From: Rhodospirillaceae bacterium
GTDB taxonomy: Bacteria; Pseudomonadota; Alphaproteobacteria; UBA828
Assembly: GCA_002728135.1 (NCBI GenBank)
Contig: PBVE01000023.1
Coordinates: 186,001 to 250,000, forward strand
Direction: 5' to 3'
DNA length: 64,000 nt
The notes under the pieces were generated by a model, which was given only the letters and a program-made list of their open reading frames with translations, was not told where the DNA came from and did not search any database. Within the stretch, counting starts at the first letter, position 1, and every line of letters begins with the position of its first letter. Made by a program: the position numbers and the translations under genes. Below are positions 1-64,000 of this stretch, piece by piece.

Positions 1-195
1 ATTCAAGTTCTTGAAGAAAGTATCGGTAAGCCTGCTATTCTCGAGTTTAGTCCTATGCAACCAGGGGATGTTTTAGAAACCTATGCAGATATTACGTCTA
101 TTCAGAATGATTTTGATTTTTCACCAAGAACACCAATAGAAAAAGGTATTCCAAAGTTTGTAGATTGGTATAAAAATTTTTATCAAATCAAATAG
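1..195 (+). CDS. UDP-glucuronate 4-epimerase-like SDR, C-terminal fragment
   Basis: Only the last 64 codons lie in the window, ending at a TAG. The fragment has the C-terminal signature of extended SDR nucleotide-sugar epimerases of the CapI/LspL type: a QPGDV turn, a TYAD motif, then a 'SPRTPIEKGIPKFVDWYKNF' tail, where family members have a P-x-T-x-I-x-x-G-I-x-x-F-V-x-W-Y pattern. Such enzymes interconvert UDP-glucuronate and UDP-galacturonate for surface polysaccharides. The NAD-binding and catalytic parts are upstream and unseen, so the exact substrate is inferred from the tail only. Confidence 0.7.
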   Translation: MQVLEESIGKPAILEFSPMQPGDVLETYADITSIQNDFDFSPRTPIEKGIPKFVDWYKNFYQIK

Positions 196-210
196 TTTAG
201 AATATTAAAA

Positions 211-969
211 TCATAAATTTTTACCAATGTAATACCATAAGATTCCTAGCCATTCATGGACATATGTTTTGAATGAATTCAAAGATTTACCGTTGGGTAG
301 AAAGCTTAACAAACGAATATTAAAATCATTTGTAGGGTTAACAGGCGCAGGAATTATTTGGAAACCAACAGACTCAAACTCTAGAACAGATCTTTGCATA
401 TGATAATCATTTGTAACTAAGACTATTTTAAAAATTTTCTCCTTTGATAAAATTTCCCAGGAAAACTTTGCATTTTCTTTTGTATTCATAGATTTTTCTT
501 CAAGCCATTTAGCAAGGACATTAAATTCATTTTTAAGAGTATTGCTCATTGCTCTAGCTTCTGACGTGGAAGAAGCAGTTATTCCTCCTGTTAAAAGAAC
601 GGGAAGGCCAGAATTTTTTTTGAGATATGCACCATAACGAACACGTTCTAATGCATTCCCGTCAATTGTATCTATTCCTAGGTATTCAGAAGCAGATTTT
701 CTTAAACCCCCTCCAAGTACAACAATGGCCTCTGCACCATTTAAATTGGTTGGATTTTCAATGGCTGGATTAGCAATTAGTGGGATGCTTATTATTGTTG
801 ATAAAAATGGTGTATTAACCAGGTAAATTGTAACAATACCAGTAATAAGAGCTATATTTGCGGTTTTCTTATATTTTTTACGTATGGTGTAAGCTAGAGC
901 AAGTAAAATCAAAGAGCCACAAGGGGGCAACAGTAAGTCTTCTATAATAAGAGTTATTATTTCCTTCAT
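211..969 (-). CDS. ElyC/SanA/YdcF family (DUF218) envelope protein
   Basis: 252 aa. Two hydrophobic segments near residues 10-27 and 35-60 anchor the protein. They are followed by a DUF218 domain from about residue 78 to the end. Within it are 'AIVVLGGG', 'PVLLTGG', an 'NTKENA' segment, and 'VLVTNDYHMQRS', all hallmarks of the ElyC/SanA/YdcF family. E. coli ElyC is linked to peptidoglycan and undecaprenyl-carrier homeostasis; the biochemical activity of the family is still poorly defined. The gene is convergent with the upstream epimerase fragment, 15 bases away. The ATG start at 969 fits the membrane N-terminus. Confidence 0.8.
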   Translation of the reverse strand: MKEIITLIIEDLLLPPCGSLILLALAYTIRKKYKKTANIALITGIVTIYLVNTPFLSTIISIPLIANPAIENPTNLNGAEAIVVLGGGLRKSASEYLGIDTIDGNALERVRYGAYLKKNSGLPVLLTGGITASSTSEARAMSNTLKNEFNVLAKWLEEKSMNTKENAKFSWEILSKEKIFKIVLVTNDYHMQRSVLEFESVGFQIIPAPVNPTNDFNIRLLSFLPNGKSLNSFKTYVHEWLGILWYYIGKNL

Positions 970-1194
970 ATTATAGTAACTCTGAATATGAAATAAATTT
1001 CATAAAAATAATTGTTTTTTTGTTGTAATCTGTAATTTAATAGTTTTTCTGCATGATCTTTACTTAAACTTTTATATAAAGTGCATAAGTCTAAGTATAC
1101 TGAAAAAAATATATTTTTCACCAGATAAGGATTACTTCTGACTAGTTTTTTGTATACTAAGTCTAATAAAATGGACAAATATACTGTTAAGTTT

Positions 1195-1269
1195 TGGGGC
1201 GTAGCCAAGTGGTAAGGCAACGGGTTTTGATCCCGTCATTCGCAGGTTCGAATCCTGCCGCCCCAGCCA
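1195..1269 (+). tRNA. tRNA-Gln (anticodon UUG)
   Basis: 75-base cloverleaf with encoded CCA. The acceptor stem TGGGGCG (1195-1201) pairs with CGCCCCA (1259-1265), followed by discriminator G and CCA. The anticodon stem ACGGG/CCCGT encloses loop TTTTGAT, giving anticodon TTG. The T arm has the GGTTCGAATCC core. The first pair is U1-A72, as expected for a tRNA-Gln charged through the Glu-tRNA/GatCAB route. No gene lies close downstream on this strand. Confidence 0.95.
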
Positions 1270-1635
1270 ATTTTTCATTTATCGCCATCCGATATAATCC
1301 AAAAAATGTTGATTTTATAAGGGTTTTGGGCTATAGTCAGTCCAGTTAAATCCGATACTCTATAAGAAGGATAGTGAGATAAGCTCTGTCTTATACCATT
1401 CCCTTGTTGCCAACAGCGGAACATACTTCTTCCCAATCAATAAAATAGCTATCAAAATATTCTATTGGGTGCTCACTGTATTTTTCAACCTCTTCTCTTG
1501 TTGGCTTTCTGCCGATTTTGCCAGCTATCTCTTTTACCTCTAGTTGCAATGTTTTTTTCGAGACTGCCCATTCATGCTGTTTGAGTAGATCGAACTATTT
1601 ATATCGCCTATATTCAAATTTATAAAATTAGGATT
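1270..1635. other. Gene-poor gap between tRNA-Gln and RND pump gene
   Basis: A 366-base stretch after the tRNA. The half nearest the tRNA shows no convincing coding pattern. The other half carries the minus-strand fragment described separately (1391-1594). I saw no integrase and no repeat of the tRNA 3' end, so there is no direct sign of an attachment site, although 3' ends of tRNA genes are common integration targets. Confidence 0.5.
1391..1594 (-). pseudogene. Decayed fragment resembling a homing-endonuclease-associated repeat
   Basis: On the minus strand an open frame of about 67 codons runs from just after an in-frame TAG (1595-1597) to a TAA at 1391-1393, with no ATG or GTG near its 5' end. 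The translation is protein-like: 'LQLEVKEIAGKIGRKPT' followed by 'YFIDWEEVCSAVGNKGMV'. The pattern helix, 'IGRxPT', helix, 'W-x-x-x-x-x-A-x-G' resembles the DNA-binding repeats found beside HNH nucleases and in some restriction or mobile proteins. I read it as the 3' remnant of a lost gene. The family match is by eye and tentative. Confidence 0.35.
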
Positions 1636-4600
1636 TTAATTTTTTTCGCGGATTAATATGGCTAACATCGGTGGTACAACCAATAAAGTTATAAAACTTG
1701 ATAAGGCTAATCCTCCAACTACAACTGATCCAAGCCCTCTATAGAGTTCTGATCCAGCTCCTGGGAAGATTACTAAAGGAAGCATCCCAAAAACAGATGT
1801 GAGTGTGGACATAAATATTGGACGTATTCTATTTCTTGTAGCCTCAACTATTGCTTCTTGTGGGGTCATATTTTCTTTACGGATATGTTGGAGTGATTGA
1901 TGTACTAATAAAATCGCATTATTAACTACTATGCCAATTAAAATTACAAAGCCAAGAAGAGTAAGCATGTCAAATGGTGTAATGATATAACCATTGATAA
2001 TTGTTAATCCGATTACACCTCCAGCTCCAGCTGCTGGAACCGACAACATAATGATGAAAGGATATACAAAGCTCTCAAATAGCACTGCCATTACTAGGTA
2101 AACTATTACAAAAGCAAGGCATAAGTTTATTAACATAGCATCAAAGGTTTTAGTTAATTCATCTGCGGTGCCAGATAAAGTTATATTTATACCTTCTGGT
2201 AGTCCCTCATCTTTTAAAGAGTCCAAAACTTTTTCTTTAAGAATATTTGTTGCTTCCTCAAGTGGTAGATTAGGGGCTGGGCGAACCTCAAGTGTGACGG
2301 TCCTTTCCCTTTCTACGTGCCTAATTGATGTAGGTCCAGATGTCACAATAATTTTTGATAGTGAACTTGCAGGTACGATTGTCCCATCTTTAGTTATTAC
2401 AGGTAAATTACCTATATCTTGAGTCTGCGAAAGTTCAATATTTGACCCTTTAACTATTAAATCCATTCTTTTTGCGTCTATTGTTACTTCATCAACACGT
2501 AAGCCATCATTAAAAGCATCAATTGTGTTTCCAAATTCTTGATTTGTAATACCGTTGTCCCTTAATTTTGTTGGGTCAGGTATCAACCTTACTTCTGGTG
2601 CTCCAAGTGTAAGGCCTGGTTTTGGTATGAATTGGTTCCCATCCTTTAATGGCATAACGGTAAAGATTTTTTGTGTAGCTTGAAGTGCAACTGCAAGTGA
2701 CTGTTCAAGATTAGCTCCACTAATATTGATTTCAATTTTTCTTCCGCCACCAACAACTCGGGAGAATAAACCAGCTTGACTTATAAAGCCAAAGGTGCCG
2801 GGTTCATTAAAAACTGGAAGTCTTAAGGGTTCAATAAGTTCGGCAACTCTTGTTGGATCTGATGACACTGCTCCCACAAAGGTCTGAGTTCTAAGGGTCA
2901 CATAGAAAAATTGTTGCATCTCCGGCAAATTTTCAGAATGGATATTTTCATCTTGGGTTGAAGACCAAAGTGGCTTGACCGCATTCTCTACACGTTCAGC
3001 AATTGCACTAGTTGTCTGGAGGTTATAGCCAGGCGGTGGCATAATAATTCCAAAGATTAAATTTCTATTGCCTTCTGGTAAATAATCTAATTTAGGTAAA
3101 AGTGTCCAGCCTATGGTAATAGAACCTCCACAAATTAATCCTATAATAACTAGAGAACGAAGTCGGCCTTTCACCAGCCATTTAGTATAGCCTACAACTA
3201 GAGAAACAAATGTTTCTGCAAAATGATCGAGAATTGGAATTCTAACACGCTGAGGCTTTTCAGATGCTGTATATTTTTGTTTTGAAATATTGTTATTAAG
3301 GAAAAAATTACTTTTGAAGCTTATTGGCATAAAATTCCCTAAAAACCTTTTAGCCATTACTGGAATAAGAGTTATTGCTACAACTAGTGAAAGCATGACT
3401 GCAACGGATATAGACACTCCTATATCTCTAAAAAGTTGACCAGCTTCGAGATCCATAATGACTAATGGTATGAACACCAAAACAGTAGTAAGCGAAGATA
3501 CAAAAATGGCTCCCCATACTTGGCTAGCACCAAGAAAAGCTGACTCTGATCGGCTTATTCCTTTTTGACGCAAGCGGTATATGTTCTCAAGCACTACTAT
3601 TGCAGCATCAACTACCATCCCAACTGCGAATGCAAAGCCTGCGAGTGATACTACATTTATCGATCTACCTAATGCAGCCATCGCAACAAATGATCCTACA
3701 ACAGATATTGGAATTGCAAAAGAAACGATGATGGTGGCACCGAGGGATCGAAGAAAAAGCATCAATATTATTGCTGCTAGTGTTCCTCCCACGTATATAT
3801 TATTAATAACTAAATCAATTGATGAGTTGATGTAAACGGTTTCATCATACACTTGATCTAGTGTCAAACCTGCCTTTTGCATTTGCCCTGCATTAAGTTC
3901 ATTTACAGCTTGTTTAATCCCTTCCATAGTTTCGATAACATTTGCCCCTGTTTCACGTATTGCGTTTACTGCTATCGAAGGGACCCCAAGGGCTCTGATC
4001 CGAGAAGAAGGTTCTTTGTATGCAAAGTCTATATTTGAAACGTCTGATAAGCGTATTTGCGTGAATGAATTTGAGTTTGGATCAAAATTACTTCTCAGGA
4101 CTATGTTGCTTATGCGATCAATTGAATTTAATTCACCGTCAGTTCTAACAACATAACGTCTTTTACCTTCGTTGATTTCTCCAGCAGTTATTGAGTGATT
4201 GGCAGAGCGAATAGATTTTGCTACATCTTCTATTGTAAGCCCGTAATTAACCAAAGTTATAGGGTCTACAGTGATTCTCATCTCACGTTCAGTGCTACCA
4301 AAAACGTTTGAACGGGCTACCCCTTGAACCCTTTCTAAGCGTTCTTTAACAACATCTTCTACAAAATCCCCATATTTATGAATTTCACGATTATTCCCTT
4401 TTATTGGTTTTATAATAAACCAAGCTATTGGTTGATCTTCTGCGCCAGCTGTGCTGATAATTGGTTCGAGAGCTTCATCTGGGTAATCAGCTACTCTATC
4501 AAGGCTATTGGCTACAAGCAGTAATGCCCTATCCATGTTTTGACCAACTTTAAATTCTAGTACTATTTCGGATTCACTATCACTTGATGTGCTAGTTATT

Positions 4601-4836
4601 CTAGATAAACCTTCTAACCCTTTGAGTTCACTCTCTTGCCTATTGGTTATTTCTCTTTCTACATCTACAGGAGAAGCACCACCCCAAAACGTATTTATAG
4701 TTAGTATTGGTTTGCGAATATCAGGGGTAAGTTGAATAGGAATCGTTTCGAGGGCAACCAAACCAAATAAAATTATCATTACAACTGCTGCAATTACTGC
4801 AATTGGGCGGGCAATAGCTGCGCGAATGAGGTTCAT
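1636..4836 (-). CDS. RND-family efflux transporter, inner-membrane permease (HAE1-like)
   Basis: 1066 aa, the normal size for AcrB/MdtB-type pumps. It would use the proton gradient to export drugs, solvents or other amphiphiles. TM1 lies at residues 10-28, a periplasmic porter region follows, TM2-6 span about 340-500 and TM8-12 about 890-1060. The TM4 segment reads 'GMVVDAAIVVLENI': a single Asp where AcrB has an Asp pair, as in several less-studied RND subgroups. 'GGASPVDVEREIT' near residue 52 is typical of the family. The gene follows its adaptor gene by 9 bases. No TolC-type channel or local regulator is encoded nearby, so substrate is unknown. Confidence 0.93.
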   Translation of the reverse strand: MNLIRAAIARPIAVIAAVVMIILFGLVALETIPIQLTPDIRKPILTINTFWGGASPVDVEREITNRQESELKGLEGLSRITSTSSDSESEIVLEFKVGQNMDRALLLVANSLDRVADYPDEALEPIISTAGAEDQPIAWFIIKPIKGNNREIHKYGDFVEDVVKERLERVQGVARSNVFGSTEREMRITVDPITLVNYGLTIEDVAKSIRSANHSITAGEINEGKRRYVVRTDGELNSIDRISNIVLRSNFDPNSNSFTQIRLSDVSNIDFAYKEPSSRIRALGVPSIAVNAIRETGANVIETMEGIKQAVNELNAGQMQKAGLTLDQVYDETVYINSSIDLVINNIYVGGTLAAIILMLFLRSLGATIIVSFAIPISVVGSFVAMAALGRSINVVSLAGFAFAVGMVVDAAIVVLENIYRLRQKGISRSESAFLGASQVWGAIFVSSLTTVLVFIPLVIMDLEAGQLFRDIGVSISVAVMLSLVVAITLIPVMAKRFLGNFMPISFKSNFFLNNNISKQKYTASEKPQRVRIPILDHFAETFVSLVVGYTKWLVKGRLRSLVIIGLICGGSITIGWTLLPKLDYLPEGNRNLIFGIIMPPPGYNLQTTSAIAERVENAVKPLWSSTQDENIHSENLPEMQQFFYVTLRTQTFVGAVSSDPTRVAELIEPLRLPVFNEPGTFGFISQAGLFSRVVGGGRKIEINISGANLEQSLAVALQATQKIFTVMPLKDGNQFIPKPGLTLGAPEVRLIPDPTKLRDNGITNQEFGNTIDAFNDGLRVDEVTIDAKRMDLIVKGSNIELSQTQDIGNLPVITKDGTIVPASSLSKIIVTSGPTSIRHVERERTVTLEVRPAPNLPLEEATNILKEKVLDSLKDEGLPEGINITLSGTADELTKTFDAMLINLCLAFVIVYLVMAVLFESFVYPFIIMLSVPAAGAGGVIGLTIINGYIITPFDMLTLLGFVILIGIVVNNAILLVHQSLQHIRKENMTPQEAIVEATRNRIRPIFMSTLTSVFGMLPLVIFPGAGSELYRGLGSVVVGGLALSSFITLLVVPPMLAILIREKN

Positions 4837-4845
4837 GGTCTTAAT

Positions 4846-5964
4846 TTATTCCTCAGTTTTAGTGCTAATTTTTATAGATTGACCAGGTTGGAGACGCTCA
4901 TTACCACGAATCACCACTTGTTCCCCATCTTGAAGACCGTTGATAACCTCAAATCTGTTACCTATGGATGACCCAATCGTTATTGGCCTAATTTGAGCTT
5001 TACCTTCTATGGCGACAAAAACAAACGTCTGACCAGCTACATTTACCAATGCATCTTTATGGACAGTAATTGAATCTTTTTTACTCCCAACAGGAATTAT
5101 TATTGTTACTGATTGTCCGGGGGCTATTGAATTTTTTAAAAATTTGGAATCAGGTGTAAAGCGTACTTGTCTGGTGTGGCTAAGTATATCTTCTTCAGGA
5201 AGAATTTTTCGAACAATCGCCTGAAATTTCTCTTCATTAGTGGAAATAAATGCTATTGGCATTCCTTGTTCTATTCCAGAAATGTATTTGGCCGGTAGGT
5301 CTGCTAATATTTCTAGGTCTCTATTATTCAGCATTGTAATAACATTCTGACCTTTTTGTAGCCAGCTACCAATTTCAGTATGGATAGCTGTAATAATACC
5401 ATTATATGGTGCACGGACAGTTGACCACTCTAAGTTGACCTCATTAATAGCTAAATTAGCCTCTGCTATAGATTTTTTGGCTATAGCAATTTCAATAAGT
5501 TTTTTTGCTATTATAAGTTTTTGCCTAGAATCTTCGTACTGGCTTTTTTGGAAGACCACAGAATTTTGTAATTTTTCAAGTCTGTTCAATTCAGCTAGTT
5601 TTAGATTTGCTTCTGATTGAAAGCGTGCAACTTGTCGTATTGACTCATCAACGAGAGCTTTTAGACGATTATTTTCACCAACTAGCAACGCAGTATCTGT
5701 TTTTGCAATAATTTCCCCTTTTTCTACATAATCTCCTAACTCAATTCTAACGTCTATTACTGGTCCAGCTATGCGTGCTGAAACATATCCAGATTGGACT
5801 GCGACTAAACGTGCAGTAAATTTTATATTTTCTGATAAGAATTGTGTTTTAACTTTATTCACCTCTACACTAGCAGTTTGTCCAGCCTGTAAGATTGAAG
5901 AAAAACCAACTGATATAAAAGTTATGATTATCAGATTCAAAACTACAGTATAGCGTTTAGCCAT
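4846..5964 (-). CDS. RND efflux periplasmic adaptor (membrane fusion protein)
   Basis: 372 aa. The N-terminal hydrophobic segment (about 8-27) ends in an AGQ-type cleavage region, pointing to a secreted or tethered periplasmic protein. A lipoyl-like half ('VQSGYVSARIAGPVIDVRIE') precedes a coiled-coil hairpin (about 95-165), then the second half with 'STVRAPYNGIITAIHTEIGS', a beta-barrel, and a membrane-proximal domain ending 'NGLQDGEQVVIRGNERLQPG'. This is the classic AcrA/MdtA layout. It is the first gene of the pump pair and bridges the permease to an outer-membrane channel encoded elsewhere. Confidence 0.92.
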   Translation of the reverse strand: MAKRYTVVLNLIIITFISVGFSSILQAGQTASVEVNKVKTQFLSENIKFTARLVAVQSGYVSARIAGPVIDVRIELGDYVEKGEIIAKTDTALLVGENNRLKALVDESIRQVARFQSEANLKLAELNRLEKLQNSVVFQKSQYEDSRQKLIIAKKLIEIAIAKKSIAEANLAINEVNLEWSTVRAPYNGIITAIHTEIGSWLQKGQNVITMLNNRDLEILADLPAKYISGIEQGMPIAFISTNEEKFQAIVRKILPEEDILSHTRQVRFTPDSKFLKNSIAPGQSVTIIIPVGSKKDSITVHKDALVNVAGQTFVFVAIEGKAQIRPITIGSSIGNRFEVINGLQDGEQVVIRGNERLQPGQSIKISTKTEE

Positions 5965-5997
5965 TATCTAAGCCTTTTTTAATTAGTGTTTTATTCC

Positions 5998-6396
5998 TCA
6001 GTCTAAAATCTTTTTAAGAGCTTCGCGTTCGGGCAAAGCAACTCTATCATTATTTAGTAGATCAGATGGATTCAGGAAGCGTAAATTAATTTTTTCTGAA
6101 GGGTGGGCTTTTGGTTTTCCTAAACTCTTTATCTCATAAAATAAGGGAGTGTAAAGCCTATGGATCCATGGGCTAAAAAGTGTTCCAGGAACATGAACTA
6201 GGCCAATTGGGGTTATATTAATTTGGCATTCTTCTCTAAACTCCCTAATTAATGCCTGCTCTGGTGTTTCATCAACTTCAACACCCCCACCAGGAAATTT
6301 AAGAATTTCTTGGTGGCCAACCTTTTCTTCGGCCACTAAAACTCTTCTTTCTCGCATTAGAAGCCCATATACTCTTAAATTTATAGAAATTTTCAT
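5998..6396 (-). CDS. NUDIX hydrolase
   Basis: 132 aa from the preferred start. The Nudix box is complete: 'GGGVEVDETPEQALIREF' continues into REEC, matching G-x5-E-x7-R-E-x-x-E-E, so the Mg-binding helix is intact. Members hydrolyse nucleoside diphosphates linked to another moiety; substrate cannot be read from the sequence. An in-frame ATG at 6441 would add 15 residues ('MPCPSG...'), but it has no ribosome site, while ATG 6396 has AAGGGG about 14 bases upstream and starts directly on the first beta strand. The gene is separate from the pump genes (33-base gap) and divergent from the acetoin dehydrogenase cluster. Confidence 0.8.
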   Translation of the reverse strand: MKISINLRVYGLLMRERRVLVAEEKVGHQEILKFPGGGVEVDETPEQALIREFREECQINITPIGLVHVPGTLFSPWIHRLYTPLFYEIKSLGKPKAHPSEKINLRFLNPSDLLNNDRVALPEREALKKILD

Positions 6397-6577
6397 GATA
6401 ATTTGTTTTATCCCCTTTTCGGGACCGCTTGGACAAGGCATAATAATATATTAATAGGTTAATACACTATCCTATGCTTTATACCAGCTCTAGATAGATA
6501 AAGTCTTTCAGCTGGCAATTGGCTATAACTAGGTACTCGTTTTTTATAACGAGGAACAACTATAATTGGAGGTTAAT

Positions 6578-7546
6578 ATGCAACTAGCGCGTGAAGAACT
6601 CCTACGCGCCTACCGGACAATGAAGACTATCCGGGAGTTTGAAGAGCGTCTACATGTAGATTTTGCAACAGGTGAGATCCCTGGTTTTGTTCATCTTTAC
6701 GCAGGTGAAGAAGCAAGCGGTGTTGGGGTAATGATGAACCTTGATGATCGTGATTATATTGCCAGCACTCACAGAGGACACGGACATTGTATTGCAAAAG
6801 GCTGCGATGTTGACGGAATGATGGCAGAGATATATGGCCGCACTGACGGTCTTTGTGCGGGCAAGGGTGGTTCAATGCATATTGCTGACCTTGATAAAGG
6901 CATGATGGGTGCAAATGGGATTGTAGGTGGAGGCCCGCCATTGATTTGCGGTGCAGCATTGGCGAACAAGAATCTTGGAACAGGTGGAGTAGCTGTTTGT
7001 TTTGTTGGAGATGGAGCTTTCAATCAAGGTACAAATGCTGAGGGAATGAACCTAGCAGCTGTTTGGAAATTACCTGCCATTTTTGTTTTAGAAAATAATG
7101 GATATGCTGAGACGACATCATCGAGTTGGGCAATTGGAGGAGGCAATCCAGTAGATCGAGCCAAGGGCTTTGGTTTGCCGGGAGTATCTGTCGATGGATT
7201 TGATTTTTTTGCTGTCCATGAAGCCGCGAAAGAGGCCGTAGAAAGAGCTCGTGCTGGAGATGGGCCTAGTTTTATAGAAACACGATTATCTCGATATTAT
7301 GGCCATTTTGAAGGAGACTCTCAGACATATCGTGGCAAAGATGAAGTAAAAGAAATACGGGAATCTGTGGATGCGCTATCTCAATTTCGGGAGAAAGTTA
7401 TAGGTGCAGCTTTACTCGAGTCCGATGACCTTGATTCTATAGACGGTGAAGTGGCGGAGTTAATTGACAATTCAGTTAGCAAAGCAAAAGCCTCGCCACT
7501 TCCAACTTCTGAAGATTTACTTACTGACGTATACGTATCTTACTAA
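6578..7546 (+). CDS. acoA: TPP-dependent dehydrogenase E1 component, alpha subunit (acetoin dehydrogenase type)
   Basis: 322 aa, matching AcoA length. With the beta subunit it would form the thiamine-diphosphate E1 that cleaves acetoin or decarboxylates a 2-oxo acid and passes the acyl group to lipoyl-E2. 'ASTHRGHGHCIAKG' is near residue 65, and the TPP motif 'GDGAFNQG' with 'ENN' about 30 residues later is near 143. ATG 6578 is chosen because GGAGG sits 5 bases upstream; an in-frame codon at 6566 has none. It heads a three-gene operon with the E1 beta and a fused E2. AcoABC assignment rests mainly on the hydrolase-fused E2; a pyruvate dehydrogenase role is less likely. Confidence 0.88.
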   Translation: MQLAREELLRAYRTMKTIREFEERLHVDFATGEIPGFVHLYAGEEASGVGVMMNLDDRDYIASTHRGHGHCIAKGCDVDGMMAEIYGRTDGLCAGKGGSMHIADLDKGMMGANGIVGGGPPLICGAALANKNLGTGGVAVCFVGDGAFNQGTNAEGMNLAAVWKLPAIFVLENNGYAETTSSSWAIGGGNPVDRAKGFGLPGVSVDGFDFFAVHEAAKEAVERARAGDGPSFIETRLSRYYGHFEGDSQTYRGKDEVKEIRESVDALSQFREKVIGAALLESDDLDSIDGEVAELIDNSVSKAKASPLPTSEDLLTDVYVSY

Positions 7547-7557
7547 AGGAGGGCCAA

Positions 7558-8568
7558 ATGGCTCGAAAAATTAGTTATCAACAGGCTATCAATGAAGCTC
7601 TTGACCAAGAGATGGAGCGAGATGAAACAGTTGTTATAATGGGCGAAGATGTTGCAGGTGGTCTTGGCTCTCCAGGCGAACGTGATGCTTGGGGGGGAGT
7701 TTTAGGAGTTACAAAGGGTCTGCAGCCAAAATATGGTGATGATCGTGTTTTAGATACTCCAATTACAGAGAGCGGGTTTATTGGTGCAGCGGTTGGTGCT
7801 GCTACTGCTGGCTTGCGACCAGTAGCAGAATTAATGTTTATAGATTTTATGGGGGTTTGTTTTGATCAAATCTTCAATCAGGCAGCTAAGTTCCGATATA
7901 TGTTTGGAGGCAAGGCTGAAACTCCAGTAGTAATCCGAACTATGTATGGTGCTGGACTTAGAGCTGCTGCACAGCATTCACAATGTCTGTATCCTGTTTT
8001 TACCCATATTCCAGGGCTTAAAGTAGTTACACCATCAAATCCCTACGATGCAAAGGGTCTTTTAATTCAATCCATAAGAGATAATGATCCTGTAATTTTC
8101 TGTGAGCATAAATTTCTCTATACCCTAGAAGGAGATGTGCCGGAAGAGCCTTATGCTATCCCATTTGGCGAAGCAAACATTACACGTGAAGGAGATGATG
8201 TAACAATTGTTACTCTGGGCCGTATGGTTCATATTGCAAATGAAGCTGCTGATAATCTTGCAAAGGATGGCGTAAATTGTGAGGTTGTTGATTTAAGAAC
8301 AACTTCCCCTATGGATACAGAGACTATAATTGAAAGTGTAGAAAACACTGGTAGGTTGGTTGTTCTGGATGAGGCAAACCCACGTTGCAGTATTGCAACT
8401 GATGTGTCTGCTCTAGTTGCACAAGAGGCATTCGGATCCTTAAAAGCACCAATTAAAATGGTCACTGCACCACACACTCCAGTTCCATTTTCTGATGCAT
8501 TAGAAGATATGTATATTCCCGATGCTAATCAGGTAAGTGATGCAGTTCGCTTAGTTATGGAGGCATAG
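7558..8568 (+). CDS. acoB: TPP-dependent dehydrogenase E1 component, beta subunit (acetoin dehydrogenase type)
   Basis: 336 aa, start ATG with a strong AAAGGAGGG upstream. It belongs to the transketolase-like E1 beta family: N-terminal pyrimidine-binding domain with 'VVIMGEDVAGG' (about 26) and 'DTPITESGFIGAAVGAA' (about 69), then 'FNQAAKFRYMFGG', and a C-terminal domain with 'DLRTTSPMDTETI' (about 230). It pairs with the alpha subunit encoded 11 bases upstream to make the active site. The gene is followed after 3 bases by the E2-hydrolase fusion, so translation of all three is probably linked. Confidence 0.9.
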   Translation: MARKISYQQAINEALDQEMERDETVVIMGEDVAGGLGSPGERDAWGGVLGVTKGLQPKYGDDRVLDTPITESGFIGAAVGAATAGLRPVAELMFIDFMGVCFDQIFNQAAKFRYMFGGKAETPVVIRTMYGAGLRAAAQHSQCLYPVFTHIPGLKVVTPSNPYDAKGLLIQSIRDNDPVIFCEHKFLYTLEGDVPEEPYAIPFGEANITREGDDVTIVTLGRMVHIANEAADNLAKDGVNCEVVDLRTTSPMDTETIIESVENTGRLVVLDEANPRCSIATDVSALVAQEAFGSLKAPIKMVTAPHTPVPFSDALEDMYIPDANQVSDAVRLVMEA

Positions 8569-8571
8569 CTG

Positions 8572-9687
8572 ATGTCAGGTGAAATTCACTCAATAACCAT
8601 GCCTAAATGGGGCTTGGCGATGACAGAGGGCAAGCTAGGTGAGTGGCTAGTAGAAGAGGGCGACGAAATTGAGTCAGGTGATGAGTTATTAGAGGTAGAA
8701 ACTGAAAAAATAACTGGTGCTGTTGAAGCCGCAGTCGGTGGTACAATAAGAAGGTGTGTTGGCCAGACAGGGGAAACACTAACTGTAGGAGCACTTCTCG
8801 GAGTTGTTGCAGATGGATCTATAGGTGATGAAGCAATAGACAATTTTATCTCAGACTTTCAGGAAAATTATGTCCCCCCAGAACCCGATGAGGATTCTGA
8901 GGGTTCAGGAACAGAAACCATAGATCTCAATGGAAAACAAATTCAATATGCTCAACGAGGAGAAGGTGGCATCCCAGCTATTCTTATTCACGGCTTTGGA
9001 GGAGATTTAAACAATTGGTTGTTTAGCCACGATTCGTTGGCAGAGGCTAGGGCAGTTTATGCAATTGATTTACCTGGTCATGGTGGTTCATCTAAAGAAG
9101 TTGAAGATGGTTCAATAGAATTTTTTGTATCTATTATTTTAGATTTTATGGATAATTTTGGTATAGAAAAGGCTCATTTCGTTGGTCATTCTATGGGCGG
9201 GGCTATCTCCTTGGCTTTCTCACTTAAATACTCAGAGAGAGTGTCTTCGCTTTCACTAATTGGAAGTGCTGGTCTTGGATCAGAGATTGACTCAGACTAT
9301 CTTAATGGGTTTGTTGAGGCTGATCGAAGAAAAGATATGAAATCCCAAGCTGTAAAGCTTTTTGGTGATTCCTCTCTGGTAACACGTAGTTTGGTTGAGG
9401 ATTTACTTACTTTTAAGCGTAAGGATGGTGTAAAAAAGGCCCTAACAACTATTATGTCCTCTTTTGCTCCTGACGGTGTTCAGGTAGCTGTAATGCGAGA
9501 TAATATTACAGAACTAAATATACCCGTGCAGATTATTTGGGGCTCAGAAGATAAAATCATTCCATCTGCTCATGCACATGGTTTCCCAGATTCAGTTTCC
9601 GTACTCATAGTCCCTGAAAAAGGGCACATGGTTCAAATGGAAGCTGCTAATGAAGTAAATAGGGTATTGTTAGAGCTTATGGCTTAG
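8572..9687 (+). CDS. acoC: Acetoin dehydrogenase E2-like: lipoyl domain fused to alpha/beta hydrolase
   Basis: 371 aa, almost the length of Pseudomonas AcoC. Residues 1-77 form a lipoyl domain with the modifiable Lys46 in 'EVETEKITG'. An acidic, glycine-rich linker at about 98-115 leads to an alpha/beta hydrolase fold (120-371) with an oxyanion region 'ILIHGFGGD', nucleophile elbow 'VGHSMGG' (Ser near 207) and a late His in 'EKGHM'. There is no peripheral-subunit-binding domain and no chloramphenicol-acetyltransferase-type core, so acyl transfer would be carried out by the hydrolase-like domain, as proposed for AcoC proteins. No E3 (dihydrolipoyl dehydrogenase) gene is adjacent; a shared E3 is presumed. 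Confidence 0.88.
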   Translation: MSGEIHSITMPKWGLAMTEGKLGEWLVEEGDEIESGDELLEVETEKITGAVEAAVGGTIRRCVGQTGETLTVGALLGVVADGSIGDEAIDNFISDFQENYVPPEPDEDSEGSGTETIDLNGKQIQYAQRGEGGIPAILIHGFGGDLNNWLFSHDSLAEARAVYAIDLPGHGGSSKEVEDGSIEFFVSIILDFMDNFGIEKAHFVGHSMGGAISLAFSLKYSERVSSLSLIGSAGLGSEIDSDYLNGFVEADRRKDMKSQAVKLFGDSSLVTRSLVEDLLTFKRKDGVKKALTTIMSSFAPDGVQVAVMRDNITELNIPVQIIWGSEDKIIPSAHAHGFPDSVSVLIVPEKGHMVQMEAANEVNRVLLELMA

Positions 9688-9755
9688 GCTTCTAATTGGT
9701 AATCCAAGATAAAGTTTTAGGTTTTTTCAGGTAATTTTTTGCTTGGATATAAACT

Positions 9756-10280
9756 ATGAATACAAATGAAAAAAAATCTGTGCCTAATCTGGCACCGTAT
9801 AATTGTGGTGATATTGACATAAGCATATTAGCGAATGGCACTTGGACTCATGATGGATCCCCTATCACGCGCATGTCATTAGTAAAATTATTTGCAGGAG
9901 TTCTAGAGCGTGATGAGGCAGGTGATTTTTGGTTAGTTACACCTGTAGAAAAGGCACGGATTTTTGTAGAAGATGTACCTTTTATTGCAGTTAAAATGGA
10001 GGTGGAAGGTTCCAACAAAAATCAAATTATCCATTTTACTACAAATTTAGATGATAAGGTTAGTGTTGGTATAGAGCATCCATTAGTTTTTAGAAGTAGA
10101 CCAAATGGAGATCAAGCACCATACATCATGATTCGCAAAGGTCTTGAGGCAATTACAGCAAGACAGGTCTGGTATGAACTAGCTGATTTATTTCAATATA
10201 AGGACTCGCAAAATTCAGCATCACTAGGAGTATGGAGTAACGGCCTCTTTTTTTCCTATGATTCAAATAAGGATTTATAG
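9756..10280 (+). CDS. DUF1285 domain protein
   Basis: 174 aa. The whole length fits the DUF1285 family seen in many proteobacteria: 'DIDISILANGTWTHDGSPI' near residue 21, 'ERDEAGDFWLVTPVEKARI' near 50, 'VEDVPF' near 72. No signal peptide or membrane segment is visible, so it is probably cytosolic. The function is unknown. In alphaproteobacteria this family commonly precedes a CoA-pyrophosphatase-like NUDIX gene, exactly as here, which suggests linked but undefined roles. Confidence 0.85.
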   Translation: MNTNEKKSVPNLAPYNCGDIDISILANGTWTHDGSPITRMSLVKLFAGVLERDEAGDFWLVTPVEKARIFVEDVPFIAVKMEVEGSNKNQIIHFTTNLDDKVSVGIEHPLVFRSRPNGDQAPYIMIRKGLEAITARQVWYELADLFQYKDSQNSASLGVWSNGLFFSYDSNKDL

Positions 10281-10281
10281 G

Positions 10282-10944
10282 GTGAATGAAATTGTTTTCT
10301 CTCGTCTTTTATTTTCTTCATTAGAATCATCAGACATCCTCTGGGCAGAGATTATATCAAATGCAGATGATCTACAGGGATGGTCAGATAATGGAAATTT
10401 TATTCTAGATTCAATGAGTCCTTCTCCAACCATGAAAATTAAGTCTGCTGCGGTTTTAGTTCCTATCATCAAAAGAGATAAGACCTATAAAATTTTATTA
10501 ACTAAACGACCAGAGAATATGTCTGAGCATGCAGGGCAAATTTCATTTCCGGGGGGGAAGAAAGAGGATTTTGATCCTAGCCCTAGAGATACTGCATTAC
10601 GAGAGGCGTATGAGGAAATAGGCCTACCCCCAGAAAATGTTGAGGTTGTTGGTTGTCTTGGAAATCACTACGTTAGAAGTGGTTATAGAATAACTCCAGT
10701 TGTAGGAATTGTGAATCCTAAAGTAAATTTTGTTGCCAATCCATCAGAGGTAGATGAGATTATTGAAGTGCCTTTGTATTATTTACTAGATTTGAGAAAT
10801 TTTAGAAGAAAAATTATGTCCTCTCTAGGATTAAGTAAAGATACCTTTATCATTGATTATAAAGGTCATGAGATATGGGGTGCAACAGCGGCAATCATAG
10901 TAAATTTAAGGAATAAAATACGAACAGTTAGACAAGGAGTTTAA
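10282..10944 (+). CDS. CoA pyrophosphatase-like NUDIX hydrolase
   Basis: 220 aa. The Nudix box 'GGKKEDFDPSPRDTALREAYEEIGL' region is intact (GG, E-D-F, REAYEEIG), preceded by 'AGQISFPGG', the extended motif of the NudL/CoA-pyrophosphatase subgroup that cleaves CoA to 4'-phosphopantetheine and 3',5'-ADP. The GTG at 10282 is preferred: it lies just after the upstream stop and has AAGGA 8 bases before it. An ATG at 10258 would overlap the upstream gene by 23 bases. It sits in an apparent operon with DUF1285, DUF6111 and the CCA transferase. Confidence 0.85.
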   Translation: MNEIVFSRLLFSSLESSDILWAEIISNADDLQGWSDNGNFILDSMSPSPTMKIKSAAVLVPIIKRDKTYKILLTKRPENMSEHAGQISFPGGKKEDFDPSPRDTALREAYEEIGLPPENVEVVGCLGNHYVRSGYRITPVVGIVNPKVNFVANPSEVDEIIEVPLYYLLDLRNFRRKIMSSLGLSKDTFIIDYKGHEIWGATAAIIVNLRNKIRTVRQGV

Positions 10945-10945
10945 T

Positions 10946-11218
10946 TTGCTTAGGGTTACGCTTATCCATTTGTTATTGTTGTGTGCACCAACAATTCTAT
11001 ACATTGTCTATTTAATTTTGATTAGAAAGATAAGGCCTGTAAATACAAAAGATAGGGTCTCTAATAAGTTACCATTTTATCCTTTAATAGCCATAGGAGC
11101 AGTCTTGGTAGTTGCATCTTTGGTTAGCCTCTCATTTTCATCAGGAGATCCACCAGAAGGGCATTATACCCCACCTCACATAGAAAATGGTAAGATTATT
11201 CCTGGCCAATTCGAGTAA
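10946..11218 (+). CDS. DUF6111 family small membrane protein
   Basis: 90 aa, starting at TTG with AAGGAG a few bases upstream. Two membrane helices are visible at about 3-24 and 45-65, followed by a Gly/Pro-rich tail ('GDPPEGHYTPPHIENGKIIP') that is the hallmark of DUF6111. Function is unknown. The conserved position between the NUDIX gene and the CCA-adding enzyme is shared with other alphaproteobacteria. The start is one base after the upstream stop. Confidence 0.75.
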   Translation: MLRVTLIHLLLLCAPTILYIVYLILIRKIRPVNTKDRVSNKLPFYPLIAIGAVLVVASLVSLSFSSGDPPEGHYTPPHIENGKIIPGQFE

Positions 11219-11225
11219 ATTACAA

Positions 11226-12509
11226 GTGACAGCAAAAACATATATCAAGCCCCTGCCTCAATGGTTTTTTTCTAAAGAGACCAAAATTTTGTTTAAAATT
11301 TTGATCTCAAATGATGCAGAGGTTCGTTTTGTTGGAGGATGTGTGCGTGACTCCCTTTTGCAGCTTCCTGTTACAGACATTGATATTGCAACTACAGATA
11401 GACCTGAAATAGTAACTGAAAAACTCAGAAATGAGGGTTTTAAAACAATAAATGTTGGTTTGTCTTATGGAACTGTTATCACAATTATAGCGGGAAGGCG
11501 TTTTGAGGTGACAACACTCAGGCGTGATTCTGAAAATTTTGGTCGGCAGGCAAAAGTTGAATTTATAAATGATTGGGTTGAGGATGCAAACAGGCGTGAT
11601 TTTACTATAAATACATTAAGTTGTAATTCTGAAGGTCTAGTATTTGACCCATTTGGTGGAATAGATGATTTAAGAAATGGTCAAATTCTCTTTGTGGGAA
11701 ATCCTAGAAAGCGTATTGAGGAAGATCATTTAAGATTGTTGCGTTTTTTTAGGTTCTTTGCTTGGTATGGCATTGGCTTACCAGATCCACGTGCTTTAAA
11801 AGCATGCAGTGAATCAGCTCAATTTTTAAATAAAATTTCTGGTGAGAGACTTAATCAAGAGACATTAAAACTATTGTCTGCACCTAATCCATTATTGGCA
11901 TTGCAGTCTATGGCTAATATTGGTGTTTTAGATATTTTACTTCCGGGAGTCACAAAATTGAATATCTTGGAGGACTTGTTAGGTTTGGAATCATTTTGTC
12001 GTGGAAGTTTAGTGCTTGATTCTATTTGTAGGCTTGCTGCATTATTTAGAAATAATCATGATAATATTTCAAAAATATCTGAAAAATTAAAATTTTCTAA
12101 AATTCAAGCAGCTAGGTTCTTTCGTCTTACTTTACCCGAACCTAGATTAAAGCCGAGATATTATAGAAAAAAGGGTGATCAGACTTTTTATCCTTTCAAT
12201 ACTGAAGATTGTTTGCAAAAAATATTATTGAACTGGGCCGAAGATGGTGGTTTATCTTCAAGTGACAGTGATGAGTGGTTAGCTCTTTTTAATAAAGCAA
12301 AGATTTGGGTCTCACCCAAATTTCCATTAAATGGGGGAGATGTTATTTCTCATGGAATTTCATCGGGAGAACTAGTAGGAAACCTATTGAGAGATCTTGA
12401 GAATTTTTGGATTAAGGAGTCGTTTAAACCAAATCGAGAAGATTTATTATTAAAGCTGGAAAAAGAGATTAAAAATTTATCAAATCAAGATGCTGAGAAT
12501 CATCAATAA
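11226..12509 (+). CDS. CCA tRNA nucleotidyltransferase / poly(A) polymerase family
   Basis: 427 aa from GTG 11226. Residues 30-170 form the class II nucleotidyltransferase head: 'RFVGGCVRDSLL' with 'DIDIATT' carrying the catalytic DxD, and 'RRDFTINTLSC'. 'FDPFGGIDDLRNG' and 'DHLRLLRFFRFFAWYG' follow in the neck and body. The enzyme adds or repairs the tRNA 3' CCA. An alternative start at 11187 overlaps DUF6111 by 32 bases; GTG 11226, 7 bases after that stop, gives an N-terminus ('MTAKTYIKPLPQWF') like alphaproteobacterial relatives. Both tRNAs in the window already encode CCA, so repair is a likely role here. Confidence 0.9.
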   Translation: MTAKTYIKPLPQWFFSKETKILFKILISNDAEVRFVGGCVRDSLLQLPVTDIDIATTDRPEIVTEKLRNEGFKTINVGLSYGTVITIIAGRRFEVTTLRRDSENFGRQAKVEFINDWVEDANRRDFTINTLSCNSEGLVFDPFGGIDDLRNGQILFVGNPRKRIEEDHLRLLRFFRFFAWYGIGLPDPRALKACSESAQFLNKISGERLNQETLKLLSAPNPLLALQSMANIGVLDILLPGVTKLNILEDLLGLESFCRGSLVLDSICRLAALFRNNHDNISKISEKLKFSKIQAARFFRLTLPEPRLKPRYYRKKGDQTFYPFNTEDCLQKILLNWAEDGGLSSSDSDEWLALFNKAKIWVSPKFPLNGGDVISHGISSGELVGNLLRDLENFWIKESFKPNREDLLLKLEKEIKNLSNQDAENHQ

Positions 12510-12546
12510 ATTTAAATAATTTTTATATTTTCAATTTTTAAGTCTT

Positions 12547-13434
12547 TTAGGGCCATTTAACATTGGGTGGCATTGACATTAAGATTGCTTCAATATTTCC
12601 CCCAGTCTTCAAGCCAAATTGGGTGCCTCTGTCATAAAGTAAGTTAAATTCGGCGTAACGACCACGTTTTATTAACTGATGTTCTTTGTCTTTCTCCGTC
12701 CATGGCTTCTGCATGTGCTGCCTTACGATATTGGTGTAAACATTGAGGAAAGTAAGGCCAACAGTTTTGGTAAAAGATAGGTCAGAGCTGAATGTCCCAG
12801 TGTTTAAATAATCATAAAATATACCACCAACCCCTCTTTCTTCATTACGATGGGGAAGAAAAAAATATTCCCGACACCAGTCTTTGAAGCACTGGTAATA
12901 TTCTGGGTTATGTTTGTCACACCCTTTTTTGAGAGCATTATGAAAGGTTTTTGCATCTAGATCGTTTGGGATAGTCGGTGTAAGGTCAGCCCCACCTCCA
13001 AACCAACTTTTAGATGTAACTATATGTCTTGTATTCATGTGGACTGCAGGGACCAATGGTGACTGTGGATGGGCAACAACCGAAATACCAGTGGCCCAAA
13101 ACGCAGAGTTATCTCTCGTGCCTGGTATTGAGTCGCTAAATTCTTTAGAAAATTCACCGTGTACTGTTGATATATTTACACCAACTTTTTCAAATAAATG
13201 ACCGTGCATAATAGACATTTTACCACCACCACCAAGACCTTGATCTCTGATCCATTTTTTGGGAACGAATTTCCCTGGTGAAGAAGTGTTGGTATGTTCA
13301 CAAAGTTCTTCTTCAAGAGATTCAAATGAATAGCAGATTCTATCTCTGAGTTGTTGAAACCAGTTTTTAACCTCAAGTTTCTCTTGAGCATTTGAAGTTC
13401 CCATTGGCAGATTTTTTGGTTCAAATTTATCCAT
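12547..13434 (-). CDS. hemF: Oxygen-dependent coproporphyrinogen III oxidase
   Basis: 295 aa, standard HemF size. It converts coproporphyrinogen III to protoporphyrinogen IX using O2 in haem synthesis. Conserved segments: 'GGGGKMSIMHG' near residue 69, 'SVVAHPQSPLVPAVHMNTRH' near 119, 'WFGGGADLTP' near 143, and 'RGVGGIFYDYLN' near 200. The choice of the O2-dependent enzyme agrees with an aerobic lifestyle and with the bc1 complex encoded 1 kb away. It is downstream of trmL with a 4-base gap and convergent with the CCA transferase. Confidence 0.95.
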   Translation of the reverse strand: MDKFEPKNLPMGTSNAQEKLEVKNWFQQLRDRICYSFESLEEELCEHTNTSSPGKFVPKKWIRDQGLGGGGKMSIMHGHLFEKVGVNISTVHGEFSKEFSDSIPGTRDNSAFWATGISVVAHPQSPLVPAVHMNTRHIVTSKSWFGGGADLTPTIPNDLDAKTFHNALKKGCDKHNPEYYQCFKDWCREYFFLPHRNEERGVGGIFYDYLNTGTFSSDLSFTKTVGLTFLNVYTNIVRQHMQKPWTEKDKEHQLIKRGRYAEFNLLYDRGTQFGLKTGGNIEAILMSMPPNVKWP

Positions 13435-13438
13435 ATAC

Positions 13439-13963
13439 TTACTCTGAAAATAATTTTGTTTGTCTTAGTGCTTCACCTGCGACTATCCCTAGGGCAACGG
13501 CAATATTAAGTGACCTTCTGTCTGGTTTCATCGGTATAATGAGCCGTTGATGAGCTGCAAGGTGGACTTTCTCAGGTACACCGGCACTTTCTCTTCCCAC
13601 CATTATCCTGTCATTAGGTTTGAATCTGAAATTGTAATACGGTTTTTCCCCTTTTGTTGTAAGTAATACTAAACGGCTTTTATTATCGTTTACACCAATT
13701 TGCTTAGTATTGCCCATAAAAGATGAGTTTTCTTTTAAGTCTGGAATTATTTCATGATATTTGTCGAAATAATCTGACCATGACGAGTAACGCTCGATTC
13801 GAACAAATTTATGATAATCTAAGGCTGAACGCCTTAATATTCTTGTGTCCCAAGGAAAACCACAGGGTTCGATTATATCAACCCCAACGTCAAAGCAAGC
13901 AGCCATTCTCAGAATAGTTCCTACATTAGGTGCAATATCTGGTTGAAAAAGCACAAATCTCAT
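13439..13963 (-). CDS. trmL: tRNA (cytidine(34)-2'-O)-methyltransferase, SPOUT family
   Basis: 174 aa. The SPOUT knot motifs are visible: 'LFQPDIAPNVGTILRMAACF' at the start, 'IMVGRESAGVPEKVH' near 121, and 'SLNIAVALGIVAGEALRQ' at the end, all diagnostic for TrmL/YibK. It methylates the wobble 2'-OH of certain leucine tRNAs using S-adenosylmethionine. It leads a two-gene unit with hemF and is divergent from petABC; the trmL-beside-petA arrangement recurs in alphaproteobacteria. Confidence 0.92.
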   Translation of the reverse strand: MRFVLFQPDIAPNVGTILRMAACFDVGVDIIEPCGFPWDTRILRRSALDYHKFVRIERYSSWSDYFDKYHEIIPDLKENSSFMGNTKQIGVNDNKSRLVLLTTKGEKPYYNFRFKPNDRIMVGRESAGVPEKVHLAAHQRLIIPMKPDRRSLNIAVALGIVAGEALRQTKLFSE

Positions 13964-14111
13964 TCTTATCCCCCCTAAAATACAATTGATTATCTAAATT
14001 ATCGATTTCTATTACTGTAGCGACATTAAATCGTCTTGCCCTTCCAACCTGCTCATGCTAACCCTCCATCTTCCCAATCAGTTATTTGCTGTGAGGAAAC
14101 ATTTTTTTACT

Positions 14112-14140
14112 AAGACTTCCATTATGATATAGGAAGACTT
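14112..14140. promoter_or_regulatory. Imperfect inverted repeat upstream of petABC
   Basis: AAGACTTCC (14112-14120) and GGAAGACTT (14132-14140) are inverted copies with one mismatch, separated by 11 bases. They lie about 44 bases before the petA start, with an AT-rich stretch (TAATTATTATA) just downstream that could contain a -10 element. A regulator or operator role is inferred from position and symmetry only. Confidence 0.3.
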
Positions 14141-14183
14141 AAATGTAATTATTATAGGGGCCCAGTCGATATGGGGGATAATG

Positions 14184-14744
14184 ATGGCAGATTCGACGCC
14201 AGAGGGTGATCAGACCTCTGTTACAGAGGAAGAAGGAACACGGCGAGACTTTCTTGTTCTTGCAGCAGGTGCTATGGGTGCTATGGGTGCGGTTGGAGTA
14301 GTTTGGCCGCTAATAGAAACAATGAATCCGTCGGCAGATGTGCTCGCTTTAGCTTCAACTGAGGTAGATATCTCAGGGATCTCTGAAGGACAGGCGATTT
14401 CAGTAATGTGGAGGGGTAAGCCCGTATTCATTCGACATCGTACACAGGCAGAAATTGAAGAAGCCCAAAAGGTCAATATAGATGACCTTAGTGATCCAGA
14501 AGCTGACGAGGATAGATCCTACAAAGGTAAATGGTTGATTTTAGTGGGTGTATGCACACATTTAGGTTGCATTCCACTTGGAAATAAGCTCGGTGACCCT
14601 AAGGGAGAGTATGGTGGATGGTTTTGTCCCTGCCATGGTTCTCATTACGATACTTCTGGAAGGATTCGGAAAGGACCTGCACCCAGAAACCTAGAGGTTC
14701 CAGAGCATAACTTTTTAGATGATACATTAGTAAAGATTGGTTAA
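14184..14744 (+). CDS. petA: Ubiquinol-cytochrome c reductase Rieske iron-sulfur subunit
   Basis: 186 aa from ATG 14184 (ATG 14181 is also possible; GGGGG lies at 14173-14177, giving better spacing to 14184). A twin-arginine segment '[17 protein letters not shown]' starts near residue 20 and also serves as the membrane anchor. The Rieske cluster ligands are in 'CTHLGC' (about 128) and 'CPCHGSHYD' (about 150). The protein carries electrons from ubiquinol to cytochrome c1 in the bc1 complex. First gene of petABC; cytochrome b begins 14 bases downstream. Confidence 0.95.
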
Positions 14745-14758
14745 GGGAGAGTGTGCAA

Positions 14759-16000
14759 ATGAGCACCCCAGTTCCACAAAATAAGGTTGTCCAATGGATT
14801 GAGTACCGTATACCAGTGTTTAGCTGGGCTATCGCACACGGTATAGATTATCCTGCCCCTCGTAATTTGAATTACTGGTGGACATTTGGCTCCATGGCTA
14901 TGGTTATGCTGGTAGCACAAATTGTAACAGGTGTTTTGCTTTCCATGCACTACACTCCCCATGCTGATCATGCATTTGATTCTGTGGAGCACATAATGCG
15001 TGATGTTGAGTGGGGCTGGCTATTACGCTATGCACATGCCAATGGTGCATCTATGTTCTTTGTTGTTGTCTACATCCACATCTTTAGAAGCTTATATTAT
15101 GGTTCCTATAAAGCCCCTAGGGAAATTCTTTGGTGGTTTGGAATAATTTTATTGTTGCTAATGATGGCAACCGCATTTTTAGGATATGTATTACCTTGGG
15201 GCCAGATGAGTTTCTGGGGAGCAACAGTAATAACAAATCTTTTCTCAGCAATTCCATGGATAGGTGATGACTTGGTAGAATGGTTGTGGGGTGGTTTTTC
15301 TGTTGATAACCCAACCCTGAACAGATTTTTTTCTCTGCATTATTTACTACCGTTTGTTATGTGCGGGCTTGTCTTTCTTCATCTATAGGCTTTGCACCAT
15401 AGAAAATCAAATAATCCACTGGGTATAGATATAAAAAGCCCAAAAGATACAATGCCGTTCAGCCCTTATTGCACCACCAAAGATTTATTTACAGGTGCAG
15501 TGATGCTTTTTGTGCTTTTAGTTTTTGTTTTTTACTTGCCTAATACATTAGGAGAAGCTGTAAATTACGAAAAAGCAAACCCTCTACAGACACCTGCACA
15601 TATTGTGCCAGAATGGTATTTCTTACCTTTTTACGCAATCTTACGATCCGTTCCCGATAAGCTTGGTGGCGTTATCGCTATGGCAGCCGCAATTTTAATC
15701 CTGTTTGTTTTACCTTGGCTTGACACCTCAAAAGTTAGAAGTGCTCGTTTCAGACCAATATACAAGCAATTGTTTTGGGTGTTCTTTGCAGATTGTGTTG
15801 TGCTTGGCTGGGTTGGTGCGATGCCAGCCGAAGGTGTATACTTAGTCATTGGTAGGATCTGCACAATCTACTATTTTGTGCATTTTATTCTAATTATGCC
15901 CATATTAGGTAAAGTTGAGAAAACTAAACCTCTTCCTGAGAGTATACATCAAGCTATATTAGAAAAGGCTGGAAAATCCAAAGCAGAGGGAGAAGCCTAA
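14759..16000 (+). pseudogene. petB: Cytochrome b of the bc1 complex, interrupted by one in-frame TAG
   Basis: The frame from ATG 14759 (GGGAGAG 8 bases upstream) to TAA 15998-16000 would give about 413 residues, the usual alphaproteobacterial size, but codon 210 (15386-15388) is TAG. Flanks read '...CGLVFLHL' stop '[12 protein letters not shown]'; homologues have Trp here, so a single G-to-A change in TGG explains it. Before the stop are helices A-D with the haem-ligand His pairs ('RFFSLH' and 'VFLHL' supply the last two). After it are the '[11 protein letters not shown]' quinol-site motif and the remaining helices. No other damage is visible, so the stop is a sequence error, a strain polymorphism or very recent. 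If real, the complex would be broken unless the stop is read through. Confidence 0.85.
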
Positions 16001-16776
16001 TGTATAGAGCTCCTACTGTCATTTTTGCACTTATTATCACCTGGCTGGCATCTATCAATATTGTTTATGCTGCTGGTGACGCAAAAGAAATACCAGACCA
16101 CGATTGGAAACAGGAGGGTATTTTTGGTACATACGACGATTCTGCCCTTGTAAGAGGTTTTCAAGTATTTCAAGAAGTCTGTGCTTCATGCCATTCTCTT
16201 AACTACATTGCATTTAGAAATTTAGTTGATATTGGCTTCTCTCCTGATGAAGTTAAGGTTATTGCCGCTGAATATGAGGTTCAAGATGGACCAGATGATG
16301 AAGGGGAAATGTTTATGCGGCCTGCTCGTCCTTCTGATTATTGGCCCGCACCCTATGCAAACAATAATGCAGCTAGAGCTGCTAACGGGGGAGCATTGCC
16401 ACCTGATCTATCACTTGTCATAAAGTCAAAACCTGCTGGAGCTGATTATCTATATGCTCTTTTGACTGGGTATGAAGAGGAACCCCCTAGTGGTTTTGAA
16501 TTAGCGGAAGGTATGTATTATAATCACTATTTTTCTGGTCATCAAATTGCAATGCCACAGCCAATTTATCCGGAATCTGTAGAGTATGTTGATGGAACTG
16601 GAGCTACAATTAAGCAACAAGCAAGTGATGTCACTCAGTTTTTATCCTGGGCAGCCGAGCCAGAGCTTGAAGAGAGAAAACAAACTGGGCTAAAAGTACT
16701 TATTTTCTTAGCTGTATTTGTTGCATTATTATTTGTTATATACAAGAGAACTTGGAAGAAACTAAAGATAAAATAG
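16000..16776 (+). CDS. petC: Cytochrome c1 of the bc1 complex
   Basis: 258 aa. Signal peptide at residues 1-25 ending 'VYAAG'. The covalent haem site is C61-A-S-C64-H65, and the distal Met ligand is probably in 'GHQIAMPQPI' near residue 185. A C-terminal helix (about 230-248) anchors it, with positive residues after it. It takes electrons from the Rieske protein and passes them to cytochrome c. Its ATG overlaps the cytochrome b stop (TAATG), so translation of the two is coupled, which is one reason the upstream stop codon matters. Confidence 0.95.
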   Translation: MYRAPTVIFALIITWLASINIVYAAGDAKEIPDHDWKQEGIFGTYDDSALVRGFQVFQEVCASCHSLNYIAFRNLVDIGFSPDEVKVIAAEYEVQDGPDDEGEMFMRPARPSDYWPAPYANNNAARAANGGALPPDLSLVIKSKPAGADYLYALLTGYEEEPPSGFELAEGMYYNHYFSGHQIAMPQPIYPESVEYVDGTGATIKQQASDVTQFLSWAAEPELEERKQTGLKVLIFLAVFVALLFVIYKRTWKKLKIK

Positions 16777-16810
16777 ACGTGTTTTTTTAATGTCTGAAAA
16801 TTGATTTGGC

Positions 16811-17704
16811 TCATTTCCTCTGGCCGATAATAGCGGAAAGATTATTTATTATTTCAGAGTCCTGCTCTGCAGCTTCAGTCATTAGAGCATTATCCAGAGC
16901 CCTATCACAACCACCCCCACAATATGTTCTTTCGATTTCTATTTCTTTAGCTAGAAGGCTTACAAGACTTCTAGCCTTGTTTGCATTTTCATTGACGCAT
17001 TTGATCACTTTATCAACGGTTACGGCCTCGTGGCCTGAATGCCAGCAGTCGTAGTCGGTAACCATACCAACTGTTGCATAACATATCTCAGCCTCACGTG
17101 CTAACTTGGCTTCTGGCATGTTAGTCATCCCAATTATGCTACATCCCCAATTTCTATAAAGATTAGACTCTGCAAATGAAGAAAACTGTGGCCCTTCTAT
17201 AACGATATAGGTTCCCTTTGAATGAAGTTTTAGGTCGGGTAATAATTTACCCGAAGTAAAGATTTTTTTAGCAAGGCGATTACAAACTGGGTTTGCCATA
17301 CTAACATGTGCAACGCATCCAGAACCAAAGAATGAATTATTTCGGAGGAAGGTGCGGTCTATAAACTGATCAGCAACAACAAAATCTCCAGGTTCAAAGT
17401 CTTGGCGTAGTGAGCCAACTGCCGAAAGGGAAATTATATCAGTTACCCCTAATCTTTTTAGGGAGTCGATATTTGCTCGAAAATTTATTGATGTAGGAGA
17501 GTGTATATGGCCTCTGCCATGACGTGGTAAAAAGACAATTTCTAGACCATTTAGAACCCCACATAAAAATTTATCAGAGGGGGTACCAAATGGACTTTCT
17601 ACATCGATCCAGTTTGAATTTTTAAGTCCGTCTATTTCATACAGGCCGCTCCCACCAATGATGCCTAGCTTAGTTTTACGAGTGTGGTCATCAAGGCTAC
17701 TCAT
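16811..17704 (-). CDS. S-methyl-5'-thioadenosine phosphorylase
   Basis: 297 aa. Hallmarks of the MTAP/PNP class: 'LGIIGGSGLYEIDGL' near residue 12, the phosphate site 'LPRHGRGHIHSPTSINFRAN' near 57, 'GPQFSSFAE' near 170 and 'IIGMTNMPEAKLAREAEICY' near 190. It phosphorolyses methylthioadenosine to adenine and methylthioribose-1-phosphate in methionine salvage. It overlaps the upstream dienelactone hydrolase-like gene by 4 bases. No adenine phosphoribosyltransferase or MtnA gene is adjacent here. Confidence 0.92.
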   Translation of the reverse strand: MSSLDDHTRKTKLGIIGGSGLYEIDGLKNSNWIDVESPFGTPSDKFLCGVLNGLEIVFLPRHGRGHIHSPTSINFRANIDSLKRLGVTDIISLSAVGSLRQDFEPGDFVVADQFIDRTFLRNNSFFGSGCVAHVSMANPVCNRLAKKIFTSGKLLPDLKLHSKGTYIVIEGPQFSSFAESNLYRNWGCSIIGMTNMPEAKLAREAEICYATVGMVTDYDCWHSGHEAVTVDKVIKCVNENANKARSLVSLLAKEIEIERTYCGGGCDRALDNALMTEAAEQDSEIINNLSAIIGQRK

Positions 17705-18375
17705 CTCAGGTGTTCCCTGAGATGGTCAAGAGTTCGTGAGAGTGCCTGTTTACTTGATTTGGAGTCAAAGTCAGAGCGTTTATTACAGTTAAATCCATGA
17801 TTGGCACCTTTATAAACATATACTCCAATCTGTGGGTGTTGATTACTTATTTTTTCAACGTTGCTTATGGGGATTGACGTATCTTCCGACCCAAAATGAA
17901 GGATGGTTGGACATCGGGGTAACTCGGAATAAAACTCAATTATTTGACCACCATAATATCCAATTGTTGCATCAGGGCTTAGTCTGCAAGCGGATAGAAA
18001 AGCAAGTGAACCACCCCAGCAATATCCTAATACACCTATTTTTGAACAATTTCTTTTTCTTAAAAAATCAATTGATGCTTGTATATCAAGTAATGGTTTT
18101 TCCCATCCTATTTTAGACTTTAATGTGCGCCCTTTTTTAATATCTTTCTCTAAATAGTTAAGTTCAACATTCTTTTCAGTGCGGTCAAATAAAGATGGAG
18201 CAAGTGAAGTAAACCCATAGCTAGAATAGGAGTCGCAGACCTCTCTTATATGTGTATTTACCCCAAAAATCTCTTGGAGAATAACTAGCCCTTGTCCTGT
18301 TTGTTCTTGAGGTTCTGCAATATAAGCACCAAAATTATGGCCATCTTTGGAAGCAATGTTTATTTTATCAGTCAT
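17701..18375 (-). CDS. Dienelactone hydrolase family protein
   Basis: 224 aa alpha/beta hydrolase of the DLH family. The nucleophile is Cys in 'IGVLGYCWGGSLAF' (near residue 120), Asp is in 'GSEDTSIP' and His in 'GANHGFNC'. 'ILQEIFGVNTHIREVCD' near residue 33 is also typical. The family hydrolyses dienelactones from chlorocatechols but includes many housekeeping members of unknown substrate. There are no catechol-pathway genes nearby, so the substrate is open. It is upstream of, and coupled to, MTAP. Confidence 0.88.
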   Translation of the reverse strand: MTDKINIASKDGHNFGAYIAEPQEQTGQGLVILQEIFGVNTHIREVCDSYSSYGFTSLAPSLFDRTEKNVELNYLEKDIKKGRTLKSKIGWEKPLLDIQASIDFLRKRNCSKIGVLGYCWGGSLAFLSACRLSPDATIGYYGGQIIEFYSELPRCPTILHFGSEDTSIPISNVEKISNQHPQIGVYVYKGANHGFNCNKRSDFDSKSSKQALSRTLDHLREHLR

Positions 18376-18434
18376 TTATAACTCCGGTGTATTAATTTGA
18401 TTTAGAAAAGTTAGTTTATAGATGTAAAGTATTT

Positions 18435-19535
18435 TTAGACATTAAATCTAAAAAGGATTATATCCTTATTATTAACGAGATATTGGCGACCTTCTTGTCT
18501 CATTCTCCCAGCTTCTTTAGCTCCCTGTTCTCCGCTATATTCTATATAATCCTTAAAAGATATTGTTTCTGCACATATAAATCCACGCGAGAAATCTGTA
18601 TGAATTACACCTGCGGCATTTTGAGCGTTAGTGCCTTGTTTAATTGTCCATGCACGGCTTTCTTTTTCGCCAGCCGTAAAAAAACTGATTAAACTTAGTA
18701 AATCGTATCCACCCTTAACTAAACGTTCTAAACCAAACTCTTTAAGCCCAAGAGAGTTTATAAATTCCTCTCTTTCATTAAAATCCTCTAAACTAGCAAT
18801 TTCTGATTCAATAGCGGCAGAGATAGTAATATATTTAGCATTCTCAGCTTTGGAAAAAACCTCTACTTTCTTTGAATTATTGTTTCCAACATGAACACTC
18901 TTTTCATCAACATTACATACATAAAGAACAGGCTTTGCAGTCAGTAACTGAAAGCTTCTCATTATTTTTGTCTCATCATTGTTACCTACAAATAATCGTG
19001 ATGGTTTACCATCTCTGAGGATTTCTGTAATTTTTTCTGCTATGGGTAAAGCATCTTTTGCAAATTTGTCACCACTTTTTGATTTTTTTTGTAAATTATT
19101 TGTTTGTTTTTCAATGCTTTCGAGGTCTGCTAGCATAAGTTCAATTTCAATTAGATTTATATCTCTTATTGGATCTATGTCACCTTCCACGTGACTGACC
19201 TGTTCATCATCAAAGCATCGAACTAGATGAATAATTGCGTCAACTTCCCGAATATTACCCAAAAACTGATTTCCTAAACCTTCACCTTTATTTGCTCCAC
19301 GAACAAGACCTGCAATATCAACAACTTCAAGCTGAGCTGGAATAACTTTTCTTGATTTTGCTAATTTGGAAACTTCTATTAATTCTGAATCAATAACTGG
19401 TACTCTTCCAACATGTGGCTCTACTGTGCAGAAAGGATAATTACCCACCTCAGCAGATTGAGTATTAGTTAGTGCGTTAAAAAGGGTTGATTTTCCAACA
19501 TTTGGTAGTCCAACAATACCACAACGAAAACCCAT
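18435..19535 (-). CDS. ychF: Redox-regulated ribosome-binding ATPase YchF
   Basis: 366 aa, normal for the Obg-related YchF/OLA1 family. G1 'GLPNVGKSTLFNALT' at 8-22, G3 'DIAGLVRGANKGEGLGN' near 73, an antiparallel coiled coil around 130-165, and a C-terminal TGS domain with 'SRAWTIKQGTNAQNAAGVIH'. The family binds ribosomes and prefers ATP. It lies in the ychF-pth-rplY-prs order conserved in alphaproteobacteria. Confidence 0.95.
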   Translation of the reverse strand: MGFRCGIVGLPNVGKSTLFNALTNTQSAEVGNYPFCTVEPHVGRVPVIDSELIEVSKLAKSRKVIPAQLEVVDIAGLVRGANKGEGLGNQFLGNIREVDAIIHLVRCFDDEQVSHVEGDIDPIRDINLIEIELMLADLESIEKQTNNLQKKSKSGDKFAKDALPIAEKITEILRDGKPSRLFVGNNDETKIMRSFQLLTAKPVLYVCNVDEKSVHVGNNNSKKVEVFSKAENAKYITISAAIESEIASLEDFNEREEFINSLGLKEFGLERLVKGGYDLLSLISFFTAGEKESRAWTIKQGTNAQNAAGVIHTDFSRGFICAETISFKDYIEYSGEQGAKEAGRMRQEGRQYLVNNKDIILFRFNV

Positions 19536-19595
19536 TTTACCTCCATAAAATTAACAATTTTACTTTTTATATTAAAAGTTATTACAAATAATTTA

Positions 19596-20189
19596 CTAAC
19601 TTGGAGATAATATGGGATTAGAAATTGTGAGAGAAGCTTTAGTTAAAAATTTATTTGCATCACCTTCTAATAAATCAGGAATACATGTGGTAATCGATCC
19701 TAATATTTTTGCTAACCACTCTTTTTCGTGTTGCTCAAAGCTACTAAGAACATAATTTTTTGTATTTGTTTTGTTGATGGGTTTTCCTATACCTATCCTT
19801 ACTCTCCAATAATTACTCCCTATATATTCAGAAATGCTCTTAAGCCCATTATGCCCGGCATCACCACCGCCTAATTTAGCCTTAATTTTTCCAGGCTTTA
19901 GATCTAATTCGTCATGAATAATAATAACTTTATCTGGAGGTATTTTATAAAAGCGTGATGTTGCAGCTACAGATTTTCCAGAATTGTTCATATATGTAGA
20001 TGGTTTTAGGGCAATGACTCTTTTATTGTTCACTTTCCCCTCTGATAAATCTCCATAGAAACGTTTATTTTTATGATACGAGCTGAACTTGTATTGTTCT
20101 GCGATATTTTCGAGCGCCATAAATCCAATATTATGTCGGTCGTTAAGGTGTCTGGCGCCAGGGTTTCCAAGCCCAACAAGCAAATTCAT
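19596..20189 (-). CDS. pth: Peptidyl-tRNA hydrolase
   Basis: 197 aa. Motifs 'LLVGLGNPG' at the N-terminus, catalytic His in 'DRHNIGFMALE' near residue 20, 'KPSTYMNNSGKSV' near 62 and 'IHDELDLKPGKIKAKLGGG' near 90 followed by 'AGHNGLKSI'. The enzyme releases tRNA from peptidyl-tRNAs that drop off ribosomes. Located 29 bases downstream of rplY, consistent with cotranscription. Confidence 0.96.
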   Translation of the reverse strand: MNLLVGLGNPGARHLNDRHNIGFMALENIAEQYKFSSYHKNKRFYGDLSEGKVNNKRVIALKPSTYMNNSGKSVAATSRFYKIPPDKVIIIHDELDLKPGKIKAKLGGGDAGHNGLKSISEYIGSNYWRVRIGIGKPINKTNTKNYVLSSFEQHEKEWLAKILGSITTCIPDLLEGDANKFLTKASLTISNPILSPS

Positions 20190-20218
20190 TAGATTATTTT
20201 CTTGCTATGGTATCAGCC

Positions 20219-20902
20219 TTAATCCTCATTGGAGGAATTCGCTGATTCACCTTCTGTATCATTAGAAGATGCACTATCCGCAAGTTTTTCAGTTTCTTCA
20301 TCTTCTTCTCCTGTGGCTGAGTCTTCTTCAACCATCACGGTCGGAGCTGCAATAGTAGCAATTGTAAAATCTCTATCAGTTATGGTTGGGCTTACACCAT
20401 CAGGTAATATTATCTGGCTAATATGTAAGCTATCTCCAATATCTGAATTGGCAATATCTAGTTCAATCATATCAGGAATAGATTCGACTGGACATAATAA
20501 CTCAACTGAACGTCTTACTATATTTAGAACCCCACCACGCTTTAGGCCCACACAAACATCTTCGCCTATAAAATTAACTGCAACATCAACAGATATTTTT
20601 GCACCTTCAACAAAAAGTAAGAAGTCAATGTGGAGCGGTTTATCTGTGACAGGGTCTAATTGGACATCACGAGGTAAAACGCGAACTTTTTTTCCGTCAA
20701 GCTCTATATCAAAAAGCCGTGAAAAGAATCCAGATTGTTTATATTCTTTATCAAATTTTCTAGATTCAATTGAAACATGGGATGGTGCTTTATCTCCACC
20801 GTATATTACTGCAGGAATTTTCCCTTCACGTCTTAGACTTCGTGAAGCTCCTTTCCCTTGATTTTGCCGCGTCTCAGCATTTATTGTGATTATATTAGAC
20901 AT
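20219..20902 (-). CDS. rplY: 50S ribosomal protein L25 / Ctc (TL5 type)
   Basis: 227 aa, the long two-domain TL5/Ctc form. The N-terminal L25 domain has 'GKGASRSLRREGKIPAVIYG' (about 16-35), which binds 5S rRNA. A beta-rich C-terminal domain follows ('VDVAVNFIGEDVCVGLKRGG', 'GDSLHISQIILPDGV'). The last 30 residues are an acidic Glu/Ser/Asp tail without clear structure. Standard position between prs and pth. Confidence 0.94.
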   Translation of the reverse strand: MSNIITINAETRQNQGKGASRSLRREGKIPAVIYGGDKAPSHVSIESRKFDKEYKQSGFFSRLFDIELDGKKVRVLPRDVQLDPVTDKPLHIDFLLFVEGAKISVDVAVNFIGEDVCVGLKRGGVLNIVRRSVELLCPVESIPDMIELDIANSDIGDSLHISQIILPDGVSPTITDRDFTIATIAAPTVMVEEDSATGEEDEETEKLADSASSNDTEGESANSSNED

Positions 20903-20958
20903 TCTAGGCGTTCCTTAGATATTGTTAATTATATTGTTCAATAGAAATTGTTGATCAG

Positions 20959-21891
20959 TTAATCAAATAGACTTGAAACAGATGATTCTGTACTAATTCG
21001 TTGAATGGCCTCCGCAATTAAACCCGATATAGAGAGTACATGTATGTTTTTAGTTACCCTAACTGCCTCTGTCATAGCTATACTATCTGTAACTATAAGT
21101 GATTCTAAAGATGATGAAGCAACTCTAGCAGTTGCTCCTCCCGATAGCACAGCGTGTGTAACATATGCATGAACAGAACTGGCTCCTGCTTTTTTGAGTG
21201 CTGTAGCGGCATTACAAAGTGTTCCTGCTGAGTCGACTATATCATCAACCATTATACAATTCCTACCTGATACATCACCAATAATATTCATTACTTCTGA
21301 GACGCCAGCTTTTTCTCGCCTTTTATCAACAATGGCTAAGTCTGCGTTATGTCTTTGAGCAATTGATCTAGCTCTTAATACGCCACCAACATCAGGGGAA
21401 ACAAACATAAGTTTATTTCCATCAAATCGTTCATTGATATCGTCTGAGATCACAGGTGCAGCAAATAAATTATCAACAGGAATGTCAAAAAACCCTTGTA
21501 TTTGTCCTGCATGTAGGTCGAGCGTAAGAACGCGGTTTGCACCAGCTGCAGTTATAAGGTTTGCAACTAGTTTTGCTGAAATAGGTGTTCTTGCTGCAGA
21601 CTTACGATCCTGACGTGCGTAACCAAAGTATGGCAAAATAGCCGTTATACGTCGAGCAGATGCCCGTTTTAATGCATCAATGCAAACTAACAATTCCATT
21701 AAATTATCATTTGCTGGATAAGAGGTAGATTGTATTAAGAATACATCTTCACCCCTAACATTCTCATGAATTTCGACAAACACTTCCATATCCGCAAAAC
21801 GGTGCACAGAGGCCCTTGTAAGCGGTATATTTAGAGCTGCAGCTATTGCTTCTGCCAACTGTCGGTTGCTATTGCCTGCAAGAAGTTTCAT
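20959..21891 (-). CDS. prs: Ribose-phosphate pyrophosphokinase
   Basis: 310 aa. It makes PRPP from ribose 5-phosphate and ATP. Conserved segments: '[23 protein letters not shown]' (about 30-52), '[17 protein letters not shown]' near 95, catalytic-loop region 'AIVDKRRE' near 190, and the PRPP site '[18 protein letters not shown]' near 212. Transcribed toward rplY with a 56-base gap. Confidence 0.97.
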
Positions 21892-22000
21892 TTTTCTTTG
21901 TGCCCGGTTCTTGTCTAATATTTAAGACTTGTTGAGCAATTATTACCTAATTTCTTTACGTGCGGGAATGTATCAATAGGCTTCTTACCTGTAAACGGAT

Positions 22001-22849
22001 TTAATTTCCTCTTTGAGGAAAATTTCTTTGTAACTCTGTATTTTCCAATATTGATCTAATTGGTATAACCGCATTATTTACTATTATTTCTGCTTCATCC
22101 TCTAATTTTTTTCCAATATTATTTTGAGATAGCCAATTTTGTTGGGTGACAGTTCCAATCTTTTCACCATTTGCGTGCATTATAGTCCAATCAATAATTA
22201 CTAACTGAAGTTTATTATCTTTTTCAGCCAAGTAAACACTCCCAGAAATTAAGAACTCTGCTTTGATGATGTTCTTAGAAATTAGTATATTAGGTGAAAC
22301 AATCTTACTACTCAATTTGTTTTGTAAAACCTCAGTAATTGCCTTCAAATCTCCATCAATAGGTAATATACCCAGATAAATTAAGTTTTTATTTTGCGTA
22401 GTAAGCTTATCTAATGAGTTTAGAGAATTTGCAATTTTTTTAGCAGCAATTTGTGCGTGCATAAGGATTTGTTTCTTTTCCAAAAAATTGACTTTAATTT
22501 GCAGAATTGATTTTCCATCTGTTTCTAGAAGATTCCATAATATTTTTCCATGTTTGAATTCTGATGAAAGTACAAGATCTCCAATATAATTGGTTCCATA
22601 GTGGGTTAAAAAACCTTGTTTTTGAAGTTCCTTTGCAACTAAGTCTGCAAGTTGTTCGCCCTTATGAAGTGAAATCCCTGAAGTTGGAATAACATTGATT
22701 ATAGAATTATTGATTACGTTAAGATCACTTATGTTAGGCGGTTGTTTATTCTCTGGTTTAAAAGGCCTCTCTAGCTCAACACACGAGCTTGTGCTTATTA
22801 AAAGCGACACTAGAGTTATTAATGATAATTTACGTAACAATAGCGACAC
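22001..22849 (-). CDS. Hypothetical lipoprotein
   Basis: 282 aa from GTG 22849. I do not recognise a functional family. A short basic N-terminus and hydrophobic stretch end in 'LISTSSC', a lipobox with Cys23, so the protein is probably lipidated and envelope-located. The mature part is mixed alpha/beta with 'LVAKELQKQGFLTHY' near 85 and a C-terminal 'DEAEIIVNNAVIPIRSIL' helix. An in-frame TTG at 22873 would only lengthen the signal region. It lies between pgeF and prs, a slot where other alphaproteobacteria also carry an uncharacterised lipoprotein gene. Confidence 0.65.
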   Translation of the reverse strand: MSLLLRKLSLITLVSLLISTSSCVELERPFKPENKQPPNISDLNVINNSIINVIPTSGISLHKGEQLADLVAKELQKQGFLTHYGTNYIGDLVLSSEFKHGKILWNLLETDGKSILQIKVNFLEKKQILMHAQIAAKKIANSLNSLDKLTTQNKNLIYLGILPIDGDLKAITEVLQNKLSSKIVSPNILISKNIIKAEFLISGSVYLAEKDNKLQLVIIDWTIMHANGEKIGTVTQQNWLSQNNIGKKLEDEAEIIVNNAVIPIRSILENTELQRNFPQRGN

Positions 22850-22909
22850 AACTCGCCACCAATGTAATTGCAAGCAACGCTATAAAGTATACAATATAAG
22901 GCATGGGGG

Positions 22910-23683
22910 TTATAGCTCCAAGACTATGCTAGACAGTAATCTCCCATAATCTTTATACCCTTTATGACAGTTTCTTCTATAGCTAAAAAATTTGTTTTGA
23001 TGAGCATAAGTATCTAAGCCCAAGCTTGAAGCAACTCTAACACCAGTGTTCTCCAGTCGTTTAATTATATAACTCGGAAGATCAAACATCCAAAAATTAG
23101 TTTGTGAAGATTTTTTAAAAAAAAATGCGTTATTGTCATTATTTTCTATAAATAAATTACGAAATTCATTTCCAACTTCATAACTTTTAGGGCCAATTGT
23201 GGGGCCAATTACGGCATTAGTATTTTCCGGATTGGCTCCTAATTCGGCCATAAGGCCAATTGTCGATTCAATGATTCCGCTGAGAGCACCACGCCAACCT
23301 GCATGGGCAGCTGCTATCACACCGCATTTATAGTTTGCAAGAAGTATGGGAGCACAGTCAGCAGTCAAAATACCAAGAGCGATGTCTGGTTTGTTTGTAA
23401 CTAGAGCATCACATTTAAGGTCTTTAGATTGGTATTTTTGTGTTTCTATTTTAAGGGCAATATTGCTGTGTGTTTGCCAAGAAGTTACTAGAGAATCATT
23501 ATTCAGGTTAAAAAAATGCATAGCTCTTTTTCTATTTTCTTCTACTGCTTCTGGGAAGTCACGGGAACCTATTCCACAATTTAATGAGTTATATACCCCC
23601 TTACTCACCCCCCCTTCTCGAGTAAAGAACCCGTGATTAATTTTTGGTAGTTTAAGTTTAGGATGTTGTATGGGTTTTAACAT
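22910..23683 (-). CDS. pgeF: Peptidoglycan editing factor / polyphenol oxidase family (YfiH)
   Basis: 257 aa. The multicopper-like fold signatures are 'HGFFTREGGVSKGVYNSLN', 'ADCAPILLA', 'GVIAAAHAGWRGALSGI' and 'GPTIGPKSYEVG', which include the Cys and His residues used for metal binding in YfiH/PgeF proteins. E. coli YfiH removes misincorporated Ser from peptidoglycan precursors; laccase activity has been reported for relatives. It follows the MidA-like methyltransferase by about 54 bases, the usual order in this class. Confidence 0.92.
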   Translation of the reverse strand: MLKPIQHPKLKLPKINHGFFTREGGVSKGVYNSLNCGIGSRDFPEAVEENRKRAMHFFNLNNDSLVTSWQTHSNIALKIETQKYQSKDLKCDALVTNKPDIALGILTADCAPILLANYKCGVIAAAHAGWRGALSGIIESTIGLMAELGANPENTNAVIGPTIGPKSYEVGNEFRNLFIENNDNNAFFFKKSSQTNFWMFDLPSYIIKRLENTGVRVASSLGLDTYAHQNKFFSYRRNCHKGYKDYGRLLSSIVLEL

Positions 23684-23737
23684 TTTATTTCCGATTAGTT
23701 AGAGTATGTGTATAAAAATAACATCTAAATACTAGAA

Positions 23738-24820
23738 CTAAAAACCTGGTGGTACTGGTGAACCTCTTTTAGTTATTGCTACAACTTTAAACATTTGGCC
23801 CATACCGTTTGGATCGATTAGCCGTTTTAGGGCAGACTCAATTTTAAGAGCCGATGAGCTATTAGCGTTTTTTAGGAGTTTTGCAGCACGAGTTTCAATA
23901 CCAATACGCCGAAGGAACTCCCCTTGAGTTATTGGACCGAAGAAGTTGGTATTTGTATCAGATACAGCTCTTTTTAAAGATTCAAAATCCACATGTGCAG
24001 TAATATCTGCTATCCCAGGATTTTCAAGGACTGAATGACTCTGGTGGTTTTTAACAGCTTGAAGAGTTTCGCCTATACTTGTTTTGTTATGTCCATAGTC
24101 AACAATTAGAATTGCTCCGCCTTTATTTTCCACTCTTTTAGCCAAAGAAAGGATAGTTATCTCGCGTGACGGACTATATTCAAAAATTTCACCATCAGTT
24201 ACTTTAAGATTTAAAATATTAGAAGGTAAACTGTCTATTTGTATTGGCGGACCTAAGGTAAAAAAAAGTTCAAAAGGTTCTTTTTCTCTTAAACTTATTC
24301 TTCTTTCATACCATTTGTAGTTATTACCAACGACTTGGAGAATCGGTAAGGCATCGAAAAATTCATTGGCGATGAAAATAGTTTGATCATGAGGTAATTT
24401 AGAAATACTTGGATACCACTTAGGCTTGTAATTAATTAATTTTGCCTGTTGAAGAAGTTTAAGTTTTTGACTAATTTCGACAAGGTTAATTTGAATTTTA
24501 TTATCTAAATCAGTAACCATTTTGACTGCACGTAAGATATCTTTCATAAGCGTGCCTTTTCCAGGCCCAATTTCTGTTAAACTTAGATTTTTATCTCCGT
24601 TTGTTTGTTGCCATGTTACCAATGCCCAAAGTCCGAGCATTTCTCCAAACATTTGTGATATTTCTGGTGCGGTTATAAAGTCACCTTCTCCACCGATAGA
24701 ATCTCTAGAAGAGTAATAACCATATTTAGGGTGGCTGAGAACTAAACTCATGAATCTTTCAACTGTTATTGATCCTTGTTGATAAATCTCAGTTTTTATA
24801 ACGTACTCCAAAGGAGACAT
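23738..24820 (-). CDS. SAM-dependent methyltransferase, MidA/NDUFAF7 family
   Basis: 360 aa. Family landmarks: 'HPKYGYYSSRDSIGGEGDFITAPEISQMFGEMLG' region near residues 30-63 and the SAM-binding loop 'TEIGPGKGTLMKDIL' near 82, plus 'IFIANEFFDALPI' near 150. The mitochondrial homologue NDUFAF7 methylates an arginine of a complex I subunit; a similar role in bacteria is assumed, not shown. It is 2 bases from lgt and probably cotranscribed. Confidence 0.92.
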   Translation of the reverse strand: MSPLEYVIKTEIYQQGSITVERFMSLVLSHPKYGYYSSRDSIGGEGDFITAPEISQMFGEMLGLWALVTWQQTNGDKNLSLTEIGPGKGTLMKDILRAVKMVTDLDNKIQINLVEISQKLKLLQQAKLINYKPKWYPSISKLPHDQTIFIANEFFDALPILQVVGNNYKWYERRISLREKEPFELFFTLGPPIQIDSLPSNILNLKVTDGEIFEYSPSREITILSLAKRVENKGGAILIVDYGHNKTSIGETLQAVKNHQSHSVLENPGIADITAHVDFESLKRAVSDTNTNFFGPITQGEFLRRIGIETRAAKLLKNANSSSALKIESALKRLIDPNGMGQMFKVVAITKRGSPVPPGF

Positions 24821-24822
24821 TT

Positions 24823-25629
24823 TTACTTTCTTATTCCTTTATAAATATGTTTAGTAATGATCGCGATTCCTAAGCATAACATTGGTATCGTCAATATTTG
24901 ACCCATTGTCATGCCCCAAAATAAATAACCGAGAGAAATGTCAGGTTCGCGGAAAAATTCAACTGTAATTCTAGAAATTCCATAGCCAATTAAAAAAATA
25001 CCACTTAAAAGTCCAGGCAAACTCCAGCCTCTTAAACTAAAGGCTACAAAGTTTAAAATTATAAACAAAATTAAACCTTCAAGTAATGCCTCGTAAAGTT
25101 GGCTGGGGTGCCTAGCTAGTCCATTTCCTGTTGGAAAAATTACTGCCCAAGGAACATTACTTGCTTTTCCGAAGAGCTCTCCATTTATAAAATTTGCAAT
25201 TCGACCAAAAAAAAGGCCAATTGGTGCACATAACGCAATACCATCAGTGATTTGCAGGATAGGTTTTTGCAATTTCCAAGAGAAGAAAATCAGGCCTAAA
25301 ATCATTCCCACTAAACCACCATGAAAGGACATTCCACCGGTCCAAATCATAGGAATTTGTTCTAGATTCTCAAAATAGTGAGAGGGTTGGTAAAAGAAAA
25401 CGTATCCTAGACGACCTCCAATTATTATTGCTATAGCTGAAATAACTAGTAGGTCATCCACTTGTCTTTTATTCAATGGGACTAGAGCTTTTCGTGCTAG
25501 ATAGCGTAAGTATTGCCATCCTAGTAATAGTCCCAAAAGATACGCCAGAGCATACCAGCGGATAGATATTGGTCCTACTTCTAAAAGAACAGGATCTATT
25601 GTTGGGAAGACTATAGCAGGAGTTATCAT
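24823..25629 (-). CDS. lgt: Phosphatidylglycerol-prolipoprotein diacylglyceryl transferase
   Basis: 268 aa with seven predicted membrane helices. Signature 'GRIANFINGELFGKA' near 143, 'HPSQLYEALLEGL' near 180 and 'PISIRWYALAYLLGLLLGW' in the first helices. The enzyme attaches diacylglycerol to lipobox Cys, the first step of lipoprotein maturation, and would act on the lipoprotein encoded 2 kb downstream. Its start overlaps the end of the heptose epimerase gene by 4 bases. Confidence 0.96.
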   Translation of the reverse strand: MITPAIVFPTIDPVLLEVGPISIRWYALAYLLGLLLGWQYLRYLARKALVPLNKRQVDDLLVISAIAIIIGGRLGYVFFYQPSHYFENLEQIPMIWTGGMSFHGGLVGMILGLIFFSWKLQKPILQITDGIALCAPIGLFFGRIANFINGELFGKASNVPWAVIFPTGNGLARHPSQLYEALLEGLILFIILNFVAFSLRGWSLPGLLSGIFLIGYGISRITVEFFREPDISLGYLFWGMTMGQILTIPMLCLGIAIITKHIYKGIRK

Positions 25630-26606
25630 CTGTATGGGTCTGTTTTTATCAGATATTCTTGGATATAAGTCATTATTCCTTGTTCAATGGGGGTTAGTTT
25701 TTGGTTATAGCCAGCCTCTGTTAATCGATTTATTTTAGCCTCGGTAAAGTATTGGTATTTTGATCTTAACGTATAAGGCATATCTATGTATTCAATGTTT
25801 ATATCCATACCTAACGCCAAAAACATGGACTCTGCGAGTTCATAAAATGTACGAGCTTGTCCTGTGCCCACGTTAAAAATTCCATTTACTTTAGGGTTTT
25901 TAAGAAGCCACAAAATAATTTTAACACAGTCTCCAACCCATATAAAATCACGAAGTTGGCCCCCATCAGAAAATCTAGGATTATAAGATTTAAATAATTT
26001 TATTGGTTTCCCAGAGATTGCATCTGGAAATGCTGTTGCTACAACACTGCGTTGATTTCCTTTATGGTATTCATTTGGTCCATAAACATTAAAAAATTTT
26101 AATCCAACCCATTGTGGGGGAGCTTGATGTCCTCGGTCAATTTTTTGTATTATCTTTCGGTCAAATAAATGTTTTGATCTACCATACAAATTCAAAGGTT
26201 TAAACTTAGATAAAGATCTAATACTTGTTTTGTCATCAAAGCCTATAGTGCCATTACCGTATGTTGCTGCTGACGATGCATATATCAGTGGCAACTCTAA
26301 TTTTGAGCACGTTTCCCAAATTTTAAGACTGTAGGAGTAATTGTTTTTAAAAAACAAGGAAGCATCATTAACTAAAGTTGAAGATGTTGCCCCCATATGT
26401 ATTATTGCTCTTATTTCTTTGCGGTTTTTTTCACAAAACTGGAACAGTTCATGTGGCTCAATAAAGTGTTTAAGTTTTCTCTTTGATATATTCTGAATGG
26501 CGGCATTCTGGGTATCAACAGCCACAAGGTTTACTTCACCACTGTCTTCTAACCCAGCAAGTATATTTGATCCAATAAACCCTGCACCACCTGTAACAAT
26601 AATCAT
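25626..26606 (-). CDS. hldD: ADP-glyceromanno-heptose 6-epimerase
   Basis: 326 aa extended SDR. Residues 1-12 give the NAD site 'MIIVTGGAGFIGSNIL'; 'IIHMGATSST' near 67, 'NNYSYSLKIWETC' near 88, 'YASSAATYGNG' near 108 and the catalytic Tyr/Lys pair in 'NLYGRSKHLFD' match HldD (RfaD) rather than generic epimerases. It forms ADP-L-glycero-D-manno-heptose for the LPS inner core. No other LPS genes are beside it; it overlaps lgt by 4 bases and is divergent from ubiK. Confidence 0.88.
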   Translation of the reverse strand: MIIVTGGAGFIGSNILAGLEDSGEVNLVAVDTQNAAIQNISKRKLKHFIEPHELFQFCEKNRKEIRAIIHMGATSSTLVNDASLFFKNNYSYSLKIWETCSKLELPLIYASSAATYGNGTIGFDDKTSIRSLSKFKPLNLYGRSKHLFDRKIIQKIDRGHQAPPQWVGLKFFNVYGPNEYHKGNQRSVVATAFPDAISGKPIKLFKSYNPRFSDGGQLRDFIWVGDCVKIILWLLKNPKVNGIFNVGTGQARTFYELAESMFLALGMDINIEYIDMPYTLRSKYQYFTEAKINRLTEAGYNQKLTPIEQGIMTYIQEYLIKTDPYR

Positions 26607-26723
26607 AATTTTTTGCCCCTGATTTATTGATTAACATAAACAGATATCAGTGTCATATCACTTTACCTTTAAGGCATGGTTAATGTATGTTTATTTTTAT
26701 AAACTATTATCTAGGAGTTTTTA

Positions 26724-26984
26724 ATGCCAGTTAATAGCCGATTATTAGATGATTTAACTCAAGTTGCTAGTAGTGCAATAGGTAGTGCTAGTGGAATCCG
26801 TGATGAACTTGAAGCTATAATCAAACGTCGCTTGGAAACTATTATAGCCGATATGGATCTGGTGACCCGTGAAGAGTTTGAGGCTGTGAAAGAAATGGCC
26901 AAAAAAGCCCGTGAAGAACAAGAAAACCTTTCTCTTAAGGTTGTAGAACTTGAAGAGTATATTAAGCTCATATCCATGAAGTAA
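26724..26984 (+). CDS. ubiK: Ubiquinone biosynthesis accessory factor UbiK (BMFP/YqiC family)
   Basis: 86 aa, mostly alpha-helical. The N-terminal half is an amphipathic region ('LLDDLTQVASSAIGSASGIRD') and the C-terminal half a heptad-rich coiled coil ('REEFEAVKEMAKKAREEQEN'), the layout of BMFP/UbiK proteins. E. coli UbiK forms a complex with UbiJ to aid ubiquinone synthesis; the fold also supports membrane fusion in vitro. It lies near lgt, divergently across hldD, as in relatives. Confidence 0.88.
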   Translation: MPVNSRLLDDLTQVASSAIGSASGIRDELEAIIKRRLETIIADMDLVTREEFEAVKEMAKKAREEQENLSLKVVELEEYIKLISMK

Positions 26985-27119
26985 TAGAGCTGAAATACAA
27001 ATCCATAATAAATCACCAGATTAAATTTTACATAAAATGTATTAATTATCTTGATTCATAAGATGATATAGTTGAATTTTTTTTGAATCCCATAAATTGA
27101 TCATTGAAATTATTATACT

Positions 27120-27131
27120 ACAATATATTGT
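27120..27131. promoter_or_regulatory. Short perfect palindrome upstream of the ybjN-like gene
   Basis: ACAATATATTGT is a 12-base perfect palindrome 85 bases before the YbjN-family start, inside a very AT-rich 231-base gap without supported genes. A protein-binding site is possible, but palindromes of this length and composition also arise by chance in AT-rich DNA. Confidence 0.2.
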
Positions 27132-27215
27132 GGGCATTAATATATATTGTAATATTGTCATTTTATGTACAATAGATTGTGTATAAATAATTTTAATTAT
27201 CATTAGGGGGCTTAT

Positions 27216-27719
27216 ATGGCCTTTGATACGGTCGAATTTTCTGAAATTAACAATAATGCACTTCAAGTAGTAGAAAGAGTTGTAACAGCGGCAGAATTAC
27301 AATTTCAATGGTTCAGTTCTGAAGATCTAGCTGCAGAATATCAGGGTAGGTGGGGAAATTATCAGCTTTGGTTTGCCGTAAATGCTGAATTACAGGTAAT
27401 GCACGTGTCATGTGGTTTGAGTCTTAATGTTTCACAATCAAGATTTGGATATTTGTATCCCCTTCTGGCACGAATAAATGAACGTTTATGGTTGGGTCAT
27501 TTTGATTTATGGCATGAAGAAGGTCAGCCAACATGGAGACACGCAGTTGTTTTTAGAGAAGGGCCTGTGCCTAATGATCAGCAAATTTCTCATATTGTTG
27601 GAAGTGCATTAGATGATTGTGAACGGTATTTCCCAGCATTCAGGGATGTTTTAAATAATGGAACAGATCCTGATTTGGCAATTTCTGGTGCTATAACAGA
27701 AACAATGGGCGAGGCATAA
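27216..27719 (+). CDS. YbjN domain-containing protein
   Basis: 167 aa, ATG preceded by AGGGGG. The sequence fits the YbjN/type III secretion chaperone-like fold of alphaproteobacteria: 'VVERVVTAAELQFQWFSSED', 'YQGRWGNYQLWFAVNAEL', 'YLYPLLARINERLWLGHFDL' and 'WRHAVVFREG'. The exact role is unknown; in this class it almost always precedes proC, as here, where the stop and the next ATG overlap by one base (TAATG). Confidence 0.88.
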   Translation: MAFDTVEFSEINNNALQVVERVVTAAELQFQWFSSEDLAAEYQGRWGNYQLWFAVNAELQVMHVSCGLSLNVSQSRFGYLYPLLARINERLWLGHFDLWHEEGQPTWRHAVVFREGPVPNDQQISHIVGSALDDCERYFPAFRDVLNNGTDPDLAISGAITETMGEA

Positions 27720-28540
27720 TGAGCAAATTGTCATCCTCTACTATTTTATTAGTAGGAGGAGGCAGGATGGGAAGTGCATTATTATCTGGATGGATTTCAA
27801 GTGGAATTCAAACTGAACAGATTATTTTGGTTGAACCAGATACAAAATCGGCTCTAGTTCACTCCAGTAATGGGATCAACGTGGTTTCTTCACCAGCTGA
27901 CCTTCCAAATGGATATAATCCTGATGCTTTAGTTCTTGCAATAAAACCCCAATATGTATCTCCAGTAATTAGCTCTTACAAAAAATATTTAAATCAAACT
28001 ATCATTATTTCCGTTGCAGCAGGCATAACTATCAAGAAAATACAGAATGCCGTAGGTCACCTGCCAATTGTTAGGGCAATGCCTAATACCCCAGCAGCGA
28101 TAGGAAAGGGGATAACAGTTGCCTGCGTTAATAGTAAAGTTAATGGCATTCAGAAGTCGCTAAGTTATAAACTTCTTGAAGTTACAGGAAAAATGGTTTG
28201 GATAGAAAATGAGTTATATATGGACGGAGTTACAGCCGTTTCAGGTAGTGGTCCTGCATACGTTTTTCTTTTGATTGAGTGTTTGTGTGAGGCTGGAATT
28301 GCAATAGGATTACCTCCTAAACTTTCATCGCAATTGGCAGAAATGACGGTAGCGGGTGCAGGTGAACTGGCCATTCTAGCTGAAGAATCACCAACAAATC
28401 TTCGCCAAAATGTTACAAGTCCGGGAGGAACAACTGCTGCAGCACTTGATATCCTGAATGGACCAAATGGGATGCCTGACCTTTTAATAAGAGCAGTTGC
28501 TGCTGCCGCAAAGCGTTCAAAAGAATTATCAGAAGAATGA
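27719..28540 (+). CDS. proC: Pyrroline-5-carboxylate reductase
   Basis: 273 aa. N-terminal Rossmann motif 'LLVGGGRMGSALLSGW' (10-25), 'LAIKPQYVSPVI' near 80, 'PIVRAMPNTPAAIGKGIT' near 116 and the C-terminal dimer/active-site motif 'AVSGSGPAYVFLLIECL' near 172 with 'SPGGTTAAAL' near 235. It performs the last step of proline synthesis with NAD(P)H. Translationally coupled to both neighbours. Confidence 0.96.
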   Translation: MSKLSSSTILLVGGGRMGSALLSGWISSGIQTEQIILVEPDTKSALVHSSNGINVVSSPADLPNGYNPDALVLAIKPQYVSPVISSYKKYLNQTIIISVAAGITIKKIQNAVGHLPIVRAMPNTPAAIGKGITVACVNSKVNGIQKSLSYKLLEVTGKMVWIENELYMDGVTAVSGSGPAYVFLLIECLCEAGIAIGLPPKLSSQLAEMTVAGAGELAILAEESPTNLRQNVTSPGGTTAAALDILNGPNGMPDLLIRAVAAAAKRSKELSEE

Positions 28541-28872
28541 AAGTAAGTTTCGAAGATTTTTTGAAATTTGATATTCGGGTAGGCACTATAACGGACGCTG
28601 TAACTTATTCAGAGGCAAGAAAACCGGCAATTAAACTTTGGATAGACTTTGGTGATAAAATAGGTATTAAGAAATCATCGGCCCAGATAACAGAATATTA
28701 TAAACCAGAGACTTTAATGGGTTATCAGGTAATTGCACTAATTAATTTACCGCCACGACAAATAGGAAAATTTTTATCTGAAGTGCTTGTTCTAGGTATT
28801 GTTTATGAGGGGATGGGTGTAAAGCTGGTTAAGCCTGATGGGGAGGTGCCAAATGGTGCAAAGTTATTGTAA
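28537..28872 (+). CDS. csaA: tRNA-binding protein CsaA
   Basis: 111 aa, entirely a tRNA-binding OB-fold domain. 'DFLKFDIRVGTITDA' at 6-20, 'KPAIKLWIDFGDKIGIKKSSAQI' at about 30-52, and 'GYQVIALINLPPRQIG' near 69 match CsaA. It overlaps proC by four bases (ATGA). Described activities are tRNA-like binding and an export-related chaperone role in Bacillus. Convergent with the sensor kinase gene. Confidence 0.93.
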   Translation: MKVSFEDFLKFDIRVGTITDAVTYSEARKPAIKLWIDFGDKIGIKKSSAQITEYYKPETLMGYQVIALINLPPRQIGKFLSEVLVLGIVYEGMGVKLVKPDGEVPNGAKLL

Positions 28873-28894
28873 ATACAGCTATATTTTCTATTAC

Positions 28895-30220
28895 TTAAAT
28901 GGGTATTCTTAATTCTGCTTTAAGACCACCCATATCGCTATCAAACATTTTAATATCTCCACCATGCCCTCTTGCAACATCTCTGGCAATTGCTAACCCA
29001 AGACCCGCTCCACCAGTATTAGGGCTTCTTGCAGTATTAATTTGGTAGAATGGTTTGAAGACAGCTTCCTTTTGGTCATTGGGCACCCCTGGACCGTTAT
29101 CTTCAATAAGAATTTCAATCATAATATTACTGCGTTTGGAGGTTATTCTAACATCATTTCCAAAATGTGCAGCGTTTTCGATTAAGTTTGTTAAACATCT
29201 TTTCATTGCTTGAGGACGTATAGGTATTAGTATCGGCCCACCATCAATATATTTTATATTAGTCCCACTTTTTTTAGCTACTTCCACAAGTAATTGGAGC
29301 ATATCATTAAGGTTAGTGTCTACGGGCACTTCTCCTTCTTGACCGCGTGCAAAGGATAGATATTCGTCTATCATATGTTCCATTTCAGCAATATCATCAC
29401 TTATTTCCTTGATTCTTGATTCTTCTTTATTCGTAATTTCTAGCATTGCAAGCTGTAATTTCATTCTTGTAAGTGGTGTGCGTAGATCATGGCTTACTCC
29501 AGCTAACATTTCTGTCCTTTGATCTATATATCGCCTTATTCTTGCACGCATTTTTACAAATGCATTGGCAGCCTGACGAATTTCCCTGGCTCCAGATGGT
29601 TTAAAATTTTTAGCGTCTTGACCTTTTCCAAAGGCATCAGCTGCATCTGCTAAGCGTCGAATTGGACGAATTTGATTGCGAAGAAAAAGAATTGCGAGTG
29701 CTGCAACGATGAGTGAAGTTCCTACCATCCATAATACAAAAATATATGTAGTAGAGCTATCAAGTCTTTTTCTTGGAGTTAAAACATTCATTACTTCGTT
29801 TTGGAGTTGTATACGAATTGAGAGTTTGCCATCTGTGCGCCTAGTATCAATATGGAATGGAAAATATAGACGTTCAGCTATTGCTGCGTGTAAGACTCTA
29901 TCAATAATTCTGGAACTTAATTCTGGAGCGACATTTGGAAGAATAGCATCATCTTCCATGTTAATATCAATTTGCATTTCTTTTCTGGCAGTTTCAAGAA
30001 TCCATCTTCTTTTTAAATTATTATCTTCTTGTTGCAGCTCTCTCATGACATATACTATATCTCCGGCAATACCGAGTGCCAGACGTCTGCTAATTGTGTC
30101 CCAATGTCTTTCATAAAAAATGTATGCCACTACACACTGTAAAAGAACTAATGGGACTAATAAAATTAGTAATGACCTCCAGAATAGACCTCTAGGTACA
30201 AAACGTTTAAGCCAAGCCAT
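28895..30220 (-). CDS. EnvZ-like sensor histidine kinase
   Basis: 441 aa. TM1 at about 13-35, a periplasmic domain of about 120 residues, TM2 near 157-178, a HAMP linker 'NQIRPIRRLADAADAFGKG', then the H box 'LAGVSHDLRTPLTRMKL' (His near 247), N box 'NLIENAAHFG', and G boxes 'IEDNGPGVP' and 'GGAGLGLAIARDV'. It is therefore a complete type I kinase. It follows the response regulator by one base. The signal is unknown; in alphaproteobacteria this locus is the PetR/OmpR-type system. Confidence 0.93.
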   Translation of the reverse strand: MAWLKRFVPRGLFWRSLLILLVPLVLLQCVVAYIFYERHWDTISRRLALGIAGDIVYVMRELQQEDNNLKRRWILETARKEMQIDINMEDDAILPNVAPELSSRIIDRVLHAAIAERLYFPFHIDTRRTDGKLSIRIQLQNEVMNVLTPRKRLDSSTTYIFVLWMVGTSLIVAALAILFLRNQIRPIRRLADAADAFGKGQDAKNFKPSGAREIRQAANAFVKMRARIRRYIDQRTEMLAGVSHDLRTPLTRMKLQLAMLEITNKEESRIKEISDDIAEMEHMIDEYLSFARGQEGEVPVDTNLNDMLQLLVEVAKKSGTNIKYIDGGPILIPIRPQAMKRCLTNLIENAAHFGNDVRITSKRSNIMIEILIEDNGPGVPNDQKEAVFKPFYQINTARSPNTGGAGLGLAIARDVARGHGGDIKMFDSDMGGLKAELRIPI

Positions 30221-30221
30221 T

Positions 30222-30959
30222 TTATTCTCTATCTGGTCTCATAATATAACCAGATCCCCAGATTGTTTTTAGATATTTAGGGTCATGAGGGTTAGGCTCA
30301 ATTTTTCTTCTTAATCTTGTGATATGTACATCAATTGCCCGGCCTGTAGCAGAAATGCCAAGGTTTTTACATAATTCATCTCGATTAATGATTTCATTTG
30401 GACGTCTAGAAAAAAAATTGAGCAAGTCTGTCTCAGATCGTGTTAGTCGAACTTTATAACCCGATTTTGTCAATATATTATTGATTGGGTCATAAAAAGA
30501 ATTTCCGATATGTAGAGGCTTAGTCTCTATCTGGTGTTTTTTAACGCTTTGTTCCGCCCTTCTTAATATACCTGCAAGACGGAGTAGTAACTCTCGTGGT
30601 TCAAATGGTTTTGTTAAATAATCATCAGCACCACTTTCAAGCCCTAAGATTCTGTCTTCTGATTCTGCCATTGCTGTTAACAACAGGATGGGAACATTGT
30701 TATTAATTCTCAGAGATTTAGTTAGACTTGTCCCACTTTCACCTGGCATCATCACGTCAACTATCATTATATCGAATTCCATACCTGTAAGATGTTTGCG
30801 AGCTTCGGCCGCAGAGCAAGCAGTTGTGACTCTGTATCCATTATTGCCAAGATATCTTTTTAAAAGATCACGTAACCGGTCATCATCATCTACTACTAGT
30901 ACATGAGGGTTAGCTATTATTTCGTCTGCCTTGGCATTAATTGCTTCAATATTTTTCAT
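30222..30959 (-). CDS. petR: OmpR-family response regulator (PetR-like)
   Basis: 245 aa. Receiver domain: acidic triad 'VVDDDDRLRDLL' near 22, phospho-acceptor Asp in 'DIMIVDVMMPGESGTSL' near 67, 'TAMAESED' and 'DDYLTKPFEPRELLLR' with the conserved Lys near 117. A winged-helix DNA-binding domain follows (about 150-240, 'RLTRSETDLLNFFSRRPNE', 'VHITRLRRKIEPNP'). Its position between a MarR regulator and an EnvZ-like kinase matches the petP-petR locus named in Rhodobacter, where it adjoins petABC; here petABC is 14 kb away. Confidence 0.9.
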   Translation of the reverse strand: MKNIEAINAKADEIIANPHVLVVDDDDRLRDLLKRYLGNNGYRVTTACSAAEARKHLTGMEFDIMIVDVMMPGESGTSLTKSLRINNNVPILLLTAMAESEDRILGLESGADDYLTKPFEPRELLLRLAGILRRAEQSVKKHQIETKPLHIGNSFYDPINNILTKSGYKVRLTRSETDLLNFFSRRPNEIINRDELCKNLGISATGRAIDVHITRLRRKIEPNPHDPKYLKTIWGSGYIMRPDRE

Positions 30960-30991
30960 ATATAAATTGTTAATTAAACACCTTCCATGGC

Positions 30992-31474
30992 TTACCTATT
31001 TTTAAAGCGCTTGTGGTCTTTATCATCAATTATACCTAGTAAAACATTTCTATAACCTATAACTGCCTCTGCCCCAGCTTTCCTATAAGTATGAGATAAT
31101 TTGTCTTTGTGTAATTTAGCTAGACTTTCTTCTAACTCACGTCCTTTATCGGTGGTTTTTAATATACGACGACGCTTATCAATTTGGCATTGAGTATTAA
31201 CTATATATTTTTTGTCAGCTAAATCAGTTAATACTCGTGATAGGGATTGTTTAGTAATCCGTAAAATTTCCAAAAGCTCTGTTATGGAAATATTGGGGTT
31301 TCTGGCAATAAAGTAAATTGCACGATGATGTGCCCTTCCAAGACCATGAGTTGATAAAATATTATCACATTCAGCTATAAAGTCTCTATAAGCAAAAAAT
31401 AATAACTCTATACCCTCATAAAGTTGATCTTCACGAAGGAAAAGTAGGTTAGAATTATTCTTTACGTCAGTCAT
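30992..31474 (-). CDS. petP: MarR-family transcriptional regulator (PetP-like)
   Basis: 160 aa from ATG 31474; an in-frame TTG at 31510 would add 12 residues. The winged-helix domain includes 'GLGRAHHRAIYFIARNPNIS', recognition helix 'ITKQSLSRVLTDLADKKYI' and the wing 'QIDKRRRILKTTDKG'. PetP of Rhodobacter regulates together with PetR. It is transcribed toward petR with a 32-base gap and is divergent from the aminotransferase gene. Confidence 0.88.
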   Translation of the reverse strand: MTDVKNNSNLLFLREDQLYEGIELLFFAYRDFIAECDNILSTHGLGRAHHRAIYFIARNPNISITELLEILRITKQSLSRVLTDLADKKYIVNTQCQIDKRRRILKTTDKGRELEESLAKLHKDKLSHTYRKAGAEAVIGYRNVLLGIIDDKDHKRFKNR

Positions 31475-31563
31475 ATTGACTGATATGCCGTGCGATGCTA
31501 GTGGATGCAACCCCTTTTTTTAATTAATGTGTTTCTGATTGGATCAAATTGAATGGAAAATCT

Positions 31564-32442
31564 ATGACAGAACTTGTACCTTATGATGATCGTGATGGAC
31601 AAATCTGGTTTAATGGAGGGTTGATTCCATGGCGAGACGCTCGACTTCATGTTTTAAGTCATGCACTGCACTATGCTAGTTGTGTATTTGAAGGAGAGCG
31701 TGTCTATTCAGGACAGGTTTATAAACTTAGTGAACACAGTTCTAGGTTATGTGAATCTGCTGCAGAACTTGGTTTTGAAATCCCCTACACTATTGAAGAA
31801 ATTAACAGAGCCACTAAAGAAGTTGTAATTGCTGAAGATATTGATGATGGCTATGTTAGGCCAGTTGCTTGGCGAGGCCCCGAGCAAATGGGTGTTTCAG
31901 CTCAAGAAACTAGGATACATGTTGCAATAGCTGCATGGCCATGGCCAGCTTATTTCGGAGAGCTAGCAAGACAAAAAGGAATAAAATTAAAAACATCCCG
32001 TTGGAGGCGGCCTGATCCTAATACTGCACCAGTTAAAGCTAAGGCAGCTGGTTTATATATGATCTGTACACTTTCTAAACATGAAGCAGAAGCTGAGGGC
32101 TACCATGATGCACTAATGTTAGATTGGAGAGGACAAATCGCTGAGGCAACTGGTGCAAATATATTTATAGTACAAGACGGTGTTATTCATACTCCAATTC
32201 CAGATTGTTTTTTGGATGGTATAACTAGAAGAACTGTTATGGAGTTAGCTAGAAAACGTGGGTATGAGGTGGTTGAGAGTGTTATATATCCAAACCACTT
32301 AAAAACGGGAGATGAGGTGTTTTTGACAGGTACTGCTGCAGAGGTAACTCCTGTAGGTCAAATTGATGATCTAAATTTTGGGGTGGGAACAATAACCCGT
32401 CAATTGATCCAAGATTATGATGAAGAGGTTAGAGGAAAATAA
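31564..32442 (+). CDS. ilvE: Branched-chain amino acid aminotransferase (class IV)
   Basis: 292 aa from ATG 31564; an in-frame TTG at 31549 is less likely. Class IV PLP enzyme: 'GGLIPWRDARLHVLSHALHY' (about 17-36), 'FEGERVY', the PLP Lys in 'APVKAKAAGLYMICTLSKHE' near 157, 'ALMLDWRGQIAEATGANIF' near 182 and 'FLTGTAAEVTPV' near 254. It transfers amino groups in Leu/Ile/Val synthesis. Divergent placement next to petP recurs in alphaproteobacteria. D-amino-acid transaminase activity is the main alternative. Confidence 0.88.
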   Translation: MTELVPYDDRDGQIWFNGGLIPWRDARLHVLSHALHYASCVFEGERVYSGQVYKLSEHSSRLCESAAELGFEIPYTIEEINRATKEVVIAEDIDDGYVRPVAWRGPEQMGVSAQETRIHVAIAAWPWPAYFGELARQKGIKLKTSRWRRPDPNTAPVKAKAAGLYMICTLSKHEAEAEGYHDALMLDWRGQIAEATGANIFIVQDGVIHTPIPDCFLDGITRRTVMELARKRGYEVVESVIYPNHLKTGDEVFLTGTAAEVTPVGQIDDLNFGVGTITRQLIQDYDEEVRGK

Positions 32443-32450
32443 AATATTTT

Positions 32451-32933
32451 TTATATATCTCTTGCTTTATTAGGTATAATTTTGTCCCATTTTCTTGTTG
32501 CAATGTTATCGTCTTCTTTAGCCTCTACCCATTTCCCATTGTCGCATTCTGTTGAGTGCTCTAGTTTCCAAAATGGGGCTTTAGTTTTCAGCCAATCGAT
32601 TAGGAAGGCACAGGATTCTAAAGAATCCTGTCTGTGTAAACTTGCTGTTGCAACCATTACTATCTTCTCACCCGGATTTAGTTGCCCATACCTATGAATG
32701 ATCAAGCACCCTTCTAGAGACCAACGTTTGAAAGCTTCAGATTGTATTTCTTCCAGCATTTTTTCAGTCATTTTTGGATAATGCTCAAGTGTCATAGAAA
32801 TCAACTTATGATCATTATACATATCCCTAACTAAACCAACGAAAGACGAAATACCGCCAATATGATAATTATCGGCTGATAAATTATCTATTTCAATTCC
32901 TGGATCGAAGTCCTCTAATTGTACCCTAATCAA
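32451..32933 (-). CDS. moaE: Molybdopterin synthase catalytic subunit
   Basis: 160 aa from the preferred TTG start, which has AGGAG about 8 bases upstream in the end of moaD and yields 'MIRVQLEDFDPGIEID', the normal MoaE N-terminus. A longer frame to 33011 would overlap moaD and add unrelated residues. Core motifs: 'GGISSFVGLVRDMYND', 'LEHYPKMTEKMLEEI', 'IIHRYGQLNPGEKIVMVATA', and 'KTKAPFWKLEHS' with the catalytic Lys. With MoaD it inserts two sulfurs into precursor Z to form molybdopterin. Confidence 0.92.
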   Translation of the reverse strand: MIRVQLEDFDPGIEIDNLSADNYHIGGISSFVGLVRDMYNDHKLISMTLEHYPKMTEKMLEEIQSEAFKRWSLEGCLIIHRYGQLNPGEKIVMVATASLHRQDSLESCAFLIDWLKTKAPFWKLEHSTECDNGKWVEAKEDDNIATRKWDKIIPNKARDI

Positions 32934-32943
32934 AAAGTTTCTC

Positions 32944-33201
32944 CTAAATACCTCCACCTGTAACTGGTGGAAAAAATGCCACTTCATCTTCATTGTTAAT
33001 ACAGTGATCAAAATCTGAAAATTCCATGTTTACTGCTACCCTAACGATTTTTAAGTCACCGAATGCCGTTTGATAGCCTGATCCTTGGTTTGAAAGCCAG
33101 TTTATGAGATCTTGAACTGTACTGACATTTTGAGGCAGTGTAATTTCTTCACTTTCACAACCAACTCTCTCTCTTATCCAGGCAAAATATAGTATTCTCA
33201 T
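32944..33201 (-). CDS. moaD: Molybdopterin synthase sulfur-carrier subunit
   Basis: 85 aa ubiquitin-like protein: 'MRILYFAWIRERVGCESEEI' at the start and 'DHCINNEDEVAFFPPVTGG' near the end. MoaD is adenylylated and thiocarboxylated on a terminal Gly-Gly. Here two extra codons follow, so the protein would end GGGI. The extension is odd because a free terminal Gly is needed; trimming or a sequencing slip are possible. It overlaps moeA by 4 bases and precedes moaE by 10. Confidence 0.9.
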   Translation of the reverse strand: MRILYFAWIRERVGCESEEITLPQNVSTVQDLINWLSNQGSGYQTAFGDLKIVRVAVNMEFSDFDHCINNEDEVAFFPPVTGGGI

Positions 33202-34469
33202 CTTAAAATCTCATTAAAAGGAATAAAACTTGCTAAATCACCGACTTTTAGATCTGTAATACCTTCTTCAATTTCCATCAAACCATCTGCAAATACTGTA
33301 GAAGACAGGATGCCAGCTCCATCTCGACGATATTTTACTAAGTTGAGTTCATTTGAGCTATTTATTGCTAATTTAACCCTCATCCATTCTCTCCGGCCTT
33401 TCTTTTTTTTATAATCAAAAGATACCTTGACTGGATATTTATTTGGCTTCGTTTCATTGCAACCGCCTAATCGTAGTAAAAGTGGACGTGCAAAAAGTAA
33501 AAAAGTAACTAATACAGCAACAGGATTCCCTGGAAGTCCAATAAATGGAACTTGAGAAATTTGACCAATAGCGATGGGACGTCCTGGTCTAATGGCGAGT
33601 CTCCAAAAATGAATCTTACCGAGTGCCTCCACAACAGATTTTACATGGTCTTCTCTCCCGGTAGACATGCCGCCGGAGGTTAAAATTACATCGTTTGTTT
33701 GAATTGCAGAATGAAACGCATCACGAAGTACTTCTTCATTATCTTTGATAATTCCAAGATCAGTGGGTATACAGCCTAAATTCTCTAAGAGGTGATAAAT
33801 TGTATATCTGTTGGAGTCGTATATTGCTCCTTTAGGAAGTATTTTGCCTGGGTCATAAATTTCATCGCCTGTAGAGAAAATAGCTACCCTAAGTTTTTTA
33901 AAAACAGGTAATTTAGTTAATCCAGCTGCTGCAGCTATTCCTATATCTTGAGGCCGCAGTCGTACACCTGGTGACAAAATTTTATCTCCTACCTTTATAT
34001 CTTCTCCAGTTTTTCTTTTATTAGCCCCACGATTGATACCTGGTGGAAAAATAACTTCATCACCTTCTAGACGACAATCTTCCTGCATGAATATTGTATC
34101 TGCTACTTCCCCTTGCTCATTTTGTATTAATGCTGCACCAGTAAAAACTTGTATAGTTGTGCCATGATTCATTGTGTCATAGTAAGGGTGACCAGCACTT
34201 GATTCTCCTGAAAGTTTTAATCGTGTTTCTTTACTTGGGTTAAGGTCCTCAAAATAAACAGCATAGCCATCAACAGCAGCATTATCGTGAGGCGGCACGT
34301 TGATTTCTGAGATTACAGGTTTTGCAAGTACTCTTGCAGTCGCCATAGAAAGGGGAACATACTCAATTTCTGTTATAGGTTTTACCGTTGTCTCAATATG
34401 GGAAAGAGCCTCAGTGGCTGGCTTAAGAGCATTTCCAAAAGCAAAGCAGTCGTCATTAAGTTGTGCCAT
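33198..34469 (-). CDS. moeA: Molybdopterin molybdenumtransferase
   Basis: 423 aa. Domains in order: N-terminal linker and domain II ('VPPHDNAAVDGYAVYFEDL' near 63), domain III with the catalytic MoCF-biosynthesis fold ('VAIFSTGDEIYDPG' near 196, 'DVILTSGGMSTGREDHVKSV' near 254, 'PFIGLPGNPVAVLVTFLLFA' near 306), and a C-terminal beta domain. It inserts molybdate into adenylylated molybdopterin. MobB, MoaD and MoaE genes are adjacent, and msrP, 16 kb away, would be one client. Confidence 0.95.
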   Translation of the reverse strand: MAQLNDDCFAFGNALKPATEALSHIETTVKPITEIEYVPLSMATARVLAKPVISEINVPPHDNAAVDGYAVYFEDLNPSKETRLKLSGESSAGHPYYDTMNHGTTIQVFTGAALIQNEQGEVADTIFMQEDCRLEGDEVIFPPGINRGANKRKTGEDIKVGDKILSPGVRLRPQDIGIAAAAGLTKLPVFKKLRVAIFSTGDEIYDPGKILPKGAIYDSNRYTIYHLLENLGCIPTDLGIIKDNEEVLRDAFHSAIQTNDVILTSGGMSTGREDHVKSVVEALGKIHFWRLAIRPGRPIAIGQISQVPFIGLPGNPVAVLVTFLLFARPLLLRLGGCNETKPNKYPVKVSFDYKKKKGRREWMRVKLAINSSNELNLVKYRRDGAGILSSTVFADGLMEIEEGITDLKVGDLASFIPFNEILR

Positions 34470-34470
34470 A

Positions 34471-35013
34471 TTAAACTTGCTCGTATTCTTTTATTGTCAA
34501 CCCAGAGTAACAGCAGATAAATTCAGCTATAGCTTGGTGATCATCAAGGTCAAGAATTTTTAAGTTAAGGCCTAATGGTAATTTATTATGATCAATGCAT
34601 TTTGCTGCAATAGCAACTATATAAGGATCAGCTGCTGCTAAGAATACACTTTGTATACTTCCATTCCAAATCTCAATTTTTGGAAATGGTTGGTGCTTGA
34701 AGCCTTCTATTAACAAAATATCACATGATGAACGTGTATTAATAAATTCGTATACATTTGAAGCGTTTTTAGAGCCTAGCAAGCGATTAATCGCAAAATA
34801 CTCTTCATTTGCAACCATAACTTCGCTTATGCCAGAATTCATTAAAAAATCAGAAATATGATTCTCTGGAAAAATATCTAGATTGTGATGTGTGTGTTTA
34901 ATTGTGCCAGCTTCGATATTAAATGAATTTAATATTTTCACTAGACCTGATATTAAGGTAGTTTTTCCGCTTCCACTATAGCCAGCGATCCCTATAACTT
35001 TAGTTTTAGTCAT
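34471..35013 (-). CDS. mobB: Molybdopterin-guanine dinucleotide biosynthesis protein B
   Basis: 180 aa GTPase with P-loop 'GIAGYSGSGKTTLISGLV' (8-25), 'GTIKHTHHNLDI' near 37 and 'DILLIEGFKHQPFPKIEIW' near 98, the standard MobB signatures. It aids formation of the MGD form of the cofactor, implying that this cell has DMSO-reductase-type enzymes. It overlaps pgsA by 8 bases and precedes moeA by one base. Confidence 0.94.
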   Translation of the reverse strand: MTKTKVIGIAGYSGSGKTTLISGLVKILNSFNIEAGTIKHTHHNLDIFPENHISDFLMNSGISEVMVANEEYFAINRLLGSKNASNVYEFINTRSSCDILLIEGFKHQPFPKIEIWNGSIQSVFLAAADPYIVAIAAKCIDHNKLPLGLNLKILDLDDHQAIAEFICCYSGLTIKEYEQV

Positions 35014-35602
35014 TAATATCTTTACCGTTTACAATTATCTGATGATTGTTTTTCAATTTTTTTGATAGATTTTGGTGTGCTGTTTTCATATAGGGTAAAG
35101 CAGTTATCCATGTAATTATTGCAACTACCCATAAAAGAGATTCTCCTGTTAATTGCAAAGGGTTATTTTCTTCGTTAGACACAGCTGGAGCAAGAAGCAA
35201 AATAGCTATTGCAATTAATTGTCCAGCTGTTTTCCATTTAGATAGTTTAGAGACAGGAATAGAAATATTTTTTGCAAGGCTCTCCCTAATACCAGCAACA
35301 AATATTTCCCTTGTAAGGATTGTCACGACAGCAACTTCAGAAATTCGAGAGTCGGCTAGAAGTAGGATAAGAGTCGTTGCCACCAATAATTTGTCTGCTA
35401 TAGGGTCAAAGATTTGACCAAATCTAGTTATTTGGTCTAAGTGACGAGCTAGCCAACCATCAAGAAAATCTGTTAACGCAGCTGCACAAAATACTCCGAA
35501 TGTTATCCATATTCCTAAAGGGAATGGGATATAAAAAGTTCCAACAATAACTGGTATAGATAGAACTCGAGAAAATGTCAGAATATTGGGGATTGTTGTC
35601 AT
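35006..35602 (-). CDS. pgsA: CDP-diacylglycerol-glycerol-3-phosphate 3-phosphatidyltransferase
   Basis: 198 aa, four or more membrane helices. The CDP-alcohol phosphotransferase motif DG-x2-AR-x8-G-x3-D-x3-D is complete: 'DGWLARHLDQITRFGQIFDP' followed by IADK (about 46-69). It makes phosphatidylglycerol phosphate. The uvrC-pgsA-moaD order is conserved in alphaproteobacteria; here mobB and moeA are placed between pgsA and moaD. Confidence 0.95.
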   Translation of the reverse strand: MTTIPNILTFSRVLSIPVIVGTFYIPFPLGIWITFGVFCAAALTDFLDGWLARHLDQITRFGQIFDPIADKLLVATTLILLLADSRISEVAVVTILTREIFVAGIRESLAKNISIPVSKLSKWKTAGQLIAIAILLLAPAVSNEENNPLQLTGESLLWVVAIITWITALPYMKTAHQNLSKKLKNNHQIIVNGKDIND

Positions 35603-35624
35603 TTATTTTTTATGCCTTAAGAAA

Positions 35625-37508
35625 TCAATACTTGTCATGAAAATATCCATAAATTAATAGTGCAATTTTTTTCGATACTCCTTCTACTTGTTCTAAATCC
35701 TTTACTCCTACACTTGAAATTACTCGAGTTGAACCGAAGTGATTCAGTAAAGCCCTTTTTCTAGCTGCCCCTATACCTGGAATTTCATCTAGTGCAGATT
35801 TTAGTGTTGACCTATTCCTCCTGCTTCTATGAGTGTTTATTGCAAATCTGTGAGCTTCATCTCTTATCCGTTGAACAAAGTACAAAACTGGATCTTTCTG
35901 AGGTAATGCAATAGGCTCTTGGTCGCTTATATATATAGTTTCTTTACCTGCATTTCTATCTCGACCCTTAGCAACAGCAGCGACTTTAACTTTACTAATA
36001 TTTAATGTTTTCAGGGTAGACTCAGCAACTGATAGGTGTCCTGGGCCACCATCGATCAAGCAAAGGTCGGGCCAAACACCAGTGTAATTCACAGAATTTT
36101 TTTCTGATTTCAATTTTGAGAATATCCGGTTTAAGACCTCTTTGAGCATACTATAATCATCTCCTAGTATTTTTTTATTATTATTTAGTTCACTTCTATT
36201 ACCCTTAATATTGTATTTACGATAAGCTTTTTTTTCAAAGCCACTAGAACCAACTACAATGACACATCCAACAGCATTATCACCTGAAATATGGCTATTG
36301 TCGTACACCTCAATTCTTTCGGGTGTTTTTGACATTTGGAGAGTTTTTCCTAGTTGATTTACCAATGATCTATGAGATGCACTTTCTGCTAACTTTCTAC
36401 TAAGAGCCTCACTGGCATTTCTAGATACATCATCTATCAGCTTTCGTTTATTTCCTCTAATTGGCTTTTGAATCTGGACCTTGAAATTACTTTTAGATGA
36501 TAATGCTTCAACAATAAGTTCTGATTCGGGTAGGTTTACATTAATAAGTATAGTATTTGGTGCATTTTTATCTGAGTAGAATTGACTAATAAAAGCATAT
36601 AACACCTCTGCCATAGAAGAGTCCTCAGAGTGACGAGGAAAATATGAGCGATTGCCATAACTATGGCCCCCACGATAGAAGAAAACTTGAACACAGCTTT
36701 GCCCAGCTAATTGATTTATCGCAATTACATCAACATTTCCAAGCTTGTATAAATTTTCGATTTGTTGTGCCTGAATGTGTGCTAATGCTCTAATTCTATC
36801 TCTATATGAGGCAGCAGTTTCAAATTCAAGATTTTCACTAGCTTGAGTCATTTGTCTGCTAAGCCTTTTTTGTGCCTCTTGCGAAGAACCGCGGAGAAAA
36901 TCAGCAGCTTCTTTAACTAATTTTTCATAATCTTCTGATGAAATACGACCTACACATGGTGCTGAACATCTTTTAATTTGATACTCTAAACAAGGACGAT
37001 TACGGTTTTTAAAAATACTATCAGAACAAGATCTCAGAGGAAAAGCTCTATGAAGAGTATTAAGCGTTTGGGAAACTGCAGATGCAGATGCAAAAGGCCC
37101 AAAGTATTTTCCATTTTTTGACCTTGAGCCTCGAAACTTCATTATACGAGGATATTTATGATTTGATGTAATTAGAATATATGGAAAAGATTTATCATCT
37201 CTTAAAACAATATTATATTTTGGTTTCAGGGTTTTAATTAAACTACTCTCAAGCAGTAATGCTTCAACCTCACTTTCAGTAATTATTACTTCAACTTTAA
37301 CAGTTGAAGCTACCATACGACATAATCTATATGGTAAAGACTTAGTATTTGTATAGCTACCTAGTCTCTTAGTCAGGCTTTTTGCTTTGCCAACATATAG
37401 AACATCTTCATTAGAATTAATCATACGGTAAACTCCAGGAGAATGAGCTGTTGTTTTCCTGGCTTCTTTAATAATTTTTATTCCATTTTCTAAATTCAAT
37501 AGATTCAA
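35625..37508 (-). CDS. uvrC: Excinuclease ABC subunit C
   Basis: 627 aa. N-terminal GIY-YIG nuclease ('HSPGVYRMINSNEDVLYVGK' near 22), a Cys-rich zone ('CLEYQIKRCSAPCVGRIS' near 166), UVR motif near 210, a C-terminal RNase H-like nuclease ('IEVYDNSHISGDNAVGC', 'DLCLIDGGPGHLSVAE') and helix-hairpin-helix 'IPGIGAARKRALLNHFGS'. It makes the two incisions in nucleotide excision repair with UvrA and UvrB; uvrB is 9 kb away in this window. It appears to lead the pgsA-mob-moa operon. Confidence 0.96.
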   Translation of the reverse strand: MNLLNLENGIKIIKEARKTTAHSPGVYRMINSNEDVLYVGKAKSLTKRLGSYTNTKSLPYRLCRMVASTVKVEVIITESEVEALLLESSLIKTLKPKYNIVLRDDKSFPYILITSNHKYPRIMKFRGSRSKNGKYFGPFASASAVSQTLNTLHRAFPLRSCSDSIFKNRNRPCLEYQIKRCSAPCVGRISSEDYEKLVKEAADFLRGSSQEAQKRLSRQMTQASENLEFETAASYRDRIRALAHIQAQQIENLYKLGNVDVIAINQLAGQSCVQVFFYRGGHSYGNRSYFPRHSEDSSMAEVLYAFISQFYSDKNAPNTILINVNLPESELIVEALSSKSNFKVQIQKPIRGNKRKLIDDVSRNASEALSRKLAESASHRSLVNQLGKTLQMSKTPERIEVYDNSHISGDNAVGCVIVVGSSGFEKKAYRKYNIKGNRSELNNNKKILGDDYSMLKEVLNRIFSKLKSEKNSVNYTGVWPDLCLIDGGPGHLSVAESTLKTLNISKVKVAAVAKGRDRNAGKETIYISDQEPIALPQKDPVLYFVQRIRDEAHRFAINTHRSRRNRSTLKSALDEIPGIGAARKRALLNHFGSTRVISSVGVKDLEQVEGVSKKIALLIYGYFHDKY

Positions 37509-38171
37509 TTGGTATCTCTTAAAGTATTTTTTTATTAACCTAAATATTGGTCTGTTGAACTAGCCCTATCTAGATTTGCCCAAAGAAGGGTCTCAGTCAA
37601 TGTGCTAGTATTTAGTAATCAATCATGTAGAATCAGATACTTCCATGATACCTTTACAAGTATTAGAAAGGTAGATTTTGGTTTCCACTGAGCTTGTGGA
37701 TAACCCTGTGGGGAAGTAGGGCAAGTTGCCCTTAGGTAACTGGAAATCATAGCCTTAAACCGAAGTGCCTAAAAATTAGGCATAATTTATAAGTTATTGA
37801 AATATAATGTTTTTTTTATTGCAAGCAAGTAAAACATAAAAATATTACAAATTTCACGCTTAATTAGTCTACTGAAGACAATAAGAAGGTAGTATTGTGA
37901 ACAATATTCCTCTTTAAAGAGCAAACTTATATTGGGGGAATGCAGGAATACGTAATAATGTCAACACTTTTTCTATAATACAATTTAGTTTTCTAGAAAT
38001 AAATTTATAATCACTATATAATGAAATCGATATGTTTTTAAATTTGTCTCGTTAACTATAACATGTTTCAATATATAAAAATAATCCCAAAAAGAGATAA
38101 TTTTGCTGATGCCATTTTTAGTAAGTTATTTTTCTAGCATACTTAATCTAGTACTAAGTAGGGAGGTTTAA
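37509..38171. other. 663-base non-coding region between uvrC and the monooxygenase operon
   Basis: No supported gene. The uvrC-proximal half is less AT-rich and holds several inverted repeats plus a DnaA-box-like 9-mer (listed separately). The rest is very AT-rich up to the monooxygenase ribosome site at 38161. TATAAT occurs at 37974-37979 without a good -35. A TACTTA/TAAGTA inverted repeat (38140-38145, 38155-38160) lies directly before the ribosome site and could be an operator. Confidence 0.5.
37680..37782. other. Cluster of inverted repeats with a consensus DnaA box
   Basis: TGTGGATAA at 37695-37703 is the exact complement of the DnaA box TTATCCACA. Around it are paired segments: GGTTTCCA (37680-37687) with TGGAAATC (37741-37748, one G-T pair), CCC-TGT-GGG (37704-37712), GGGCAA-G-TTGCCC (37719-37731) and TGCCTAA-AAA-TTAGGCA (37766-37782). 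This could be a structured small RNA or a DnaA-responsive site. It lacks the multiple boxes and AT unwinding layout of an origin. Confidence 0.35.
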
Positions 38172-39668
38172 TTGGCTTTATTAGAGCGTAATGAGTGGTA
38201 CGACATAGCACGTGATACTAATTGGACTCCTACATATGTTTCTCAGGAAAATTTGTTTCCTCCTACCATGAGTGACCCATATCAAATACCTATAGATGAA
38301 TGGGAAACATTCGATGAGCCATACAAGGTATCTTTTCGTGAATATGTTAGAACACAGAGAGAAAAAGATGGCTCGGCTTATTCTGTAAAAGCTGCATTAT
38401 CTCGTTCGCGTTTTTACGATCAGGCTTGTGAAGGTTGGGCAAGCGTACTCAAACTTCATTACGGTACAGTAGCGTTAACTGAATATCAGGCATGCCAGTT
38501 TCAGGCTCGTATGGTCAGATTTGGGCCTTCACCATCTATGCGTAACATGGCTACCTTTGGTATGCTCGATGAAATGAGGCACGCTCAGTTGCAGTTGTTT
38601 TTTCCTCATGAATTAGTTCACCGTGATAGGCAATATGATTGGGCTCATGAGGCAGCTCACACTAATAATTGGGCGGTTATAGGCGGTCGTCATGCTATGG
38701 ACGATATAATGATGTGTAGGGATGCTGTAACAGGATCTTTGATGGTATCTTTTGCCTTTGAAACAGGTTTAACAAACTTGCAAATGATTGGGCTTTCTAC
38801 AGATGCTGCTAATATGGGAGATTTCACATTTTCAAATCTTATTACAAGTATTCAATCAGATGAAGCACGTCATGCCCAACTAGGTACACCTACAATCGAA
38901 ATTATGGTTAGAAACGGTTACAAAGAGGATGCTCAGAAAATATTAGATATTGCTTTTTGGCGCGTTTGGAGACTTTTTTCTGTCTCAGTTGGCATACCGA
39001 TGGATTATTATATTCCACTCGAACAACGTCACATGTCTTTCAAGGAATTTATGCATGAATGGGTAAATCGTCAGTATGTTAGGCAAGTAGAGGATTTAGG
39101 TTTAGCAAAGCCATGGTATTGGCAGCATTTCCTTGACGATATAGAAAATCATCATCATTGTCAGCAAGGTGGTATATGGTCTTGGAGACCAACAGTTTGG
39201 TGGAATCCGCCAGGAGCTGTAGGCCCTAAAGAACGCCAATGGTTGGAGAAAAAATACCCAGGATGGAATGATAGCTATGGAACATACTGGGATGTAATAA
39301 CAGAAAATCTTCTAGCTGATCGGGAGGAAAAAACTCATCCTGAATGTGTCCCGATTATTTGTAACATGTGTCAAATCCCTATTTCGAATCGTCCTGGGAA
39401 GGCTTGGAAAGCTCGTCCATATCAGTTTGAACATGAAGGTAGGCGATACAATTTTTGTACTGAACCTTGTAGGTGGATCTTCACTACAGACCCAAATAGA
39501 TATAAGGATCACGAGACAATTGTTGACAGAATGTATTCTGGTGAAATTCAACCACCTGATCTCGATGGAGTTTTGAAGTATATGGGAATAGGTGTTGTAA
39601 GCGAAGGTGGTCGGGATGGTTACAATTATCAGTGGATCGAAGGTTTTAGATCTGCTGCAGCCGAGTAA
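38172..39668 (+). CDS. Soluble di-iron monooxygenase, hydroxylase alpha subunit (TmoA-like)
   Basis: 498 aa, starting at TTG 38172 with GGGAGG 5 bases upstream. It is collinear with toluene-4-monooxygenase TmoA from the first residues ('WYDIARDTNWTPTYV'), without shifts through residue 234. All six iron ligands fall at the same numbers: Glu104, Glu134, His137 ('LDEMRHAQ'), Glu197, Glu231, His234 ('SDEARHAQ'); Thr201 is present. Pocket positions differ from my memory of TmoA: Val100, Thr103, Met176, Met180, Met205. The C-terminal YHS-like domain has four Cys (397, 400, 429, 433). It is the O2-activating subunit of a group 2 enzyme hydroxylating or epoxidising small hydrocarbons; the substrate is uncertain. 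Confidence 0.93.
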   Translation: MALLERNEWYDIARDTNWTPTYVSQENLFPPTMSDPYQIPIDEWETFDEPYKVSFREYVRTQREKDGSAYSVKAALSRSRFYDQACEGWASVLKLHYGTVALTEYQACQFQARMVRFGPSPSMRNMATFGMLDEMRHAQLQLFFPHELVHRDRQYDWAHEAAHTNNWAVIGGRHAMDDIMMCRDAVTGSLMVSFAFETGLTNLQMIGLSTDAANMGDFTFSNLITSIQSDEARHAQLGTPTIEIMVRNGYKEDAQKILDIAFWRVWRLFSVSVGIPMDYYIPLEQRHMSFKEFMHEWVNRQYVRQVEDLGLAKPWYWQHFLDDIENHHHCQQGGIWSWRPTVWWNPPGAVGPKERQWLEKKYPGWNDSYGTYWDVITENLLADREEKTHPECVPIICNMCQIPISNRPGKAWKARPYQFEHEGRRYNFCTEPCRWIFTTDPNRYKDHETIVDRMYSGEIQPPDLDGVLKYMGIGVVSEGGRDGYNYQWIEGFRSAAAE

Positions 39669-39677
39669 GATTTAAGA

Positions 39678-39953
39678 ATGGATAAATTTCCGATTCTTTC
39701 ACGTTTCCAATATGACTGCCATGTTAAAGTTGTAGAAACAGATGTGGGAGAGACAATCACGCAATTAGCTATGAATTGTGCTTCTCACTCTATAGGTATT
39801 CATGTTAAGGACCAACCTGGAAAGGTTCTTAGGGTCAGAAAAACCTCTGATACTGACGATCAGCCACCATTAAGAGGGGATATAACTGTCGGTGAAGCAG
39901 GTTTAATTATGTATGATTGTGTAGATGTATATTTTTCTGATCCTGAAAGTTAA
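39678..39953 (+). CDS. Monooxygenase hydroxylase gamma subunit (TmoB-like)
   Basis: 91 aa, ATG 9 bases after the alpha stop. TmoB proteins are about 84 aa with a ubiquitin-like beta-grasp fold; here 'FPILSRFQYDCHVKVVETDV' is followed by 'HSIGIHVKDQPGKVLRVRK' and 'ITVGEAGLIMYDCVDVYF', which fits by size, pattern and position. It is the third structural subunit of the (alpha-beta-gamma)2 hydroxylase. On sequence alone the family is weakly marked; operon position makes the call. Confidence 0.85.
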   Translation: MDKFPILSRFQYDCHVKVVETDVGETITQLAMNCASHSIGIHVKDQPGKVLRVRKTSDTDDQPPLRGDITVGEAGLIMYDCVDVYFSDPES

Positions 39954-39958
39954 TTATC

Positions 39959-40294
39959 ATGGCATTCGAGAGAGTATGTAGTCTTGATGATCTCTGGCAA
40001 GGGGAAATGGAGAACTTCGAGGTAAGCGGTACAGAAGTATTGTTGATTCATTTGGATGATGGGAGCATACATGCCATTCAGTCTATTTGTCCGCATCAAG
40101 AAGTAGAGTTGGTAAATGGTAGTCTTGAGGGAAAGGTTTTAACGTGTAGTATGCATCTATGGCAGTTTGATGTATCAAGTGGAGAAGGAATCAATCCCAC
40201 CCATGCCGAAGTAGCAAAATACCCAGTACGTGTTGATGGTGAAGATATTTTTGTTGATACAAAAGGGATAGAGCCTAAATTCACATTAGCTTAA
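39959..40294 (+). CDS. Monooxygenase Rieske-type ferredoxin (TmoC-like)
   Basis: 111 aa. Rieske 2Fe-2S ligands are Cys44 and His46 in 'SICPHQEVELVNGS' and Cys63 and His66 in 'LTCSMHLWQFD', matching the T4moC spacing C-x-H-x16-C-x2-H. The rest aligns too ('GEGINPTHAEVAKYPVRVDG'). It shuttles electrons from the reductase to the hydroxylase. Presence of a Rieske protein separates this four-component group from phenol hydroxylases and soluble methane monooxygenase, which lack one. Confidence 0.93.
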   Translation: MAFERVCSLDDLWQGEMENFEVSGTEVLLIHLDDGSIHAIQSICPHQEVELVNGSLEGKVLTCSMHLWQFDVSSGEGINPTHAEVAKYPVRVDGEDIFVDTKGIEPKFTLA

Positions 40295-40314
40295 ATCAAA
40301 GTTAGGAGAACTTT

Positions 40315-40614
40315 GTGACTGATAATGAGCGTAGTAATTCTGTAGGGCCAGTTTTACGAACAGGTGAAGTGGCTGATGCTGTTATAGAAGCAATTCAAGA
40401 AGATAATCCAGGTAGAAAATTTGTGATTGACGATAAAGTATCATATGTAAGAATTGAGACAGAAGGTGAATGTATCATTCGTAAGGAAACTCTCAGCAAA
40501 TATATGGGCCGCCCTTTTTCAATTACTGAGCTCGAACTTGATCTTACGTCCTTCTCCGGCCGTGTAGAAACTACGGATAATCAGATAAGGTTTTTTTTGG
40601 AGCGAAGTCTCTGA
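40315..40614 (+). CDS. Monooxygenase effector/coupling protein (TmoD/MmoB family)
   Basis: 99 aa from GTG 40315 with AGGAG upstream. 'NSVGPVLRTGEVADAVIEAI' near residue 8, 'YVRIETEGECIIRKETL' near 44 and 'YMGRPFSITELELDLTSFSG' near 63 match T4moD closely. This cofactor-free protein docks on the hydroxylase over the di-iron site, tuning O2 activation and product selectivity. Position fourth in the operon matches tmoD. Confidence 0.92.
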   Translation: MTDNERSNSVGPVLRTGEVADAVIEAIQEDNPGRKFVIDDKVSYVRIETEGECIIRKETLSKYMGRPFSITELELDLTSFSGRVETTDNQIRFFLERSL

Positions 40615-40644
40615 AATAAAAGGACTTAAAAAGGAGGCTTACAT

Positions 40645-41631
40645 TTGGCAAATGATTCAAATGAATTGAAACCATTAAAAACATGGAGTCACTTGGCAGG
40701 TCAACGTAGAAGGCCAAGCGAGTATGAGATTGTTTCGACTAATCTCCTTTGGAGTACTGACGGTGACATGCCATGGGCATTATCTCCAAATATAGATATG
40801 AATAAATGGTACCTTAAATATCGAAATCAAAGTCCATTAAAACATGAAGATTGGGATGCTTTTCGTGACCCAGATGAATTAGTATACAGAACTTATAATA
40901 TTAAGCAGGATGGCCAAGAAACCTATGTTGATGGATTGCTTGATGAGCATAACCGAAACGAGCATGATACTGGGTATGGGAAAGATTGGTTAGAATGTTT
41001 AGCAAAATCTTATACACCAGCTAGATATCTCATACATACTATGCAAATGGGCTCAGCGTATCTAGTACAAATGGTGCCTGCTAGCACGATAGAGAATTGT
41101 GCAATGTTACAGGCTGCAGATCAATTGCGTTGGATATCCCGTATCTCCTACAGAACAAAAGAACTGCAAAAGTCATTTGCGAATCTTGATTTTGGTGGGC
41201 AAGAAAGAAATCGTTGGGAAAAGGATCCTTCTTGGCAGGGCTTTCGGAAGTTAATGGAACGTACGCTCGTTACTTATGATTGGGCAGAGCATTTTGTAGC
41301 CCTTAATTTAATAGCTAAGCCAGCTATAGATGAAGCATTTATTCGTCAGCTGGGGAAAGCATCTAGGCGTAACGGAGATATGTTATTGGCTTTACTAAAT
41401 GATGCTCAGATGCTGGATAGTGAAAGATCTAGAAGATGGACCAAGGCATTAGTAGAATTTGCACTTAATATAGAAGGTAATAGAACTATCCTTGAGGAGT
41501 GGATAAAAAAATGGGAACCATTAGGAGATTCGGCCATTGAGCTCTATTGTGATGGTTTACCTGATAGTCCTGAAGCATCCTCTGAAGCTAAAATTGCTGT
41601 TAAAGAATGGCGGCAATCAATAGGGCTTTAA
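40645..41631 (+). CDS. Soluble di-iron monooxygenase, hydroxylase beta subunit (TmoE-like)
   Basis: 328 aa (TmoE is 327), starting at TTG with a strong AAGGAGG upstream. The collinear blocks include 'KTWSHLAGQRRRPSEYEIVS' near residue 8, 'LVYRTYNIKQDGQETYVDGL' near 80, 'SAYLVQMVPASTIENC' near 138, 'LRWISRISYRTKEL' and the C-terminal 'VKEWRQSIGL'. It lacks the iron ligands of the alpha subunit and has a scaffold role in the hydroxylase. Confidence 0.93.
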   Translation: MANDSNELKPLKTWSHLAGQRRRPSEYEIVSTNLLWSTDGDMPWALSPNIDMNKWYLKYRNQSPLKHEDWDAFRDPDELVYRTYNIKQDGQETYVDGLLDEHNRNEHDTGYGKDWLECLAKSYTPARYLIHTMQMGSAYLVQMVPASTIENCAMLQAADQLRWISRISYRTKELQKSFANLDFGGQERNRWEKDPSWQGFRKLMERTLVTYDWAEHFVALNLIAKPAIDEAFIRQLGKASRRNGDMLLALLNDAQMLDSERSRRWTKALVEFALNIEGNRTILEEWIKKWEPLGDSAIELYCDGLPDSPEASSEAKIAVKEWRQSIGL

Positions 41632-41651
41632 CGATGAAATGAGCTCCTGTA

Positions 41652-42659
41652 ATGCCTCGAATTACTATTGAAACAGAAGAATCAAGTTATTTATGTGATC
41701 AAGACGATACTCTTCTTCGTGCTGCTCTTCGTGAGGGTTTAGGGTTTCCTTATGAATGTAACGTAGGATCATGTGGAATGTGCCGATATCAGCTTTTATC
41801 AGGCACAGTTGAGCAACTCTGGCTAGATGCTCCTGCTATTAATCCAAGAGATAAGAAGAAACAACGGATGCTAGGTTGTCAGACTAGGCCAACTAGCGAT
41901 TGTAGGATTAAAATTAGAACAAACTCTGTTGACAAAGAAATTGATCCTCCAAAAAAGTTTGCTGCCAAATTAGTCAAGATTACGCACCTGACTCATGATA
42001 TGGCAGAATTTAAGTTTTTTTCATATACACCGCCAAAATTTTTACCCGGTCAGTATGCTTTATTAAATTTGCCGGGTGTAGAAGGTGTACGTGCTTTATC
42101 GATGAGTAATATGGTTAATTCAGATGGTTATTGGTGTTTTATTGTAAAACGAGTGAAAGGCGGCAAGGGAACATTTTGGTTTTTTGATAGAGCAGCCATA
42201 GGAGATCAAATTATTATCGATGGACCTTATGGCCATGCATGGCTCAGGATCAATAGTGAACGCCCCATTATTTGTTTGGCTGGAGGGGCTGGTATTGGCG
42301 CAATGCTATCTATTGCCTCTGGATATTACAAAAAAACCTTAGCACAGTCTTCCTTGAGGCTTTATTATGGATGCCGAACATCAAGAGATATTATACATAA
42401 AGATTATGTGGTAGATACCATTCGTTCCTCTGCAGAAATTATATACAGTAATATTGTTTCTGAACCAGAATCAAGCTGGACAGGCAATAAGGGTATGCTG
42501 GACAAATTTTTATTTGAGAGTTTTGAGGGCAAAGAAGTTTATAAAAGTTTTGATTATTATATGGCTGGCCCACCACAGATGATAGAAAGTTTGCGTAGAG
42601 GTTTGATCATAGAACGTCAAGTCCCAATAGAAAATATCCGTTATGACCAATTTTATTAG
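41652..42659 (+). CDS. Monooxygenase NADH reductase, 2Fe-2S/FAD (TmoF-like)
   Basis: 335 aa. The N-terminal plant-type ferredoxin has Cys36, Cys41, Cys44 ('CNVGSCGMC') and Cys76. An FNR-type FAD domain follows ('PGQYALLNLPGV', 'RALSMSN' near residue 150), then an NAD domain with 'IICLAGGAGIGAMLSIA' near 210 and 'DYYMAGPPQMIESL' near 300. It feeds electrons from NADH to the Rieske protein. Sixth and last of the tmo-ordered genes; 35 bases separate it from the SDR gene. Confidence 0.93.
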   Translation: MPRITIETEESSYLCDQDDTLLRAALREGLGFPYECNVGSCGMCRYQLLSGTVEQLWLDAPAINPRDKKKQRMLGCQTRPTSDCRIKIRTNSVDKEIDPPKKFAAKLVKITHLTHDMAEFKFFSYTPPKFLPGQYALLNLPGVEGVRALSMSNMVNSDGYWCFIVKRVKGGKGTFWFFDRAAIGDQIIIDGPYGHAWLRINSERPIICLAGGAGIGAMLSIASGYYKKTLAQSSLRLYYGCRTSRDIIHKDYVVDTIRSSAEIIYSNIVSEPESSWTGNKGMLDKFLFESFEGKEVYKSFDYYMAGPPQMIESLRRGLIIERQVPIENIRYDQFY

Positions 42660-42694
42660 ACTTAAGAATAATTTAATTAAAGGGAGGAAGAGAT

Positions 42695-43750
42695 ATGGCA
42701 AAAAATAAAGCTCTGGTTATCGGGGGGTTGGGTGTAATTGGCCGCAACTTGATCAATCATCTTTCCACCCTTGAAGATTGGGACATTACTGCTGTTTCGA
42801 GGCGTGAACCAGATCAAGAAATGGCAAAAAAAGCTAAATACATATCATGCGATTTACTTGATATGAAACAAACTGAAAATAAATTTTCATCTCTAAGTGA
42901 TATTACTCACGTATTCTGTTGTGCATTACATGGAGGTATAGATGCTACAAATACGGAGCCAAATAAACTACTTGTTGCAAATCCCGTTGAGGCCATATCT
43001 AATATTTCTAAAGATTTGCAGCTTGTAGTTCTACAGGAGGGTAGCAAGGCATATGGACGTCAGTTAGGTCCGTTTAAAACACCCGCCTTTGAGAGTGACT
43101 CTCGCCATATGCCACCAAATTTTTACTATGACCAAGAAGATTTTTTGATCGAATTTCAAAAAGGGAAAAATTGGACATGGTCTGTTTTGAGGCCAGAGGC
43201 AGTTTGTGGTTTTGCTGTTGGAAATCCAATGAATTTAATAATGTGTTTTGGTGTATATGCGGCTATTTCTAAAGAGCTCGGAATGCCATTGAAATATCCT
43301 GGTGAGATAGGTGGCTTTGAAGCAATTAATCAGGTTACGGATTCTGGATTATTGGCTCGAATGACTGTGTGGGCTGCAACAAGTCAAAATGCAGGAAATG
43401 AGATATTTAATATCACAAATGGAGATGGTTTCAGATATATTAACGTATGGTCAGATTGGGCTGCTCATTTTGGTATGGAGGTTGGACAACCGCAGCGTAT
43501 TATATCATCTGACGTCATGCCTGATAAAGGAAGAATTTGGGAGCAAATAGTTGAGAAAAACAATCTTTTAAGGCTCCCTTACGACAAGACAGCAGGTTGG
43601 CCATACTTTGACTTCAATATGGATACAAGTTGGGATGTATTAATGTCTGATGCCAAGCGAATAGATAGGGGGTTTACTGAGATAGTAGATACAGAGGAGA
43701 TGTTTCTTAGTCTTTTTTCTGAGTTTCGCGTCAGAAAAGTACTCCCGTGA
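42695..43750 (+). CDS. PRISE-family SDR (progesterone 5-beta-reductase/iridoid synthase-like)
   Basis: 351 aa, ATG with GGGAGGAAG upstream, apparently the last gene of the monooxygenase operon. Rossmann motif 'LVIGGLGVIGRNLI' (7-20). The PRISE signatures are present: Lys118 in 'LQEGSKAYG' and Tyr145 in 'NFYYDQEDFL', equivalent to the catalytic Lys/Tyr pair, followed by 'WSVLRPEAVCGFAVGNPMN'. Characterised members reduce the C=C of enones or enals with NAD(P)H. Here it may act on an oxidation product of the monooxygenase; that link is inferred from operon position. Confidence 0.85.
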   Translation: MAKNKALVIGGLGVIGRNLINHLSTLEDWDITAVSRREPDQEMAKKAKYISCDLLDMKQTENKFSSLSDITHVFCCALHGGIDATNTEPNKLLVANPVEAISNISKDLQLVVLQEGSKAYGRQLGPFKTPAFESDSRHMPPNFYYDQEDFLIEFQKGKNWTWSVLRPEAVCGFAVGNPMNLIMCFGVYAAISKELGMPLKYPGEIGGFEAINQVTDSGLLARMTVWAATSQNAGNEIFNITNGDGFRYINVWSDWAAHFGMEVGQPQRIISSDVMPDKGRIWEQIVEKNNLLRLPYDKTAGWPYFDFNMDTSWDVLMSDAKRIDRGFTEIVDTEEMFLSLFSEFRVRKVLP

Positions 43751-43767
43751 TTGAGATTATAATGACT

Positions 43768-45465
43768 TTAAAATAACCCAACGATATTATTTGATTTATC
43801 AACACTTATTGAATTTGCTGCAGGCACTCTAGGTAAGCCTGGCATGGTCATAATTTCCCCGCAGATTACAACAAGAAATTCGGCACCACTTGACAATCTA
43901 ACTTCCCTTACGGGTACAGTATGATTTGAGGGGGCACCTTTTAAGTCAGGGTTAGTTGAAAAACTATATTGTGTTTTTGCTATGCATATAGGTAACTTAC
44001 CAAAACCTTGGCCTTCAATGTCATTGAGTTGTTTTTGTACTTTACTGTCAGCGGTTACCTCATTTGCATGATAAATACTTTTTGCAACTATATTGATTTT
44101 TTCCCAGAGGCTCTTGTTATCATCATAGAGAACATTAAAATCACTTTTACCTGAATCTGCAATTTCAGCAACTTTAGATGCAAGTTCTTCTGTACCTTCA
44201 CTGCCGAGAGCCCAGTGATCGCATTCTATAGCTTCTATATTTAAAGCCTTACAGCCATCAATTACTACATTTCTCTCACTATCTGTATCTGCAGAAAATC
44301 GATTTATAGCAACTACAACTGGCACTCCAAATTTAGCAACATTTTCAATATGTCGTTGGAGATTTTTCATGCCATTTTTAACTGCATCAACATTTTCTGA
44401 TCCAAGATCATTTTTTGCCACGCCTCCGTGCATTTTGAGTGCTCGAATTGTTGCTACAATTACCGCACAGTCTGGAGAAAGACCTGCTTTTCTACATTTT
44501 ATATCAAAGAATTTTTCTGCTCCTAAATCAGCACCAAATCCAGCCTCAGTTACAACATAATCAGCTAGTTTTAGGGCAGTTTTTGTGGCAAGTACTGAGT
44601 TGCAGCCATGTGCTATATTTGCAAAAGGACCACCATGAACAAATGCTGGGTTATTTTCTAGGGTTTGAACTAAATTTGGTTGTAGAGCGTCTTTGAGAAG
44701 AGTTGTCATGGCACCCTCGGCATTTATTGAAGATGCACGAACTGGTTGTCTGTCTCTTGTATAACCAACAACTATGTTTCCCAATCGGCTTTTGAGATCA
44801 TCAAGGTTTTGGGCAAGGCAAAAAATTGCCATAACTTCTGAAGCTACAGTTATGTCGAATCCGTCCTCTCGCGGAAATCCGTTTGCAACTCCTCCAAGGG
44901 ATGAAACAATAGAACGAAGGGCTCTATCATTCATATCAACTACACGCCTCCAAGTGACGCGTCTTGGGTCAATACCAGCAGAATTTCCCCAATATATATG
45001 GTTGTCAACTAAAGCAGCTAAAAGGTTATTTGCAACTCCTATTGCATGGAAATCCCCAGTGAAATGGAGGTTTATATCTTCCATTGGAACAACTTGGGCA
45101 TATCCCCCACCTGCTGCTCCCCCTTTCATTCCGAAGCATGGTCCAAGACTGGGTTCACGCAAACAAATAATTGATTTTTTACCTATACGATTCAGGCCAT
45201 CGCCTAAACCAACTGTAGTTGTAGTTTTACCTTCGCCTGCTGGGGTCGGGCTGATTGCAGTAACAAGTATAAGTTTACCCTCAGGGTTTTCACTGAGACT
45301 ATCTATATATTTGAGTGAAACTTTAGCCTTATCATGGCCATAAGGAATTAAATTTGAAGTATCAATGCCAAGTTTTTTTGATGCTATTTCCTGAATGGGT
45401 TTTTTTTGAGCATTCCGAGCAATTTCGATATCGCTAAGAGGTTTTACGTGTTGATCTGCAACCAT
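43768..45465 (-). CDS. fhs: Formate-tetrahydrofolate ligase
   Basis: 565 aa, full length. P-loop-like '[19 protein letters not shown]' near 72, '[20 protein letters not shown]' near 103, '[12 protein letters not shown]' near 129 and '[20 protein letters not shown]' near 310 are diagnostic. It makes 10-formyl-THF from formate, THF and ATP, supporting purine synthesis and C1 assimilation. Convergent with the PRISE gene and followed upstream by folB and a FolM-like gene, so the region has a folate theme. Confidence 0.97.
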
Positions 45466-45569
45466 AATAGTTTATCCCTTCAGATTTTTGGCTTATGAAA
45501 GATTATATTTACCCTATAGCAATATTTATATTGTGATGTGAACCTTTTAATTATCTTTTATTGTTTAAT

Positions 45570-45965
45570 TTAATATTTTCTAGAGAACTCGGCTTGTATG
45601 CCAACACTTTCAACATTTTCATAAACATCAAGCTTTTCGATAGTTATACAAACCTTATAGATTCGTGCGTCATCTAGACATAAATCAGCAATATTTTTTG
45701 CAAGTGTTTCAACTAAATTAATATGTCCATTAACTGATAAAGACTTTATTCCTTCTACAATATCGGAATAGCTTACAACTTTTTCAATTTTATCTTGTAG
45801 ATTATTCACTTCCCAATTTGTCTTTAAAGTTAGATTTATTCTTACCCTTTGAGGTTTATTTTTTTCATATGAAAATACACCAATAGACCAAGGAACAATT
45901 AAATTTTTAATGATAATTTGTCCATAGTTTAAATCTAGAGATGTATTATCTCTAAAGTTATTCAT
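45570..45965 (-). CDS. folB: Dihydroneopterin aldolase family protein
   Basis: 131 aa. FolB/FolX fold: 'IIIKNLIVPWSIGVFSYEKN' near 16, 'QRVRINLTLKT' near 40, 'KVVSYSDIVEGIKSL' near 62, 'HINLVETLAKNIADLCL' near 81 and 'KVCITIEKLDVYENVESVGI' near 104. It would cleave dihydroneopterin to the folate precursor; an epimerase-type FolX is the alternative. Its start overlaps the end of the SDR gene by 4 bases, supporting a shared pterin role. Confidence 0.85.
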   Translation of the reverse strand: MNNFRDNTSLDLNYGQIIIKNLIVPWSIGVFSYEKNKPQRVRINLTLKTNWEVNNLQDKIEKVVSYSDIVEGIKSLSVNGHINLVETLAKNIADLCLDDARIYKVCITIEKLDVYENVESVGIQAEFSRKY

Positions 45966-46726
45966 TCAACTAACTCCGATGTTGCTGGCATTGACCATCC
46001 AAGATGTTGTCCACTGTCAATAGCTAACATTTGCCCTGTCAGGGATGGTGTATTTAAAATATATTTAACTGTATTTGTTATTTCTTCACTGGAAATCTGC
46101 CTTTTTAAAGGTGTATTTTCCCATTGTTTATTAAAGTCATAATTGGTTTGGCGTTGATTAGGCAGCACTGGCCCTGGTCCAATAGCGTTTACTCGAATAT
46201 GCGGTGCAAGATCGAGTGCAAGGCTTTGTGTTAACACCCAGAGTCCAGACTTACTAAGTGTATAAGTGATATAGTGAGGGGTAATGTTCCAAACCCGTTG
46301 ATCCAAGATATTTATAATTATTCCTTGGGTAGTTCTATTAGATATCTTTGAGAAATTTTGTGAGAGAACGAAAGGTGCTCTTAAGTTAACTTCCATATGA
46401 AGATCCCAAGAAGAGCGTGTCGCACTTTCTGATGAGTCATACTCAAAAGTAGAGGCATTATTGATTAGGCAACTAATTGGAGCCATTGATTGGACAACTT
46501 GTGGTATCAGTTTTTCGACATCATCTTCACATGCAAGGTTAGCACGGAATACTTCAGCTATACCCCCTTGTCCTCTAATCTTCTCAGCTAAATTCTCGGC
46601 TGCCTTATAATTTGTATTGCAATGAAGAGCAACAGACCACCCATCACTTGCCATTGATTCGGCTATCCATTTACCAATTCTGACAGCTGCTCCTGTTATT
46701 AATACTATCTTTGGATGATTAGTCAT
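45962..46726 (-). CDS. Pteridine reductase-like SDR (FolM type)
   Basis: 254 aa classical SDR. The cofactor loop reads 'VLITGAAVRIGKWIAE': TG-x3-R-x-G, the variant that marks PTR1/FolM pteridine reductases instead of the common TG-x3-G-x-G. Catalytic Tyr/Lys are in 'HYITYTLSKSGLW' near 165. Substrates would be dihydromonapterin or dihydropteridines; FolM enzymes can also reduce dihydrofolate weakly. Translational overlap with folB supports the assignment. Confidence 0.8.
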   Translation of the reverse strand: MTNHPKIVLITGAAVRIGKWIAESMASDGWSVALHCNTNYKAAENLAEKIRGQGGIAEVFRANLACEDDVEKLIPQVVQSMAPISCLINNASTFEYDSSESATRSSWDLHMEVNLRAPFVLSQNFSKISNRTTQGIIINILDQRVWNITPHYITYTLSKSGLWVLTQSLALDLAPHIRVNAIGPGPVLPNQRQTNYDFNKQWENTPLKRQISSEEITNTVKYILNTPSLTGQMLAIDSGQHLGWSMPATSELVE

Positions 46727-46766
46727 TGTTTATAAATACCATTTTTTTTTGCATATAAGGATATAA

Positions 46767-48914
46767 CTAGATTTTATTTTTCTTTCTCTTTGATGTTTTG
46801 TTTTTTTTAGCACGTGTCCCAGGAACTCCAGAGCGACTTCGTCCAAGTGGTCTTAAATTTGATTTAATATCAGTCTGTTGAATAAAACCAAGATCTTTCT
46901 CTTGAAGTTTTCGTATTTCGTCTCTTATTTGTGCAGCATTTTCAAATTCCAACTCTGCCGCAGCATTTTTCATTTTTCTTTCGAGGCTTTTAATATGAGA
47001 ATCCAAGTTGCCCCCAATATATTCATCTTCAGCCTTTACAGTTGATTTATCACTATCAACTTCATATGCATCTTTTAATATATCTTCCACGGATTTACGA
47101 ATTGTCTCAGGTTTAATATTGTTTTCGCTATTGTAAGTCCTTTGTTTATTGCGTCGACGTTCTGTTTCATCGATTGCTGCCTCTAGAGAGCCTGTTAATT
47201 TATCGGCATATAAAAGGACTTTTCCGTTTATATTTCGTGCCGCACGGCCTATTGTTTGTATTAATGAGGTGCGAGATCTAAGAAACCCCTCTTTGTCAGC
47301 GTCAAGTATGGCAACTGTGTTACATTCTGGAATATCTAAACCTTCACGCAGTAAATTGATGCCAATTAACACGTCAAAAACACCAAGACGTAAATCTCTG
47401 ATTATTTCAATACGTTCCAGCGTGTCTACGTCAGAATGCATATATCTTACATTTATTCCAGACTCGTGCATGTATTCAGTTAAGTCTTCTGCCATCCGCT
47501 TAGTAAGGGTGGTAACTAAAACTCGGTGATTTGTCGATGCAGCTTCCATACATTCAGCAATCAAATCATCGACTTGATTTTCAACAGGTCTCAAAATACA
47601 CAACGGATCTACCAAGCCAGTTGGACGTATAAGTTGTTCAGTAAAAACTCCATCTGTAAGTCCCAGCTCCCAATCACCAGGAGTGGCAGAAACGAAAATT
47701 GTCTGTGGACGCATTTGATCCCATTCTTCAAACTTAAGGGGTCTATTGTCCACGCATGATGGTAAACGAAACCCAAACTCTGCCAAAGTTGATTTGCGTT
47801 TAAAATCTCCTCTATACATTCCTCTTAGCTGGGGAACAGCAACATGACTTTCATCAACGATTAATAATCCATCATTTGGGAGATATTCGAATAAAGTAGG
47901 TGGTGGTTGACCAGGTAACCGACCAGTGAGATAACGCGAGTAGTTTTCAATGCCAGCACAACTTCCGGTAGTATTCATCATTTCTATATCAAAAGTTGTT
48001 CTTTCTTCGAGACGTTGAGACTCCAATAATTTATTTTTTGAATTTAAGACTTTTAGTGTTTCATTAAGCTCTTTCTTGATTTCTTTTATTGCTTGTTGAA
48101 TAGTTGGACGAGGAGTTACGTAGTGACTGTTTGGATATATTTTTATGTCATTTAGATCTTCTGTTTTCTGTCCTGTTAAGGGATCAAATTCAGAAATTTC
48201 TTCTACTTCGTCACCAAACATTGAAATACGCCAAGCTCTGTCTTCTGAGTGAGCTGGAAAGATCTCTATAATATCTCCCATCACACGGAAATCTCCTCTT
48301 TCTAGTGGGCCTTGATTCCTGCGATATTGTAATTCAACTAGTTTACGAACTAGTTTTTCTTGTTTTAAGTTTTCTTTTTTATTTATATAAATTGTCATCA
48401 ATGAATAAGTTTCGAGAGAACCTATACCAAAGATACAAGATACAGAGGCAACGACTATTACGTCTCTTCGTTCAATAAGAGCTCTAGTGGCAGAATGTCT
48501 CATGCGGTCAATTTGTTCATTTATTGATGCATCTTTTTCAATATAAGTGTCTGTGCGTGGCACATACGCTTCAGGCTGATAATAGTCGTAATAAGAAACA
48601 AAATATTCGACGGCATTATTTGGGAAGAAGCTTCTCATTTCGCCAAAAAGCTGTGCGGCAAGAGTTTTATTAGGTGCGAGAATAAGGGTTGGCCTTTGTA
48701 GATTTTCTATCACATTAGCCATAGTAAATGTTTTTCCAGAGCCTGTAACACCCAGAAGAACTTTGTTATGGGCTCCTTTATAAAGGCCCGAGGTCAGTTC
48801 TTTTATTGCTTTGGGTTGATCACCAGCAGGTGCAAAATCAGAAAAAACTCTAAATTTTTCCTGAGAAAGCTTACTAATTTCTCTATCTAATGATACTAGA
48901 TTATTTGTCGACAT
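46767..48914 (-). CDS. uvrB: Excinuclease ABC subunit B
   Basis: 715 aa. Walker A '[17 protein letters not shown]' near 54, the beta-hairpin region '[21 protein letters not shown]' near 100, helicase motifs '[20 protein letters not shown]' and '[21 protein letters not shown]', QTIGRAARN, and a C-terminal UVR motif ('[20 protein letters not shown]') followed by a basic tail. It loads onto damage with UvrA and recruits UvrC. Confidence 0.97.
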
Positions 48915-49052
48915 TTTTTGGATATAAGTTATGTATATTTATAATTAAAGCCATTTTAACACAACGTTGATATATTATTTGATTTTGAAGTTAAAAATTT
49001 TTATCCAAGATTTTCTTGAACACATTTTTGGATTAAGTTAAATCAAATTTAA

Positions 49053-50282
<1,230 letters not shown>

Positions 50283-50323
50283 TAAACATATTAACTATTT
50301 GTTAAATTCACTGGATTGAATGC

Positions 50324-51310
50324 TTGCTAATACGCATAAGAAAAAATTGGGAAATTCCTGAACGCGAAGCTACACCGCAGGATATTTTCTATAGCCGGCG
50401 TTCTATATTAAAGAATTTAGGGTATTCTGGTGCACTTTTAACCAGCTCAATAATACCACATTATGGAATGAAATCAGGGGTAGCAAACGCATCCTATAGA
50501 GAGGGAACTAAGTTTTACCCTGTTCCAAGAAATAGTAAATATAAAATTGATAGGCCAATAACCCCCGAAGAAATTGCTACAAAATATAATAATTATTATG
50601 AGTTTGGCTCTCACAAAAAAATTTGGCCTCTTGCACAGAAATTAACTGTTCATCCTTGGCAAATATTAATTAATGGCCTAGTCGAAAAAGAAAAACTCTT
50701 AGATGTAGACGATTTAATTCGTATGATGCCTCTTGAAGAACGTTTATATCGTCACAGATGTGTCGAACGTTGGTCAATTGCTATTCCCTATAGTGGTTTT
50801 CCTCTGCGTAATTTATTGGATTATGCAGCACCCTTAGGTTCTGCAAAATATCTTATAATGGAAAGCTTTATGAATCTTGACTTAGCACTTGGCCAGAGAC
50901 AATTTTGGTATCCGTGGCCTTATTTAGAAGGTTTAGCTATTGATGAAGCTGCACATGATTTGGCTTTTATTGCTACAGGTTATTATGGAAAGCCTATACC
51001 AAAACAAAATGGAGCCCCACTTCGTCTTGCTGTACCTTGGAAATATGGGTTTAAGCATATCAAGGCAATAACTAAATTTACTTTCTCTGCTGAAAGGCCA
51101 ATATCTTTCTGGGAGAGTATTGCAGGAAATGAATACGGTTTCTGGGCAAATGTAGCAGGAGCTGTTCCACATGCAAGATGGTCTCAGTCAACAGAAGAGT
51201 TTCTAGGTCCAAATGGAAAGGAGATTCGAACCACCAAATTATATAATGGTTATGCTGAATTTGTTTCAGGACTATATAGAGGTAGGGAGAGTGAATCTTT
51301 ATTCAAATAA
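50324..51310 (+). CDS. msrP: Protein-methionine-sulfoxide reductase, molybdopterin catalytic subunit
   Basis: 328 aa from TTG 50324. Arg25-Arg26 in 'YSRRSILKNLGYSG' suggests Tat export to the periplasm. The molybdenum-ligating Cys146 is in 'YRHRCVERWSIAIPYSGFPL', and 'APLRLAVPWKYGFKHIKAI' near residue 230 and 'ARWSQSTEEFLG' near 287 match E. coli YedY/MsrP. It repairs oxidised periplasmic Met and depends on the molybdenum-cofactor genes at 32-35 kb. Its usual partner, the haem membrane protein MsrQ, is not next to it. Confidence 0.93.
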   Translation: MLIRIRKNWEIPEREATPQDIFYSRRSILKNLGYSGALLTSSIIPHYGMKSGVANASYREGTKFYPVPRNSKYKIDRPITPEEIATKYNNYYEFGSHKKIWPLAQKLTVHPWQILINGLVEKEKLLDVDDLIRMMPLEERLYRHRCVERWSIAIPYSGFPLRNLLDYAAPLGSAKYLIMESFMNLDLALGQRQFWYPWPYLEGLAIDEAAHDLAFIATGYYGKPIPKQNGAPLRLAVPWKYGFKHIKAITKFTFSAERPISFWESIAGNEYGFWANVAGAVPHARWSQSTEEFLGPNGKEIRTTKLYNGYAEFVSGLYRGRESESLFK

Positions 51311-52013
51311 ACTCCTTCCTACAAGAAAACCTCTCATCATATTTGATTGTGATGGAGTGTTAGTTGATAGCGAGCCAATAGCAGCAGAAGTAATTTCATC
51401 TTTGCTGGGCGATAGAGGCATCACAATGAAGCCGAGAATTTGTCAAAGAGAGTTTCATGGTTTTACAATGGATGCAGTAGTTCAATGGGTGAAAAACAAT
51501 TATAGTGTAGACTTAGGTGATAATTTTTTAATTCAATACCATTACAAAACAATGCATGCATTTGATCGGCAGCTTAAACCTGTTGAAGGTATAAGGAATG
51601 TACTTGAAAGTATAGATAATCCAATTTGTGTTGCATCAAATTCAGACTTAGAAAAAATTAAATTAAGTCTCAGTGTTACTGGTTTGTTGAAGTATTTTTC
51701 AGGTGCTGTGTTTTCTGCTGAACAAGTAAAACAAGGAAAACCAAGTCCAGATTTATTTTTGTATGCAGCAAAAAAAATGAATGCTGAGCAACATGAAATA
51801 ATAGTAATAGAAGATAGTTTAGCTGGAGTATCTGCTGCAATAACAGCAGGTATGCATGTTCTAGCTTATATCCCTGAGAGTAATTCATCATATATAAAAG
51901 GTGACGTCTCTGCCATGCGTATGGCAGGTGCAACCACATTTACTCAAATGGAAAACTTGATCAGCATTTTGAAATCAGAGGGGCCAAACGAGGGTTCGTT
52001 TGGCCCCAGCTAG
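51291..52013 (+). CDS. HAD-superfamily phosphatase (phosphoglycolate phosphatase/beta-PGM-like)
   Basis: 240 aa from GTG 51291, which has AGGGAG just upstream and overlaps msrP by 20 bases; an upstream codon at 51213 would give an unlikely long overlap. Motif I 'IIFDCDGVLVDSEPIAAEVI' near 15, motif II 'CVASNSD' near 112, motif III Lys in 'VKQGKPSPDLFLYAAKKM' near 145, motif IV 'IVIEDSLAGVSAAITAGM' near 170. Substrate unknown. The final codons are formed by the right-hand part of a GC-rich hairpin at the gene end. Confidence 0.88.
   Translation: MNLYSNKLLPTRKPLIIFDCDGVLVDSEPIAAEVISSLLGDRGITMKPRICQREFHGFTMDAVVQWVKNNYSVDLGDNFLIQYHYKTMHAFDRQLKPVEGIRNVLESIDNPICVASNSDLEKIKLSLSVTGLLKYFSGAVFSAEQVKQGKPSPDLFLYAAKKMNAEQHEIIVIEDSLAGVSAAITAGMHVLAYIPESNSSYIKGDVSAMRMAGATTFTQMENLISILKSEGPNEGSFGPS
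51980..52007 (+). terminator. Strong hairpin at the end of the HAD gene
   Basis: GGGGCCAAACGA (51980-51991) and TCGTTTGGCCCC (51996-52007) form a perfect 12-base-pair stem with a GGGT loop, ending just before the HAD stop codon. No U-run follows (next bases AGCTAGATAGG), so it is not a textbook intrinsic terminator; it may protect the 3' end of the mRNA or act with the hairpins further on. Confidence 0.5.
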
Positions 52014-52059
52014 ATAGGGAGGCATCTAGAATATGGGGCAGTGTCAAATTACCCCTTAT

Positions 52060-52116
52060 CCCTCTGAATTTAAATATTATTAATCCAGAGGGGCGTAAGT
52101 CGAGGGAGACTGACGC
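52060..52116. repeat. Two adjacent hairpins in the convergent HAD-LysR gap
   Basis: CCCTCTG (52060-52066) pairs with CAGAGGG (52086-52092) around an AT-rich loop, and immediately after it GCGT/AGTC (52093-52101) pairs with GACT/ACGC (52108-52116) around a GAGGGA loop with one A-G mismatch. The 286-base gap holds no gene I can support. A small structured RNA is possible. Confidence 0.4.
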
Positions 52117-52212
52117 TAAACCGTCCAAATATTAGAATATTTGTAATATTTAACGATATTGTGGAGAACATAATAATTTATTAGAATTTTTCTACACGAA
52201 ATTTGAGATCCC

Positions 52213-52235
52213 TGATATGCATTAAATGCATATCA
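52213..52235. repeat. 23-base perfect palindrome downstream of the LysR gene
   Basis: TGATATGCATT (52213-52223), a central A, and AATGCATATCA (52225-52235) form a perfect inverted repeat of 11 bases per arm. It lies between converging genes, so it may be a transcription end structure for either strand or a binding site; no T-run follows on either side. Confidence 0.45.
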
Positions 52236-52299
52236 ATCTTAAACATTGAGTAATAAAATTTATGCTGTACCTAATCACTGGGATAATTGCTATAAAATA

Positions 52300-53190
52300 C
52301 TAATATTCCCAATCTGATAATTGCTTTAATAAAAAATCACGAAAAACATCTATACGTTTTGAATGCCTCAGCTCTTCAGGGTAGACAAAATATGTGTCTA
52401 TACTTGGCCCTTGAACATTTGGCAGAATTCTTGTGATTCTAGCATGATCATGAACAGAATAATCCGGTAGCCCAGCAATACCTAATCCGCTCTCAACAGC
52501 TTGAACCATACAGTATATATTATTAACTTCTAAAGCTGCTCTTGGAATATAAGAATTTTTTTCATCAAGTTGTAGAATCCAAAAAGGGTCAATAAGAGGA
52601 GTAAGGGGCCCTCTATTATAAACTATAATCTGGTGTTTCTTTAGTTCTTCAACTGAACTGATAGGACCATATTCTTCAATATACCTTGGGGAGGCATAAA
52701 TATGATGATTGAACTTCATCAGGTGTCGTTGAATAAGATCTGGCTGACGAAGAGGCCCAATACGAACAGCAACGTCTGCTTCCCCCATACTAAGGTCAAG
52801 GGGTGTATCACTGGCTAACAAAGTTAGATCGATTTCTGGATATGCAATTCGAAAATCCCTTAATCTGGGGGCAAGCCATATAGATGCAAATGTAACTGTC
52901 GCGGTTACAACAAGTTGGCCACGTGGACGATCTCTACCTTCCTTAATCGCTGATTTTGTTAAAGAAACTTTTGAAAAGACATCTTGTGCAGTTTCAAACA
53001 AAAGTTCTCCTTGTTCAGTTAGTGCAAGACCACGTGAGTGACGATGAAATAAAGTTATTCCAAGTTGTTCTTCAAGACTTAAAATTTGGCGACTTACTGA
53101 AGATTGGCTAAGATTTAAATCTTTTCCAGCAGCAGTAAAACTGCCAGCTATAGCAACGGCACGGAAAATTTTTATTTTGTTCCAGTCCAT
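52300..53190 (-). CDS. LysR-family transcriptional regulator
   Basis: 296 aa. N-terminal winged helix 'KIFRAVAIAGSFTAAGKDLN' with recognition helix 'LSQSSVSRQILSLEEQLGI' (about 24-42) and 'LFHRHSRGLALTEQGELL'. The effector domain (90-290) has 'RGQLVVTATVTFASIWLAPR' and 'GEADVAVRIGP'. It is 49 bases downstream of trxB in the same direction, a pairing common in alphaproteobacteria. The target and inducer are not evident. Confidence 0.93.
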   Translation of the reverse strand: MDWNKIKIFRAVAIAGSFTAAGKDLNLSQSSVSRQILSLEEQLGITLFHRHSRGLALTEQGELLFETAQDVFSKVSLTKSAIKEGRDRPRGQLVVTATVTFASIWLAPRLRDFRIAYPEIDLTLLASDTPLDLSMGEADVAVRIGPLRQPDLIQRHLMKFNHHIYASPRYIEEYGPISSVEELKKHQIIVYNRGPLTPLIDPFWILQLDEKNSYIPRAALEVNNIYCMVQAVESGLGIAGLPDYSVHDHARITRILPNVQGPSIDTYFVYPEELRHSKRIDVFRDFLLKQLSDWEY

Positions 53191-53239
53191 GAAGTTTGTT
53201 GACCTTATCTAAGTCTACTTTTCAGGTAATAATTTTATA

Positions 53240-54178
53240 CTAGCCTGAATAAAATTTTTCTGCTTCTAGAGCACTCATGCAACCAGTACCAGCTGCTGTA
53301 ACTGCTTGGCGATAAATTTTATCTTGGACATCACCTGCAGCAAAAATACCAGGGACGCTTGTAGCAGTACTATCGGGTGAAGTTAATATATAGCCTTCAT
53401 CGTCCATTTCTAGATGGCCACGAAAAATATCTGTGTTGGGTCTATGCCCGATAGCAATAAATACTCCTTCAATATTTAAATCCTGAATTTTACCAGTTTC
53501 TGTTGATTTTATCAGGATACTGTTAACACTTTTTGGCTGCTTTTTACCTTTTATTTCTTCTAAAATGTGATTCCAAACGATTTCGATCTTATTGTTTGCA
53601 AATAATCTATCCTGAAGAATTTTTTCTGCCTTAAGGCTATTCCTTCGATGAATTAAGGTGACTTTTTTTGCGTGATTTGTGAGATATAAAGCTTCCTCAA
53701 CTGCGGTATTGCCACCCCCTATTACTGCTACATTTTTATCCTTGTAGAAAAAGCCATCACACGTTGCACACGCAGAAACACCAAAACCCATATACTTTTT
53801 CTCAGTTGAAATGCCCAACCATTTTGCTTGGGCTCCAGTACAGATAATAATAGTTTCACCAATAAATAAGTCTCCGGAGTCAGCAATACAATTAAAGGGT
53901 CTCTTTGAAAAATCTACACTCTGTATGAGGTCTGAAACGAGCTTTGTTCCAACTTTTTCAGCTTGTTCGCGCATTTGATCCATCAACCATGGTCCCTGAA
54001 TTACATCTGAAAAACCTGGGTAATTTTCTACATCTGTAGTAATTGTAAGTTGTCCTCCTGGTTCTAGACCTTGAACTAGAATTGGTTCAAGGTTTGCCCT
54101 AGCGGCATAGATTGCCGCTGTATAACCTGCTGGGCCTGATCCAATGATTAGAACTTTTGTACGGTGGGTATTATGCAT
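53240..54178 (-). CDS. trxB: Thioredoxin-disulfide reductase
   Basis: 312 aa. FAD site 'VLIIGSGPAGYTAAIYAARA' (9-28), redox-active pair in 'SACATCDGFFYKDKNVAVIGG' (C-A-T-C near 138-141) with the following NADPH motif 'GGGNTAVEEALYLTNHA', and FAD-binding 'GIFAAGDVQDKIYRQAVTAA' near 285. It reduces thioredoxin with NADPH. Single-domain low-molecular-weight type. Confidence 0.96.
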   Translation of the reverse strand: MHNTHRTKVLIIGSGPAGYTAAIYAARANLEPILVQGLEPGGQLTITTDVENYPGFSDVIQGPWLMDQMREQAEKVGTKLVSDLIQSVDFSKRPFNCIADSGDLFIGETIIICTGAQAKWLGISTEKKYMGFGVSACATCDGFFYKDKNVAVIGGGNTAVEEALYLTNHAKKVTLIHRRNSLKAEKILQDRLFANNKIEIVWNHILEEIKGKKQPKSVNSILIKSTETGKIQDLNIEGVFIAIGHRPNTDIFRGHLEMDDEGYILTSPDSTATSVPGIFAAGDVQDKIYRQAVTAAGTGCMSALEAEKFYSG

Positions 54179-54228
54179 TCTTATAAATCTGAATAGATAA
54201 AATCGAATCTTGTTTATACTTTAAGAAG

Positions 54229-55218
54229 CTAAAGGCCTTGTTGCAAGTCAAGTAGTTTATGTCCAAGAAAATTTTTTGTTTTTTCAGCTGCAAGCTCTGT
54301 TTCAGTAGGGATAACATAGTTCCAGTCGCTAAGATCACCCTTATACCACCTTATATACCCAGCTTCTGAAAACGTAGCATGAAATTCCTTAAACCTTGCG
54401 GATCCGCGCCCTTCTAAATTAAGGATATAGACAGGTTTACCCGTTGCCACGGCTTCTGAAGTCATGGTGATGGAATCGCAAGTAACTAAGATATAATCAG
54501 CATGAGCCAAATACCCTAGGAATGGGTTTTTACCTTCCCCAGTCCAGATTGAGCCTGGAACCCCTCTTAGTTCATTTTTAAGGACTTCTTGTACGCCTTT
54601 GCTTGTCCGCCTTGATGTAGTAGCTATTAAGCTCCCTCTTTTTTTTAACGTGATACTTCTAAGTTCTTTTCCAATTTTTTTTGCGGCTTGGACATCAAAA
54701 ACAAATCTTTTAGATGATCCTCCAATCAGTGCTAGAATTATGGGTTTTTCTAGAGGGTTAAACGCGTTAGAAAATTGTTTCTTTGCTATATCAAGTTTTG
54801 GCTTTGTAATATTGTGAATAGCCCCATTAGTTGTAATAACATTTTTACCTTTAATTTTATCATGTTTTGGGGCAATTATCAGATCAAAAAATCTCAAGTT
54901 TACTCTTGGGTTTTGAATGTGGATAGTATGTGTTTCTCCTCGAGCTTTCCTTCGTAAGGCTATAGAGTAAGCCACAGATTTATGCCCACAGCTGATAACA
55001 ATAGAGGGATCTTTGACGTTGGAAATTTCTTTTGGAGCATGCTCTTTTAATATCCTAATCAGTTGATCTCGAAATTGTAGATGCGGGGGTATTAAATTGT
55101 GTAAGGGTGGCTTTGGTATTCGAATACAAATGGGTTTTATCCCAAGTGCATTTGTAAGCCCAAGTGCCTGATTTTCCATTCCGGCAGCACCTTCACTGAT
55201 GATCCAACATTGTTTCAT
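54229..55218 (-). CDS. ELM1/GtrOC1-family putative nucleoside-diphosphate-sugar epimerase-like protein
   Basis: 329 aa from ATG 55218 ('MKQCWIISEGAAGMENQALG'); an in-frame TTG at 55236 is less likely. 'HIQNPRVNLRFFDLIIAPKH' near 95, 'ALIGGSSKRFVF' near 160, 'SRRTSKGVQEVL' and 'ADYILVTCDSITMTSEAVATGKPVYIL' region near 245 mark the mito-fission ELM1 (DUF1022) family. The plant homologue affects mitochondrial division. The bacterial role is unknown; the fold resembles GT-B glycosyltransferases. Confidence 0.85.
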   Translation of the reverse strand: MKQCWIISEGAAGMENQALGLTNALGIKPICIRIPKPPLHNLIPPHLQFRDQLIRILKEHAPKEISNVKDPSIVISCGHKSVAYSIALRRKARGETHTIHIQNPRVNLRFFDLIIAPKHDKIKGKNVITTNGAIHNITKPKLDIAKKQFSNAFNPLEKPIILALIGGSSKRFVFDVQAAKKIGKELRSITLKKRGSLIATTSRRTSKGVQEVLKNELRGVPGSIWTGEGKNPFLGYLAHADYILVTCDSITMTSEAVATGKPVYILNLEGRGSARFKEFHATFSEAGYIRWYKGDLSDWNYVIPTETELAAEKTKNFLGHKLLDLQQGL

Positions 55219-55316
55219 TTTTGTTTTGGCAAACAATTATTCTGGTATTTTAAATTTTTCAGCAATTTATCATTCCAAACATTTTGTGAAGCGATTTCTT
55301 TCCTAGGGTTATGTTT

Positions 55317-55390
55317 TGGTTGGGGGACTAGGGTTCGAACCTAGATTTATTGAGTCAGAGTCAATTGTCCTACCATTAGACGATCCCCCA
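55317..55390 (-). tRNA. tRNA-Gln (anticodon CUG)
   Basis: 74 bases with encoded CCA. Acceptor TGGGGGA pairs with TCCCCCA, discriminator A, then CCA. Anticodon stem ATTGA/TCAAT closes loop CTCTGAC, anticodon CTG. The T arm contains TAGGTTCGAACCCTA. It has U1-A72 like the other tRNA-Gln in the window, so both CAA- and CAG-reading glutamine tRNAs are encoded here, 54 kb apart. Confidence 0.94.
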
Positions 55391-55532
55391 GTCAAAAATG
55401 GATACATGCGAAATACGGTGCTGATTAAGAGAAGTCAACACTTTACCAGCCAAAAATAGTATTGAACTAGTGCACTATCTGTTAACTTTCATTATAAATA
55501 GCTTAGTAACCAGATGTTGATATTTATAAAAG

Positions 55533-56525
55533 ATGAAGTTAGTTGTTGCTATGCTTATTAATCAAAACAACTGTTATTCAAATAATCTATACGGAGCCAT
55601 AGACATTGGAACAAATAATTGTCGAATGTTAATTGGCCAAAAGGTTGATTCTGGATTTTTGAAAATTGACTCATTCTCAAGAATTGTAAGGCTTGGTGAT
55701 GGTCTTGATAGTACTGGACTTTTATCCGATAAAGCTATAGAGCGTACAATCTCAGTTTTAAAAGTTTGTGTGCAACGATTAGAATCTCACTCTGTAAAGA
55801 ATTTAAGAGCAGTAGCCACAGCTGCATGCCGTCGTGCTTCAAACGTTAAGAAATTTCTTAGGTGTGTAGAAAATTCTACTGGTATCAAGATTGAGGTGAT
55901 AAGTCCGCAAGAAGAAGCTCGATTGGCTTATCTTAGTTGTAGATCTTTGGTTAGCAAGTCTCACATAAATACATTAATTATTGATATTGGTGGAGGAAGT
56001 ACAGAATTATTATGGGTAGATCCAAGCTCTTTAAACCTTAAATCATGGATCTCTCTAGATATAGGAGTAGTTACACTGACAGAAAGATACAGTGGTGAAT
56101 TATTTTCTTTTAATAAAATGGTAGAAGAATCATCTAATGCAGCACATGAATTTATTATAGAAAATGCTGTCAACAAACTTTCAGAGGGCTCTGAAATTCA
56201 GGTAATTGGCACGTCAGGAACTGCTACTACAATAGCTAGCATATTTCTTGGGTTAAAGCAATTTAACCATGACAGGGTTGATGGTTTAAGTATTCCCTTT
56301 AATGAGGTAAGGGAAACTATCCAACGATTATTAAAAATGAATTATCAAGATCTCTCTACATTACCTTGTGTAGGAAAAGGTAGAGGTGACATACTTTTAG
56401 CCGGTTGTGCAATTCTTATGGGAGTAGTTTCAAGCTTATCGGTTAATAAGCTTGTTGCTGCTGATAGAGGCCTTAGAGAAGGTGTCTTATATGAATTATT
56501 GCACAATGAGGGAGAGTTGATTTGA
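55533..56525 (+). CDS. Exopolyphosphatase / pppGpp phosphohydrolase family (Ppx/GppA)
   Basis: 330 aa. ASKHA fold: 'LYGAIDIGTNNCRMLIGQ' (about 19-36), 'VRLGDGLDSTGLLSDKAIER' near 51, 'AVATAACRRASNVKKF' near 92, 'TLIIDIGGGSTELLWVD' near 146 and 'VIGTSGTATTIASI' near 227. It lacks the C-terminal HD-like extension of long Ppx proteins. It removes phosphate from polyphosphate or pppGpp. Overlaps rlmE by 4 bases, an order conserved in alphaproteobacteria with guaB next. ATG 55551 is an alternative start. Confidence 0.92.
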   Translation: MKLVVAMLINQNNCYSNNLYGAIDIGTNNCRMLIGQKVDSGFLKIDSFSRIVRLGDGLDSTGLLSDKAIERTISVLKVCVQRLESHSVKNLRAVATAACRRASNVKKFLRCVENSTGIKIEVISPQEEARLAYLSCRSLVSKSHINTLIIDIGGGSTELLWVDPSSLNLKSWISLDIGVVTLTERYSGELFSFNKMVEESSNAAHEFIIENAVNKLSEGSEIQVIGTSGTATTIASIFLGLKQFNHDRVDGLSIPFNEVRETIQRLLKMNYQDLSTLPCVGKGRGDILLAGCAILMGVVSSLSVNKLVAADRGLREGVLYELLHNEGELI

Positions 56526-57241
56526 GTCGAGGAGAAAAACCAAAGGGGAGAAATACAGGACGATCAATAAGTGCTTCTGGAGGTCGCAGAAGAAAGTCTG
56601 TTTTAGTCAGAGGAGGTGGCAGACCTCAATCATCCATACGCTGGTTACAACGACAGTTAAATGATCCATATGTTCTTGCTGCTAAAGAAAATGGATATAG
56701 ATCAAGAGCAGCTTTCAAGCTGATAGAACTTGATGATAAATTTAAAATATTTGCGTCGGGTAATACGGTTGTTGATCTTGGTGCTGCTCCTGGTGGGTGG
56801 AGCCAGATAGCATCTCAAAAGGTAGGCAGGCGAGGAAATGTAATAGGAGTTGATACACAATTTATAGATCCGATTGGTTCGGTAACATTTTTGCAATTGG
56901 ATGTGAGTGATGCCAAAACAATTGATAAAATCATGGACATACAGAAAAGGCCTGCGGACGTGGTTTTGAGTGATATGGCAGCGCGATCTACAGGCCATGC
57001 TTCGACTGACCACTTAAGAGTTATCACCTTAGCTGAAGCTGCTGCAGAAATAGCAACCCAAATACTGGCGCCTGGAGGTATTTTTGTTACAAAAGTATTT
57101 AAAGGTGGGACAGAATCCAGCCTTTTACATGAACTTAAGTCACAATTTGATAGGGTTAAGCATGCTAAACCACCTTCAAGCCGCTCGGGCTCTGCCGAAG
57201 AGTATGTTGTTGCTAAAGGTTTTCGGCAGCCGAGACATTAA
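56522..57241 (+). CDS. rlmE: 23S rRNA (uridine(2552)-2'-O)-methyltransferase
   Basis: 239 aa from TTG 56522 (TTGA overlap with the previous stop). A basic Gly/Arg-rich N-terminal extension (residues 1-35) precedes the FtsJ domain: catalytic Lys in 'GYRSRAAFKLIELDDKF' near 60, SAM loop 'VVDLGAAPGGWSQIASQKVG' near 83, 'DVVLSDMAARSTGHASTDH' near 146, 'GGIFVTKVFKGGTE' near 186. It methylates U2552 in the ribosomal A loop. The long basic N-terminus is common in alphaproteobacteria. Confidence 0.96.
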   Translation: MSRGEKPKGRNTGRSISASGGRRRKSVLVRGGGRPQSSIRWLQRQLNDPYVLAAKENGYRSRAAFKLIELDDKFKIFASGNTVVDLGAAPGGWSQIASQKVGRRGNVIGVDTQFIDPIGSVTFLQLDVSDAKTIDKIMDIQKRPADVVLSDMAARSTGHASTDHLRVITLAEAAAEIATQILAPGGIFVTKVFKGGTESSLLHELKSQFDRVKHAKPPSSRSGSAEEYVVAKGFRQPRH

Positions 57242-57255
57242 TTTTTTATGATAGC

Positions 57256-57283
57256 TTGGCGAAGCTGTAGTTTGGTGTATAGT
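57256..57283 (+). promoter_or_regulatory. Probable guaB promoter
   Basis: TTGGCG (57256-57261) and TATAGT (57278-57283) are separated by 16 bases and lie 29 bases upstream of the guaB ATG. The elements resemble a housekeeping sigma-70 promoter. A small AGCTT-GGCG-AAGCT hairpin (57253-57266) overlaps the -35 and may end the rlmE transcript. Confidence 0.45.
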
Positions 57284-57311
57284 GCGCGGCAATATTCAGC
57301 AGGAGGATATT

Positions 57312-58775
57312 ATGAATATGCGAGAAGGACTGACTTTTGATGATGTGCTTCTGGAGCCTGCTGCATCAAAGGTGTTGCCAGCAGAAGCAGATACAGCTAC
57401 GTACGTAACGAAAAATATTCAACTTGGGATCCCTATCCTTTCTGCCGCCATGGACACAGTTACTGAGAGCAGGCTAGCAATTGCTGTTGCCCAAGCAGGT
57501 GGCATAGGTGTTATTCATAAAAATATGGATATCTCTGTTCAGGCTGATGAAGTGCGTAAAGTTAAAAAAGCGGAAGCTGGAATGGTTATAAATCCGCTTA
57601 CTATATCACCTGACAGGCCTGTTATTGATGCAATAAGGCTAAAGGAGGAGCATGGTATATCAGGTATCCCTGTAGTTGAAGATGGCAACGGAAAGCTAGT
57701 TGGCATACTGACAAATAGGGATGTGAGATTTGTGACAGATCTTACTCAACCTATAAGAGAAGTGATGACATGTAATAATCTTGTAACCATTTTAGAAGGT
57801 GCAGATAGAGATCATGCTAAAACACTTCTGCACAAGCATAGAATAGAAAAATTATTAGTAGTTGATTCAAATTATAAATGTGTTGGTTTGGTTACCGTCC
57901 GTGACATTGAACGTGCAGAGAAGTTTCCCAATGCTTGTAAAGATACACATGGGCGATTACGAGTTAGTGCAGCCACAGGTGTAGGTGAGAATGGTTTATC
58001 AAGAGCTAAGGCTTTAATTGATGCAGGATGTGATTTAGTCGTTGTTGATACTGCCCATGGTCATAGTGACGGAGTTTCTAAGATCGTTGCAGAAATAAAA
58101 AAATATAATAATCAGGCACAAATCCTTGCAGGGAATGTCGCTACAGCAGATGGTGCAAAGTCTTTGATAGAAGCTGGCGCAGATTCTATCAAAGTTGGTA
58201 TTGGACCAGGCTCTATATGCACCACAAGAGTGGTAGCTGGTGTAGGTGTTCCTCAGCTTACAGCTCTATTTGATTGTGTTGCAGTAGCTAAAAAACATAA
58301 GATCCCTGTTATAGCCGATGGAGGAATTAAGTATTCAGGAGACCTTGCAAAGGCAATAGCCGCAGGTGCATCTTGTGCAATGATTGGCTCACTTTTAGCA
58401 GGGACAGAAGAAAGCCCAGGGGAAGTTTTTTTATATCAGGGACGCTCATATAAGCTGTATCGTGGAATGGGATCTATTGGTGCAATGGCCCGTGGTTCAG
58501 CGGATAGATATTTTCAGGAAGAGATAAATAATTCCTTAAAACTAGTTCCAGAGGGTATTGAGGGAAGGGTGCCGTTCAAAGGTCCAGTAGCGGCAATCAT
58601 TCATCAGTTAGTAGGTGGGCTTAGAGCGGCTATGGGTTATACAGGAAGTGCAACAATTGATTCAATGCACTATCATTGTAATTTTATTAAAATATCTGGT
58701 GCTGGGCTTAGAGAAAGTCATGTGCACGACGTCACAATCCAACGTGAGCCACCAAATTACCAGCAGCCCAATTAG
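57312..58775 (+). CDS. guaB: IMP dehydrogenase
   Basis: 487 aa from ATG 57312, which has AGGAGG 7 bases upstream; an upstream in-frame codon at 57282 lies within the promoter. '[17 protein letters not shown]' at the start, tandem CBS domains (about 95-205; '[13 protein letters not shown]', '[19 protein letters not shown]'), active-site Cys in '[21 protein letters not shown]' near 305 and '[17 protein letters not shown]' near 345. It oxidises IMP to XMP with NAD; guaA completes GMP synthesis just downstream. Confidence 0.97.
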
Positions 58776-58864
58776 ATTATGTTTTGTTTAGGTGTGTTAT
58801 TTATCGTATAAAATTCACATAAAAAGGTGTATATTGGGATACCTATAATTCTATGGAGGCTATA

Positions 58865-59374
58865 ATGAATTCATTTTGGACTACTTGTTTTGCAATAGCT
58901 TTAATATTTGGTTCAATACTACTTTCTTCTGAACATGTTAATGCAGCAGGAACTACTCAGGATGATGGTCCACCCAAAGAAGCAAACCTTGCAAAAGGCA
59001 TAACTGCTATAGATAATGCTGATTGGTCCGAAGCTATAAGCCATTTGAAGGAAGCAGTTAAAGCAGATTCTCAAAATGCTGATGCACAGAACTTTTTAGC
59101 ATTCGCCTATCGTAAATCAGGACAACTAGATCCAGCCTTTGATCATTATGCTAAAGCCCTTGCAATAAACCCAAAACATAAAGGGGCGAATGAATATATA
59201 GGTCGGGCTTATCTTTTAATTGGTAATTTAGAAAAAGCTCAGGAGCACTTGAAGACTCTTAAAAATATCTGTGGAAATATTTGCAAGGAAACTTCTAAGT
59301 TAAAAAAGGCCATAGCAAGATATAAAGAAAACGCTGATAAGCAAGTGCTTCTTGAGGAAGAATCAAATTGGTAA
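58865..59374 (+). CDS. Secreted TPR-repeat protein
   Basis: 169 aa from ATG 58865 with GGAGG upstream. A signal peptide (1-28) ends 'SEHVNAAG', so the protein is exported. Three TPR-like units cover about 40-140 ('ADWSEAISHLKEAVKADSQN', 'DAQNFLAFAYRKSGQLDPAF', 'ANEYIGRAYLLIGNLEKAQE'), followed by a CGNIC Cys pair and a Lys-rich helix. Role is unknown; it sits alone between guaB and guaA. Confidence 0.82.
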   Translation: MNSFWTTCFAIALIFGSILLSSEHVNAAGTTQDDGPPKEANLAKGITAIDNADWSEAISHLKEAVKADSQNADAQNFLAFAYRKSGQLDPAFDHYAKALAINPKHKGANEYIGRAYLLIGNLEKAQEHLKTLKNICGNICKETSKLKKAIARYKENADKQVLLEEESNW

Positions 59375-59487
59375 ACAAATCATAGTTTGAATACTTTATT
59401 TAATGACCAAGAGCTCCCTGATATCTTGTGTATAGTAGTTTAAGCAAGATGATTGGTGCTGTAATTTAAAAAAAACTGAGACACAGC

Positions 59488-61032
59488 ATGGAAGAGCGTG
59501 TACTAATTTTGGATTTTGGGTCTCAGGTTACCCAATTAATAGCGAGGCGCGTTCGTGAGGCTGGGGTGTATTGTGAGATACGCCCCTATACATCCGATAT
59601 GGAGGAGATTAATTCTTTTAACCCCTCTGCTGTCATTTTATCAGGTGGGCCTGCTTCAGTAACCCAATCAAAAGCACCAAGGCCAAGACCTGAAATATTT
59701 AAAAGTGGTATTCCAATTCTCGGTATTTGCTATGGCCAACAAATCATGTGTGAAGCAATGGGAGGTAATGTTGAGAATGCTGATGAGCGAGAGTTTGGTC
59801 GAGCTCTAATTGATATTACTGCATCTTGTGAATTGTTTGAGGGTGTTTGGAAAGTGGGGAGCAAGCAAACTGTTTGGATGAGCCATGGAGATCGAGTTAC
59901 ATCTTTACCTCCTGGCTTTTCGGTTGTTGCATGTTCTGATGGAGCTCCATATGCTGCCACTGCAGACGAAAAAAATAAATTCTATGGTGTCCAATTTCAT
60001 CCAGAGGTAATTCATACGCCAGATGGTGCTGCTATTATCCGAAATTTCGTGCAACGAATTGCTAAGTGTTCGGGAAACTGGACAATGTCGGAGTTTAAGG
60101 ATCGTGCGAAAGTATCTATTCAGGAACAAGTTGGTAAAGGCAATGTAATTTGTGGCCTTTCTGGCGGAGTAGACTCAAGTGTCGTTGCTGCTTTATTGAA
60201 CGAAGCTGTAGGTGATCAATTAACCTGTGTATTTGTAGACTCAGGGCTTTTGAGGCATGGAGAAGTAAATGAGGTTGTAGCATTATTTAGAGAAAAATAT
60301 AATTTACGTTTAATAATTGTAGATGCAGCAGACGAGTTTTTCGAAAACCTTAAAGGTGTTACGGACCCAGAAGAAAAAAGAAAAATAATTGGATCAACAT
60401 TTATAGATGTTTTTGAACGTGCTGCAAAAGAGGCTGGTGGAGCAGATTTTCTTGCTCAAGGAACCTTGTACCCAGATGTAATTGAGAGTGTATCAGTTGC
60501 AGGTCCAAGTGCTGTAATAAAATCTCATCATAATGTTGGTGGTCTCCCAGAGCGCATGAATCTAAAATTAGTTGAACCAGTTCGGGAGCTGTTTAAAGAT
60601 GAGGTTAGAGAACTGGGAAGACAACTAGGATTATCTGAAGCGTTAGTTGGACGTCATCCTTTTCCTGGTCCAGGGCTAGCTATCAGAATTCCTGGTGCAG
60701 TTACGAGAGAAAAAGCAAATATTCTTCGTAGTGCGGATATGATTTTTCTCGAGGAAATTCGTAAAGCTAACTTATATGATAAAATTTGGCAGGCATTTGT
60801 AGTCCTTTTGCCTGTTAGAGCAGTAGGTGTTATGGGTGATGCTCGTACTTATGATAACGTATGTGCCCTAAGGGCAATTACTTCAACTGATGGTATGACT
60901 GCAGACTTTTATGCATTTGATATGGAGTTTCTTGGTCGAGTTGCCAACAGAATTGTTAATGAGGTGCGTGGTATTAATAGAGTAGTGTATGACGTTACGA
61001 GTAAACCGCCGGGTACTATTGAGTGGGAGTAG
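59488..61032 (+). CDS. guaA: GMP synthase (glutamine-hydrolysing)
   Basis: 514 aa. Glutamine amidotransferase domain with nucleophile in '[17 protein letters not shown]' near 83 and His/Glu in '[11 protein letters not shown]' near 170; ATP-pyrophosphatase P-loop '[17 protein letters not shown]' near 222; C-terminal dimer domain '[15 protein letters not shown]' near 390 and '[18 protein letters not shown]' at the end. It makes GMP from XMP, completing the branch begun by GuaB. Confidence 0.97.
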
Positions 61033-61131
61033 ATGGGCGAAATAAATTCAATAATGTTTTAGAGTGGGAAATATTTCTATAAATTAACTTAGATTTAAAA
61101 TTTAAGACTAATTCTTTGGGGAGTATAAGTC

Positions 61132-63000
61132 GTGCGAAATTTTAGAACAGTTCTTTTCGACAACAATCCAGGGCGTAACGCACAGACGTTCGGAATAGCA
61201 CGGGAACTGGGTACCGATATCGAACTCATTCACGAACCATCGGTCGGCGTCGTGGGTAACAAGGGAGATTCCCAGTGTTATTTGGGAGTGCAACGCAAGG
61301 TCGAGAGAATTCAGGAATGTCTACGCAAACGAATTGGACAGAATGAAGGACAGATGCGCGTGCGTTTAGTACAACCAGAATATTCTGTTGCGACCTCCGA
61401 TGGCATGCGCAACGGCACGCGTGAAATGCGGTATTCGCTAATTGGCCGCGAAGTCACAAACGATACAATAACCGAACATCTCAGTGACAGCGGACTGGAA
61501 GGTACTATTGCTATAGTGGCCTGTGACAAGCCTCCAGTAGGCACGCTGGCAGCCTTGCTCGAACACGACCGCCCTTCGATAATTATGTCGGATGGGCCGA
61601 TCCGCCCAGGTCTTGACTCTGTCACCAAAGAGCCGATCGACATCATAACTGGATTTCAAGTCGCTGGGAGCTCCGATGAAGAGATGAAGAAACGCGTCGC
61701 TTGCGAGGCGTGCCCAGGCTATGGAAGCTGTGGGGGCATGTTCACTTACAACACAATGCAGACCTTTATCGCCGTCGTCGGTATGGAGCCACTTCACATG
61801 GTCTCTCCACCATCGGATGACCCGCGGCGTATGGAGCAGTATCCAGACGAGTTGGTATCCTATCTTGATGCACTGATATCCAAGGATCTCTCACCGCGTA
61901 AGATTGTCAATCGCGATTCGATTCGCAATGCAATGATTGTTGCCATGGCCGTAGGTGGGTCGACCAATGTTCTATTGCACGGCCCAGAGATTGCCCGTGC
62001 TGCGGGCTTTAGTAGCTTCAAGAAAGACATCATGTCGCCAGAGGAGTTCAACTACCTTTCGCAACACGTGGTGCCAGTGCTTATCAACGCACGGCCATTT
62101 GGGAAATATTCGATGGTTGACATCGACGAGAAGGGTGGCATTCAGGTTATAGTCAAGGAACTTCTCGAAGCTGGACTGCTAAACGGTGAAGCCATGACCT
62201 GCACAGGTGAAACTTTAACGGAACAGATCGTACGTCTTGATCCACCAGTGCCAGATGGTGAGGTCATTTACTCTGTAGAGAAACCCTTCAAGCCGACGGG
62301 CGGTCTCCGCGTGCTTGGTGGAAATTTGTCGCCAGAGTTTAGTGCTGTGCTGAAACTCGCAGGTCTCGAAGGTGGACTTGAGAATAATATTTTTACTGGT
62401 AAAGCACGGGTCTTCAACAGCGAAGCGGAACTACTTAACGCACTTGAGAACCAATCGGAGGTCTTTGAAAATAACGATATGATTATCGTCCGCTACGAAG
62501 GCCCAAGTGGCGCACCAGGTATGCCAGAAATGCTCGACTCTACTTCGCGTATAACCACGTTGTGCCGACAGAAAGAGATCGTGGTGGGCCTAATGACTGA
62601 TGCACGATTCTCTGGCGGTTCTGTCGGTCTAGTGATCGGTCATGTTGGCCCAGAAGCCGCACTTGGGGGACCGATTGCCTATATTGAGGATGGCGACGAC
62701 ATAGTTGTTGATCTGAATAGTAACGAAATAAACTGTTTACAGCTCGACAATAACTCAACACTTTCCTCCCGCAAGGCAAGCTGGGAAAAAGCGGTGGCGG
62801 ATAATGGTGGCACTCACCCGGCAATTGGTGATGCAGATACACGTCTACTAAACAGGATGCGACGTTCGGCTGTCTCAGCCGTATTCGGGGCTGGCATGCA
62901 CCCCGACAGAGAGCTCTGGGTCTCTGACGCACGAGCACCCCAGATGACTGGTTTCGTGCCATCTAACAAGTATAGGGAAGGGTCGGCAAAAGCGTTCTAG
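61132..63000 (+). CDS. IlvD/Edd-family dehydratase of atypical composition
   Basis: 622 aa from GTG 61132. Iron-sulfur enzymes of this family dehydrate dihydroxy acids or sugar acids. Cluster Cys are in 'VACDKPPVGTLAALL' (about 127) and 'CPGYGSCGGMFTYNTM' (about 196); 'AVGGSTNVLLH', 'GPSGAPGMPEML' and 'TDARFSGGSVGLVIGHVGPEA' complete the pattern. The first 60 residues are divergent, so it may be a sugar-acid dehydratase, not true IlvD. Hand counts of three 60-base lines gave about 50-62 percent GC against 40-45 in two flanking-gene lines, with codons unlike the neighbours. Acquisition by transfer is likely. Confidence 0.85.
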   Translation: MRNFRTVLFDNNPGRNAQTFGIARELGTDIELIHEPSVGVVGNKGDSQCYLGVQRKVERIQECLRKRIGQNEGQMRVRLVQPEYSVATSDGMRNGTREMRYSLIGREVTNDTITEHLSDSGLEGTIAIVACDKPPVGTLAALLEHDRPSIIMSDGPIRPGLDSVTKEPIDIITGFQVAGSSDEEMKKRVACEACPGYGSCGGMFTYNTMQTFIAVVGMEPLHMVSPPSDDPRRMEQYPDELVSYLDALISKDLSPRKIVNRDSIRNAMIVAMAVGGSTNVLLHGPEIARAAGFSSFKKDIMSPEEFNYLSQHVVPVLINARPFGKYSMVDIDEKGGIQVIVKELLEAGLLNGEAMTCTGETLTEQIVRLDPPVPDGEVIYSVEKPFKPTGGLRVLGGNLSPEFSAVLKLAGLEGGLENNIFTGKARVFNSEAELLNALENQSEVFENNDMIIVRYEGPSGAPGMPEMLDSTSRITTLCRQKEIVVGLMTDARFSGGSVGLVIGHVGPEAALGGPIAYIEDGDDIVVDLNSNEINCLQLDNNSTLSSRKASWEKAVADNGGTHPAIGDADTRLLNRMRRSAVSAVFGAGMHPDRELWVSDARAPQMTGFVPSNKYREGSAKAF

Positions 63001-63129
63001 TTGAGCCTATAACTAACTTATTGTTGTCATTTGAGAGTGGAAAAAGAGGTATGATCTTCAAATAAAAACATACATTTAGTGTGTGTTAGCAAGTTAAATG
63101 ACGCTCGCAACTTTTATATAGGAAAAAAA

Positions 63130-64000
63130 ATGACTATTCGAAGGCCATCAAAGGAAAATCTTCGTGATCTGAGTGACCGCTACTTTCTTGATCTAACGGA
63201 GTCTGAGCTGGAAGATTACTCCACTCTTGTTAATGGAGTTATTGAAACTTACGACGTTCTTGATCAATACCCGGATCCTTCTCGTGAATTAGTATCAGCG
63301 ATTCGGCAAGTAGGCCCTCGCCCAGAACCAGTTGATGACCCTTATAATGGGATTGTAAGAACCTGTAGTGTTAGATCCTCGGAAAGTATATCTGGACCAC
63401 TAAGTGGGAAAAAAATTGGTATAAAAGATACTATCTCTGTGGCTGGTATACCTATGACATGTGCATCAAGACTTCTTTATGATTATACCCCAGATATTGA
63501 TGCTACTGTAGTCAAGCGATTGATTAGGGCTGGTGGTGAAATAACTCATATTCTCTCTACTGACGACTTTGGGTTTGCAGGTGTGGGTCATACAAGTACT
63601 TATGGACCAGCAAAAAACCCGATCGACCCTGAATATCACCCAGGAGGCTCATCATCTGGATCTGCCATAGCTGTAGCTACAGATATTGTAGATTTAGCTT
63701 TAGGTGGGGATCAAGGGGGGTCTATTCGTATACCTGCCGCTTGGACGGGTACTGTTGGTCTTAAGCCTAGTCACGGATTGATTCCTTATACGGGAATTGC
63801 AGGCTTTGATCTTACAATTGACCATGTAGGCCCTATGACTAAAACCGTTTCGGATTGTGCACTTCTATTAACAGTACTCGCAGGTAAAGATGAAACTTGT
63901 TGTGACCCACGTCAACCAGATGACTTCAAACCACAGAATTACTATTCGGAGCTAGAAAGTGGTGTAGAAGGTTTGAAGATTGGAGTTGTAGAAGAAGGAT
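63130..64000 (+). CDS. Amidase signature family enzyme, N-terminal part
   Basis: The first 290 residues are present; the window edge cuts the gene. Catalytic Lys is in 'KKIGIKDTISVAGIPM' near 96 and the amidase signature 'HPGGSSSGSAIAVATDIVDL' near 172 contains the cis-Ser and nucleophile region, followed by 'GGDQGGSIRIPAAWTGTVGL'. The N-terminal helix-rich extension ('ENLRDLSDRYFLDLTESELE') resembles Rhodococcus enantioselective amidases linked to nitrile use more than GatA. ATG 63130 follows ATAGGA. Base composition returns to the normal AT-rich pattern. Confidence 0.9.
   Translation, partial: MTIRRPSKENLRDLSDRYFLDLTESELEDYSTLVNGVIETYDVLDQYPDPSRELVSAIRQVGPRPEPVDDPYNGIVRTCSVRSSESISGPLSGKKIGIKDTISVAGIPMTCASRLLYDYTPDIDATVVKRLIRAGGEITHILSTDDFGFAGVGHTSTYGPAKNPIDPEYHPGGSSSGSAIAVATDIVDLALGGDQGGSIRIPAAWTGTVGLKPSHGLIPYTGIAGFDLTIDHVGPMTKTVSDCALLLTVLAGKDETCCDPRQPDDFKPQNYYSELESGVEGLKIGVVEEG

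Follow-up and report, generated by a model that had tools for sequence, protein, structure and literature searches.

Genes of the oxygenase locus

In the window (the whole stretch of 64,000 nucleotides that was analysed), we found a complete set of six oxygenase genes, each with a Pfam match, followed by a gene of the PRISE family (Table 1). The gene order was alpha-gamma-Rieske-effector-beta-reductase-PRISE, with gaps of 5-35 bp, and the operon was flanked by uvrC and the gene for formate-THF ligase (fhs). No second SDIMO was found in the window's genome, so the oxygenase of this operon was the only one. An acetoin-dehydrogenase-like operon, recognised from translations only, was located at 6566-9687 of the window (E1 alpha, E1 beta and a lipoyl domain fused to an alpha/beta hydrolase); it had no evident link to the oxygenase.

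Table 1. Features of the oxygenase operon and of the alpha subunit pocket (window positions)
Feature	Position	Strand	Evidence or remark
Shine-Dalgarno-like GGGAGG ahead of alpha TTG	38161..38166	+	sequence; orthologue starts
TmoA/TouA-type alpha (diiron hydroxylase subunit) of 498 aa, starting with TTG	38172..39668	+	PDB matches 1t0q/3dhg, E<1e-190
Codon 100, Val	38469..38471	+	Ile in TmoA/TouA; Val in TomA3
Codon 103, Thr	38478..38480	+	Gly TmoA, Glu TouA, Val XamoA; most labile pocket site, 18 changes
Codon 176, Met	38697..38699	+	Phe in TmoA/TouA; M/F/I/L within clade
Codon 180, Met	38709..38711	+	Ile TmoA; Met TouA and XamoA
Codon 200, Leu	38769..38771	+	Phe TmoA/TouA; Leu TomA3/DmpN; clade-signature site
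Codon 201, catalytic Thr, kept	38772..38774	+	alignment
Codon 205, Met	38784..38786	+	Phe in 47/47 relatives outside clade, Met/Leu in 21/21 inside
Codon 229, Ser	38856..38858	+	Thr TmoA/TouA; Ser TomA3/DmpN; clade-signature site
Gamma subunit, TmoB type	39678..39953	+	Pfam TmoB, E=4.8e-17
Rieske [2Fe-2S] ferredoxin, TmoC type	39959..40294	+	Pfam Rieske; motif CPH...CSMH
Effector/coupling protein, TmoD type	40315..40614	+	Pfam MmoB_DmpM, E=1.1e-28
Beta subunit, TmoE type	40645..41631	+	Pfam Phenol_Hydrox, E=2e-68
NADH reductase, TmoF type (Fer2, FAD, NAD domains)	41652..42659	+	Pfam
PRISE-family SDR (iridoid synthase/progesterone 5-beta-reductase-like enone reductase)	42695..43750	+	Pfam PRISE, E=4e-19

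The alpha product contained the Pfam domains Phenol_Hydrox and YHS, and no named NCBIfam family matched it. A wrong start codon or frame was ruled out, since GGGAGG preceded the TTG and eight alpha orthologues had an ATG at the same position. Matches in an upstream promoter scan were no commoner than in shuffles. The AlphaFold model (pLDDT 84) gave its best matches to 3dhg and 1t0q (TM 0.92), which confirmed the fold, while an overall rmsd of 6.7 A restricted side-chain conclusions. As the preliminary description of this DNA had stated, the iron ligands and Thr201 were kept: all six ligands (E104, E134, H137, E197, E231 and H234) were present. N202 and Q228 were also retained, and together with Thr201 they form the catalytic triad (PMC4200526). 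The window alpha is the hydroxylase subunit of a TmoA/TouA-type four-component alkene/aromatic monooxygenase (SDIMO).

TouA, the toluene/o-xylene monooxygenase (ToMO) hydroxylase of Pseudomonas sp. OX1 (PDB 1t0q), was the same subunit with the same length and fold, was about 56% identical over residues 1-470, and had the diiron ligands, T201 and Met180 in common with the window alpha. Unlike the latter, it had I100, E103, F176, L192, F200 and F205, and the known enzyme was surrounded by a catabolic catechol pathway. TmoA, the toluene 4-monooxygenase (T4MO) hydroxylase of Pseudomonas mendocina KR1 (PDB 3dhg), which had the same six-component gene set, was about 55% identical over residues 1-470. 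A gapless alignment to TmoA had been claimed through residue 234, and the shared numbering extended even further, over residues 1-469. The TmoA sequence used here was identical to the 500 residues of PDB 3dhg, so that the pocket residues cited for TmoA in that description (I100, G103, F176, I180 and F205) were right, and the alignment confirmed V100, T103, M176, M180 and M205 in the window. The span given for this pocket, 38469-38792, ran from the first base of codon 100 to the last base of codon 207. Additional departures from TmoA, absent from that account, were found at 192 (V), 200 (L), 206 (I), 229 (S), 272 (S) and 285 (Q).

A separate clade and its pocket residues

A tree built from 67 alphas placed the window sequence within a clade of 21 members (support 100/100), all from one aquatic alphaproteobacterial family. 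The sister group consisted of other alphaproteobacterial sequences, and the clade was separate from TmoA, TouA, XamoA and the IsoA-like protein. A further split (100/98) put the window, in its own clade of 21, on the TmoA/TouA side and away from IsoA/XamoA, and an earlier 53-row tree agreed. Such alphas were present in 17 of the 21 genomes of the window's family and in 3 of 399 genomes sampled across the phylum, the window's own among the three, although the second count was made with a stricter E-value cut-off. Judged from these sequence comparisons, the alpha represents a distinct, new TmoA-type subclade confined to one aquatic alphaproteobacterial family.

The closest relative (L033, PAWF01000010.1) was titled Gammaproteobacteria but matched G001, a genome of the window's genus, and was probably a mislabelled MAG. 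The family of G001 and the window was otherwise made up of alphaproteobacterial MAGs.

We considered the five pocket substitutions as one conserved signature and rejected this idea: sites 100, 103, 176 and 180 changed 9-18 times, and the window's sister at 87% identity (A_G004) had Phe at 176. The numbers of changes required on the tree of 67 alphas were 9 at site 100, 18 at 103, 11 at 176, 11 at 180 and 14 at 285, and these sites vary freely across the alpha family. Of the 21 clade members, 13 differed from TmoA at all five positions versus none of the 47 other alphas, eight of which differed at four. Position 205 was the sole one of the five that separated the clade cleanly from other alphas, being Met in 20 members and Leu in one, and it required two changes. 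Moreover, 122 sites showed a conservation of 90% or more among the other alphas, and of these only four interpretable ones, 160, 200, 205 and 229, were replaced in the clade; a fifth flagged column, 498, had one sequence per group and was disregarded. Sites 229 and 200 required two and four changes, respectively, and together with 205 they adjoined or surrounded Thr201/Asn202/Gln228 in the sequence. Phe205 lies in the substrate pocket, a structural role known for T4MO/ToMO. Since all alphas of the tree outside the clade had Phe here and every clade member had lost it, the replacement was not drift. Outside the TmoA-type tree, the distant alkene-group alpha of Nocardioides JS614 had Val at this site. 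We did not find residue 205 described as a clade marker in the open-licence papers that were covered.

Several of the remaining pocket residues were known from other oxygenases. V100, V192, S193, L200, L203 and S229 were shared with TomA3 (toluene ortho-monooxygenase, TOM, of Burkholderia vietnamiensis G4) or DmpN, and V106 of TOM corresponds to I100 of T4MO (review PMC3962191). M176 was common to the window and the annotated phenol hydroxylase DmpN only, not TomA3, and by alignment the solved phenol hydroxylase PHN had Ile at 100, Phe at 176 and Leu at 200. On a self-chosen list of 15 pocket sites, 5 of the 8 window departures from TmoA/TouA matched TomA3/DmpN, versus 14 of the 68 at other positions between residues 85 and 299, a comparison that is suggestive rather than a formal test. 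On the other hand, TomA3 and DmpN differed from the window in Phe205 and Leu103, were about 26-28% identical to it, and belonged to a system without a Rieske protein; the window operon, with its Rieske gene, therefore fell outside the phenol hydroxylase/TOM group. At the sequence level, its pocket is part phenol-hydroxylase/TOM-like and part new.

Substitutions at some of these positions have been studied in the known enzymes. Hydroxylation of the bulky 2-phenylethanol was increased 85-fold in T4MO I100A/D285Q, and p-tyrosol was produced by the ToMO variants F176I/L/T (PMC3962191). In ToMO E103G/F176A the para site was opened to large substituents and 2-indanol was accommodated (PMC4411060). 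By analogy, V100 and Q285 of the window would be consistent with a pocket for larger substrates.

Candidate substrates and the PRISE reductase

The product of the last operon gene contained the NFYYxxED motif and the catalytic Lys/Tyr (the Lys by alignment) that mark PRISE family members, and it matched the PDB iridoid synthase with E=1.9e-49. It was a clear homologue of the plant enzymes iridoid synthase (5coa) and progesterone 5-beta-reductase (2v6f), and PRISEs are described as reducing the activated C=C bond in 1,4-enones (PMC11643720). Orthologues of 78-89% identity were found in genera g1, g2, g4 and g6, and the gene adjoined the oxygenase genes in seven genomes from three genera (G000, G001, G004, G006, G009, G016 and G018). 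The link between the two was not universal, since the PRISE orthologues of genus g2 were located away from the oxygenase and genus g5 had the oxygenase without a PRISE orthologue. None of the open-licence papers that were covered described a diiron monooxygenase operon paired with a bacterial PRISE. A second PRISE paralogue on contig C7 of the window's genome (L154:8891-9934) was 46% identical to the operon PRISE, and a copy of this second kind was present in most genomes of the window's family.

The explanation that we favoured, with a probability of roughly one half, was a clade-specific TmoA/TouA-type monooxygenase for which toluene is an improbable growth substrate and whose product would later become an enone reduced by the PRISE. 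By analogy with T4MO and ToMO, NADH would supply electrons that reach the diiron site by way of the reductase and then the Rieske protein, and this site would activate O2 in the standard way as in T4MO. With the tunnel shut by the effector, a single oxygen atom would be inserted into a small hydrophobic substrate. The catalytic and redox residues that were checked were all present. Met205, together with Val100, Met176, Val192, Leu200 and Ser229, would reshape the pocket and might thereby influence the choice of substrate or its orientation. The oxygenated product would then be converted at a later step to an alpha,beta-unsaturated carbonyl, and the PRISE would reduce its C=C bond. The likely substrate was a volatile that is small and hydrophobic, such as an alkene, an alicyclic compound or a terpenoid, and the oxygenase was probably coupled to enone reduction; the PRISE pairing hinted at such a volatile somewhat more than at a catechol route. 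We advance only tentatively the more specific proposal that in aquatic alphaproteobacteria a lineage-specific monooxygenase marked by Met205 and the iridoid-synthase-like PRISE act in series, the former oxygenating a volatile or a terpenoid, a route undescribed for this enzyme family.

In the window's genome (G000, 91% complete) and its congener G001 (94%), we found no intradiol dioxygenase (PF00775), no match over the cut-off for catechol 2,3-dioxygenase (TIGR03211) and no IsoI-like GST, so the downstream catechol cleavage genes that would accompany a toluene monooxygenase were not found in either. Likewise, no aromatic-catabolism gene was found near the operon. These absences, provisional since the genome was 91% complete, argued against growth on toluene or isoprene via the known routes, and toluene was probably not the growth substrate. 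The preliminary description had suggested a substrate other than toluene on the basis of the pocket residues. Replacement of F205 across the clade and the lack of the expected catechol dioxygenases agreed with this, and it was likely for the physiology, yet the residues alone do not show it: variants of T4MO at I100 and of ToMO at F176/E103 keep aromatic activity with shifted selectivity (PMC3962191, PMC4411060), which made the step from residues to "not toluene" too strong. Furthermore, the contrary evidence that the description itself had named, the same residues in characterised toluene hydroxylases, was found in part: V100 and M180 are each found in such an enzyme (Met180 in ToMO, Val at the equivalent of 100 in TOM), whereas M205 and T103 occurred in none of those compared.

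Thus, it was possible, though less probable than the reading with enone reduction, that the operon encoded an ordinary aromatic monooxygenase (toluene/benzene/phenol-range) in which the substitutions tune regioselectivity or reflect drift and the PRISE is an unrelated passenger. The closest structural relatives were ToMO and T4MO, position 180 equalled that of ToMO, and the match of V100, V192, L200 and S229 to TOM/phenol hydroxylase kept an aromatic substrate in consideration, as did the activity of the engineered variants on aromatics and the catechol 2,3-dioxygenase encoded by some relatives of genus g6. Against it were the clade-wide loss of an otherwise invariant F205 and the gene absences in the two genomes and around the operon.

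The isoprene and short-alkene monooxygenases (IsoMO/XAMO-like) had the same four-component architecture, and the TmoA, XamoA and IsoA groups were neighbours. As the stand-in for IsoA we used an IsoA-like alpha (L111) clustered with GST, SDR, aldehyde dehydrogenase and CoA-transferase genes, these four having been named from ORF translations rather than by family search; in the plasmid collection, no IsoA from a named isoprene degrader was among the inspected matches. In the comparison with isoprene and alkene alphas that had been proposed, XamoA had Met180, like the window, and Val103. XamoA and the IsoA-like protein kept F176 and F205, had D141 and T192 in contrast to Q141 and V192 of the window, formed a separate 100/100 clade at 44-45% identity to it, and were accompanied by genes of a glutathione or CoM epoxide pathway. 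The window operon had uvrC and fhs as neighbours instead of isoGHIJ/aldH (GST, SDR, CoA-transferase). This identity, which we held improbable, was rejected on the tree, the residues and the missing GST.

A biosynthetic rather than catabolic operon, in which oxygenase and PRISE would tailor a terpenoid or polyketide-like metabolite, was similarly unlikely. In genus g2 and in contigs of genus g6 the gene after the PRISE encoded a 2OG-Fe(II) dioxygenase, with genes for a glutamine-synthetase-like ligase and for EamA transporters nearby, and no dedicated catabolic genes were adjacent. However, no scaffold-forming enzyme such as a terpene or polyketide synthase was found beside these genes, and in the window the gene after the PRISE was that of formate-THF ligase. 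A 62% homologue of the 2OG-Fe(II) dioxygenase was encoded on another contig of the window's genome.

A natural clade in which Phe205 is always replaced offers a ready-made experiment on substrate selection, which has been named an open question in the isoprene-monooxygenase literature (PMC12917321). Since these alphas were found in 17 of 21 family genomes as compared with 3 of 399 across the phylum (at the stricter cut-off), their substrate may matter for aquatic carbon or trace-gas turnover. The label "toluene monooxygenase", which databases can be expected to give these genes, is probably misleading.

Related loci in other genomes

The PRISE gene, the 2OG-Fe(II) dioxygenase, the glutamine-synthetase-like ligase and the EamA transporters were conserved together, with or without the oxygenase, at L149:306-8287, L152, L153 and L080, and this neighbourhood looks like one pathway.

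Unusual arrangements of the oxygenase genes were found in two genera. In genus g2 (L041:5259-10602 and L042:544-5887) a tandem operon contained alpha, gamma, alpha', gamma', Rieske and effector genes and a single beta. Both alphas kept all iron ligands, and the operon could encode a mixed alpha/alpha' hydroxylase or two alternative hydroxylases sharing the beta subunit. In genus g5 (L061:7893-13498) divergent half-operons were located on opposite strands, one with alpha-gamma-beta and the other with alpha-gamma-Rieske-effector without beta, as if the two alphas shared components.

In another genome of the window's family (G017), an alpha of the IsoA/XamoA clade on the reverse strand (L071:9204-10694) adjoined a GST gene. 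This GST gene was 81% identical to the one in an iso-like cluster of the alphaproteobacterium G476 (L138:7109-16401), which contained beta, effector, Rieske and alpha genes together with genes for a GST, an SDR, aldehyde dehydrogenases and CoA-transferase. The aquatic family may thus possess genes for isoprene degradation. Genes for hydantoinases A and B adjoined B-type oxygenase genes at L064:11810-15799, and hydantoinase homologues were located near the oxygenase loci L068, L069, L070 and L075. Finally, loci L139-L143 came from another alphaproteobacterial genus (f174, g304), whose genomes were small at 1.6-2.3 Mb. Four of these genomes carried TmoA-like alphas that formed a clade of their own, with I176 and either N or T at 192.
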